Positions 1-35,550 of a DNA stretch of 35,550 nucleotides are shown here, in pieces. Positions within the stretch are counted from its first letter, which is position 1. Every line of letters starts with the position of its first letter. A program made the position numbers and the translations under genes. The notes below the pieces were generated by a model. The model saw nothing but the letters and a program-made list of their open reading frames with translations. It was not told where the DNA came from and ran no database searches. The stretch is from Elusimicrobia bacterium HGW-Elusimicrobia-2 (GTDB taxonomy: Bacteria; CG03). The DNA lies in NCBI GenBank assembly GCA_002841685.1, contig PHAM01000015.1:1-35550 (forward strand), written 5' to 3'.

Positions 1-113
1 AGAGTTTATATAATTTCCTCGTGAAAGAACGAAGCATATTTAATCTTTGGATGAAATCTCTTCAAAATAGGTTCGAGCTTTTAGCAGTATGCCCCACCAA
101 AAAAAACAGGAAT

Positions 114-131
114 CCCTGCCTGAGGGCAGGG
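114..131. repeat. Short GC-rich inverted repeat (hairpin)
   Basis: CCCTGCC and GGCAGGG form a perfect 7-bp stem around a TGAG loop. No T-run follows on the plus strand, so it is not a convincing terminator for plus-strand transcription. It resembles the dispersed CTGCC/GGCAG hairpins seen in many uncultured-bacterial genomes, but only one copy is in this window. Confidence 0.55.
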
Positions 132-171
132 CGGGCAGTTGACAGCGTTTCACGGAGTTTACTTTCACCTA

Positions 172-200
172 TTGCCATTTGACTGAAATCAGACTATAAT
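172..200 (+). promoter_or_regulatory. Sigma-70-type promoter for the HIT/rpsU/dnaG/rpoD genes
   Basis: TTGCCA (172-177), a 17-nt spacer and a perfect TATAAT (195-200). Transcription should begin near 207, only about 7 nt before the ATG at 214. The first gene would therefore have almost no 5' leader and no room for a Shine-Dalgarno site. Confidence 0.7.
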
Positions 201-213
201 AAACACTTGTGTT

Positions 214-561
214 ATGGAAGAAATAAAAGAATGCCTGTTTTGCGCCATAGCGTCGGGAAGAGTGAAAGCTGAGGTCGTCTATAGGGACGATGAGACGCTC
301 GCTTTCCGGGATGTGGACCCAAAAGCGCCGGATCATGTGCTGATAATACCTTTGAAGCACATAGCTTCGGTGAGCGAAATGTCTGATGAAGACGCGCCGC
401 TGATGGGGAAAATCGTCAACACGGCAAGGAAAGTGGCCCTGGAGCTCTCTCTTGAGAACTACAGGCTGGTTATAAACAACGGTAAGGATGCGGGGCAGTC
501 GGTTTTTCATGTGCACGCGCATCTGCTCGGCGGAAGGCTTTTCGGCTGGCCGCCGGGATAG
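214..561 (+). CDS. HIT family nucleotide-binding hydrolase (HinT-like)
   Basis: A 115-residue protein of typical HinT length. The histidine triad is at H99-V-H101-A-H103 (FHVHAHLLGG), which forms the nucleotide phosphoramidase active site in this family. An N-terminal CLFC pair (C7, C10) matches the metal-binding cysteines of many HIT proteins. The family hydrolyses AMP-linked phosphoramidates and acyl-adenylates in the cytoplasm. It is the first gene after a strong promoter and ends 29 nt before rpsU, so it probably leads the rpsU-dnaG-rpoD transcript. The ATG lies about 7 nt from the predicted transcription start and has no visible ribosome-binding site, so it may be read as a near-leaderless message. 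The exact substrate cannot be deduced. Confidence 0.92.
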   Translation: MEEIKECLFCAIASGRVKAEVVYRDDETLAFRDVDPKAPDHVLIIPLKHIASVSEMSDEDAPLMGKIVNTARKVALELSLENYRLVINNGKDAGQSVFHVHAHLLGGRLFGWPPG

Positions 562-590
562 GTTTTTTGAGAGGGGGAGGTGAATTACAA

Positions 591-812
591 TTGGCTTATA
601 TCAAGATAAGTGAGAACGAGAGATTTGAGAGCGCCCTTAGAAGGTTCAAGAGGCAGTGCGAGAACGAGGGTCTGCTCAAAGAGATCAAAAAAAGGCAATA
701 CTACGAAAGTCCCAGTATGCTCCGGAAAAAACTGAAAGACGATCTGAAGAGGCGTCAGAGGGTTAATGCTTCCCGGGCGCTGAGGCTACAGTCTAAGCGC
801 AGCGGCAAATAG
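591..812 (+). CDS. rpsU: 30S ribosomal protein S21
   Basis: A 73-residue basic protein with the S21 pattern: a start resembling AYIKISENERFESALRRFKR, a central CENEGLLKEIKKR, then an Arg/Lys-rich tail. S21 binds the small subunit near the 3' end of 16S rRNA and aids initiation. I chose the TTG at 591 because GGGGGAGG (573-580) lies 10 nt upstream and the product then starts where S21 normally does. An in-frame TTG at 567 would add eight residues that include the ribosome-binding site itself. rpsU heads the classical macromolecular-synthesis operon with dnaG and rpoD. Here a NIF3-like gene separates it from dnaG. Confidence 0.93.
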   Translation: MAYIKISENERFESALRRFKRQCENEGLLKEIKKRQYYESPSMLRKKLKDDLKRRQRVNASRALRLQSKRSGK

Positions 813-861
813 GCGCCCCCGCGCGAGGGGCCGGGGACATCCCGCGCCCGAGGAGTCAAAG

Positions 862-1827
862 ATGAAAATAAGTGAGTTTTTTTCTTATTGCGTCAAGTGC
901 GGCATAGAGGCGGATCCGCGGGGCGTTACATCGGTCAAAAAAGCGCTGGCCGAAGAAAAAAAGAGCTTTGAGAAGATTTCTTCCGACGAGAAAAAATACT
1001 ACGACAGCGAACGGCTGAGCAACCCTTATGCCGATTCGCGCATATCAAACAACCCGTCAGACGGCTCTGTGAAGAGGATAATGTGCGGGATAGACATAGG
1101 CGTGGAGGATCTGCTGCTGGCCGACAGGCTTTCCCAAAAAGGGGAGAAGATAGACCTTGTGGCGGCGCATCATCCCAACGGTTATTCCTACTGCACATTT
1201 CACCAGGTGATGGCCATGCAGGCCGAAATACAATCGCTCTGGGGCGTACCGATAAACATAGCCGAGAGCCTTCTGAGTGAAAGGCAGGAGCTGGTGGGAA
1301 GGTCCGTTATGCCGCGAAACCACGCCCAGGCCACAGACGCGGCCGTTCTTCTGGGCATTCCCATGTGCAATGTCCACACGCCGGCGGACAACCATGTGAC
1401 GGAATTCCTCGGAAAGAAGTTTAAAAATCTGAATAAGCTGAAGCTGGAAGAGGTAATCAAGATGCTTGAGAAGGTGCCGGAGTACGATCACGCCCGTCTG
1501 AAGCATCTGCCGGGCCCGACGATAGTCAACGGCAAGGCGTCTTCTTCAGCCGGAAAGGTCGTCGTTGATATGACGGGCGGCACCGAAGGTTCCGTCGAGG
1601 CCGTATCAAAATTAGCCGACGCGGGCGTGGGCACGATAATAGGCATGCATTTCAGCGAGAAGCACATAGAACAGGCGAAAAAAAGCCGCATAAACATAAT
1701 AATAGCCGGTCATATCTCATCCGATAATCTGGGGCTGAACCTTCTTTTCGACAAAGTGGAAAAGAAATACGGGAAGTTCCATGTGACGGAGTGCTCCGGG
1801 TTTCACCGAATCAGAAGAAAAAAATAA
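862..1827 (+). CDS. NIF3-like (DUF34) dinuclear metal-centre protein
   Basis: A 321-residue protein recognised as NIF3/DUF34 from the AAHHPNG segment near residue 100 and the C-terminal AGHISSDNLGLNLLFD followed by ECSGF. His-rich segments of this type hold the two metals in family structures. The biochemical role of the family is not firmly settled; GTP cyclohydrolase-like and metal-chaperone roles have been proposed. The ATG at 862 follows a GAGGAG-type site, and the stop lies 7 nt before dnaG, so the gene is in the rpsU-dnaG-rpoD transcript. Co-expression with primase and sigma factor is unusual for the standard operon but says little about function. The family call is good; the function is open. 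Confidence 0.82.
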   Translation: MKISEFFSYCVKCGIEADPRGVTSVKKALAEEKKSFEKISSDEKKYYDSERLSNPYADSRISNNPSDGSVKRIMCGIDIGVEDLLLADRLSQKGEKIDLVAAHHPNGYSYCTFHQVMAMQAEIQSLWGVPINIAESLLSERQELVGRSVMPRNHAQATDAAVLLGIPMCNVHTPADNHVTEFLGKKFKNLNKLKLEEVIKMLEKVPEYDHARLKHLPGPTIVNGKASSSAGKVVVDMTGGTEGSVEAVSKLADAGVGTIIGMHFSEKHIEQAKKSRINIIIAGHISSDNLGLNLLFDKVEKKYGKFHVTECSGFHRIRRKK

Positions 1828-1834
1828 GCACCTG

Positions 1835-3649
1835 ATGGCCTATCCTTCTGATTTCATAGAGAAAGTGCGCGCGTCGTCGGACATCGTTTCCGTCGCCGAG
1901 CAGTATTTTCCTCTCCGCCGCGCCGGGGGCAATTTCACGGCGCTGTGCCCTTTTCACAGCGAGAAGACGCCTTCTTTCGTGATCTCAAAACAGAAGCAGA
2001 TATACAAATGTTTCGGCTGCGGCGAGGGCGGGAATGTGTTCACCTTCGTTATGAAGCTGGACAGGGTTTCTTTTCCCGAAGCCGTTCGTTCCCTTGCTGT
2101 CCGGGCCGGGATAGAGGTGCCGGAGAAAGCCGCCGGCCCCGAGGAGAAAAGAAAGAATTATCTTTTTTCCGTTATGAGCAGAATAAGCAGATTTTACGCG
2201 GATAATCTCAAAAAAAGCAAAATGGCGGGGGACTATCTTTTCAAGAGGGGCATCACTCCGGAAATGTCCGAGAAATTCGGCATGGGTTTCTCTCCCGACG
2301 GCGAGACGCTGATCAAATTCGCGAAGGGCGAGAACATCTCCTCCGCCGACCTTTTAAAGCTCGGGCTCGTCGTTGAGAGGGCGGGCTCTCTGACTGATAA
2401 ATTCAGGTTCAGGATAATATTCCCCATTTGCGATTCTCAGGGCAGAACCGTGGGTTTCGGCGGCCGCGCCGTGGGCGATTCCAAGGTGAAATACCTCAAT
2501 TCGCCGGAGACGATTCTTTTCCGCAAGAGCGAGGTGCTCTATGCCATGGATATAGCGAAGAAAAACATCATTGACGAGGCCCGGGTCATAGTAACGGAAG
2601 GATACATGGATGTCCTCACGCTCCACCAGTTCGGTTTCACGAATGCCGTGGGTGTGCTGGGGACGGCGTTTACGGACAGCCATGTTTATCAGCTGGCGCG
2701 CTTTACCGAAAAAGTCTATATGCTCTTTGATTCCGACGCCGCGGGCATAACCGCTGTTTTGCGCTCCGCCGGAAAGGTGCTGTCGGCGGGCCTTGAGACC
2801 TATGTGATAAGGCTGCTCAAAACAAAAGACGCCGACGATTTTCTGCACAAATTCGGTTCGCCGGAGCTTGAAGATAGGATAAAGGAAGCCTATCCGCTGA
2901 TGGATTTCATAAGAAAACTTTTCATTTACAGGCACAAAGACAAGAATCCGTCATGGAAGGCGGATGTCGTCGGCGAGATCAAGCCCTTCATCAACGCCAT
3001 CGGCAGCGCCGTCACGCGCGAGGAAGAGATAAAGAGGACTGCCCAGGCTCTGGAAGTGAGCGCGGCCGCGGTTGAGAAAGAGATGAGCAAGAGTTCAGCT
3101 CCCTCCTATGCCGTCGATGAGGCCGGCGCGCCGGGCGCTTTGCGGGATAAAAAGGAAATAAGCAAGAGGGAGAAAATAGAGAGGGCGATAATATGTTTTC
3201 TCGTCAATTATCCGGAATTCGTTGATGTTTTTCACAAGTCGGCCAAAGCGGAAGATTTTGAATACATGGGAGATTTTTTGAATAGCGTTTACGAGAGTAT
3301 TGAGGAGGGTGAGGGCATATCGGCCTCAAATCTGATATCAAAATTCTCGCAGGATTCATTGTCGGGCGGTGATTCGGATTTCATTGCCGAGCTGACGGCG
3401 TCTGTCATAAAAAACGACGCTCCGGCAGACAAGGAAGAGATACTGAAAAAGAAGAAAGAGGCGGAAAGCCTGGCGGACGCGTTTGTGCTGGCCGTGGATA
3501 TGTCAACGCGCGAGGAGCTGAGGAAAAAACTTCTCGTAAATCCGCAATCGGCCGAAATAGGGAAAGAATACATGCGGATTGTTAATAGGATGGACAGAAA
3601 AAGACAGGGAGGGCATTTTGAAAAAGAACGCCGGAAAATCCAAAGATAA
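1835..3649 (+). CDS. dnaG: DNA primase
   Basis: A 604-residue primase of standard length. The N-terminal zinc-binding module is C38-x2-H41...C59-x2-C62 (CPFH...CFGC). The catalytic core has the RGI and GFSPDG segments, the TOPRIM glutamate motif VTEGYMDV and the metal-binding DSDAAG. A variable helical C-terminal part, where DnaB normally docks, starts near residue 420. The enzyme makes RNA primers at the replication fork. The ATG at 1835 follows the NIF3 stop by 7 nt with only a weak ribosome-binding site, so translation may be coupled. The 3' end overlaps the preferred start of rpoD by 32 nt. Nothing essential is missing. Confidence 0.96.
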
Positions 3650-5594
3650 AGTGAAAAAAAACAAACAGCTGAAAAAGGCGGCGAAGGCGAAGCCCATGAC
3701 TAAAGCGGCCGCAAAAAAGCCCGCGGCGAAAGCGACGGAGAAGAAAAAGCCGGCGCTGAAGCCCGCCGGGGGGAAAGCTCCCGCTAAAGAGATCGTAAAG
3801 AAAAAAACGCCGCCGCCAAAATCATCCCCGCCGGCGAAGAAGTCCAAGCCTCTGACGCGCGCCGCGACGAGAACGGCCAGGAAGAAAGACGCTCTGCCCA
3901 AGGGCAGGGAAAGAGATGACGTGATAAGGGAAATAGTGATGAAGGGCAAGGAATCCGGCTCGATGTCCTTCACACAGATGAACGAGATGCTGCCGCCGGA
4001 ATTCACCAATTCCGACACCATTGACGAGGTGCTCACCTCGCTTGAGAGCACGGGTATTGATATAGGCGGGGCCGTGACCAAGGACGAGATGTCGCTGGTG
4101 CCGGTTGCGGATGTGGATAAAGTTGACACATCCGATTCGGTGAAGATGTTTTTGAGCGAGATGGGGAAGGCCGCGCTTCTGACCAGAGAAGAGGAGACTT
4201 TTCTCGCCAAGGGCATCAAAGACAGGGAAAACCGCCTGAAATTCCTGATATTGTCAAATCCCATTATATTCAAAGAGATGGAGAACATAAACGCGCTGCT
4301 CCAGGAAGGGGTTATTTCCGCCCGTGAGCTCATGCCCCGGGGTAAAAAGAATGTCAAGATCATAGAGAGTATGAAAAAACGCGTCAGCGAAGCGTCAAAC
4401 TTCATCCGCAACGGCAGGAAAAAGCTCGTGGAAATGCAGAAAAAGCTTTTTGCCGCCCGGACGAGCGAACACACGCAGCGTCTTAAGAAAGACAGCGTCC
4501 GGACCTGCGCGGCCGTCTATGAAAAAATAGAAACTCTTGAGCTCAATAGTCAGAAGCTTAAAAGGCTCCTGCATCTGCTCAAAACCGAAGGAAAACGCAG
4601 CGCGCTGCTCCTGAATGCCCGCGAAGACCTGCTCAAAAAAGTGGAGGACGAGGGACAGGTGCGGAAACTCTACCGGCAATACAAAAGAAAAACACTGAGG
4701 CCCGACGCTTTTTCCCGTCAGACGGGTTTGAAGGTGGGCCAGTGGCAGGAAAAACAGGACGCGCTGGATAAGATAGCGGAAAATTTGAACCGTCTCAGCA
4801 GGGAAACCGTTCAGGATCCCGCGGAGCTGCTGACTATCTATGACGAGATACGCGTTCTGGAAAGGGAAATAAGGGACATGAAGCTCAAGGTCGTCAGAAG
4901 CAACCTGCGGCTTGTCGTGTCCATAGCGAAGCATCATTCAAACGTGAGGCTCTCTCTGCTGGATCTCATTCAGGAGGGATGCATAGGCCTGATGAAAGCG
5001 GTGGATAAGTTTGAGTATAAAAAGGGTTTTAAATTCTCAACCTACGCGACATGGTGGATAAGGCAGTCCATCAACAGGGCGATAGCCGATCAGGCCAGGA
5101 CCATAAGGATCCCGGTGCACATGAAAGAGGTCATCAGCAAGGTGTCAACATTCTCGCAGAAATTCCGCGCGAAAAAAGGCTTTGACCCGACACCCGAACA
5201 GTGCGCCGATGGACTGAAAATACCCGTTGAGAGGATATACACGGTCCTCAAGGTCATGCCGGAGCCCTTTTCTCTCGCTCAGCCCGTGGGGGATGAGGAT
5301 GACGCCCAGCTTGAAGAGTACGTCAAGGACAGCACGCTGATCAGCCCGGAGGATTCGGCCCAGATGGATCTGCTAAAGGGCGAGGTTGAAAAACTGCTTT
5401 CCGTTCTTTCCGACCGTGAGGGCGAGATCCTGCGCCTGAGATATGGGATAGACTCGGGTTATCCGAGGACTCTTGAAGAGGTGGGGCAGGAATTCAAGGT
5501 GACGAGGGAGAGGATAAGGCAGATAGAGGCGAAGGCCGTCAACAAGCTGAAGGAGATCGCCGAATCCAGAAAATTGAAGCAGTATATAGAGTGA
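3618..5594 (+). CDS. rpoD: RNA polymerase primary sigma factor (sigma-70/RpoD) with Lys/Ala-rich N-terminal extension
   Basis: About 658 residues. It has region 1.1 (ends near STGIDIGG), region 1.2 ([21 protein letters not shown]), a long non-conserved insert, region 2 ([34 protein letters not shown]), region 3, and region 4.2 ([19 protein letters not shown]). This is a housekeeping sigma factor that directs RNA polymerase to -35/-10 promoters such as those found in this window. I prefer the TTG at 3618 because GGAGG (3608-3612) lies 5 nt upstream; an ATG at 3579 would add 13 residues inside dnaG. The first ~95 residues are almost entirely Lys, Ala and Pro, like histone-H1-type tails, and are not part of the standard fold. 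Confidence 0.94.
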
Positions 5595-7027
5595 AGAAAA
5601 TGAACAAAAAAACAAAAAAAGCGGTCTTGATCAAAAAAAGCGGAGTGTCGGCGGGTATGAAAGTGTCGCAGAGCGTCAAAAACATACATTTTGTGGGGAT
5701 AGGCGGCTCCGGCATGAGCGGCATAGCCGAGGTGCTGGCCGGGATGGGTTATGCCATCAGCGGCTCCGACCTTGCGTCCTCTCCCGTCACCAGGCATCTT
5801 GAGGATCTCGGCTGTGTTGTGAGAACAGGACACCGCGCCTCAAATGTCGTCGGCGCCCAGGTGGTGGTCATATCTTCCGCCGTTACGCCCGATAATGTGG
5901 AGGTACTCACGGCGGTGAAAAACAAGATCCCCGTCATACAGCGCGCCGAAATGCTGGCCGAACTCATGCGTTTGAAATACAGCATCGCCATTGCCGGCAG
6001 TCACGGCAAGACAACGACGACTTCCATGGTCAGCCAGATACTCTCCTCCGCGGGATACGATCCCACGATGGTTATAGGAGGGAGATTCAAGAACATAGCC
6101 ACGGGCGGTTATAAGGGGAGCGGAGATCTGCTCGTGGCCGAAGCCGACGAGTCGGACGCTTCTTTTCTCAAACTCCTTCCCACGGTTGTGGCCGTGACGA
6201 ACATAGACGACGATCACATGAGTTTTTACGGCAGCATGGACAACCTGAAACAGACCTTTGTGGATTTTATAAACAGCATCCCTTTTTATGGCATGGCCTT
6301 TCTCTGCATAGACGACGCCAATATAGCCGAAATCCTGCCGCAGTTGAGGAAACGCTATTTTACTTACGGTTTCTCACAGGGAGCCGATTACCGCATAAAG
6401 ATCACGGGCATGGAATATTTTAACACCTCGTATTCCATCACTTACAGGGGGAAAAACATGGGTTCTCTGATTGTTCCCGCCCCGGGGATGCACAATGTGC
6501 TGAATTCCGCGGCGGCCGCCTGCGTTTGTCTCAATCTCGGCATAAGCATGCCGAAGATCAGAAAGGGACTGAAGGCCTATATGGGTGTTTCCAGAAGGTT
6601 TGATGTCAAGGGGATAAAAAAAGGCATTATGGTAATAGATGACTACGCGCATCATCCCACCGCGATAGCCATGACGGTTAAAACGGCGCGTGAGATATGG
6701 CCGGAAAGAAGGATAGTGGTGCTTTTTCAGCCGCACAGGTACACAAGAACGAAGGAGCAGGCCTGGCAGCTCGGAAGATCTTTCAGCCGCGCGGACGCCG
6801 TGTGCCTTCTGCCCATATACTCGGCGGGAGAGAAGAAGATACCGGGCATTACTTCGCAGCTGATATGGGAAAACATACCCAGAACAATAAGAAAGAGGAT
6901 GTTCGCGTCGCTTAATGAGGCCTCGGAGATCATACCGTCGATGCTGGGTAAAAATGATATTTTTATCACCATAGGCGCTGGGGATGTCTACAAGGCCGGT
7001 GAGGCGGTGCTTGAAAAATTGAATTAA
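5591..7027 (+). CDS. murC: UDP-N-acetylmuramate--L-alanine ligase
   Basis: A 478-residue Mur ligase. The N-terminal Rossmann signature is [14 protein letters not shown], the ATP-binding loop is [12 protein letters not shown], and the later [10 protein letters not shown] and FQPHRYTRT motifs are diagnostic of MurC. It adds L-alanine to UDP-MurNAc, the first amino acid of the peptidoglycan stem, in the cytoplasm. The GTG at 5591 overlaps the rpoD stop; an in-frame ATG at 5600 is an equally possible start. The first ~25 residues are Lys-rich and precede the domain. Association with rpoD is not classical, and the rest of the mur cluster is not in the window. The 3' end carries the -35 element of the nusA promoter. 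Confidence 0.95.
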
Positions 7028-7047
7028 CGCCGGAATTTTGGTATAAT
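7019..7047 (+). promoter_or_regulatory. Sigma-70-type promoter for nusA-infB-rbfA
   Basis: TTGAAT (7019-7024, inside the end of murC), a 17-nt spacer and a perfect TATAAT (7042-7047). The predicted start near 7054 leaves a leader of about 44 nt before nusA. It gives the translation-factor genes expression independent of the upstream operon. Confidence 0.65.
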
Positions 7048-7097
7048 AAAAGTTTATGAGCGGCGAATGAGAGAGGGGAAACAGGGGTTGTAATATA

Positions 7098-8309
7098 ATG
7101 ACTAAAGAATTTTTGGCGGCGCTGGACCAGATGCAGCACGAAAAAGGTATTCCCAAAGAAGAGATCATTTCTTTGATAGAGCACGCTGTCAGCAAGTGCC
7201 TGGCGAAAGTCTACCCTCTTTCGGACAGATACAAGGTGACGCTGGACAGGGAAACCGGCCAGATCGTGGCATGGGGCATTAAAAGCGCTGTGGGAAAAGT
7301 GTCGGACCCCAGAAAAGAAATACTTTTGAGCGCTGCCCGCGCTATAGACCCCAAAGTGTCCGAGGGCGATGATGTGGAAATGCCCATAGAGGTGGATGAG
7401 ATAGCCCGCATCGCCAGCCAGACCATCAAGAAAGTCATAACCCAGAGGATCAGGGAATATGAGAAAATATCCGTGTATAAGAAATACAAGCAGATGGAGA
7501 ACAGGATCGTCTCCGGCAGGGTGTTCCGGTTTATAGGCAGAAAAGCGATCTTTGATTTTGGCGACGCGGAAGCGGTGCTCCCCGCCGAGGAGCAGATACC
7601 CAAACAGTTTCTCCGGGCGAACTCTTTTGTCAAAACGCTTATCCTGAGAGTTGAAGGCAACGAAAAAAAATGCGAGATAATACTTTCCAGGAGCCATCCC
7701 GGATTTTTAAAGCAGCTCCTCGCCGATGAGGTGCCGGAGATCAAAGAAGGGATAGTGGAGATAATCAGGGCGGTGCGGCAGCCCGGCATCAGGAGCAAGG
7801 TGCTGGTCAGATCGCTGAAAGAGCATGTTGACCCCGTCGGCACCTGCGTGGGAGTGAGGGGTTCGAGGATAAAAACGATTATAAGCGAACTCGGCGGAGA
7901 GAAGATAGATCTTGTGGACGCGGCAAAGAATCCCGCCGCGATCGTGGCTTCTTCACTCAGCCCCGCGAGAGTTGAATCCTCGGCGGTAAAGATCAATAAA
8001 ACAAAGAAGCAGGCCGTCGTTACGATCGATCCTTCGCAGCGCGGCCAGGCGCTCGGGCAGGGCGGGTTTAATATCAATCTCGCCTCGGAATTAACCGGCA
8101 TGGAAATAGACATAGAATACGGAGAAAAAGAGATCTCCGATACGGCTGAGGCCGGCACGGGCGATAATCTTAAAACCCCGCCCGGAGACATCACGCCTGA
8201 GACGGCGGACTTAGAAGCAGCACCGTTGCCGGCGGCCGAAATCGCGCCTGAGACGGCGGACTTGGAAGCCGCGGCTGAACTGGTAACAGAGGATAAGGAG
8301 AAAGAATAA
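7098..8309 (+). CDS. nusA: Transcription termination/antitermination factor NusA
   Basis: A 403-residue NusA. The N-terminal RNA polymerase-binding domain occupies about 1-125, followed by an S1 domain (SGRVFRFIGRKAIFDFGDAEAVLP) and two KH domains (near CVGVRGSRIKTIISELGGEKIDLV and QRGQALGQGGFNINLASELTG). The first KH region has the typical DPVGTCVGVRG signature. NusA binds the elongation complex, promotes pausing and serves termination and antitermination. The C-terminus lacks the long acidic repeats of enterobacterial NusA and instead ends in a short Ala/Glu/Pro tail containing two copies of PETADLEAA. rimP, which often precedes nusA, is absent; murC is there instead. The stop overlaps the infB start (TAATG), so translation is probably coupled. 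Confidence 0.95.
   Translation: MTKEFLAALDQMQHEKGIPKEEIISLIEHAVSKCLAKVYPLSDRYKVTLDRETGQIVAWGIKSAVGKVSDPRKEILLSAARAIDPKVSEGDDVEMPIEVDEIARIASQTIKKVITQRIREYEKISVYKKYKQMENRIVSGRVFRFIGRKAIFDFGDAEAVLPAEEQIPKQFLRANSFVKTLILRVEGNEKKCEIILSRSHPGFLKQLLADEVPEIKEGIVEIIRAVRQPGIRSKVLVRSLKEHVDPVGTCVGVRGSRIKTIISELGGEKIDLVDAAKNPAAIVASSLSPARVESSAVKINKTKKQAVVTIDPSQRGQALGQGGFNINLASELTGMEIDIEYGEKEISDTAEAGTGDNLKTPPGDITPETADLEAAPLPAAEIAPETADLEAAAELVTEDKEKE
8194..8269 (+). repeat. Tandem 25-nt direct repeats in the 3' end of nusA
   Basis: Two 25-nt units (8194-8218 and 8245-8269) differ at one base and have a 51-nt period, encoding PETADLEAA twice. A related 18-nt core, ACGGCGGACTTGAAAGCC, recurs at 8672-8689 in the infB linker. 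All copies lie in low-complexity tails, where insertions would be tolerated. Confidence 0.7.
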
Positions 8310-10750
8310 TGGCAGGTAAATATGAATGCAGAATTTCCGATCTCGCTAAAGAGCTCGGTGTCACCAGCAAAGAGCTGATACAAAAACTCGGCAAGGAGGG
8401 GAAAACCGCTTCGTCGGGCCTGACAAAGGCCGAAGCCGAAAAATTAAAAAAGTTCTTTGGCGGAAAAGGGAAAACATCCGCCGCTAAGACTAAAAAAAGC
8501 CCGGCTGCAAAGACCCCCCGGAGCAAGGCGGCCAAGAGCGCGAGCGCTGTCGCGGCAAAACCCTCAAAGCCCAAAAGCGCCTCTCCGGCCAAAGCCGCTA
8601 AAACCAAACCCGCCAAAACGGTTGGAGCTCCCGAGAAAGTCACGCCTAAGCTGAAAGTGCGCCGGGGCGCAACGGCGGACTTGAAAGCCCGCCCCGGGCG
8701 GACTTCGCAAGGCTCAGCCGCGGAAAAAGCCCCCAGAAAAAGGTCGCGCACGCAATATGAAACCTTTGTACATATATTGTCCCAGGAAATGGGCTGCACA
8801 AGCAAAACTTTCATAGAGAAGATCAAGAATCTCGGTATCACCGGCAAAAAACCATCTTCGGGCCTTACCGCCGAAGAAGTGCAGAAGATAAAAGAGAAGT
8901 TTCTCGGCACGAAGCCTCCTGTGGAACCAGAAATAAAGAAGGAAGAAGAAACCGTAACACCGCCTGTTCCTCCTCCCCCGCCGAAACCTGTTAAGCCGGC
9001 CCCGCCCAAAAAAACCGTAAAAATAGACGTAACCACCACCGTCGGCGCTCTGGCCGAAAAGCTTGATATGTCAGCCGTTGCGCTGATTAAAAAACTGCTC
9101 AAGCAGGGGATGGTCACAACAATAAATCAGCGGCTGGATACCGAAACGGCTTCATTAATCATCCATGAAGAGGGCTTCGAGCCGGAAGTCGTGGATATTT
9201 ATAAAGACGAGGTCAAGAAGTCGGATGACAGGGATATGAGCCGCGCGGTCACGAGGCCGCCCGTTATAACCGTTATGGGGCATGTTGCCCACGGTAAAAC
9301 TTCTCTTCTGGATTATATCAGGAAATCCCATGTCGTGCAGAAGGAATTCGGCAATATCACCCAGCACATGGGCGCGTATCAGATAAAGCACGGGGATCAT
9401 ACCATGACATTCCTGGACACGCCCGGTCATGAGGCCTTTACAGCCATGAGAATGAGGGGCACACAGGTGACCGATGTCGTGGTGCTCGTTGTGGCCGCTG
9501 ATGACGGTATCATGCCGCAGACGAGAGAGGCGATAAGCCACGCGAAGCTCGGCGCTGTGCCTATAATCGTGGCGGTGAACAAAATAGATCTGCCGACAGC
9601 GAATCTGGAAAACACCAAGCAGCAGCTCGCCAACGAGAATCTTCTGCCGGAGGACTGGGGCGGAAAAACCATAGTGGTGCCGATCTCGGCCAAGACGGGC
9701 GAGGGCGTGAAAGAACTGCTTGATATGATCCAGCTTCAGACCGAGATGATGGATCTTAAAGCCGACCGGATGTGCCGGGCAAGAGGCGTGGTTCTTGAGG
9801 CGAGTATGGATCCGCGCCGGGGGCCGCTGGCTACCGTCCTGATAAGCGACGGCGTCCTTAAAGTCGGGGAATCTTTCATCTGCGGTTTTTCAGGCGGCAA
9901 AGTGCGCGCCATTCACCTTGAGGGCGGAGGCAATATCAGGGATGTTTTCCCCGGAACGCCTGTTGAGGTCATGGGTTTTACGACACTCCCCGAAGTGGGA
10001 GATGAGTTTTCGGTTATATCCAACGCCGGGCTTTCCAGAGATATCCTCTCCTCCCGAAGAAGGGTACAGGACGATATGAAGTTCAGTGCGCAGGCTCTTT
10101 ATTCCGGCGGCAGCGACGAAACGAAAACCGTTAAAATAATACTTAAATCCGACGTGCAGGGCTCGCTGGAGGCCATTAAGGATTCTTTGTCCAAACTGGA
10201 CAGCAGCGAGGTGCGTTTGCAGATCGTTCATGCCGCCTGCGGGGGCATCAACCAGAGCGATATACTGCTGGCGCAGGCATCAGGTTCCATCATCATAGGT
10301 TTTAATGTAAAGGGATCGGATAAGGTTGAGGCCGACGCTCAGGAAAAATGCGTGGAAATCAGGGTTTATACCGTGATATACAAACTGCTGGAAGACTTGA
10401 AAAAGGCGCTCGAAGGTAAACTGACGCCGATTTACAATGAGGCGCCGATAGGCCGCGCAGAGGTGCTCAAAACTTACAGCATCTCACGCATAGGCACGGT
10501 GGCAGGTTGTATCGTTACCAAGGGGAAACTGAAGCAGAAGGCCAAAGCCAGGCTTGTCAGGGACGATAAAATAATTTACACGGGCAGTCTTGCCTCGCTG
10601 AGAAGATTTAAAGATGAGGCCTCTGAGGTCGTGGAAGGTATGGAGTGCGGTATTACACTTGATAGATACAACGATCTCAAGCCCGCGGATATTATAGAAG
10701 CTTACGAGCTTGAGAAAGTGGCGCGGGTTCTCGGGGATGCCAAGGAGTAG
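8309..10750 (+). CDS. infB: Translation initiation factor IF-2
   Basis: An 813-residue IF-2. It has an N-terminal IF2_N module (residues 4-50), a Lys/Ala/Pro linker, a second IF2_N-like module (about 148-198, again ending SSGLTAEEVQKIKEKF), a Pro-rich spacer and a third helical module (about 236-295). The GTPase domain then follows: G1 GHVAHGKTS (G324 on), G3 DTPGH, G4 NKID, G5 SAKTG, and after it domains II-IV, including the initiator-tRNA-binding C-terminus. It positions fMet-tRNA and joins the ribosomal subunits. In G1 the usual Asp of GHVDHGKT is Ala327. Good ribosome-binding site (AAGGAG) upstream, and the start overlaps the nusA stop. The rest of the protein looks intact, so it is probably functional. 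Confidence 0.96.
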   Translation: MAGKYECRISDLAKELGVTSKELIQKLGKEGKTASSGLTKAEAEKLKKFFGGKGKTSAAKTKKSPAAKTPRSKAAKSASAVAAKPSKPKSASPAKAAKTKPAKTVGAPEKVTPKLKVRRGATADLKARPGRTSQGSAAEKAPRKRSRTQYETFVHILSQEMGCTSKTFIEKIKNLGITGKKPSSGLTAEEVQKIKEKFLGTKPPVEPEIKKEEETVTPPVPPPPPKPVKPAPPKKTVKIDVTTTVGALAEKLDMSAVALIKKLLKQGMVTTINQRLDTETASLIIHEEGFEPEVVDIYKDEVKKSDDRDMSRAVTRPPVITVMGHVAHGKTSLLDYIRKSHVVQKEFGNITQHMGAYQIKHGDHTMTFLDTPGHEAFTAMRMRGTQVTDVVVLVVAADDGIMPQTREAISHAKLGAVPIIVAVNKIDLPTANLENTKQQLANENLLPEDWGGKTIVVPISAKTGEGVKELLDMIQLQTEMMDLKADRMCRARGVVLEASMDPRRGPLATVLISDGVLKVGESFICGFSGGKVRAIHLEGGGNIRDVFPGTPVEVMGFTTLPEVGDEFSVISNAGLSRDILSSRRRVQDDMKFSAQALYSGGSDETKTVKIILKSDVQGSLEAIKDSLSKLDSSEVRLQIVHAACGGINQSDILLAQASGSIIIGFNVKGSDKVEADAQEKCVEIRVYTVIYKLLEDLKKALEGKLTPIYNEAPIGRAEVLKTYSISRIGTVAGCIVTKGKLKQKAKARLVRDDKIIYTGSLASLRRFKDEASEVVEGMECGITLDRYNDLKPADIIEAYELEKVARVLGDAKE

Positions 10751-10765
10751 AGCGGGCATTCTATT

Positions 10766-11173
10766 ATGCGCGATGAAAGAAAAGTAAAGCTTGCCAAACA
10801 GATACAGCGGGAAGTAAACGGCGTCATCCATAAGGATTTTCATATCCCCACAGGGGTTATTCTCACTATTACGGATGTGACTATTTCAAACGACTGCCGG
10901 AGCTGCTGCGTTTTTTACAGCGTTTATGTCGCTCCGGATACGGCAACCGGGGCGGTCCAGGACGCGGATTTGCGCCTGAGGCGTGCAACCGGACGGATGA
11001 GCCGGATGCTGACGAGAAAAGCCAATTATTTCAAGTATATAATAGGCAAAAACATGCGTATTAAAAACATACCGGAAGTTTTTTTTAAGCTGGATCAGAC
11101 CCCTGCGAGAGCCGCGAAAATTGATGATATCCTCAATCAAATAGCGCGTGAGAGCGGTGAGGGCGGTTCCTAA
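10766..11173 (+). CDS. rbfA: Ribosome-binding factor A
   Basis: A 135-residue RbfA. It begins with the family pattern (RKVKLAKQIQREVNGVI), followed by the KH-like core in which a short strand covers FYSVYVAP and the helix covers residues 75-95, then the conserved RIKNIPEVFFKLD near residue 105. It assists late maturation of the 30S subunit around helix 1 of 16S rRNA. It follows infB by 15 nt, the usual nusA-infB-rbfA order. The start site has only a weak ribosome-binding sequence, so coupling to infB is likely. The next gene begins at the base after its stop codon. Confidence 0.9.
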   Translation: MRDERKVKLAKQIQREVNGVIHKDFHIPTGVILTITDVTISNDCRSCCVFYSVYVAPDTATGAVQDADLRLRRATGRMSRMLTRKANYFKYIIGKNMRIKNIPEVFFKLDQTPARAAKIDDILNQIARESGEGGS

Positions 11174-13372
11174 TTGAAAAGCTCTTCGTACGGGAGAGTG
11201 TCGTGTGGTCTGCGGTTTTTCCTTGCGCTGGGAGCCGTTTTGTTGCGTCTAGGCACACTTTCACAGGCCGTATCTTTTTCTCACGCCTCCAGTGACGCCG
11301 GCCTGGTTTTTGATCTGACCGGTGCGTCTTCAAAAACGGTTGATGCTCTCTGCGCGCAGCTCCTTGCCTCGCCCTCGTCCTCGGCGTCATTTTTTATCCC
11401 ATGGGATGAGCTTGAAGACATGCGCCGGAAAGGGGGAAATCAAAAACTCCTTGAGCTTTTCGCTTCCGGCAGCGCCGAGCTTTTGTCGGGGATCTTTTAT
11501 GATATAGATCTCCATCGCGCGGGCGATGATATTATCCACAGTCAGATCAAAAGATTCAAACTGCTTGCCGAGAGTGTTTCAGCCTCAGCCGTTGACGGTT
11601 TTTATCCGCGGGACATGAAACTTACCTCCCGGACTCTGGCCTCGCTTAAAAACATGGGTTTTAAATACGCGTTTTCGGAGGAGAGCGCCATAGGCGAAGC
11701 CATAGATGCCCAGCGCCTGCAGGCCTTTCTTATGCCTGACAGCCTGCTTTTGTATTCGGTCAGCGGCAGGGTCTCAAAAGCTGCCTCTCTTCCCCCCGCC
11801 AGCGGTTGGCTGGAGGATTTCGTGCAGACGTCCGGCGCCGTGTTCGGCGATGTCGCCGGTTCAATTCCCGGCGGTTCGGTGGTGTTCAATGTGAAAATAG
11901 AGGGCTACACATCCGAAGACATAGAGGCTTTATTTTCGTCGCTGCGCAAGATGAATATCAAAGTTTCGAGCGCGCGGAAGCTTTCGCTCAAAGAACCCGC
12001 TTATTTTAAGGAACTTCCCGCGATAATTGAGCCGGTCCCGGGCAAACTCGGTAAATTCCAGGAATTGTTCCTGGCGGAGTGGCGAAAATTCCAGTCTATG
12101 GCTTCGGAGTTTCCGCCCTCACTTTCTGAAAATATCTATAAGATGGGCCAGAGCAAATATTTTGCCTCGCCCGACGCGGCTATCTTTATCCCGGAGATGC
12201 TGGCTTTGACGCAGGCTTTTTACGATTTCTCGGAGAGTTTTGATCTCGCGTTGGACGGGGAAAGTATTTTAGCCGTGAGTAACGGTTATTTCAGGATATA
12301 TTTTTCGGCGGAAAACCTGAATCCTGTTCTGATAACGGTGCCGTCGGAAGGCGTCATCGCCGCCGGCAATCCTTCGGGCGGAAAAACCGATTATGCCCTG
12401 AAAACTTATTTTAATTTCCGCTCCTACGACAAAGGATGGGAAATTAAAAAGGACGCGAAAGAGGATTATTGGCGTCTTTCCGCTTTTTTAAAAGATTATC
12501 CGCTGGAAATAAAGAAAACATTTGTCATGGCAAAAGGCAAAAATGCGGTCAAATATTACTGTTCCCTTCAAAATTCCGGACAAAGCTCTATTTCATGCGA
12601 TGTGGCGCTGAATGTTCTGCCTGCGGGCAATCCCGGGATACATATGAGGACATCGCTCGGGGATTATTCCGGTTCTTTCAGGAGTTCCTCAAAAGAGTTC
12701 GGTGAAATAAAAGAACTGGCTTTTCCTTTGAACGGCAGGGCGACTGTCTTAAAGTTCGCCGCGAATTATCCTTATTTTCTCACGCTCAGAGAGACATCCG
12801 CCGAAGCGGCGTACAGAAAAAAAGAGCTGTCTCCGTCCGACCGGCTGCTGACGGAGGTACATTTTTCCTACGGAGATTTCAGCCCTTCGGATGTTGCCAA
12901 GCCGCTCTTTGAATATGCCGATATTTTTCTTGACGGTGCGCCGAATGAAAAGTTCTGGGCAGATGCCGACAGGTTCATAGACCCCCGCCGCGACGGCCCG
13001 GAGGGTGTGGACATCAGCGCGCTTTATTACGCCAGCGGCTCAAATTGCGGCTACATTTTCGCGGAGGGCGATTTTGAGAAAACCGCTAATCTTTATATAG
13101 CGCGGAAAGGCAGAGGGTCTGATGTCCTGTATTCAAAACTTAAGGCGCCGGACGATCTGCTGTATTATGTGAAAATACCGCTGGCTCAGGGTTCACCTGC
13201 GGCGTACAAATGGGAAAGCGTGTGGCTGAACACTTTTGAAAAAGGTTTTTCCATGTATGCGGGCAAAGCCGTTGAGATAAGGCTGCCGATGGTTTTGCCG
13301 GCGGGCGAATGGGCCGTTTATCTTGAGAGCGGTGGAAAAATAGGCGACAGCGTTTATTTTGAGGTGAAATAG
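11174..13372 (+). CDS. Secreted protein with a degenerate deacetylase/GH57-like barrel
   Basis: A 732-residue protein. Residues about 12-32 are hydrophobic after basic residues and look like a signal peptide. Residues about 40-280 read like a polysaccharide-deacetylase or GH57 barrel: a first strand LVFDLTG, then GFYPRDMKLTSRTLASLKNMGFKYAFSE, which matches the 'FRPPYG...LxxLxxxGY' strand-helix of those families. The usual DD and HxxxH metal motifs are not visible, and the position of the GH57 nucleophile region holds Arg-Asp, so activity is doubtful. A helical segment (about 285-370) and a long beta-rich C-terminus follow. The TTG start directly abuts rbfA with a poor ribosome-binding site; a downstream start is possible. 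The role is unknown; cell-envelope glycan handling is an inference. Confidence 0.55.
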   Translation: MKSSSYGRVSCGLRFFLALGAVLLRLGTLSQAVSFSHASSDAGLVFDLTGASSKTVDALCAQLLASPSSSASFFIPWDELEDMRRKGGNQKLLELFASGSAELLSGIFYDIDLHRAGDDIIHSQIKRFKLLAESVSASAVDGFYPRDMKLTSRTLASLKNMGFKYAFSEESAIGEAIDAQRLQAFLMPDSLLLYSVSGRVSKAASLPPASGWLEDFVQTSGAVFGDVAGSIPGGSVVFNVKIEGYTSEDIEALFSSLRKMNIKVSSARKLSLKEPAYFKELPAIIEPVPGKLGKFQELFLAEWRKFQSMASEFPPSLSENIYKMGQSKYFASPDAAIFIPEMLALTQAFYDFSESFDLALDGESILAVSNGYFRIYFSAENLNPVLITVPSEGVIAAGNPSGGKTDYALKTYFNFRSYDKGWEIKKDAKEDYWRLSAFLKDYPLEIKKTFVMAKGKNAVKYYCSLQNSGQSSISCDVALNVLPAGNPGIHMRTSLGDYSGSFRSSSKEFGEIKELAFPLNGRATVLKFAANYPYFLTLRETSAEAAYRKKELSPSDRLLTEVHFSYGDFSPSDVAKPLFEYADIFLDGAPNEKFWADADRFIDPRRDGPEGVDISALYYASGSNCGYIFAEGDFEKTANLYIARKGRGSDVLYSKLKAPDDLLYYVKIPLAQGSPAAYKWESVWLNTFEKGFSMYAGKAVEIRLPMVLPAGEWAVYLESGGKIGDSVYFEVK

Positions 13373-13825
13373 TTGAGAGTAGGCATAGGGTTTGATGTGC
13401 ATCCTCTGAAAAAGGGGCTAACCCTTTATCTGGGCGGTGTCAAAATACCCTCGGACAGGGGCCTTCATGGCCATTCCGACGGGGACGCGCTGATACACGC
13501 TGTCATTGACGCTCTTCTGGGCGCCGCAGGCAAAGGAGACAAGGGTAAATATTTTCCCGACACCGACCCTAAGCTCAAGGGAATATCGTCATTTAAACTC
13601 CTTGCCGAAACAATGAGGATCACAAAGGCGAAAGTCGTCAACATAGACTGTATAGTGTTCGCGGAAAAACCCCATCTTTCAAAGCATTACGGGAAGATAC
13701 AGACGAAGCTCGCGTCCCTTCTAAAAATTCCCGGATCCGCCGTGAGCGTCAAGGCGACAAGGCCGGAGGGTCTCGGTATAGCCGGTGCGGGCATAGGCTG
13801 TTTCTGCGCCTGCCTGATAAAGTGA
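13373..13825 (+). CDS. ispF: 2-C-methyl-D-erythritol 2,4-cyclodiphosphate synthase
   Basis: A 150-residue IspF of standard length. Metal ligands D8 and H10 are in GFDVHPL and H42 is in the DALIHAVIDALLGA helix. HGHSDGD and the loop ending YFPDTD are conserved, as is RPEGLG near residue 130. The enzyme cyclises CDP-ME-2-phosphate to ME-cPP in the non-mevalonate isoprenoid pathway. The TTG start lies one base after the preceding stop and has GAGGTG about 8 nt upstream. One small deviation is GDKGKYFPDTD, where most homologues have GDIGxHFPDTD. In many bacteria ispF is beside cysS; here a toxin-antitoxin pair lies between them. Confidence 0.95.
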   Translation: MRVGIGFDVHPLKKGLTLYLGGVKIPSDRGLHGHSDGDALIHAVIDALLGAAGKGDKGKYFPDTDPKLKGISSFKLLAETMRITKAKVVNIDCIVFAEKPHLSKHYGKIQTKLASLLKIPGSAVSVKATRPEGLGIAGAGIGCFCACLIK

Positions 13826-13847
13826 AAAAGGTTACCGCCGTCGGGGC

Positions 13848-13887
13848 TTGACAGAAAAGGTGTAATGTATTACACTGACAGGTGTAA
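13848..13887 (+). promoter_or_regulatory. Promoter with overlapping three-half-site operator for the MNT/HEPN pair
   Basis: A perfect -35 TTGACA (13848-13853), a 17-nt spacer and a -10 TACACT (13871-13876). A perfect inverted repeat, GTGTAAT-GT-ATTACAC (13860-13875), covers the spacer and -10. A third half-site, GGTGTAA (13881-13887), repeats the first one (13859-13865) exactly 22 bp downstream, about two helical turns. This is a classical repression layout and probably binds the winged-helix protein encoded next. Confidence 0.72.
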
Positions 13888-13916
13888 AAATAAACATCGG
13901 TTTTTAAGGGGGAAAA

Positions 13917-14462
13917 ATGATCGCGTTAGGTTCAAAAGTATCAAAGGCGCTTCTTTCACATTTCTTTCTTCATAGCGATGATAAACTTTATGTAAATGAG
14001 ATTGCCGGTAAATTAGATCTCGATAAAAGAAATCTCGTCAAAAAACTTAAAGACTATGAGAAGGAAGGTCTTTTCAAGACCGAGAAAATGGGGAATCAGC
14101 TCTACTATTCACTCAATAAAAAATATCCGCTCTATAACGAATACAGGAAAATAATTTTGAAAACCATCGGGATAGAAAGCAGTCTGAAAGAAGCATTGAA
14201 AGACAAAAAAGACATACAAGAAGTTTATGTTTTTGGTTCATACGCGGCTGATAAAATGGATTCTTCCAGCGATATAGATCTTCTTGTGATAGGTTCTATC
14301 GATACGGTTGGACTTCATAAAATGCTGTCAGGCCTGCAGAAAAGCATTAACAGAGAAATCAATGTGGTGAACATGACAGAGAAAGAATATCGTCAGAAGA
14401 AACGCGGCAGGGATCCCTTCATAGAGAATGTATTAAAATGTAAAAAAATCAGAATCATATGA
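13917..14462 (+). CDS. Winged-helix/minimal nucleotidyltransferase (MNT-type antitoxin)
   Basis: A 181-residue two-domain protein. Residues about 1-85 form an ArsR-like winged helix (LYVNEIAGKLDLDKRNLVKKLKDYEKEG). Residues about 95-180 form a nucleotidyltransferase with G107-S108 and the metal pair D119-x-D121 (GSYAADKMDSSSDIDLLV). In studied MNT/HEPN pairs the nucleotidyltransferase neutralises the HEPN ribonuclease by adding AMP to a tyrosine. The extra DNA-binding domain and the palindromic operator overlapping the promoter suggest autoregulation. The stop overlaps the HEPN start (ATGA), typical of coupled antitoxin-toxin translation. The gene is clearly more AT-rich than its neighbours, consistent with horizontal arrival. 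It follows a GGGGG ribosome-binding site. Confidence 0.85.
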   Translation: MIALGSKVSKALLSHFFLHSDDKLYVNEIAGKLDLDKRNLVKKLKDYEKEGLFKTEKMGNQLYYSLNKKYPLYNEYRKIILKTIGIESSLKEALKDKKDIQEVYVFGSYAADKMDSSSDIDLLVIGSIDTVGLHKMLSGLQKSINREINVVNMTEKEYRQKKRGRDPFIENVLKCKKIRII

Positions 14463-14881
14463 CAGAGAAGGAAAATAAATATTTTCGCAAAATTGATTTC
14501 ACCTCAGGGCAGATTAAAAAATATTATGATAATGCCTGCCACACGCTTAAAATCGCGGGTGATGACAATAATCATGAAGTGCGATTCGATTATTCTTATA
14601 AAGCTCTCATAAAAGCCGGCATCACGCTTATTGCGGCGATGAAAAATGCCAAAGTCAGGGGGATACCGGGACATCATATTAAAATCATTGAAGTTCTAAG
14701 TGAAATACTTAATGACGATACAATTGTATCGGTAGGCAACGCGATGAGGGCTAAACGCAACCTTGATTTATATTGCGGTGAAACGACAATTACAAAAAAA
14801 CAAAGTCTGGACTACTATAATTATGTTAAAGTTGTTTTGGAAAAGGTAAAAAAAGAATTGGAAGAGCGGAAAGAGTTCTAA
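14459..14881 (+). CDS. HEPN domain protein (putative toxin RNase)
   Basis: A 140-residue, mostly helical protein with the HEPN hallmark near its C-terminal third: R97-A-K-R100-N101-L-D-L-Y105. R100-x4-Y105 fits the Rx4-6(H/Y) active-site pattern, with Tyr instead of His at the last position. An aromatic-rich N-terminal half (FDYSYKALIKAGITLIAA) matches the SAV_6107-like HEPN subgroup. HEPN toxins cut RNA. Its start lies inside the antitoxin stop, and it ends 11 nt before cysS, so read-through from the toxin-antitoxin promoter could also drive cysS. The assignment as toxin is inferred from the partner and motif. A non-toxic substrate-binding partner of the nucleotidyltransferase is the main alternative. 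Confidence 0.8.
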   Translation: MTEKENKYFRKIDFTSGQIKKYYDNACHTLKIAGDDNNHEVRFDYSYKALIKAGITLIAAMKNAKVRGIPGHHIKIIEVLSEILNDDTIVSVGNAMRAKRNLDLYCGETTITKKQSLDYYNYVKVVLEKVKKELEERKEF

Positions 14882-14892
14882 GAGAGGGAGTA

Positions 14893-16260
14893 ATGACGAG
14901 GAAGATATTTTTTTATAACACGCTGACGAAGAAAAAAGAGGAGTTCGCTCCGCTGAAAGAAGGCGAGGCCGGCATGTATGTCTGCGGCATCACGCCCTAC
15001 GATTACACACATCTGGGCCACGGCAGATGCTATGTCGTTTTTGACGCCATAAGGAAATTTCTCAAAAGCGCGGGGTATAAGGTGAAGTTTGTGCAGAATT
15101 TTACCGACATAGACGATAAGATAATAGCGCGCGCCGCGGAAAAAAACACGGACTGCCTGACGCTTTCGGGCAAGTTTATAGACGAGTATTACACCGATAT
15201 CCGGCGGCTCGGTGTTGATGACGCCGATGTTTCGCCTAAGGTGTCGGAACACATAGACGGCATAATAGAGGCGGTGTCAAAACTTATGGAAAAGGGTTTT
15301 GCTTATGAGATCGACGGTAGCGTGTATTACAGAATAGGAAAGTTTCCGGATTACGGCAAACTGTCGGGTAGAAACACCGCTGATATTAAGCCGGGAGCGC
15401 GGGTGGAAGTGGACAAGGAAAAAGAGAGCCCTCTGGATTTCGCCGTGTGGAAAAAGTCCGCCGAAGGCGAGCCCGGCTGGGATTCGCCCTGGGGAAAGGG
15501 CCGGCCGGGCTGGCACATAGAATGTTCCGTGATGAGCGCCAAGTATCTGGGGCAGACGCTGGACATTCACGCGGGGGGCCAGGACCTTGTTTTTCCTCAT
15601 CATGAAAACGAGATAGCGCAGAGTGAGGCGATAACAGGCAAACCTTTCAGCCGCTTCTGGCTGCACAACGGTTTTGTGACGATAAATAAGGAAAAGATGA
15701 GCAAATCGCTCAATAATTTTTTCACGCTCAGGGATATATATAAAAAATTCTCGCCGCAGGCGGTGCGTTTCTTTCTTCTCAGCCAGCATTACCGTTCACC
15801 CATAGATTTTTCTGAAGACGCCCTCTCCGACGCCGAAAGGACGCTTGAAAGGGTGAACAGGGCCTTTGAGGAAAAGCCGCAACAGGATGAGACCGGCGAA
15901 GCGCGACTATCGGCGGAAAAAATATATGAGGATTTCATGTCCGCTCTCGCGGATGATTTCAACACATCCGCCGCCTTTGCCTCTTTTTTCGCCCTTGTGA
16001 AACTCTTTAATCAGACAAAATCATCGGCTGTTTTAAAGAAGGCAGAGGATATGGACGCCATCCTCGGATTTCTCAAGCTCGAAAAAAAAGAAAAGAAACT
16101 TCTTATCTCCGAAGACGAAATTCAGAGAATGATTGAAAAGCGTATTGCTGCGAAAAAATCCCGGGACTACGCTTCAGCCGACAGGATAAGACAGGAACTT
16201 CTTGAAAAGGGCGTTGTTATAGAAGACACGCCTTCCGGCGTCAAATGGCGCCTTAAATAA
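14893..16260 (+). CDS. cysS: Cysteinyl-tRNA synthetase
   Basis: A 455-residue class I synthetase. The zinc site begins with [17 protein letters not shown], which includes the HIGH-equivalent [14 protein letters not shown] and the [20 protein letters not shown] segment supply the other zinc ligands, and KMSKSLNN is the KMSKS loop. A helical anticodon-binding C-terminus closes the protein. It charges tRNA-Cys. The ATG follows AGAGAGGGAG closely. It is the last plus-strand gene of the housekeeping block and converges with the hydrogenase cluster: only 2 nt separate the two stop codons, with no obvious hairpin terminator between them. Its supply of charged Cys is ordinary housekeeping. Confidence 0.97.
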
Positions 16261-16262
16261 TT

Positions 16263-16487
16263 TTACCGTACGGCTTCTACTTTTTTCACTCCGGGGATTT
16301 CCTCTTTCAGGGTTTTTTCTATTCCCATGGAAAGCGTCATCTGGCTCATGGGGCAGCCGCCGCAGGCTCCGGTGAGTCTGACTTTGACGATTCCGTCGTC
16401 GGTGACTTCCACAAGTTCCACCCCCCCGCCGTGAGATTCCAGCGACGGTTTTATTTTCTCAAGCACTTCTTTTACTTTTTCTTTCAT
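16263..16487 (-). CDS. NifU C-terminal domain-like Fe-S scaffold protein
   Basis: A 74-residue stand-alone Nfu/NifU C-terminal domain with C42-x2-C45 in [13 protein letters not shown] and the upstream [11 protein letters not shown] strand. Two monomers of this family bind a [4Fe-4S] cluster between their CxxC pairs and pass it to apo-proteins. I chose the ATG at 16487, which has AGGAG nine bases upstream; a start at 16532 would add a Lys-rich stretch lacking homology. It is the last gene of the hydrogenase cluster, 19 nt after hypA, a logical site for a cluster donor given the many Fe-S centres encoded upstream. Confidence 0.88.
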
Positions 16488-16506
16488 TTTTTTTTCTCCT
16501 TTTTTC

Positions 16507-16839
16507 TTATTTACAGATAACTTCTTTGACATAGACTCTGTTGCCCGAGTTTATATCAATGTCGATGTTTCCGCAATCCGGACAGGCAAACTGTACCGCG
16601 TCATGCAGTATCTTGCCGCATTTCCTGCATATAAGGGTAGGGGCTTCCTTTTCAAATACCAGTTCCGCGTCCTGCCATTTTTTTTCAGGGAAAATGTGGT
16701 CTTCAAAGGAATGACGGAGAAAAGCGGTATCAATGCCGGATGCATCGCCGACAGCGATTATGATTTTAGAAGGATTTTTACCTTTGCATTTTTCTTCTAT
16801 TTCCTTCGCCAGAGGCCTTGCTATACTTAATTCGTGCAT
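16507..16839 (-). CDS. hypA: Hydrogenase nickel incorporation protein HypA
   Basis: A 110-residue HypA beginning MHELSIA, whose N-terminal amine, H2 and E3 region binds Ni(II) in the family. The zinc ribbon is C71-x2-C74...C86-x2-C89 (CRKC...CPDC). It delivers nickel to the hydrogenase large subunit with HypB. It starts one base after the maturation protease stop. HypB-HypF are not in the window and must be encoded elsewhere. Its presence supports a true Ni-containing enzyme rather than a complex I relative. Confidence 0.94.
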
Positions 16840-16840
16840 T

Positions 16841-17338
16841 TTAATCCGCCTTCGCGGGAGATGGTTCGCTAAACTCCCGCAGTTTGTTTATAAAGAAGTC
16901 TATAAGAATATCAGCGCTTTTCCTAACTTTGTCGCACATGACGGAGCCGATAGACGAGTCTGATGCCTGTATTCCAACGAGGTAAACTTTTTGTCCCGCT
17001 TCTTTGAAAAACCGGTCAATCATCTTCAAACTTAGGGAATGAGTGGAAATCCCCTGGGAGGTGAGCTTATCCAGTTCTATGATTTTTATTTGTCCCGCCT
17101 CGCCATCTCCGCCCAGCGCGTCAACAATAAAAACAAGTTTTTCATTTCTGCCTGTTATTTTAAAAATGTGATTTTCAATTGCCATACCGGCGTCTATAAA
17201 TTTACCGGCGCATTCTTTTATGCCTTCTATCGCTATATAGATCCCGGCGCCGTCATCACCTCTTAACTCATTGCCGATCCCTACGACGATAAAATCGCTG
17301 TTTATAAGTGAGTCGAGTTTTTTTATAGGTGCTGTCAC
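16841..17338 (-). CDS. Hydrogenase maturation protease (HycI/HyaD family)
   Basis: A 165-residue peptidase. The family nickel-binding residues are visible: D29 in GIGNELRGDDGAG, D73 in IVDALGG and H100 in STHSLSL. These enzymes sense nickel in the large subunit and cut off its C-terminal extension once the metal is in place. The large subunit encoded at 24013-25755 carries a 32-residue extension after DPCYCCTER, the probable substrate. The gene lies between the NuoI-like ferredoxin and hypA. The C-terminal ~12 residues are not conserved. The family is certain; the pairing with this large subunit is inferred from context. Confidence 0.92.
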   Translation of the reverse strand: MTAPIKKLDSLINSDFIVVGIGNELRGDDGAGIYIAIEGIKECAGKFIDAGMAIENHIFKITGRNEKLVFIVDALGGDGEAGQIKIIELDKLTSQGISTHSLSLKMIDRFFKEAGQKVYLVGIQASDSSIGSVMCDKVRKSADILIDFFINKLREFSEPSPAKAD

Positions 17339-17356
17339 TGAATAATTTTAAGATTA

Positions 17357-17953
17357 TCAGAGAGAATCATAGATGTTTACCCTGTGCCTGCATTTCGGAC
17401 ACAGGAGGGCAAACATATCATCTCTTTTCGCGAGGCTTATTGTTTTTAAGGTGTCTTCAGCCAGCCCGAGAGATTTGAGTTTTTCGCTGAATAAGGCGAG
17501 ATTGGCCGGCTGTTTTTCTCCCAATTTTTCGAGTATCCAGTTGACTTGTTCCCTTGTTGAGATTATTGCGCCGCAGGATTCGCATAAAAGCAGTTCGCAT
17601 TCCTTTTCCGCGCGCATCAGTTTTCTGTCAAAACCCGCAAGCTCGAATTCAGGAACCATCTTCACGCCGTCTTCCGTGGTGCATATACGCTCGCATTCGC
17701 CGCACATTATACACTCGTCGAAATGCCATATTATTTTTCTTTTTCCTGTTTCAGTGTCGTTTATTTCTTTGATGGCCCCGGCCGGGCACCACTGCACACA
17801 TCCTCCGCACCCGATACATGTGTCCTGAGGCTGTGGTTTCCCTTTGAAACGTGGATGTATTTTTGCCGGGCCGAACGGGTATTTGACTGTCGCAGCAGGG
17901 CTGAAAAACGATATCACGGCTTCTTTGAGTTCTCTGAGTTTAGGATATTTCAT
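17357..17953 (-). CDS. NuoI/HycF-like ferredoxin subunit of group 4 hydrogenase
   Basis: A 198-residue protein with two [4Fe-4S] motifs, CIGCGGCVQWC (about residue 46) and CIMCGECERIC (about residue 80). A C-terminal part has two more cysteine pairs, LCESC and LCPKC, about 65 residues apart, which look like a small zinc or extra metal site. The first half corresponds to NuoI, HycF, EchF or MbhN, which wires electrons between the peripheral arm and the hydrogenase module. It overlaps the MrpG-CBS gene by 4 nt (ATGA). The tail with its cysteine pairs resembles that of hydrogenase-associated rather than complex I versions. Confidence 0.88.
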   Translation of the reverse strand: MKYPKLRELKEAVISFFSPAATVKYPFGPAKIHPRFKGKPQPQDTCIGCGGCVQWCPAGAIKEINDTETGKRKIIWHFDECIMCGECERICTTEDGVKMVPEFELAGFDRKLMRAEKECELLLCESCGAIISTREQVNWILEKLGEKQPANLALFSEKLKSLGLAEDTLKTISLAKRDDMFALLCPKCRHRVNIYDSL

Positions 17954-18669
17954 TTTTTGCCGGCCTCTTTCTTTTTCCCGGAAGTCAGGATATGCATTAT
18001 ATCACGCCTTGAGACAATCCCCACCAGTTTTCCGTTTTCCGCTATAGGCACCCTGCGGAATTTACCTTTGGAAAGCACGCCGGCAATGATATGGATATCG
18101 GTATCGGGAGAAAAAACCGTGGCTTTTGTGCTCATGGCATCACGGACCCTCGCTGTCTTAATATTGCTTTTGCTTGCGTAATCTATCATATCTTTTTCAG
18201 AGATTATTCCGGCTATGCTCCCGTCCTGTTCCACAACAGGCATACCGGTTATTCTCATTTCAACAAGCAGGTCAACGGCATCCTGAAGAGGCGTATCGGG
18301 GCTGACGGTGATAACATCTTTTTTCATGACATCATATGCGGTAATAATAGATACCGCGCCGTATTGGTCGCAGCAGCTTTTCTTCCAGAGTTTTACGCCG
18401 GATTTATACGCTCCTCTTGCCAGGGCATGAGCTGAAGTGGGAGAAGTGACAAGTATGAACAGTATGCATAACAAAGCTTTGATCCCGAGCGGAGATACTC
18501 CGGCGTGTATCATTAACCCCAGTAATATCAGACAGGTTCCCATTGTCACGCATTTAGTCGCGGCCTGGATCCTGTTGTAAACATCGGGAAGCCTGGTTAT
18601 TCCTATGCATCCGAAAAGGTTGAACATCATGCCTATCGCGATGACAGTGTAACTTATAATTTCAGTCAT
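17950..18669 (-). CDS. MrpG antiporter subunit fused to tandem CBS domains
   Basis: A 239-residue protein. Residues 1-95 are MrpG/MnhG/MbhC: three membrane helices, with GCIGITRLPDVYNRIQAATK and the LVTSPTSAHALARGAY ending typical of the family. Residues 113-165 (YDVMKKDVITVSPDTPLQDAV...ISEKDM) and 178-230 (AMSTKATVFSPDTDI...IVSRRDI) are two CBS domains, making one Bateman module. CBS pairs bind adenine nucleotides and often gate transporters. MrpG is normally only about 100-130 residues, so this looks like a fused cytoplasmic regulator for the ion-pumping arm. Both halves read through in one open frame with no stop. Which ligand binds is unknown. Confidence 0.9.
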   Translation of the reverse strand: MTEIISYTVIAIGMMFNLFGCIGITRLPDVYNRIQAATKCVTMGTCLILLGLMIHAGVSPLGIKALLCILFILVTSPTSAHALARGAYKSGVKLWKKSCCDQYGAVSIITAYDVMKKDVITVSPDTPLQDAVDLLVEMRITGMPVVEQDGSIAGIISEKDMIDYASKSNIKTARVRDAMSTKATVFSPDTDIHIIAGVLSKGKFRRVPIAENGKLVGIVSRRDIMHILTSGKKKEAGKK

Positions 18670-18672
18670 AAT

Positions 18673-18930
18673 TTATTCGTCAAATCCTTTTCCTTCCAGA
18701 TGTTTTGCCAAAGCGATCATACCTATAAAAGACAGAAGGCTCCATGCCAGAGCTATGTTCATGTAGAAGTCTTTACCGGTCACAAGCGCTATAACAGCGC
18801 AGAAACCTACAACGATAATTCCCAGTATGTCTATTCCCATAGCCCGGTCCGGCGCCGTCGGCCCGCGGCCTATACGCCACATACACAGGGTACAGCATAA
18901 AAGGAGGCTGATATAAAAAAATGTTATCAT
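18673..18930 (-). CDS. MrpF/MnhF/MbhB-type antiporter subunit
   Basis: An 85-residue protein with three hydrophobic helices and the family signature RIGRGPTAPDRAMGIDILG after the first helix. It corresponds to MrpF of Na+/H+ antiporters and MbhB of membrane-bound hydrogenases. It starts within the 3' end of the MrpE gene (4-nt overlap) and ends 3 nt before MrpG, the standard E-F-G order. Mrp E, F and G form the small-subunit side of the complex thought to carry the sodium path. Nothing is missing. Confidence 0.92.
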   Translation of the reverse strand: MITFFYISLLLCCTLCMWRIGRGPTAPDRAMGIDILGIIVVGFCAVIALVTGKDFYMNIALAWSLLSFIGMIALAKHLEGKGFDE

Positions 18931-19433
18931 TCAAAAATCCTCTCAATAATATTTTCAAACTTTTCTACGATTATCCGTGTGGCATCCTCAATATTACGGC
19001 TTTTAACATCTATCCAGTGGACATAGATGAATTCATCGGAAATATCAATGCTCAGCGTTCCGGGCGTAAGGGTTATGGAATTACATAAAGCCGTTCTTGC
19101 GGCTTTGGATTTAAGGCGCGTTCTCACCTTGACTATTCCCGGATTTATGGGCAGGTCGGGGTGAAGGACACGATACATAACGTCAAGGTTCGCGAGGAGA
19201 ATATGGTAGATCAGAACCGGAATATAATAAAGCGCCCATAACCACCGTTTTATATCCAGAAATTTTCCGCCTGCTGTTTTTGCCCCGCTGTCCTCCGCCC
19301 CGTCGGCTCCGCCGAAGATTAAAGCTGTGATTAGAGCTATCAGGACGCCTGCGGCGGCATTTTGCATATCGGGAGACCAGACGAGCAGCTGCCACAGTAG
19401 GAAGGCAAATATAAAAACAGGTATTTTTTTCAT
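18927..19433 (-). CDS. MrpE/MnhE/MbhA-type antiporter subunit
   Basis: A 168-residue protein with two N-terminal membrane segments, a short charged insert, further amphipathic segments and the MrpE signature in its C-terminal half: RTALCNSITLTPGTLSIDI, then YVHWID. In Mrp antiporters and membrane-bound hydrogenases this subunit is part of the E-F-G block. It overlaps its neighbours by 4 nt on both sides, indicating one polycistronic message with coupled translation. The family match is clear from the CNSITLTPGT motif. Confidence 0.93.
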   Translation of the reverse strand: MKKIPVFIFAFLLWQLLVWSPDMQNAAAGVLIALITALIFGGADGAEDSGAKTAGGKFLDIKRWLWALYYIPVLIYHILLANLDVMYRVLHPDLPINPGIVKVRTRLKSKAARTALCNSITLTPGTLSIDISDEFIYVHWIDVKSRNIEDATRIIVEKFENIIERIFE

Positions 19434-20905
19434 CTTATTATTTTAGCGTATCCGGCGCCGGAAAGCACGGCATCAACAGCAGGCTGAAGTACTATATTTT
19501 TTACCTTCGGCAGAACAAGTAAAGAAGTCGCTATACACAGGACAGCCAAAATCACGACACTTATGGACATCATCAAAGGAGCTTCTTTGATCTGCTTGTG
19601 TTTTTCCGCGAGTTTTCCAAAAAATGCGAACTTCTGCACTTTCATAAAAGAGGACAGAGTAAGAATACTTCCGGCCACTGCCCAGAGAGCAAAACCCGGG
19701 TGACCGGACTGAACACAGGCGAGTATTATTATCAGCTTGGAAAAGAAACCGTTAAACGGCGGCATTCCGGCGATGCTGAGAGACGCTATAAAGGAGGTCC
19801 CCCCGGTTATAGGCATTACTTTGTTAAGGCCGCCCATCTCATTCAATTCCCGGGTTCCGAGGCGGTATGCAACAGCTCCGGAATTGAGAAAAAGCAGGGA
19901 CTTGAATATTGAATGATTGACTAAATGGAACAGTCCTCCGAGTATTCCCAGCGGTGTTCCAAGGCTTATTCCCAGAATAATGTAGCCGACCTGGGAAACG
20001 GAATGATATGCGAATAGTCTTTTCATATCCGTCTGGCCGAGCGCAAGGAGCACTCCCAGCATTATGGAAATTATGCCAAGCGGAGCGAGTATTGAAACAT
20101 CCGCGGCGAATATGTTCATGATTATGCGGGTCATTGCGTATATACCCAGAGTTTTGATCAGGACGCCGCTCAGCATTGCCGATACAGGCGCCGGCGCGGC
20201 CGGATGAGCATCGGGCAGCCAGGCGTGAAAGGGTATGATTGCCGCTTTTATAGAGAAGGCCGCTATGAAAAGGAATAACGAGAATTTGAGCAGAGGAGTT
20301 TGGGAAGACACAGATATAGCCTGAGATATGTTAGCCATATTGAGTACGCCGAATGATGAATAGAGTATGGCTACGGCAAGCAGGATGAAAGTTGAAGCTA
20401 TGCCGCCCATAACCATATATTTGAAGGAAGCTTCCAGCTCTTCCGCTTCTGTGCCGAATCCGACCAGGGCGTAAGATGAGATGGAAGCTATTTCAATAAA
20501 AACAAATAGATTGAATAGATCTCCGGATAACAGGACGCCGTTCATGCCTGTGAGCATGAGGAGGAATAAACTGTAATAGTGACTTTTGGACGTATACTGA
20601 TCCATATAGTTTATAGAGTAAAGCGTAGCGCAGAAAGCTATAGTATTGACAGTCGCCAGCATCAGTATACTGAAACCGTCGGCCGCAATATTTATTCCAA
20701 GAGGTACAGGCCATCCGCCTACAGAGTAGGAGCCGTTTATGCCGAAAGAAGTGAGCGCTATCCCGGCCATCGCAAGAGTTATCAGGTTAGCAATAATATC
20801 GGATGTAATGTCGCGTGTATCCCTGCTTTTTACGGCGGCATTTAAAGCCGCTATGATAAAAGCTCCCCCTAAAGGCAGGAGGATCAGGTATATATATCTT
20901 TCCAT
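19430..20905 (-). CDS. MrpD-type proton-conducting antiporter subunit
   Basis: A 491-residue protein with about 14 membrane helices, of the ND2/4/5-MrpD superfamily. The functional charged residues are present: E138 in FVFIEIASISSYAL (helix 5), K220 in SIKAAIIPFHAWLPDAH (helix 7), K251 in LIKTLGIY (helix 8), and the lysine in FFSKLIII in a late helix. These residues carry protons in complex I, Mrp and Mbh. The gene directly follows the MrpC-like gene, and the order B-C-D-E-F-G equals canonical mrp/mnh operons. It is the better preserved of the two large antiporter-type subunits in the cluster. Confidence 0.93.
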   Translation of the reverse strand: MERYIYLILLPLGGAFIIAALNAAVKSRDTRDITSDIIANLITLAMAGIALTSFGINGSYSVGGWPVPLGINIAADGFSILMLATVNTIAFCATLYSINYMDQYTSKSHYYSLFLLMLTGMNGVLLSGDLFNLFVFIEIASISSYALVGFGTEAEELEASFKYMVMGGIASTFILLAVAILYSSFGVLNMANISQAISVSSQTPLLKFSLFLFIAAFSIKAAIIPFHAWLPDAHPAAPAPVSAMLSGVLIKTLGIYAMTRIIMNIFAADVSILAPLGIISIMLGVLLALGQTDMKRLFAYHSVSQVGYIILGISLGTPLGILGGLFHLVNHSIFKSLLFLNSGAVAYRLGTRELNEMGGLNKVMPITGGTSFIASLSIAGMPPFNGFFSKLIIILACVQSGHPGFALWAVAGSILTLSSFMKVQKFAFFGKLAEKHKQIKEAPLMMSISVVILAVLCIATSLLVLPKVKNIVLQPAVDAVLSGAGYAKIIR

Positions 20906-20907
20906 CT

Positions 20908-21255
20908 TTATCCTTTCAATTTCCTTATTTTTGTAATGTCAAATGTGCCGTAGCGTTCATATATCCTGACGCATACGGCCACCATCAGCGCCGTCACAGC
21001 CAGGCCTATCACTATAGCGGTGAGGACTATCGCCTGAGGCATAGGATCAACGCTGCTTAGAGCGAATTTGTTCACGTCCATGGTCTTATCAAGAATCGGC
21101 GCGATGCCGTTTTTCCGGTAACCTATGAGGATGATAAAAAGGTTAACCGCATAGTCCATAATAATAAAACCCAGAATGATTTTTATCAGGTTTTTTTTGC
21201 AGCAGATGCCGTAAAGGCCCACTACAAAAAGCGCCAGGCACATAACATATATCAT
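20908..21255 (-). CDS. MrpC/MnhC/MbhG-type (NuoK-like) subunit
   Basis: A 115-residue protein with three membrane helices. The signature includes GLYGICCKKNLIKIILGFIIMDYAVNLFIILIGY and, later, DPMPQAIVLTAIVIGLAVTALMVAV, which match MrpC/MnhC and NuoK. The family sits beside the antiporter-like subunits in the membrane arm and has buried carboxylates that relay protons. It overlaps the MrpB-like gene by 4 nt and ends 2 nt before the MrpD gene. Function is by family only, but the position and sequence are unambiguous. Confidence 0.93.
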   Translation of the reverse strand: MIYVMCLALFVVGLYGICCKKNLIKIILGFIIMDYAVNLFIILIGYRKNGIAPILDKTMDVNKFALSSVDPMPQAIVLTAIVIGLAVTALMVAVCVRIYERYGTFDITKIRKLKG

Positions 21256-21740
21256 TGTTTTTTCACCATCTTTAATTTATCTCCTTCCAGAATAACACGG
21301 GTTATGGACAGGACAAAGAACACAAGAAACAGTCCCGCCATGACTTTCAGGGCGATTGCGATGTTGTAAATAAGTATGGTTCCGCCGCTCATCAACTTAA
21401 AGTGGCTGGCCGCGGTTGTGGGGATGAAATTTTTGAAGAATATACCGCTTACATAAAGTCCCGCCCAGGCGACAGCCAGAAAAGAGAGGGCCCCGAGAGC
21501 TTCAATAAAAGCTCCTCTTTTCCTGGGCATTATTTTCAGTACGCGTTCTTTTCCGAAGGCCAGCATTATCAGGATGAATACCGCGGCAAGAATTACGCCT
21601 CCGGCAAACCCGCCGCCCGGACTGAGCTGGCCGTATAGCACTATGTAACAGCCGAATACAAATATGAATCCTTCCACGATGTTGCAGACGGTCTTGACCA
21701 CTTCGCTCATGCCGCTGGATATGTTTTTCTCATCGTTCAT
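21252..21740 (-). CDS. MrpB/MnhB/MbhF-type antiporter subunit
   Basis: A 162-residue protein with four membrane helices. The diagnostic motif is GQLSPGGGFAGGVILAA near residue 45, found in MrpB/MnhB and MbhF. A hydrophilic tail ends the protein. It overlaps its upstream and downstream neighbours by 4 nt, so it is tightly coupled in the cluster. In Mrp and Mbh complexes this subunit packs between the A-type and C-type subunits. The function is inferred from family; its identity is clear. Confidence 0.93.
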   Translation of the reverse strand: MNDEKNISSGMSEVVKTVCNIVEGFIFVFGCYIVLYGQLSPGGGFAGGVILAAVFILIMLAFGKERVLKIMPRKRGAFIEALGALSFLAVAWAGLYVSGIFFKNFIPTTAASHFKLMSGGTILIYNIAIALKVMAGLFLVFFVLSITRVILEGDKLKMVKKQ

Positions 21741-22258
21741 TTTTTTGCCTCTCTCCTTAGAATTGTTATTGCGCCGATCAGCGCGGTGAAGAGTACTGTC
21801 GCTTCGCCAAGGGTATCATAAGCGCGGTAATCAAGTATAACGGAAGTGACTATGTTGGCGCTGCCGGTATCATTTAATCCTCTGCTGAGATAGGGGAACG
21901 CCACTTTGCTCACGCCGGTTCCGAAGGCCGGCATATTCCGTATAGCTTCAGCGGCAATTATAAAGAAGATCACCAGAAGAACCATGTTCAGGGCAAAGGG
22001 AAGGAATTCTCTGGTATCTCCTATTATATGTATGTCCCTTGAAATGGTTACGCGTATGAGTATGATCAAAGTAAGGATCTCTATCACGACCTGGACTATG
22101 GCTATGTCCGGCGCGCGCAGGAGCAAAAATATTACCGAAAGCATAAATCCCACAGCCCCGATGGCAATTACCGATGAGAGAAGATCTTTTGACTCAAGGG
22201 CAATAATTGATCCCAGTATCATCAGGCCCATAAGAAAAAAAATCATAGCTTCAGTCAT
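21737..22258 (-). CDS. MbhD/MbhE-like (MrpA C-terminal, DUF4040) subunit
   Basis: A 173-residue membrane protein. Its first ~80 residues match the DUF4040 domain (SKDLLSSVIAIGAVGFMLSVIFLLLRAPDIAIVQVVIE), equal to MbhD or the C-terminal part of MrpA. The remaining part, with SVILDYRAYDTLGEATVLFTALIGAI, matches MbhE. The two Mbh subunits are thus joined in one protein, as they are at the end of MrpA. It lies between the large ND5-type subunit and MrpB with 4-nt overlaps on both sides. It supplies the part that links antiporter subunits in the complex. Confidence 0.9.
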   Translation of the reverse strand: MTEAMIFFLMGLMILGSIIALESKDLLSSVIAIGAVGFMLSVIFLLLRAPDIAIVQVVIEILTLIILIRVTISRDIHIIGDTREFLPFALNMVLLVIFFIIAAEAIRNMPAFGTGVSKVAFPYLSRGLNDTGSANIVTSVILDYRAYDTLGEATVLFTALIGAITILRREAKK

Positions 22259-24012
22259 AACGCTAGAAATATAATAATTCCTCCGGCAAAAATCCAGGTC
22301 AGATAGTTGCTCAGAACACCGGTGTGAAAATACCGTAAAATGCCGATGATGTAGAACAACCCCAGCTTTGTCATTTCATAAAGGTCAAATATTTTTTTAT
22401 CAGCAAGCTTGAATATCTGGCGGAAAGGGAAAATATTTTCAATGCTCGCGTAGAATGTTACGCCTGAGACCCTCATTTCGGGCGCAACCTTATAGCCGCC
22501 TATAAAACTTCCCGCCCGGCGGGTTTTTGCGCCCGATAACCAGTAAAGTAAAAGCCCGATCACAATACCGGCTATCATGAGCAGAGACGCTGTTCCGGGC
22601 GACCATGAACCCCGGATTTCATCAAGAACGCCGGATCCGAAGACTGGTTTGATAAATATATTCACAGCAAAGAGCCCCAATAATATACATGCGGCCGCAA
22701 GTGTTATCTGAGGAAAGACAAGAGAGAATTTTTCTCTGTTATCGGGAGCAATTCTGCCGATAGCAGGTGAGGATGAACCTAAAAATATTGCATGGAGAAG
22801 TTTCATAAAAGAAGCCAGCGTCAGGCCTGATCCGAAAAGAGCCGCCAACAGGCATAACATGGTCAACAGCGGAAAATCTTTAGCAGTTTTTGCTCCCAGT
22901 ATTCCCTGATAAATGAGCCATTTGGAATAGAATCCGTTGAAAGGAGGTATTCCGGATATGGCGAAGGATGCTATGAGCATGGATGTAAAAGTGATGGGAA
23001 GTAACTTTGCCAATCCACCGAGTTTTTCAAGACGGTCGGTCCCGGTTGTTTTTTCAACCTGTCCGGTACCGAGGAAAAGAGCGCTTTTGTAAATAGCATT
23101 GTTTACCATGTGGAAGAATCCTCCTATAAGTCCGAGAAGATTTCCTGACGCTATACCTAATATCATATATCCTACCTGAGAAACGGCGTGGTAAGCTAAA
23201 AGTTTTTTCGCGTTATGCTGTTTTAGAGCCATAAAAACAGCGCATATTATAGTGATCGCGCCTATAATCATCACGGCCATTCTTGCTTCGGGGGGGAAGC
23301 GCATTATTTGGAACAGCCGCGTCATCATATATATACCGAGGATCTTATCAAGCGCGGCCGGGATAAAGGCGGTCACAGGCAGAGGGGCTTTTTCGGCGCA
23401 TCCGGGTATCCATGTGTGAAGAGGCATCCCGCCGGCTTTTGCCAAAGCCGCCGCCAGCAGGCATGCCGCGGCTAATCCGGACCAGGGCGCCGTCCCGATC
23501 GTAAAAGTTCCTGTAGCGTAATAGATTATGGCAATTCCCAATATGAGCAATGAATCGCTCCCGCCCAGAATTATCATTGTTTTCTTGGCCGCGGCATTTG
23601 CGCCGGACTCAAGCTGTATCATAAGGAACAGGGCAGTGCCGGATATCCCCCAGAATATCGTAAAAATAAGCCAATTGGCTGAGATCACCACGCCTAAGGA
23701 AGATGCGATAGTTAGAAAGAAATAGGCGAAGTATCTGTTCAGCTTACGGGTTATGAATCCTGACGAGTATACCGCCATGATCGCGCCGAAGAAGGAGATG
23801 AGGAAATATACCGCTTTTGATATGTTATCAGCCATAAAATATGGCCGGGAGGACATCGCTATATCTCTGAAAAACAGAGAATAGATGGAAATTATAAATA
23901 AGGATATAGCCGCAGTCAGCGCCGCGGGTACGACTAATTTCCGTTTGTCCGGCAGAATAAAAAATATGACCGCCAGAGCCGCGCTTATCCTAATGGGAAG
24001 TAACAGATCCAT
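22255..24012 (-). CDS. ND5/MrpA-type antiporter-like subunit (second large subunit)
   Basis: A 585-residue protein with about 14-16 helices of the ND5/MrpA/HyfB superfamily. Helix 7 retains AKAGGMPLHTWIP (K192), helix 8 ALDKILGIYMM (K223), and a late helix FNGFYSKWLIYQG. In helix 5, where ND5/MrpD proteins have a conserved Glu (as in the cluster's own MrpD, E138), this protein has FWGISGTALFL with Gly122. The C-terminal ~100 residues are less conserved, with two helices and an amphipathic region. It abuts the NuoCD-type gene on one side and overlaps the MbhDE gene on the other. It is the antiporter subunit nearest the hydrogenase module by gene order. Confidence 0.88.
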   Translation of the reverse strand: MDLLLPIRISAALAVIFFILPDKRKLVVPAALTAAISLFIISIYSLFFRDIAMSSRPYFMADNISKAVYFLISFFGAIMAVYSSGFITRKLNRYFAYFFLTIASSLGVVISANWLIFTIFWGISGTALFLMIQLESGANAAAKKTMIILGGSDSLLILGIAIIYYATGTFTIGTAPWSGLAAACLLAAALAKAGGMPLHTWIPGCAEKAPLPVTAFIPAALDKILGIYMMTRLFQIMRFPPEARMAVMIIGAITIICAVFMALKQHNAKKLLAYHAVSQVGYMILGIASGNLLGLIGGFFHMVNNAIYKSALFLGTGQVEKTTGTDRLEKLGGLAKLLPITFTSMLIASFAISGIPPFNGFYSKWLIYQGILGAKTAKDFPLLTMLCLLAALFGSGLTLASFMKLLHAIFLGSSSPAIGRIAPDNREKFSLVFPQITLAAACILLGLFAVNIFIKPVFGSGVLDEIRGSWSPGTASLLMIAGIVIGLLLYWLSGAKTRRAGSFIGGYKVAPEMRVSGVTFYASIENIFPFRQIFKLADKKIFDLYEMTKLGLFYIIGILRYFHTGVLSNYLTWIFAGGIIIFLAL

Positions 24013-25755
24013 CTATTTTTGCTCCGCCTTTAATTTCATTGTTTTTTCCTGGGACATTTTAATCAGGCTTTCCCAGTCATATTTAATTTTCCCGTTTTCA
24101 ACGGCCTGCATTCTTTCAGTACAGCAGTAGCAGGGGTCAACCGCGGCAAGCGTTATTGCCGCGTCTGAAACTATTCCGCCTACGGCGGCGACTTCATTGG
24201 AAAGTATGTTCATATAAGAAGGAGCCCTTATTTTATGCCTTATAGGAGTGTTCCCGCCGTCGCTTTTAACATAGTGCCAGCACTCTCCCCGTGGAGCTTC
24301 GTATCGGCCTATGCCTTCGCCTGCGGGCAAATCCCATATCTCCGTACAGATATTACCTTCGTTCAGTTCCTTCAGTCTGTCAAAACACTGATTTATTATT
24401 TTGACCGATTCGTACATTTCAAGGACCCGGCATACGGCTTTATCAAAAACATCGCCGTTTTCCAGTACTATCATATCCCAGTCCACGAGCCCGTAGGCGC
24501 TGTTTGCGATATCAATTTTTCTTATATCCTGCCTGATACCGCTTGCTCTGGCAGTAGGCCCTGTTACGCAGTATCTGATAGCGTCTTCTTTTGTAAGGAT
24601 GCCAACATTTTTAGTTCTTGCGTGTATGACGGGGTCATCCAGAACCGCGCCCTTGAACATATCTATTTTTGATACGATTGTTTTTAAATTAGCTTTCATA
24701 TCGTCTATTTCAGAATTTAAGATATCCCGTCTGACGCCTCCGGCTTTCATCATGGCGTAATGGTTGCGGTTTCCCGATATCTGCTCGCAGAGATCAAGGA
24801 CTGTTTCCCTGTATTTCCAGGCCCACATCCATACGGTGTTATATCCGAGAAAGTGCCCGGCCAGCCCCAGCCAAAGCAGATGAGAATGGATCCTTTCAAG
24901 TTCGGCTATAACGCATCTGATGTATTTTGCCCTTTCAGGAATTTCTATGCCGGCAAGGTCCTCGACGGCAAGCACATAGGCGAAAGGATGGGAGCAGGAG
25001 CATATCCCGCATATCCTCTCCACAAGAAAAGTGACCTGATCCCAGTGTTTACCCTCTGAGATCTTTTCTATTGATCTGTGATTGTATCCCAGGTTTATGT
25101 TCAGGGAAACCACTTTTTCCCCCCTGACTTTCAACTCAAAAAACTCGGGTTCTTCCTGAAGAGGGTGGTACGGCCCTATCGGGATGATGGTGCATTGTTT
25201 ATCCCCATCCTCATCATCGATCTTTATATTGGGGCGTCTCAAGGATTCTTCATCCTCTTCCGACAGTTCTTCCTTCCTGCCGTATTCATAATCTTTCCGC
25301 AGCGGATATACGCCTTCCGGCCACGCAGGGTCAAGAAGAAGCCGCTGGAGGTTATCATTACCCGTAAAAGTTATGCCGAACAATTCATGTATCTCCCTCT
25401 CTATCCACTTGGCGCCCGTTATGATATCGCTTATGGTCGGGATCTCGCCGCCGTCCCGGTCAGTGGCAACGCGGAGTGAAAAAATCACCCCTGTGGTATC
25501 ATCCGAGAAATGGTACAGCACTTCCATATTTTTTATGTTATCCAGGGCTGTCGCGATATTAAACCGCAGACCCAGCTCGGTAAAAAGAACCGCCGCGGAA
25601 TCCCGGAGATGTTCTTTTTTTATTTCAATGTAATGGCGTTTAGGATTTTTTTCCTGCCAATTGACAATCTTTTCTCCCAGTAATTTTTTAATCTTATCTT
25701 TTCCGCCGGCGGCGGATTTCGCTTCGCTCAACATTTCTCTTTTTTTATCTTCCAT
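24013..25755 (-). CDS. [NiFe] group 4 hydrogenase large subunit with fused NuoC domain (HycE-like)
   Basis: A 580-residue fusion. Residues about 20-160 are the NuoC/30-kDa domain (WIEREIHELFGITFTGN...YPLRKDY). Residues about 190-548 are the NuoD/HycE catalytic subunit. The nickel ligands are present: C249 and C252 in RICGICS, and C542 and C545 in DPCYCCTER. This separates it from complex I NuoD, which lacks them. A 32-residue C-terminal extension after R548 should be removed by the maturation protease encoded at 16841-17338; E. coli HycE is cut after Arg in the same motif. It makes or oxidises H2 on the cytoplasmic side of the membrane. It is the core enzyme of the cluster. Confidence 0.95.
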   Translation of the reverse strand: MEDKKREMLSEAKSAAGGKDKIKKLLGEKIVNWQEKNPKRHYIEIKKEHLRDSAAVLFTELGLRFNIATALDNIKNMEVLYHFSDDTTGVIFSLRVATDRDGGEIPTISDIITGAKWIEREIHELFGITFTGNDNLQRLLLDPAWPEGVYPLRKDYEYGRKEELSEEDEESLRRPNIKIDDEDGDKQCTIIPIGPYHPLQEEPEFFELKVRGEKVVSLNINLGYNHRSIEKISEGKHWDQVTFLVERICGICSCSHPFAYVLAVEDLAGIEIPERAKYIRCVIAELERIHSHLLWLGLAGHFLGYNTVWMWAWKYRETVLDLCEQISGNRNHYAMMKAGGVRRDILNSEIDDMKANLKTIVSKIDMFKGAVLDDPVIHARTKNVGILTKEDAIRYCVTGPTARASGIRQDIRKIDIANSAYGLVDWDMIVLENGDVFDKAVCRVLEMYESVKIINQCFDRLKELNEGNICTEIWDLPAGEGIGRYEAPRGECWHYVKSDGGNTPIRHKIRAPSYMNILSNEVAAVGGIVSDAAITLAAVDPCYCCTERMQAVENGKIKYDWESLIKMSQEKTMKLKAEQK

Positions 25756-25783
25756 TTCTCATTTTCCCTTTATAATCTTTAAT

Positions 25784-26215
25784 TTATATTTCCCCTCTCA
25801 GTTTTTTTATAACTTTTACAACCCCGTCTATTATCGCTTCCGGTCTCGGCGGGCAGCCGGGAATATAGGCATTTACGGGAATAATTTCGTCCACCGGTAC
25901 TGTCCTCATACAGGAATCTTTGAACATTCCCTGCGATGACGCGCAGGATCCGAATGCGACCACGGCTAAGGGTTGGGGAGCCATGGCGTAGATATCCTTT
26001 AGCATATGGGCGGTTTTACGGGTAACGATACCCGAAACCAGCATAGCGTCGGCGTGCTTTATGGAACCTATGAGCTTTATCCCGAACCTTTCAGCGTCAA
26101 AACGCGGAGTCAGGACATCCAATATCTCTATGTCGCAGTTATTGCACGCCGCCGCCGCAAAATGGAACACCCATATAGACTTGGTTAAAATATTGAGTTT
26201 ATTTATAACGGGCAT
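25784..26215 (-). CDS. [NiFe] group 4 hydrogenase small subunit (NuoB/HycG/EchC-like)
   Basis: A 143-residue subunit. It binds the proximal [4Fe-4S] cluster through CNNC near residue 25, then GSCASSQGMF near residue 89 and PGCPPRPEAI near residue 120. That set is the NuoB/EchC signature. It passes electrons between the ferredoxin-like subunits and the Ni-Fe site in the large subunit. It is small and lacks the extra C-terminal cluster domain of soluble hydrogenases, as expected for group 4. A 65-nt AT-rich gap separates it from the NuoH-like gene upstream, the largest gap in this part of the cluster. Confidence 0.94.
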   Translation of the reverse strand: MPVINKLNILTKSIWVFHFAAAACNNCDIEILDVLTPRFDAERFGIKLIGSIKHADAMLVSGIVTRKTAHMLKDIYAMAPQPLAVVAFGSCASSQGMFKDSCMRTVPVDEIIPVNAYIPGCPPRPEAIIDGVVKVIKKLRGEI

Positions 26216-26280
26216 CTTGGCTTTTCCTGATCTGCATTTTTCATTTTTTTAAATTTTGAAATTTCAAATTTCTTTTCATG

Positions 26281-27171
26281 TTAATAACCTAAAGTTGCCA
26301 GAATTATAGCAATTAATCCGACCGGCAACAAAAAAAACCAGAACAGCCGCAGGCACTGAGTTATTTTTAACCGCGGATTGGTATTTTCAGCGAGAATTAT
26401 AAGTACCAGTAATATGACATATTTACCGATGCTGGCTCCGCCGAGAAAAATTATGGAAACAAGAGCGGGCACCGCCACCAGCATTATGTATTGACTCATT
26501 TTAAAAAAACCCAGAAGCGGCCCTGAATATTCTATATAAGTCCCGCCTGATATTTCCGTTTCAGCTTCCGCGGCGTCAAAAGGCACTCTTCCGAGTTTCG
26601 CCTGCATTGTAATGAGCATGAGCGCAAAAGCTATCGCGCCGGAAACAGAAGCTCCGACCGCTCCGTTGACGGCGAATAAAGAAAGGTTCAGCAGGCCGCC
26701 GGTTTTTATCCAGGCGACTATAAGCGCTATCCAGAATATCAGTTCATACGAGAGCACCATTTTCATTTCGCGGGATGCCCCCAGAGAAGCCAGAGGATTC
26801 GCGCTTGCCGCAGCGCCGAGTATTAATGACAGAGCGGGGATAACAAGAAGATACGCGACAACTATAAGGTCTCCCTGGAAACCGGAAGACGGGAAAAATA
26901 TGGACATTCCGATTATTGTCGCCGCCAGGCCAGCGCTCACAAATGAGATCAGAGGCGCCGCGGCAAAAGTGAGATAATGGGCGTGTTCCGGTACGATATT
27001 TTCTTTTATAAAAAGTTTCATGACGTCATATAAAGGTTGAAGCATGGGCGGGCCGACGCGCCATTGCACCCGGGCTGTCACTTTTCTTTCAATCCACGAG
27101 GCGATCATGCCGACAACTAAAGCAAACAGCAGGCCGGGGAAGATCAGATAATGAAAGAGCGTTGTCATCAC
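26281..27171 (-). CDS. NuoH/HycD/EchB-type membrane subunit
   Basis: A 296-residue protein with about eight helices. The N-terminal ERKVTARVQWRVGPPMLQPLYDVMKLF and the loop RVPFDAAEAETEISGGTYIEYSG match the ND1/NuoH/HycD/EchB family, where the acidic loop links quinone-type or hydrogenase reactions to ion pumping. It anchors the hydrogenase module to the membrane. It overlaps the upstream polyferredoxin gene by 4 nt. Either M1 or M2 could start the protein. It is well conserved in its charged residues. Confidence 0.94.
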   Translation of the reverse strand: MMTTLFHYLIFPGLLFALVVGMIASWIERKVTARVQWRVGPPMLQPLYDVMKLFIKENIVPEHAHYLTFAAAPLISFVSAGLAATIIGMSIFFPSSGFQGDLIVVAYLLVIPALSLILGAAASANPLASLGASREMKMVLSYELIFWIALIVAWIKTGGLLNLSLFAVNGAVGASVSGAIAFALMLITMQAKLGRVPFDAAEAETEISGGTYIEYSGPLLGFFKMSQYIMLVAVPALVSIIFLGGASIGKYVILLVLIILAENTNPRLKITQCLRLFWFFLLPVGLIAIILATLGY

Positions 27172-27653
27172 GGTTTCTTTCCTCCGCCGTTTTTTATACC
27201 GAGCTGAGTTTTCCAGTGCACGGCTTTAGCGTAAATTCCGTCTGCTACCTTATATATATTCTTTTCGGCGTCTTCCTTAAAATTTCCTTCCGTGATAGCT
27301 TTTTTAGAACAGGTTTTCACGCAAGTGATCTCACGGCCTTCGCATAGATCGCAGGGTGTTTTTTCAAAATTGACGGTTTCCAGGGTATTTACTCCGAAAG
27401 GACAGGCGGCAAGACAGCTTTTGCATGATGTACACAACATTCCCGCCCGGTTCAGATCATCATTTATTTTCTTAAGAGCTTCTGTGGGGCAACTTATTAC
27501 ACACGGCGCATCTTCACAATGGCGGCAGGTTACTTTCCGTATTGCTTCTTCTATCAGTGTCAGGCAGGATGTTTTCCCGTGGTGAAGCGGATAACTGCAT
27601 TGGGCATCGCATTTTCCGCATTCGTAACATTTTTCAAGGTCTATAAGTATCAT
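27168..27653 (-). CDS. HycB-like polyferredoxin (four [4Fe-4S] clusters)
   Basis: A 161-residue protein with 4 cysteine groups: CYECGKCDAQC, CRHCEDAPCVISC, CTSCKSCLAAC and CDLCEGREITCVKTC. This pattern is that of HycB/HydN/CooF-type electron-transfer subunits that carry four [4Fe-4S] clusters. In this cluster it follows the HydB/HydG module by one base and precedes the NuoH-like subunit, so it is the likely bridge between the soluble input enzymes and the hydrogenase. The tail after residue 130 has no cysteines. Confidence 0.92.
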   Translation of the reverse strand: MILIDLEKCYECGKCDAQCSYPLHHGKTSCLTLIEEAIRKVTCRHCEDAPCVISCPTEALKKINDDLNRAGMLCTSCKSCLAACPFGVNTLETVNFEKTPCDLCEGREITCVKTCSKKAITEGNFKEDAEKNIYKVADGIYAKAVHWKTQLGIKNGGGKKP

Positions 27654-27654
27654 T

Positions 27655-28470
27655 TCAGTCCCAAATCCCTTCTATATCTTTCACAACGCTGTATTTGAAA
27701 ACAGGGCCGTCTTTACAGGCGAAATATTTTCCGCATGCGCAGTGCCCGCATTTACCTATGCCGCAGCTCATATTTTTTTCCATTGAAAGATATATGTTTT
27801 CCGGTTTATAGCCCACTTCAAGAAGCTTCATCGTCCCGAATTTCATCATTATGGGAGGCCCGCACACGACAGCTACGCCGTTATCCGGATTCAACTTCAG
27901 TCCTTCAAAAAGGCATGTTACGACACCTTTCTTCTCCTTCCACTCGCCTGTGTCGCATCTATCGACGGAACGGTATATTTCGGCGCCCCTCTTTTCCCAG
28001 TCCGCGAATTGTCCCGCATATACAATATCGCCGGGAGTTTTAGATCCATACAGGAGCAGCAGTCTGCCGTATTTGTCTTTTTCTTCAAGCAGGGAGAGCA
28101 GCAGGCATCTGAGAGGCGCCATTCCCACGCCTCCTCCGAGGATAAGTATTTCCTTGCCTTCAAATTCTTCAAGTGGATAACCTTTTCCCAATGGTCCGCG
28201 TATGCCGATAACATCTTTTGGTTTTAGTTCGTGTATTTTTGAAGTTACCCGCCCCGCTTTCATTATCGTTATCTCTATTTCATCTTTTTTAAAATGAGAT
28301 GAGGACGGCGTAAAAGGGGCTTCTCCTATTCCCGGCACGGTAAACTGAACAAACTGTCCTGTTTTGAATGAGAATTTTTGTGCGGGCTTTAACAGAAAAC
28401 TTTTTATGTTGGATGTCTCGTCTGTTACCCGGATGACTTCCGCCTTTAAAGTTTTGTAGGGGTCAGTCAT
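27655..28470 (-). CDS. FAD/NAD(P)-binding reductase subunit (sulfhydrogenase gamma, HydG-like)
   Basis: A 271-residue flavoprotein of the ferredoxin-NADP reductase superfamily. It has an FAD-binding beta barrel (about 5-100), the NAD(P)-binding motif GGGVGMAPLRCLL, CGPPIMMKFG, and a C-terminal [2Fe-2S] site (MSCGIGKCGHCACGKYFAC). This set matches sulfhydrogenase gamma subunits and anaerobic sulfite reductase B. I prefer the ATG at 28470, which overlaps the preceding stop as ATGA; an upstream start at 28542 would extend into the neighbouring coding region. It likely takes electrons from, or gives them to, NAD(P)H. Whether it prefers NADH or NADPH cannot be read from the sequence. Confidence 0.9.
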   Translation of the reverse strand: MTDPYKTLKAEVIRVTDETSNIKSFLLKPAQKFSFKTGQFVQFTVPGIGEAPFTPSSSHFKKDEIEITIMKAGRVTSKIHELKPKDVIGIRGPLGKGYPLEEFEGKEILILGGGVGMAPLRCLLLSLLEEKDKYGRLLLLYGSKTPGDIVYAGQFADWEKRGAEIYRSVDRCDTGEWKEKKGVVTCLFEGLKLNPDNGVAVVCGPPIMMKFGTMKLLEVGYKPENIYLSMEKNMSCGIGKCGHCACGKYFACKDGPVFKYSVVKDIEGIWD

Positions 28471-29429
28471 GATTTTGATACCGCTATCAGCGCTTCTTTG
28501 AAATTTATTTTGCCCTGACAGCCGGCTATGCATCTTCCGCATCCGGTACAGCCTAAGTTATTATGCATGCTGGGTCGCCATGAAAATTTACAGCCGAATC
28601 TATGCATGAAACGCGAGATAAGTTCTTTCTTGGGATTTCCTCCCCCGGCCACGCGCGCATAGCCGGGAAGCTGACAGCTGTCGGCATAGCGTATCTTGTT
28701 TTCGGCGCCCTCCGAGAGAAAGAAGCAGAAGCATGCGGGGCAAACCGTGGTACAGGCGCTGCAGCTGACACAGGTTTTCCCGTAGTTTTCAAAAGCGGCA
28801 TTTCTGGTTTCTATTTTTTCCTTTAGTTTTTGCATATCCAAAGTCACGCCGTTATTCTGGCCATTTACAGTTTTTTCAGTCGCTGCCCGCATATTTAACA
28901 GTTCTTTTTTATGAGTTTCCGAAGCATCCTCTAATCTTTCTGAATTCTTTCTGAGAATTTCTTTTCCTTTTTCGGAACCCGCTTCAATCAGATAGCCGTC
29001 ACCCAGCGGAGAGAAATTGAGGTCAAAATCTTTTTCGGCTCTGGGCCGCTCGCCCAAGGCGCTGCAGAAACAGTCGGGATGAGCGCTCGTGCAGTCTGCG
29101 GTGAACATAAGTATATCTTTTCTGAAATAGGGGTCTTCCGGGTCATCCAGATAAATTTTTTTCAGCAGTTCCAGGCCTCTTGTATCACAGCCCCTGGCGC
29201 CGAAAATTATTGCGGGCCTGCGTTTTTTTGCGCGAAGATTTTCCTGGGGTGAATAGAAGAAATATTTTACGGGGAGGATAGTTCTATGGCCGTCAAGCGA
29301 AAACTTGTCGCCCGTCTGCCATTTGGCCCAGTCGGAGGTATCCGCGGAAACTTTTGGATAAAAAATATCGGCATCTGCTGAGAGCGCGCTGACGAAACCC
29401 ATAAAATCTTTTTTGTCTATAAACTTCAT
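28467..29429 (-). CDS. 4Fe-4S dicluster subunit (sulfhydrogenase beta, HydB/AsrA-like)
   Basis: A 320-residue protein with two C-terminal [4Fe-4S] motifs, CVSCSACTTVCPACFCF (about residue 230) and CTGCGRCIAGC (about residue 295). An N-terminal part contains FGARGCDTRGLELLKKIYLDDPEDPYF. The layout equals the HydB subunit of archaeal sulfhydrogenases and AsrA. It is the first gene of the hydrogenase cluster and is translationally coupled to the HydG-like flavoprotein. Those proteins normally accompany group 3 catalytic subunits HydA/HydD, which are absent here. A shared role with the group 4 hydrogenase downstream is inferred from the unbroken gene order. No clear ribosome-binding site precedes the ATG. 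Confidence 0.9.
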   Translation of the reverse strand: MKFIDKKDFMGFVSALSADADIFYPKVSADTSDWAKWQTGDKFSLDGHRTILPVKYFFYSPQENLRAKKRRPAIIFGARGCDTRGLELLKKIYLDDPEDPYFRKDILMFTADCTSAHPDCFCSALGERPRAEKDFDLNFSPLGDGYLIEAGSEKGKEILRKNSERLEDASETHKKELLNMRAATEKTVNGQNNGVTLDMQKLKEKIETRNAAFENYGKTCVSCSACTTVCPACFCFFLSEGAENKIRYADSCQLPGYARVAGGGNPKKELISRFMHRFGCKFSWRPSMHNNLGCTGCGRCIAGCQGKINFKEALIAVSKS

Positions 29430-29499
29430 TGTTTTTTATTCGCAATCCGGAGTTTTTTTACCGCCGTCGGTAATCATTTTTCCGTATTGGAATTTCAAT

Positions 29500-29528
29500 A
29501 GACTACTAATTGCCTTATGCCTTGTCAA
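29500..29528 (-). promoter_or_regulatory. Candidate promoter for the hydrogenase cluster
   Basis: On the minus strand, a perfect TTGACA (29523-29528), 17 nt and a weak -10, TAGTCT (29500-29505). The leader of about 65 nt contains an inverted repeat TTACCG-4-CGGTAA (29458-29473). The -35 is convincing; the -10 is not, which might mean activator dependence. The rest of the 255-nt gap before the PIN gene shows nothing I can name. Confidence 0.4.
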
Positions 29529-29684
29529 ATGTGGCAGAAATTGCTGCGTCATTGACTACCCAATTCTTTTACCGAGAGACAATCGCCATGCTCCATTTCT
29601 ATAAAATATGTAAGGCGTGAGGGATATCCAAAACTTCCACATCCTGCATGTCCGCCCGACAAACCGCATACATAAGAACAAACG

Positions 29685-30086
29685 TCACATTCTTTCGTAG
29701 AGAATTTTGCAAAATTCCGCTGCCTTAATAATTGGAATGGCCATAATATTTTTCAACGCAAGCAAGTGCTTATCCCCGCTAACAATATATTTAGCGCAGC
29801 CAATTACCGCGCAATCCAAAAATTTATTATCGTCCCTATCAACACAAATATGGTAAATCTTTTTATCAGGCACTATTGTTGAATTTTCTGCAATAAACGT
29901 AATCCAATGCTCTGAAATGCTATCATCTTTATCAATGTTACGAATGATTCTCAGATATTCATTTAACATTCTTTGATTAACTATAATCTCAAAATCTCCC
30001 TTAACCCATGAATTGAGAATTTTGTTTGGAACACCTCTCCAGAAAATTCCGGAAATTAAAACATTTGTATCAATTACGACTTTCAT
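29685..30086 (-). CDS. PIN domain toxin (putative TA system toxin, COG1569-like)
   Basis: A 133-residue PIN ribonuclease. The acidic residues are visible: D6 in VVIDTNVLISGIFW, E43 in RMLNEYLRI, D104 or nearby in DRDDNKFLDCAV and the aspartate in SGDKHLL. These would hold Mg2+ for RNA cutting. It matches the 'putative toxin-antitoxin system toxin component, PIN family' group. Its start overlaps the antitoxin's 3' end by 17 nt, the usual order of antitoxin first. The gene is AT-rich relative to the hydrogenase cluster. It ends about 250 nt from the hydrogenase cluster start and is transcribed in the same direction. Confidence 0.88.
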   Translation of the reverse strand: MKVVIDTNVLISGIFWRGVPNKILNSWVKGDFEIIVNQRMLNEYLRIIRNIDKDDSISEHWITFIAENSTIVPDKKIYHICVDRDDNKFLDCAVIGCAKYIVSGDKHLLALKNIMAIPIIKAAEFCKILYERM

Positions 30087-30339
30087 TGCGGGCTTTCTTT
30101 ATTATCCGGACGAGCGCGCTTTTTTTAATTCCCGCACGAAAAGCAATTCTTTGACTTTCCTTAATCAATTTTCTAAATGCTTCCATCTTTGGCGCGCGAA
30201 CGGGTTTAAGTAAAACATTAGTGCCGTCAGTCACGACAATAAATTTAGAGCCGACGCAGATTCCTAATTCTTTACGAATATCATTTGGAATTACAACCTG
30301 CCCTTTTGAGGAAACGCTGGTTACTTCAACTTGATTCAT
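30070..30339 (-). CDS. AbrB/SpoVT-type antitoxin
   Basis: An 89-residue protein with an N-terminal swapped-hairpin AbrB domain: VSSKGQVVIPNDIRKELGICVGSKFIVV. A Lys/Arg-rich C-terminal half probably binds and blocks the PIN partner. It has a strong GGGAGGG ribosome-binding site and its own promoter with a palindromic operator, so it is probably an autorepressor, as AbrB-type antitoxins usually are. Assignment as antitoxin rests on the paired PIN gene, which overlaps its 3' end. Confidence 0.88.
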   Translation of the reverse strand: MNQVEVTSVSSKGQVVIPNDIRKELGICVGSKFIVVTDGTNVLLKPVRAPKMEAFRKLIKESQRIAFRAGIKKSALVRIIKKARNESRN

Positions 30340-30350
30340 TTTGCCCTCCC

Positions 30351-30403
30351 TAGTAAGATAATCTTACTAAGGAAATTGTACTACGAGATACCACTAATGT
30401 CAA
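30351..30403 (-). promoter_or_regulatory. Promoter and palindromic operator of the AbrB/PIN pair
   Basis: On the minus strand, TTGACA (30398-30403), 17 nt and TACAAT (30375-30380). A perfect 19-bp palindrome, TAGTAAGAT-A-ATCTTACTA (30351-30369), covers the predicted transcription start near 30368 and ends just before the ribosome-binding site. A dimeric AbrB repressor bound there would block initiation. Confidence 0.78.
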
Positions 30404-30481
30404 GACACTGACATGGGGACGTTTCTATAAACTTTCCCGATTTGACTTTCAATTTTGCGAAAAATATTTTATATCATCACA

Positions 30482-31263
30482 TTATTCGGACAACCGTAAA
30501 ATCATGCCATTCCTGCGTGCTCTGTCGTATGCGAACTGCAAAAGGCAAAAAAACAAGACGATGTAGACTATTGACAGCAGAAATCCTTTCACAATGAGAA
30601 AAGAATAAGTGGGCGAAAAACCGTATCCGATTCTAAAATACTCCAGAAAATATGTAAGCGGGATAAATGATGCTACCCTAATAAAAAAATTTGGCAGGAA
30701 ACTGATGGGATAATAAATCCCGCATATAAGCATCGCAAGGATTGAAAACGACCACGCTACTATGTCTATCCTCTGTCCAAAAAAAGCACGAAGAAGTTGA
30801 CGCTCATTCCTATAATCAGGGCGGAAAGCATAACGCCCATTAGAGAGATAAAAACAACCAGAAAAGGCGGAAGAAAAAAATCAAAAGCCCAACGTGAGAA
30901 AAAAGCAAGCATCACAAAAACCAGTGTGCCCCTAACGATACCAAAAATCCATGAACCGATTATGTAATCGTAATGATAAACTGGCGCCATAAATGTATGT
31001 TTCAAACTTTTTGACCACACATCGTATAAAAGTCCATAAGAAACATCCAATTGTGTCACCTGCAAAATTCCTGAAAAGATTGCACCCGTAAGAAGAAACG
31101 AAAGCGTTTTACTGCCAAGGTCTAAAAAACTACCCATAAGACCTATGGAAACTATACCGACCGCGGGCCAGAAAATTATCTCAAAAAACGCAAAAATGTT
31201 TCTTTTGGCGAATATATAATTGCGATACATAAAGGCGTAAATTTTAATTATTAGCCAGTTCAA
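30482..31263 (-). pseudogene. ABC-2 type permease, split by a -1 frameshift in an A7 run
   Basis: A six-helix ABC-2 exporter permease coded in two frames: 30766-31263 for the first ~165 residues and the rest down to 30482. Adding one base to the A7 run (30779-30785) joins them as VLFFGQRIDIVAWSFSILAM, a sensible family junction. The preferred TTG start at 31263 has GGAGG (31270-31274) six bases upstream and lies within the ATPase gene. The resulting 260-residue protein is of normal length. Explanations are a real mutation, a homopolymer sequencing error, or transcriptional slippage on the run; the sequence alone cannot separate these. Partner of the ATPase encoded at 31244-31993. Substrate unknown. 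Confidence 0.8.
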
Positions 31264-31993
31264 TAAAAACCTCCTCAAGATTATTTTTCTGGGTGTGATT
31301 CTGCAGTTCGTCCTTCGTTCCCATAGCAAGTATACTCCCATTTTTGATAAATGCTACCCTGTCGCAGAGCTCTTCGGCTTCTTTCATATAGTGCGTAGTC
31401 AATACTATCGTAATATTTCTTTCCCTGTGCAGATTCTTTATAAATTCTCTTATCTTTATTGATATGTCGGGGTCAAGTCCAATTGTGGGTTCATCTAAAA
31501 GAAGGATTTCGGGGCTGTTTAAAAGCGATTTGGCAAGTGCAAGACGCTGCTTGGTTCCAGTTGAAATTTCGTCAAAACGGGTATCGGCATACTTTTCCAG
31601 TTCAAACAATTGTATACTTCTTTCTACGGACATCCTGCCGTCAGAAAGACTCAATCCGTAAAGAAGCGAGTAAAACTTGAGTATTTCCTTCACCGTCATA
31701 CACCATGGAAAATTAGGGTTGCCGGAGCACATGTTAATTTTCTTCTTGAAAGATACCGGAAATTCTTTTGTGTAATTTTTCCCATCAATCCACAATTCTC
31801 CGCTGTCCGCCAAAAGCTGAGAAATAAGAATATTGAGAAGCGTCGTCTTCCCTACGCCGTTAGGTCCCATAAGCCCGAAAATCTCGCCTTTTCTTATTGA
31901 AAAATTCACATCCTGGAGCGCGACAATTTTTCTTTTTGCAAAAAAACCCGTGACATATGTTTTACAAATTGACTTCATTTCAATGTATTCCAT
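31244..31993 (-). CDS. ABC transporter ATP-binding protein (ABC-2 exporter type)
   Basis: A 249-residue ATPase. Walker A is GPNGVGKT (residues 43-50), the signature loop is STGTKQRLALAKSLL in place of LSGGQ, Walker B is ILLLDEPTIGLDPD, and the H-loop is LTTHYMKEAEELCDR. This is the drug/antibiotic-exporter subfamily that pairs with ABC-2 permeases. AAAGGAAT precedes the ATG. It follows the AAA+ ATPase gene by 37 nt in the same direction, so it may share that transcript, and overlaps the permease start by 20 nt. Its product may be inactive if the permease is truly broken. Exported substrate cannot be inferred. Confidence 0.93.
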   Translation of the reverse strand: MEYIEMKSICKTYVTGFFAKRKIVALQDVNFSIRKGEIFGLMGPNGVGKTTLLNILISQLLADSGELWIDGKNYTKEFPVSFKKKINMCSGNPNFPWCMTVKEILKFYSLLYGLSLSDGRMSVERSIQLFELEKYADTRFDEISTGTKQRLALAKSLLNSPEILLLDEPTIGLDPDISIKIREFIKNLHRERNITIVLTTHYMKEAEELCDRVAFIKNGSILAMGTKDELQNHTQKNNLEEVFIELANN

Positions 31994-32030
31994 ATCTATT
32001 CCTTTGATGTTATGATTTCTCGCATTTTTT

Positions 32031-33335
32031 TTATTTATTGCAAAGAAATCCTATCTGCTTTGTGACATCTACGATTTTCTTTGTTCTTTCGAATGATTTA
32101 TCTATGTAGTCCTTTTTCAAAATAACTTTGCTGTTAGCATCCAAAGAACCATCAATAACAGCAAGTTTTTTCGCCTCGATCACCATTTCTTTCATACACG
32201 CACCGCTGAAGTCATTTGTTCTTTCCGCAATAAGTTCGAAGTTTATATCGTCGGTTAAAATCATATCTTCTGTAAATTTAGAAAGCATTTTAATTCTTGC
32301 CTTATAATCAGGATTGTCTAATTGTATTCTTAAATCAAATCTGTTGGGTCTATGACTAATGGCTTTATCCAATATTTGAGGAGCATTTGTAGTTGCAATG
32401 GTTATTATACCCCCAAACGCGCTTAGTCCATCAAGATAATTCAACAATTCACCCATTAGTGCAGGGTCATTGCTGATATTTCTGTTTGAAATTGTCAAAT
32501 CTATGTCCTCCAAAAATATTATTGACGGCGAAAGTTTGCTGCCAAGTTCATATAGGTCTTTAATCTCGTTACCATAACCTCTAAAAGATTTTGGAGTTAC
32601 CCAAATAGTAGTAAATAATTCCGAGGACGCTAAAATTTTACCTACGAGTGTTTTCCCATTACCCGGTGGCCCCTCTAATATAATACCCCGCTTAAAAGGG
32701 ATGTTATGTTTTTCAAAAAGTTCTTTATGTCTTAACAATCCCAATGTGTTTTCCTTTATAAGTTTTATTTTTTCATCTTCAAGAACGAGTTCGTCAAAAG
32801 AATACTTTCTATCAAGACAGATTTTTTCTTTGTCTTTTGTAATAATTTTACCTTTTAATGAACAATCTGAAAAAATGTGATTATATATTATTGAAGCAAT
32901 TTCGCTACGATTTTTACGAACAACTAAATCTATACAGAAACAAAATCTTTTTTCAAATGGATTAAAACTTCCGCAAGATACAACCACTTTATCTTTATGA
33001 TTTTTGTAGAATTGAAGCCCATCAATAACCGGTTTTGTTTCCTCCCCCGAATGTATTGCAAGATTCATTGATGTTTTCCATTTTCCGCTTTCGCTTACTT
33101 TATTAAAACCGTTTGAAATAAGATATTCATTCAGAAGTTTAAAAATCCTCGCAGTATAATAATAAACGCCGCCCCTGATTAAATACAATTCATCTCTTCG
33201 GCATTCTAAAAATGAACAAACTTTGTCTAAATCAACGTCAACAAAAAAAGTATCCAATAATTTGTTTGAAGTTTGTGACCTATGGTAAATGTAATGCTCG
33301 CTACTTTCTACGTCTGTTTTTGCTATTTGTTCCAT
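32031..33335 (-). CDS. AAA+ ATPase with unknown N-terminal domain
   Basis: A 434-residue protein. The first ~190 residues match nothing I recognise; they are rich in aromatic and charged residues and contain a few cysteines. The AAA+ module follows: Walker A EGPPGNGKT (about 221-229), Walker B IIFLED (272-277), sensor-1 TTN (315-317) and an arginine-finger-like HRPNRFD (328-334). The module resembles FtsH, CDC48 and BCS1 ATPases, which remodel or thread proteins. There are no membrane helices. AGGAGGTG precedes the ATG, directly after a leader-type hairpin. Upstream lie a PD-(D/E)xK nuclease and a zinc-ribbon protein on the same strand; a joint function is inference. Confidence 0.85.
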   Translation of the reverse strand: MEQIAKTDVESSEHYIYHRSQTSNKLLDTFFVDVDLDKVCSFLECRRDELYLIRGGVYYYTARIFKLLNEYLISNGFNKVSESGKWKTSMNLAIHSGEETKPVIDGLQFYKNHKDKVVVSCGSFNPFEKRFCFCIDLVVRKNRSEIASIIYNHIFSDCSLKGKIITKDKEKICLDRKYSFDELVLEDEKIKLIKENTLGLLRHKELFEKHNIPFKRGIILEGPPGNGKTLVGKILASSELFTTIWVTPKSFRGYGNEIKDLYELGSKLSPSIIFLEDIDLTISNRNISNDPALMGELLNYLDGLSAFGGIITIATTNAPQILDKAISHRPNRFDLRIQLDNPDYKARIKMLSKFTEDMILTDDINFELIAERTNDFSGACMKEMVIEAKKLAVIDGSLDANSKVILKKDYIDKSFERTKKIVDVTKQIGFLCNK

Positions 33336-33354
33336 TTTTCACCTCCTAAAAAAT

Positions 33355-33433
33355 AAAAAACCTTCATACAGATTTTCCCCGTATGAAGGTTTTTTTATTT
33401 AAAGTGCGGGATTTATCCCTCTAACTCCACACT
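33355..33433 (-). promoter_or_regulatory. Structured leader RNA, copy 1, before the AAA+ gene
   Basis: Two hairpins read from the minus strand: P1 pairs AGTGTGG with CCGCACT (33403-33433), with GGGATAAATCCC inside. P2 is a 15-bp stem (33355-33395) around an 11-nt loop, GGGGAAAATCT, followed by a U-run and then AGGAGGTG and the ATPase start. P2 looks like an intrinsic terminator placed before the gene. I see no promoter just upstream, so it may act within the operon. Homologous to copy 2 at 34289-34367. Confidence 0.75.
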
Positions 33434-33462
33434 GTTATTCTATATAGAACGCATCTACTTTC

Positions 33463-33993
33463 CTATTTTACTTTTTTTACTTTTTGATATTCCGGATTAT
33501 CCCAATATTCTTTTGTCGCTTTTTCTTTATCAATTGGTTCTACTAAATAAATACCAATTTCTTCATGAAGCATTTTTTCTATATTTTCTAATAATTTCGT
33601 ATGAGCCTCTGTCCATACCCCATATTCATAACCATTTACCATACAAATGGAAAGATGAATTTTCTTATCGTTAAATATATCATCCGAAATATTTTGAAGT
33701 TCATAACCTAATTCTATAAGCGATCGGTAAATAAGAAGTTCACCAATTGCTTGTGCCAAATAAAAAGAAGGATGGTTGCCGCTTTTACATTCTACCAACT
33801 CAATATACTTTGGACGAACAATGATAAAATCTGGGTGAGATTTTGATATTGCGGAACCTGTAAAAGCAGTAGTTTGTATAGGCTCTTCTCTATAAATAAG
33901 TTTTTCTTCTACTTTTTCCGTGAATAGTAAATACTTTTCAAAAACTTTTTGCTGAACCTTTTCTTCCCATCCTTGCCCTTTACCGCTAGCCAT
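33463..33993 (-). CDS. PD-(D/E)xK superfamily nuclease (putative)
   Basis: A 176-residue protein. D55 and E68-x-K70 sit in HPDFIIVRPKYIELVECKSG, the PD...ExK core that binds metal in restriction-like nucleases. Q81 in the helix QAIGELLIYRSL matches the QxxxY-type motif often found after the core. The start I chose is the ATG at 33993, with GGGAGG upstream; a TTG at 34005 overlaps that site. It follows the zinc-ribbon gene by 18 nt, and the second leader-type hairpin lies 30-110 nt downstream, before the AAA+ gene. It may be the effector of the operon. A VRR-NUC, Holliday-junction or RecB-like subfamily cannot be chosen from sequence alone. Confidence 0.7.
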   Translation of the reverse strand: MASGKGQGWEEKVQQKVFEKYLLFTEKVEEKLIYREEPIQTTAFTGSAISKSHPDFIIVRPKYIELVECKSGNHPSFYLAQAIGELLIYRSLIELGYELQNISDDIFNDKKIHLSICMVNGYEYGVWTEAHTKLLENIEKMLHEEIGIYLVEPIDKEKATKEYWDNPEYQKVKKVK

Positions 33994-34011
33994 ATTACCT
34001 CCCAAAAATCT

Positions 34012-34269
34012 TTACCCGACCCAACTGCCACATTTGACACAATTGTCTTTGCCGGGACCAAAACCACAGTTACTGCACAACTTAGCAGGTACAGGATTGC
34101 TCCCAACCCATGCTCCGCATTTGACACAATTATCACCGGCTGGTCCAAAGCCGCAATTATTGCATAGTTGTGCTTCAATAGTAGCAAAGGGTTGCCCGCA
34201 CTTTACGCACTCATCGGCTTTACTACCGAACCCACAATTTCCACAAAGTTTTGCTTGTACTCCTGCCAT
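34012..34269 (-). CDS. Triple zinc-ribbon protein
   Basis: An 85-residue protein that consists almost only of three repeated zinc ribbons, each CxxCGFG followed by a short acidic stretch and CVKCG: CGNCGFG...CVKCG, CNNCGFG...CVKCG, CSNCGFG...CVKCG. Each would bind one zinc ion. It has no enzyme domain, so it is probably a nucleic-acid or protein adaptor. AGGGAGG precedes the ATG. It is the first gene of the nuclease/AAA+ operon and lies about 120 nt from a strong promoter, with a structured leader in between. The close likeness of units 2 and 3 points to recent internal duplication. Confidence 0.8.
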   Translation of the reverse strand: MAGVQAKLCGNCGFGSKADECVKCGQPFATIEAQLCNNCGFGPAGDNCVKCGAWVGSNPVPAKLCSNCGFGPGKDNCVKCGSWVG

Positions 34270-34288
34270 AGTTCCTCCCTAAATTAAA

Positions 34289-34367
34289 AAAACCTTCACA
34301 CCGGTTTTTCCTGCATGAAGGTTTTATTTTTTATAGTGTGAGATTTATTCCTTCCAACAGTCACACT
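34289..34367 (-). promoter_or_regulatory. Structured leader RNA, copy 2, before the zinc-ribbon gene
   Basis: P1 pairs AGTGTGA with TCACACT (34335-34367). P2 (34289-34325) pairs AAAACCTTCATGC with GTGTGAAGGTTTT around an 11-nt loop, AGGAAAAACCG, followed by seven U before AGGGAGG and the start codon. The stem changes relative to copy 1 keep pairing, and the wobble pairs work only on the minus-strand RNA. It sits in a leader of about 120 nt. The likely mode is termination control; a short stand-alone RNA ending at P2 is the alternative. Confidence 0.78.
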
Positions 34368-34396
34368 TCTATCCAGTATTCGCAATTCCTGCTGTT

Positions 34397-34424
34397 ATTG
34401 TACCTAAAAAACTAAATTTGTCAA
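34397..34424 (-). promoter_or_regulatory. Sigma-70-type promoter of the zinc-ribbon/nuclease/AAA+ operon
   Basis: On the minus strand, a perfect TTGACA (34419-34424), a 16-nt spacer and TACAAT (34397-34402). Transcription should start near 34390, about 120 nt before the zinc-ribbon ATG, so the transcript begins with the structured leader. Confidence 0.75.
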
Positions 34425-34430
34425 GGTCAC

Positions 34431-34460
34431 GATGTTGCGGTACAGGATGTTGCGGTACAG
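34431..34460. repeat. Perfect 15-bp tandem duplication
   Basis: GATGTTGCGGTACAG occurs twice in direct contact (34431-34445, 34446-34460), just upstream of the -35 of the leftward promoter. It may be a replication-slippage scar or a binding-site duplication. Confidence 0.8.
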
Positions 34461-34510
34461 GACAAGGGCTCCCGAAATTTGGTAGAATGAAACTATGAGT
34501 AACAATAAAT

Positions 34511-34641
34511 GAGTCCACTCTAATAAGTCCTTTTCAATGTCATTTCGAGGAGCATAGCGACGAGAAATCTTTTTATTATAAGCATTTCAGATTTCTCGCT
34601 TCGCTCGAAATGACAACTTTAATGCTTTTTGGAGTGGACTC
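34511..34641. mobile_element. 131-bp MITE with terminal inverted repeats and 6-bp target duplication
   Basis: Ends are perfect 10-bp inverted repeats, GAGTCCACTC and GAGTGGACTC, with partial pairing further in. ATAAAT flanks it on both sides (34505-34510 and 34642-34647), a target-site duplication. Inside are inverted arms TGTCATTTCGAG (34538-34549) / CTCGAAATGACA (34604-34615) and GAGAAATCT (34562-34570) / AGATTTCTC (34589-34597). No coding capacity; it would depend on a transposase elsewhere. Its removal with one ATAAAT restores the reading frame of the next gene. Confidence 0.82.
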
Positions 34642-34661
34642 ATAAATATCTTGATTTTTTA

Positions 34662-35550
34662 ATGCAGGTTAAAACACGAATTCAAACATCCCGGTTGCGG
34701 GCTGTTTTGTCCGTAAATGCGGAATTAATCTATCTATACTGGGATATCGGGCGAATGATTGATAAAAGGCAAAAAAAGGAGGGCTGGGGCGCCGGCGTTA
34801 TTCCGAAATTATCAAAAGATATTAGAAATGAATTATCAGAGGTTAAAGGTTTTTCCGAGAGAAATCTTAAAAGGATGGTTCGCTTTTTTCGTGAATATCT
34901 TTCGTTAGTCACAATTGTGCCACAGCCTGTGGCACAATTAGAGGAAAGGAACAAAAGAGGGGAAAAAGTGCCACAAGCTGTGGCAAAATTAGCTCCAAAA
35001 GAGGTATTGGAAAAATTGCAGCAGACTGTTGCAAAAATTCCATGGGGGCACAATGTCTTACTTATGGAAAAAGTCAAAGACATGTCTTCCCGGTTGTGGT
35101 ATATGCAAAAAACTATAAAAAACGGCTGGAGTCGCAATGTGCTTAGTTTGATGATTAAGGGCGGCGCTCATCAGCGGGAGGGTAAGGCGGTTACCAATTT
35201 TGATTTACGCCTTCCATCTCCGCAATCGGATTTAGCAAAACAATCTTTAAAAGATCCGTATATTTTTGATTTCCTTACGTTAGAAGAACCATTCAGAGAG
35301 CGGGAGCTGGAAGCGGGTCTTATCCGGCATTTAGAAAATTTTTTATTGGAATTAGGTCAGGGATTTTCATTTGTAGGACGGCAATATCATCTTAACCTGC
35401 ATTATTCATCTCTGAAAACCTACCCTTTGTCAAGCCCCTTTTTTAAATCTATTGGGAATAGGAAGGGACATCGTGACCCCCCTGGGAAGAAATATAGGTT
35501 TATCAGGTTGATTTGTTTTGGGGAAGAATATGAAAAGAAGATAAGGATTA
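34662..35550 (+). CDS. DUF1016 (YhcG-type) protein, 5' end split by MITE, 3' end altered and runs off the window
   Basis: An open frame with the DUF1016 N-terminal pattern: AVLSVNAELIYLYWDIGRMI, a KGFSERNLKRMVRFF helix, IPWGHNVLLMEKVKD, and DPYIFDFLTL...GFSFVGRQYHL. In the family a PD-(D/E)xK nuclease core then follows. Here, after about position 35,396, the translation no longer resembles the family, although it stays open to the window end. The ATG at 34662 has no ribosome-binding site; an older start at 34495 is separated from it by the MITE. It is probably a decaying gene. It contains a Pro/Gln-rich insert with palindromic DNA. YhcG-type proteins are linked to defence and mobile-element regions, but their role is not settled. 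Confidence 0.7.
   Translation, partial: MQVKTRIQTSRLRAVLSVNAELIYLYWDIGRMIDKRQKKEGWGAGVIPKLSKDIRNELSEVKGFSERNLKRMVRFFREYLSLVTIVPQPVAQLEERNKRGEKVPQAVAKLAPKEVLEKLQQTVAKIPWGHNVLLMEKVKDMSSRLWYMQKTIKNGWSRNVLSLMIKGGAHQREGKAVTNFDLRLPSPQSDLAKQSLKDPYIFDFLTLEEPFRERELEAGLIRHLENFLLELGQGFSFVGRQYHLNLHYSSLKTYPLSSPFFKSIGNRKGHRDPPGKKYRFIRLICFGEEYEKKIRI
34913..34939 (+). repeat. 27-nt perfect palindrome inside the DUF1016 gene
   Basis: Arms AATTGTGCCACAG (34913-34925) and CTGTGGCACAATT (34927-34939) pair perfectly around one C. A diverged copy, GTGCCACAAGCTGTGGCA, lies at 34967-34984. The encoded peptides are VPQPVAQL and VPQAVAKL, and a third related unit, LQQTVAKI, leads into the conserved IPWGHN. Confidence 0.75.

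Follow-up and report, generated by a model that had tools for sequence, protein, structure and literature searches.

We describe a widespread family of small structured RNAs, absent from Rfam, which lies at the transcript starts of restriction-modification, CRISPR and other DNA-handling genes. That this is a genuine conserved RNA, read from the minus strand of the window (the whole stretch of DNA analysed here, 35,550 nt), appears practically certain, and it very probably functions in cis as an attenuator. To our knowledge, where control of the many costly, sometimes toxic immune systems of bacteria has been described, the regulators are mostly proteins.

Two homologous leaders in the window

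As proposed in an earlier note on this DNA, the window contains two homologous minus-strand leaders, each with a hairpin and a terminator ahead of a Shine-Dalgarno (SD) site. The two copies (copy 1, 33350-33434; copy 2, 34287-34370) are 83-85% identical over ~95 nt in a pairwise alignment and share one layout, in which a 7-bp stem (P1) is joined by an A-rich linker to a long P2 hairpin, with a U-run, AGGAGG or GGGAGG, and ATG behind it. Both leaders fold better than every one of their dinucleotide shuffles (z = -6.0 and -4.1). The features of the two copies and of the genes behind them are as follows, with the basis of each assignment in parentheses.

34419-34424, minus strand: -35 box TTGACA of the copy 2 promoter (sequence)
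34397-34402, minus strand: -10 box TACAAT of copy 2 (sequence)
34361-34367, minus strand: 5' arm of copy 2 P1, AGUGUGA (folding, copy comparison, P1 covariation)
34342-34358, minus strand: conserved P1 loop of copy 2, GUUGGAAGGAAUAAAUC, with GAAGG at 34350-34354 (conserved in 147 members)
34335-34341, minus strand: 3' arm of copy 2 P1, UCACACU (copy comparison, sequence)
34289-34325, minus strand: P2 hairpin and U-run of copy 2, an intrinsic terminator (folding, copy comparison)
34317-34321, minus strand: CCUUC of copy 2, 5' arm of the terminator, proposed to form a pseudoknot with the P1 loop (alignment, loop complementarity, sequence)
34274-34279, minus strand: SD site GGGAGG of the zinc-ribbon gene, start codon at 34267-34269 (sequence)
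34012-34269, minus strand: first gene behind copy 2, for an 85-aa zinc-ribbon protein (ORF; Pfam DZR/PHF5)
33463-33990, minus strand: predicted nuclease, 175 aa, second gene under copy 2 (ORF; PHROG 843, E 3e-4)
33427-33433, minus strand: 5' arm of copy 1 P1, AGUGUGG (folding, copy comparison)
33410-33425, minus strand: P1 loop of copy 1, GUUAGAGGGAUAAAUC, with GAGGG at 33417-33421 (alignment, sequence)
33403-33409, minus strand: 3' arm of copy 1 P1, CCGCACU (copy comparison, sequence)
33357-33393, minus strand: P2 hairpin and U-run of copy 1, an intrinsic terminator (folding, copy comparison)
33385-33389, minus strand: CCUUC of copy 1, 5' arm of the terminator and proposed pseudoknot partner (sequence)
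33342-33347, minus strand: SD site AGGAGG of the AAA+ gene, start codon at 33333-33335 (sequence)
32031-33335, minus strand: gene behind copy 1, for a 434-aa AAA+ ATPase (Pfam AAA; PADLOC IetA, E 6e-24; NCBIfam)

The joint structure comprises 23 pairs, five of which differ between the copies yet stay paired: U-G/U-A and G-C/A-U in P1, and U-A/U-G, A-U/G-U and G-U/G-C in P2. These pair-preserving differences are as the earlier note had described them, except that one further P2 pair, absent from that note, changes from G-U in copy 1 to an A.G mismatch in copy 2. Its argument that selection acts on the minus-strand RNA holds as well, because three of the changed pairs are wobbles on the minus strand only. 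A clear promoter precedes copy 2, as had been claimed, with the end of its -10 box ~30 nt before P1 rather than at the suggested distance of 10-20 nt; copy 1 has a weak -10-like sequence and no clear promoter.

Copy 2 opens the transcript of the zinc-ribbon protein and the likely nuclease, which is weakly similar to phage Holliday junction resolvases, and copy 1, coming after the stop codon of the nuclease gene, precedes the gene for the AAA+ ATPase, a distant relative in sequence of the phage-defence ATPase IetA. Leaders and genes are probably part of a defence island.

The leader operon is adjoined by a gene for a DUF1016/YhcG PDDEXK nuclease (34629-35549, plus strand; nuclease domain matched in part), and a DUF1016-type gene is the direct target of the leader RNA at another locus, L257. 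The gap that separates this gene from the operon contains an inverted repeat at 34537-34617, GTCATTTCGAG...CTCGAAATGACA, resembling a small non-autonomous repeat element.

An RNA family spanning several phyla

The window's own genome has no copies beyond these two, and no others were found among 16 genomes of its small phylum. The AAA+, nuclease and zinc-ribbon proteins had no close relatives in the collections covered for each of them, drawn from viral contigs, plasmids, phages, genome contigs or 290-386 genomes, so that homologues had to be sought by the RNA. A covariance model built from the two window copies only (R1) revealed two clear relatives in genome G242 (386 genomes searched), with E-values of 4e-5 and 4e-4, and matched L084 at 4e-8; the latter is a viral-labelled contig found by the DNA pattern GAAGGAATAAATC followed by CCTTC. 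When L084 was left out of the next model (R2, four sequences), it was scored at 73.6 bits (E 1.6e-12), and the same model detected ten copies in another phylum (six in G387 and four in G242), besides one in G426. A third model (R3, 13 sequences) found members in G299, G100 and G228, and at least one match in 142 of the 359 genomes sampled from the phylum to which G299 belongs, with up to six per genome. Retrieval of 120 of the R3-positive loci led to an alignment of 147 members at 135 loci, from genomes of several phyla or groups of uncultured bacteria. The homologues with covariation to which the earlier note had looked for confirmation are thus present, and covariation in P1 is strong.

Several sets of matches were set aside. 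Exact P1 DNA patterns gave, apart from L084, chance matches in the genome and viral collections, mostly in coding DNA. Weak model matches of 28-42 bits (e.g., L050-L052, L054-L062 and L153-L158) are without the loop motif and resemble simple terminators, and plus-strand matches of 24-33 bits reflect only the palindromic nature of P2.

Conserved architecture and covariation

The consensus order of elements is a promoter, ~13 nt, P1 with its loop, a linker, ACCUUCRY, a variable hairpin and RYGRRGGUUUUUU, and the member alignment has one P1 per leader. P1 occurs in three types (GUCCYG/YGGAC, GUGGUG/YCCAC and GUGCUA/UGGCAC), in which the fifth position is usually non-pairing. The loop has the consensus GUUNGAAGG, followed by 5-9 nt ending in AA(AU)C, and the linker between P1 and CCUUC has the consensus NUUAAAAAAGUAAAA. 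A further pairing inside P1 links GUU to AAU or AAC, as G-U41 in 82 of 85 long-loop members and as G-C42 in 19 of 21 short-loop members.

Covariation was recorded at 15 pairs, with 301 cells in which both sides have changed (109 distinct rows); the alignments were fitted to models, so that these counts lean towards structure, a bias limited by a control with slid partners and by a second alignment. The covariation of P1 is reached by none of 500 shuffles and is far above the slid-partner control. Covariation in the outer pairs of P2, as in P1, exceeds the two controls by far, and the separate alignment set, A12, agrees.

Two expression platforms directly upstream of genes

A pattern search identified a terminator at the end of 142 of the 147 members. 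Of the other five, three (L252, L292 and L314) have terminators that escaped the pattern, and two are second copies, in L224 and L235. At five loci (L224, L235, L232, L276 and L288), a further copy is found directly behind the terminator copy. Here P1 (GUCG/CGAC), loop, linker and CCUUC are the same as in the terminator copy, and P2 consists of CCUUCUUUGUU/AACAAAGGAGG or similar arms, the 3' arm being the SD site, with ATG a few nucleotides on and the P2 arm AAAGGAGG just before it. The SD site is paired in all four second copies that were folded. Because the second copies swap P2 for an SD-hiding arm, conservation stops at CCUUC and what follows can be exchanged, as is the case in riboswitches. 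The combination of a terminator copy and an SD-burying copy probably provides double control, transcriptional and translational. Tandem copies, spaced by 2-316 nt, occur at eight loci in total.

A promoter-like pair of boxes lies just upstream of 129 of the 147 members, compared to 37% of random positions, with the -10 box ending ~7 nt before the start of the model. An SD site with a start codon follows within 60 nt of the end of 73 members (16% of random positions), and the nearest downstream ORF of at least 100 aa is on the same strand at 125 of 127 loci and on the opposite strand at two, at a median distance of 63 nt; the gap between leader and start codon is often 12-16 nt. The family thus displays two features of a cis-regulatory attenuator, namely, a conserved, compensatorily changing fold in the 5' leader and, ahead of the gene, a terminator or an SD hairpin. 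The attenuator reading put forward in the earlier note is supported by homologues and placement, but has to be widened, since some copies look built for control of translation rather than termination.

Genes associated with the family

Downstream genes were typed with Pfam on representatives and with BLAST clusters. Genes for defence or DNA handling follow the RNA at 44 loci: DNA methyltransferases at 20 (HsdM, 6; N6/N4, 8; C5, 4; D12, 2), ORF6N/RhuM/BRO at six, Cas3 at four, RadC and DnaB-like proteins at two each, Cas12a (with RuvC_1 and REC1) at one, and DpnI, TdeIII, DUF1016, SIR2, TIR, a zeta toxin, an MNT-type nucleotidyltransferase, a PLD-helicase and an AddA-like helicase (judged by eye) at one locus each. 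Control of the zinc-ribbon, nuclease and AAA+ genes, as envisaged in the earlier note, fits the position of members, nearly always directly before a same-strand gene, but these genes are only part of a much broader set of defence and DNA-handling targets. Among 20 randomly chosen upstream genes, most are housekeeping (e.g., EF-G, pseudouridine synthase, nitroreductase, a transporter, PRA isomerase), alongside a resolvase, a PDDEXK nuclease and an RNase-H-like protein; the association is therefore with the downstream genes, although this comparison falls short of a full enrichment test.

The most frequent single family, SIMPL/DUF541, exceeds any single defence family with 15 loci (e.g., L221, L248 and L308). 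We know of no defence role for SIMPL genes, and their association with the RNA may hint at the nature of the signal. A family found downstream at five loci presumably resembles radical-SAM DNA repair proteins. Proteins of 365-389 aa without a Pfam match are encoded at seven loci, often followed by a second gene of ~360 aa, and the two together are a candidate for a defence system of a new type. The remaining downstream genes are unassigned or of other types.

Genes for the 365-389-aa proteins (L170, L172, L177, L178, L179, L220 and L238) repeatedly follow the RNA immediately and sometimes have restriction genes as neighbours; the four members scanned had no match in Pfam or PADLOC. The Cas12a-like protein, encoded behind a family member at L242:1825-6039 (plus strand), has 1405 aa. 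At L147/L173, inspection by eye revealed a member beside Cas1/Cas2-like ORFs and a CRISPR-like repeat array, its P2 seemingly replaced by an IS3-like insertion.

A proposed loop-CCUUC pseudoknot

CCUUC is complementary both to GAAGG of the P1 loop (98% of cells) and to the 3' arm of the terminator. Its letters U142 and U143 are U in 111 of 111 sequences, whereas their terminator partners, where A varies to G, are G in 28 and 34 of the 111. At these two pairs, C-G never takes the place of U-G, yet three pairs away both kinds of pair occur equally often, a contrast for which Fisher's p of ~1e-12 ignores relatedness, related sequences not being independent. The simplest reason would be that CCUUC is fixed since it is also obliged to pair with the A residues of the loop; in copy 1 of the window, with GAGGG in the loop, this pairing is kept via one G-U. 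Variation in the pairs between CCUUC and the terminator is one-sided, without compensatory change, and because the loop-CCUUC pairs are nearly invariant, the alignment offers no compensatory change to prove the pseudoknot. Conservation of the loop and CCUUC could instead reflect a protein site. The 5-bp pseudoknot helix is expected to be weaker than the terminator, in which case a partner or co-transcriptional timing would be needed.

From what was computed directly (the existence of the family, the fold of P1, the constancy of its loop and of CCUUC, the location of promoters and genes, and the two platforms), we infer a pseudoknot, an ON direction and a ligand or protein as the driver. The attenuator RNA would begin at about the transcription start. 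By default, CCUUC would pair with the downstream arm of P2, producing an intrinsic terminator or, in some copies, hiding the SD site, and the gene would be off. Once a signal stabilised the pairing between CCUUC and GAAGG of the P1 loop, an H-type pseudoknot would arise, spanned by the A-rich linker; P2 could then not form and the gene would be read or translated. In the window, the switch would act on the zinc-ribbon/nuclease pair and the AAA+ gene of the probable defence island. The direction is predicted to be ON because freeing the gene in both platforms requires CCUUC to be out of P2 and the loop could take it up. We favour, with some confidence, the reading of loop-CCUUC pairing as the ON state of a riboswitch-like attenuator operating by pseudoknot; the chances that its driver is a small-molecule ligand rather than a protein seem about even.

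The target genes give no hint of a single shared metabolite. A tentative reading, which we regard as possible but somewhat improbable, is that an undescribed riboswitch class senses a cell state connected with foreign or damaged DNA and, through both platforms, switches on unrelated immune and DNA-processing systems in cis, including restriction-modification, CRISPR-Cas of types I and V, SIR2/TIR, DpnI, RadC and others. If true, one small RNA switch for restriction-modification, CRISPR-Cas, SIR2/TIR and other systems would represent a common control layer, and the ligand would reveal the signal by which uncultured bacteria arm themselves. Searching for the RNA would give a handle on new defence genes, and the presence of terminator and SD versions side by side makes the mechanism directly testable.

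Comparison with described RNAs

At the curated gathering cut-off, Rfam 15 has no match for the window, for L053/L063 or for 12 further member loci, and relaxed scans produced chance-level matches only, in line with the earlier note, which had recognised no described riboswitch family. Nor was such an element found in the open-licence literature searched.

The closest architecture is that of preQ1-I, an H-type pseudoknot with an A-rich L3 (PMC11625349). Both RNAs are very small, with a P1 hairpin and an A-rich linker (L3 in preQ1-I), and both have transcriptional and translational versions; the pairing of the loop with a downstream platform strand in preQ1-I resembles that proposed here. By contrast, the pseudoknot of the Bacillus subtilis preQ1-I favours termination (PMC11625349), whereas the one proposed here would be the ON state and block the terminator; moreover, members do not match the Rfam model and their downstream genes are not queuosine genes. 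SAM-II is a small leader of the pseudoknot type, as proposed for this family, and the methyltransferases encoded at 20 target loci are SAM-dependent, but there is no Rfam match and targets such as Cas3, Cas12a, SIR2 and SIMPL are not SAM-related.

The closest published gene association is, we assume, that of the proteobacterial radC motif (RF01754), reportedly described by Weinberg in 2010 as an orphan motif in the leaders of DNA-related genes, radC among them. From this motif, for which a listing in PMC2864571 gives Proteobacteria, the family is set apart by model score, its members having no match in the Rfam scans, rather than by structure. The name of the GUCCY-hairpin (Weinberg 2010) recalls the P1 start GUCCYG; a table entry reports it from Bacteroidetes and Proteobacteria, without an Rfam number (PMC2864571), and the likeness is one of name. 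Type III toxin-antitoxin (ToxI-like) loci also have a promoter, a small RNA and a terminator before a phage-defence gene, but the family lacks tandem antitoxin repeats, and dozens of unrelated genes lie downstream of its members, with no ToxN-like family among those scanned. By eye, there is neither a conserved start codon or frame, as in a leader peptide, nor the layout of an integron attC site, and members sit before genes; a mobile-element end is ruled out, as copies in different genomes have only the RNA in common.

Alternative explanations

An attenuator without small-molecule ligand or pseudoknot, in which an RNA-binding regulator encoded by the host or a phage binds P1 with its GAAGG loop and controls termination, is rather unlikely. 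Short, loop-centred conservation on a freely covarying stem is typical of protein sites, and functionally mixed targets are found in regulons, but no regulator gene is seen consistently beside the element, and CCUUC, although outside P1, is equally fixed, a two-partner pattern for which this explanation needs an extra reason.

We consider it quite improbable that the family is a constitutive short RNA, acting in trans as an sRNA or RNA antitoxin or damping costly genes. Its own promoter and terminator, the several copies per genome, and the roughly half of members that end with no SD site and start codon in the next 60 nt are compatible with such a role; however, members almost always lie directly before a same-strand gene, often 12-16 nt from its start codon, and the SD-burying copies make sense in cis only.

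The idea that the island has duplicated an ordinary intrinsic terminator that serves the genes upstream accords with the strength of P2 and the position of copy 1 behind a stop codon, but is hardly credible and, as a full explanation, is refuted by the homologues, given that P1 covaries, the loop is conserved across phyla, a promoter-like sequence lies just upstream of most members and copy 2 opens an operon. For the cis-acting attenuator that we favour, a secondary role of this kind is conceivable: upstream genes, too, are mostly co-directional with the RNA (109 versus 10), so that P2 may in places also end upstream transcription.

Follow-up and report, generated by a model that had tools for sequence, protein, structure and literature searches.

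The interrupted gene and its element

The window, that is, the whole 35,550-bp stretch of DNA analysed, ends within a gene of the DUF1016/YhcG nuclease type which carries a mobile element at its fifth codon and other repeats in the place of its 3' third. The features of this region are the following:

34495..34512, plus strand: original start and first codons ATG AGT AAC AAT AAA, then TGA; in frame with the downstream part after removal of the insertion
34505..34510, no strand: left target-site duplication ATAAAT
34511..34641, plus strand: non-autonomous, ORF-free MITE of 131 bp, recognised by its ends, duplication, copies and fold
34511..34527, plus strand: left terminal inverted repeat GAGTCCACTCTAATAAG, 10 bp perfect, 17-bp family motif
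34538..34615, no strand: inner palindrome TGTCATTTCGAG...CTCGAAATGACA, with the inner arms CGAGAAATCT/AGATTTCTCG
34625..34641, minus strand: right terminal inverted repeat, reading GAGTCCACTCCAAAAAG on that strand
34642..34647, no strand: right target-site duplication ATAAAT, where the similarity to the uninterrupted orthologue begins
34648..35395, plus strand: rest of the DUF1016 (YhcG-type) frame, homologous to the orthologue on contig C26 of genome G002
35396..35453, plus strand: non-homologous sequence in place of the 3' third of the gene
35454..35550, plus strand: end of a high-copy repeat (TGGGAATAGGAAGGGACATCGTGACCC...), which terminates the contig

The initial annotation had described a 131-bp element with perfect 10-bp ends and a perfect ATAAAT duplication, and the positions read in the sequence confirm it exactly. 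The outermost 10 bp are GAGTCCACTC at 34511-34520 and GAGTGGACTC at 34632-34641, and the arms extend imperfectly to 19 nt with 89% complementarity; the window contains no second GAGTCCACTC, also when one mismatch is allowed. The interior of the element consists of two nested palindromes, and the folding energy of the single strand is -56.1 kcal/mol, against -25.1 +/- 3.2 kcal/mol for shuffled sequences (z = -9.7). The palindrome at 34538..34615 recurs in the same genome within elements bearing different ends. No ORF of 60 amino acids or more lies inside the element. It is thus short, lacks a transposase gene, is bounded by inverted repeats and a target duplication and exists in multiple copies, and its ends match those of autonomous-type elements, found in other genomes, that encode an IS1182-like transposase; these are the properties of a MITE. 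The element gave no match to plasmids and the family ends none to the viral contigs of IMG/VR, and the Rfam matches were all below threshold and outside the element.

With one copy of the hexamer, the insertion adds 137 bp (131 + 6) and therefore shifts the frame. Directly after codon 5, the last T of the left duplication and the first bases of the element form a TGA (34510-34512). Removal of the 137 bp had been predicted to let the ATG at 34495 read into the downstream frame, and it does: the joined flanks read MSNNKYLDFLMQVKTRIQTSR, and the joined frame, which begins MSNNKYLDFLMQVKTRIQTSRLRAV... (also given as MSNNKYLDFLMQVKTRIQTSRLRAVLSVNAELIYLYWDIG), is open to 35395. Its downstream part contains DUF1016_N (E 8.6e-40) and the initial part of the YhcG_C nuclease domain. 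The only possible restarts after the insertion are ATG 34662 and TTG 34629, the latter within the element, and on inspection of the sequence neither is preceded by a good ribosome site.

Two further details of the gene and its surroundings were observed. The linker of the protein (34915-35030) is built of repeated PQ(P/A)VA(Q/K)L-type units, the number of which varies among homologues, and two tandem 15-bp direct repeats, CACGATGTTGCGGTA/CAGGATGTTGCGGTA, lie upstream of the gene at 34428-34457.

Uninterrupted orthologues and decay of the 3' end

A related genome with an empty site is provided by G002, a member of the same genus, whose orthologue is uninterrupted and reads MRIEKNKYLDFLAQIKTRIQTSR / MRIEKNKYLDFLAQIKTRIQTSRVRAVLSVN. 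It shares 77% amino acid identity with the joined frame over residues 1-256, and by BLASTN the similarity starts at window position 34642, the first base of the right duplication, and continues at 81% up to 35395. A third member of the genus, G003, reads MQIKKNNYLDLLTQVKSRIQ, so that the restored N-terminus is matched by homologues in both genomes. Its description as the usual DUF1016 start holds within the genus but not outside it, where the N-termini vary and only the pattern Y...L...(I/V)K.RI is kept. Since the conservation shared with G002 does not extend to the DNA before the gene, the first codons (MSN) are assigned solely from the frame, the duplication and their position. The dN/dS ratio of the gene is about 0.22 over 253 aligned codons, and the gene was therefore constrained during most of the separation.

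The similarity to G002 ends at 35395, about 115 codons before the end of the protein. The 53 bp at 35401-35453, starting with ATTATTCATCTCTGAAAACC, are 100% identical to positions 47-99 of contig C38 of the same genome (G000) and probably represent the terminal part of another repeat that entered the gene. The repeat at 35454-35550, which is probably an insertion sequence, is found at 14 other places of the genome, nearly all of them contig ends, with 95-100% (mostly 99-100%) identity. Contig C44 carries 172 bp left over from the missing C-terminus, with 86% identity to G002, next to a palindromic element of another end type. The initial annotation was right that the element interrupts the gene, but the gene is broken elsewhere too, with foreign repeats after 35395. 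The nuclease region has gone from this copy together with the 3' third that carried it, and the gene is therefore a pseudogene. The MITE is one of several insertions in it, and the order of events cannot be told.

Copies in the same genome

A search of the genome with the element gave 22 matches, and the other copies that had been sought are present, two of them near-identical and others diverged. The two are near full length, each split across contigs and with a 6-bp duplication of its own, ATGGTT for the copy at the ends of contigs C84 and C54 (L004, L003) and ATGTTT for the copy at the starts of C22 and C21; each contig join is inferred from the duplication that its two contig ends share. 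The insertion in the window had been called recent, which holds only in the sense that its ends, duplication and frame are intact; it differs by 6-9% from these two copies. A longer relative (C22:1820-2086) is flanked by ATAAAT. Another (C40:16032-16254) has the same ends, no clear duplication and an unrelated core palindrome (GTCATTCCC...), and therefore cores differ within this genome too.

The start codon at which the C84/C54 copy sits belongs to an ORF that begins MSEYLIPVTIEHLEEGGYLATSSALQG and looks HicB-like from the appearance of that sequence; the 6-bp duplication regenerates an ATG. Removal of the copy leaves AGGAGGATAAACC-ATG-MSEYLIPVTIEHLEEGG, i.e. AAAAGGAGGATAAACCATGTCAGAATATTTA, a textbook Shine-Dalgarno sequence followed by a start codon, and this is a second case of a restored frame start.

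In a second family of the same genome the ends resemble ATTATTCATACTC and the palindrome core, GTCATTTCGAG, is the same. Its loci (L010-L014, L016 and L018-L020, on contigs C85, C72, C60, C7, C6, C44, C63, C25 and C16) are for the most part at contig ends.

A family of ends in several phyla

When about 85,000 species genomes were scanned for GAGTCYRCTCYAAWAAGYC, at least 117 stretches were returned. Among the matches listed, the family ends GAGTCYRCTCYRAWAAG (also given as GAGTCCACTCTAAAAAG and as GAGTCYRCTC) belong mostly to Bacteroidota, and also to Ignavibacteria, Cloacimonadota, Calditrichota, Spirochaetes, Fibrobacter and an Elusimicrobia genome; some single matches in other phyla that have no partner end may be due to chance. 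An exact 6-bp direct repeat flanks 65 of 113 distinct paired-end elements of 52-259 bp, and no other duplication length is seen in more than two of them. By chance, such duplications number 1.9 on average and 8 at most with shuffled partners, and 0-1 when the flank is shifted by 1-3 bp. Their consensus is A-N4-T, with A at position 1 in 59/65 and T at position 6 in 55/65. Many of the MITEs devoid of an exact duplication have one with a single mismatch, which makes decay a likelier explanation than flank palindromes, and palindromes in the flanks of these elements are not more frequent than in shuffled sequences.

The interiors sort into 20 clusters that have no relation to one another, and many are strongly self-complementary. 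G061, the Cryomorphaceae MAG JAFIEY01, has 896 end matches when one mismatch is allowed, against zero for the backwards-pattern control; such controls were near zero throughout. The same genome holds minimal elements of 55 bp (e.g. L177:1143-1197) that consist almost entirely of the two ends, and 6-bp duplications flank some of them. An exact end match was found in only 9 of the 386 genomes ranked by relatedness, and the family is therefore patchy. At the level of sequence, these results show that the 17-bp ends define a family which spans several phyla, is flanked by exact duplications of 6 bp and varies in its interiors, these being unrelated. It is apparently undescribed: the papers listed by a limited literature search on the end and core sequences were all unrelated, and none of those covered describes the family.

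A candidate transposase

In G089 (C42:873-2728), facing ends that are perfect over 19 bp delimit 1856 bp and enclose a gene for a 563-aa transposase. Like the members of the IS1182 family, this protein covers nearly the whole of NF033551 (3.9e-24, profile positions 38-487 of 488) and contains the domains DUF772 (PF05598, 24.3 bits for a cut-off of 23.1) and DDE_Tnp_1_6 (PF13751, 34.3 bits for a cut-off of 25.1). Its NF033551 score of 85.4 bits is below the cut-off of 270, and it is therefore filed as IS1182-like and not as a member of IS1182. A protein search in 33 genomes found homologues in nine; two of the nine, G014 and G406, represent one and the same genome. With up to two mismatches, the end motif is present at seven of the nine distinct homologue loci, which were located by the protein search alone, without use of the ends, and the backwards control gave 0. 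L290 and L291 have the transposase bounded on both sides by exact motifs; in L299 it is likewise bounded at either side, with one mismatch. Beside the transposase genes, the identity of the ends is 16-17 of 17 bp, and the sequence common to MITE and IS is limited to these terminal ~17 bp. G411 and G409 each combine MITEs that have 6-bp duplications with a transposase beside which a matching end lies. The Elusimicrobia LH_S2 genome contains a related 5' transposase fragment beside which the end motif is not recognisable.

A transposase with matching terminal repeats, which the initial annotation had proposed to look for, thus exists in G089 and other genomes, but the protein search found no IS1182-like transposase in the window's own genome, where one may be concealed by the 94-contig assembly, or in its genus.

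Other transposases were also considered. The PF01609 loci, examined one by one, include none bounded by the family ends, nor were any found among ISNCY_2 (NF033594) and IS1595 (PF12762) in a scan of the whole set. The PF13751 search gave one weak match below the cut-off, L263, which is the L299 copy.

The target sites of the transposase-bearing copies do not all conform to those of the MITEs. L291 lies within the palindrome AAAAGTT|AACTTTT and has no direct duplication; L290 lies within a palindrome of 17-bp arms whose centre, ATATAT, may or may not be a duplication; L299 has no duplication and its palindrome is weak. IS1272, of the IS1182 family, is reported to insert in hairpins and to make no duplication (PMC4923244, PMC5678879). 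In its palindrome without duplication L291, at least, resembles IS1272 rather than the MITEs, which do not follow the IS1272 palindrome rule. There are two readings: the transposases of this branch cut with 6-bp staggers and the long copies are exceptions, or the MITEs are moved by a different enzyme.

Proposed model and alternatives

In the model we propose, the 131-bp MITE has inserted at codon 5 of a DUF1016/YhcG-type gene of a member of the Elusimicrobiota, its target being the hexamer ATAAAT, of the form A-N4-T. It would have been moved in trans, by cut-and-paste with a 6-bp staggered cut, by a divergent DDE transposase of the IS1182-like type, since the genes of this enzyme are bounded elsewhere by the same ends. 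The insertion would have stopped translation from the original start through the TGA and the strong hairpin. The gene, whose 3' end was lost in a second break that had already occurred or came later, is now a pseudogene. We regard this explanation as a whole (MITE at codon 5, family, mobiliser in trans, pseudogene) as highly probable, and the part of it that makes an IS1182-like partner the mover of the MITEs as rather likely. More tentative is its extension to a cross-phylum superfamily of MITEs driven by an IS1182-like enzyme, with a constant end of ~17 bp and an A-N4-T 6-bp stagger unlike IS1272; its swapped cargo would consist of unrelated palindromes, themselves repeats, exchanged freely between end types. 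This extension is possible, and we would not call it probable.

The mover of the MITEs could also be another transposase, one whose target duplications are 6 bp long, and the IS1182-like elements would then only share similar ends or have captured them. In favour of this, the 6-bp duplication is regular in the MITEs and absent from at least one transposase-bearing copy, IS1272 of the IS1182 family makes no duplication (PMC4923244, PMC5678879), and most of the MITE-rich genomes tested, G061 included, have no detectable homologue of the transposase. Copies without duplication could, however, be older or rearranged; the near-complete end identity is found beside transposase genes that were located independently of the ends, and the searches with PF01609, IS1595, ISNCY_2 and PF13751 yielded no other end-bounded transposase. 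We consider a different mover a possibility to be taken seriously, at a probability well short of even.

That the element serves a regulatory or structural role, as a terminator or REP-like repeat, and is kept at gene starts for it rather than being mobile, would agree with the high stability of the hairpin and with the occurrence of the core palindrome outside the family in the same genome; duplications, an empty site and an interrupted coding frame are, however, signs of transposition, and we judge such a role very unlikely. The interruption could finally have been created during assembly of the metagenome bin, a fragmented genome in which several contigs end within related repeats; the element is nevertheless fully spanned within its contig, with both flanks and an exact duplication, and its 6-9% difference from the other copies shows that it was not collapsed, which leaves an artefact extremely unlikely.

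Relation to known systems

The element resembles the prokaryotic MITEs reviewed in PMC10969869, which include the intragenic RPEs of Rickettsia, in that such elements are short and gene-free, have inverted ends, strong internal palindromes and a target duplication, occur in many copies and insert into coding frames. Unlike the in-frame fusions of the Rickettsia RPEs (PMC10969869), the 131-bp element ends the frame with TGA, and unlike in known MITEs, the ends of the family are common to several phyla while the interiors are unrelated. The partner resembles IS1272 in the palindromic site, without duplication, of at least one transposase-bearing copy (PMC4923244, PMC5678879), and departures from IS1182 lie in the profile score of this transposase (85 against 270 bits) and in the regular 6-bp A-N4-T duplications of the MITEs, of which IS1272 has none. 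Target duplications of 5-6 bp are likewise known from the IS1634 family (PMC2266710), whose elements have a terminal C where the family ends have GAG, and no IS1634-type transposase with family ends was found. As in the REP/RAYT systems (PMC2817692), many palindromes are dispersed in the genome and the transposase gene is elsewhere; REPs, however, use tyrosine transposases (PMC2817692), and here a DDE enzyme is suggested by true terminal repeats together with the 6-bp duplications.

In conclusion, the single event is an ordinary MITE insertion and gene decay, unusually well documented by exact ends, a target duplication, an empty site and sister copies. Starting from it, an end sequence was recognised that hundreds of elements carry in Bacteroidota and related phyla, and the candidate mobiliser makes the spread of such MITEs directly testable.
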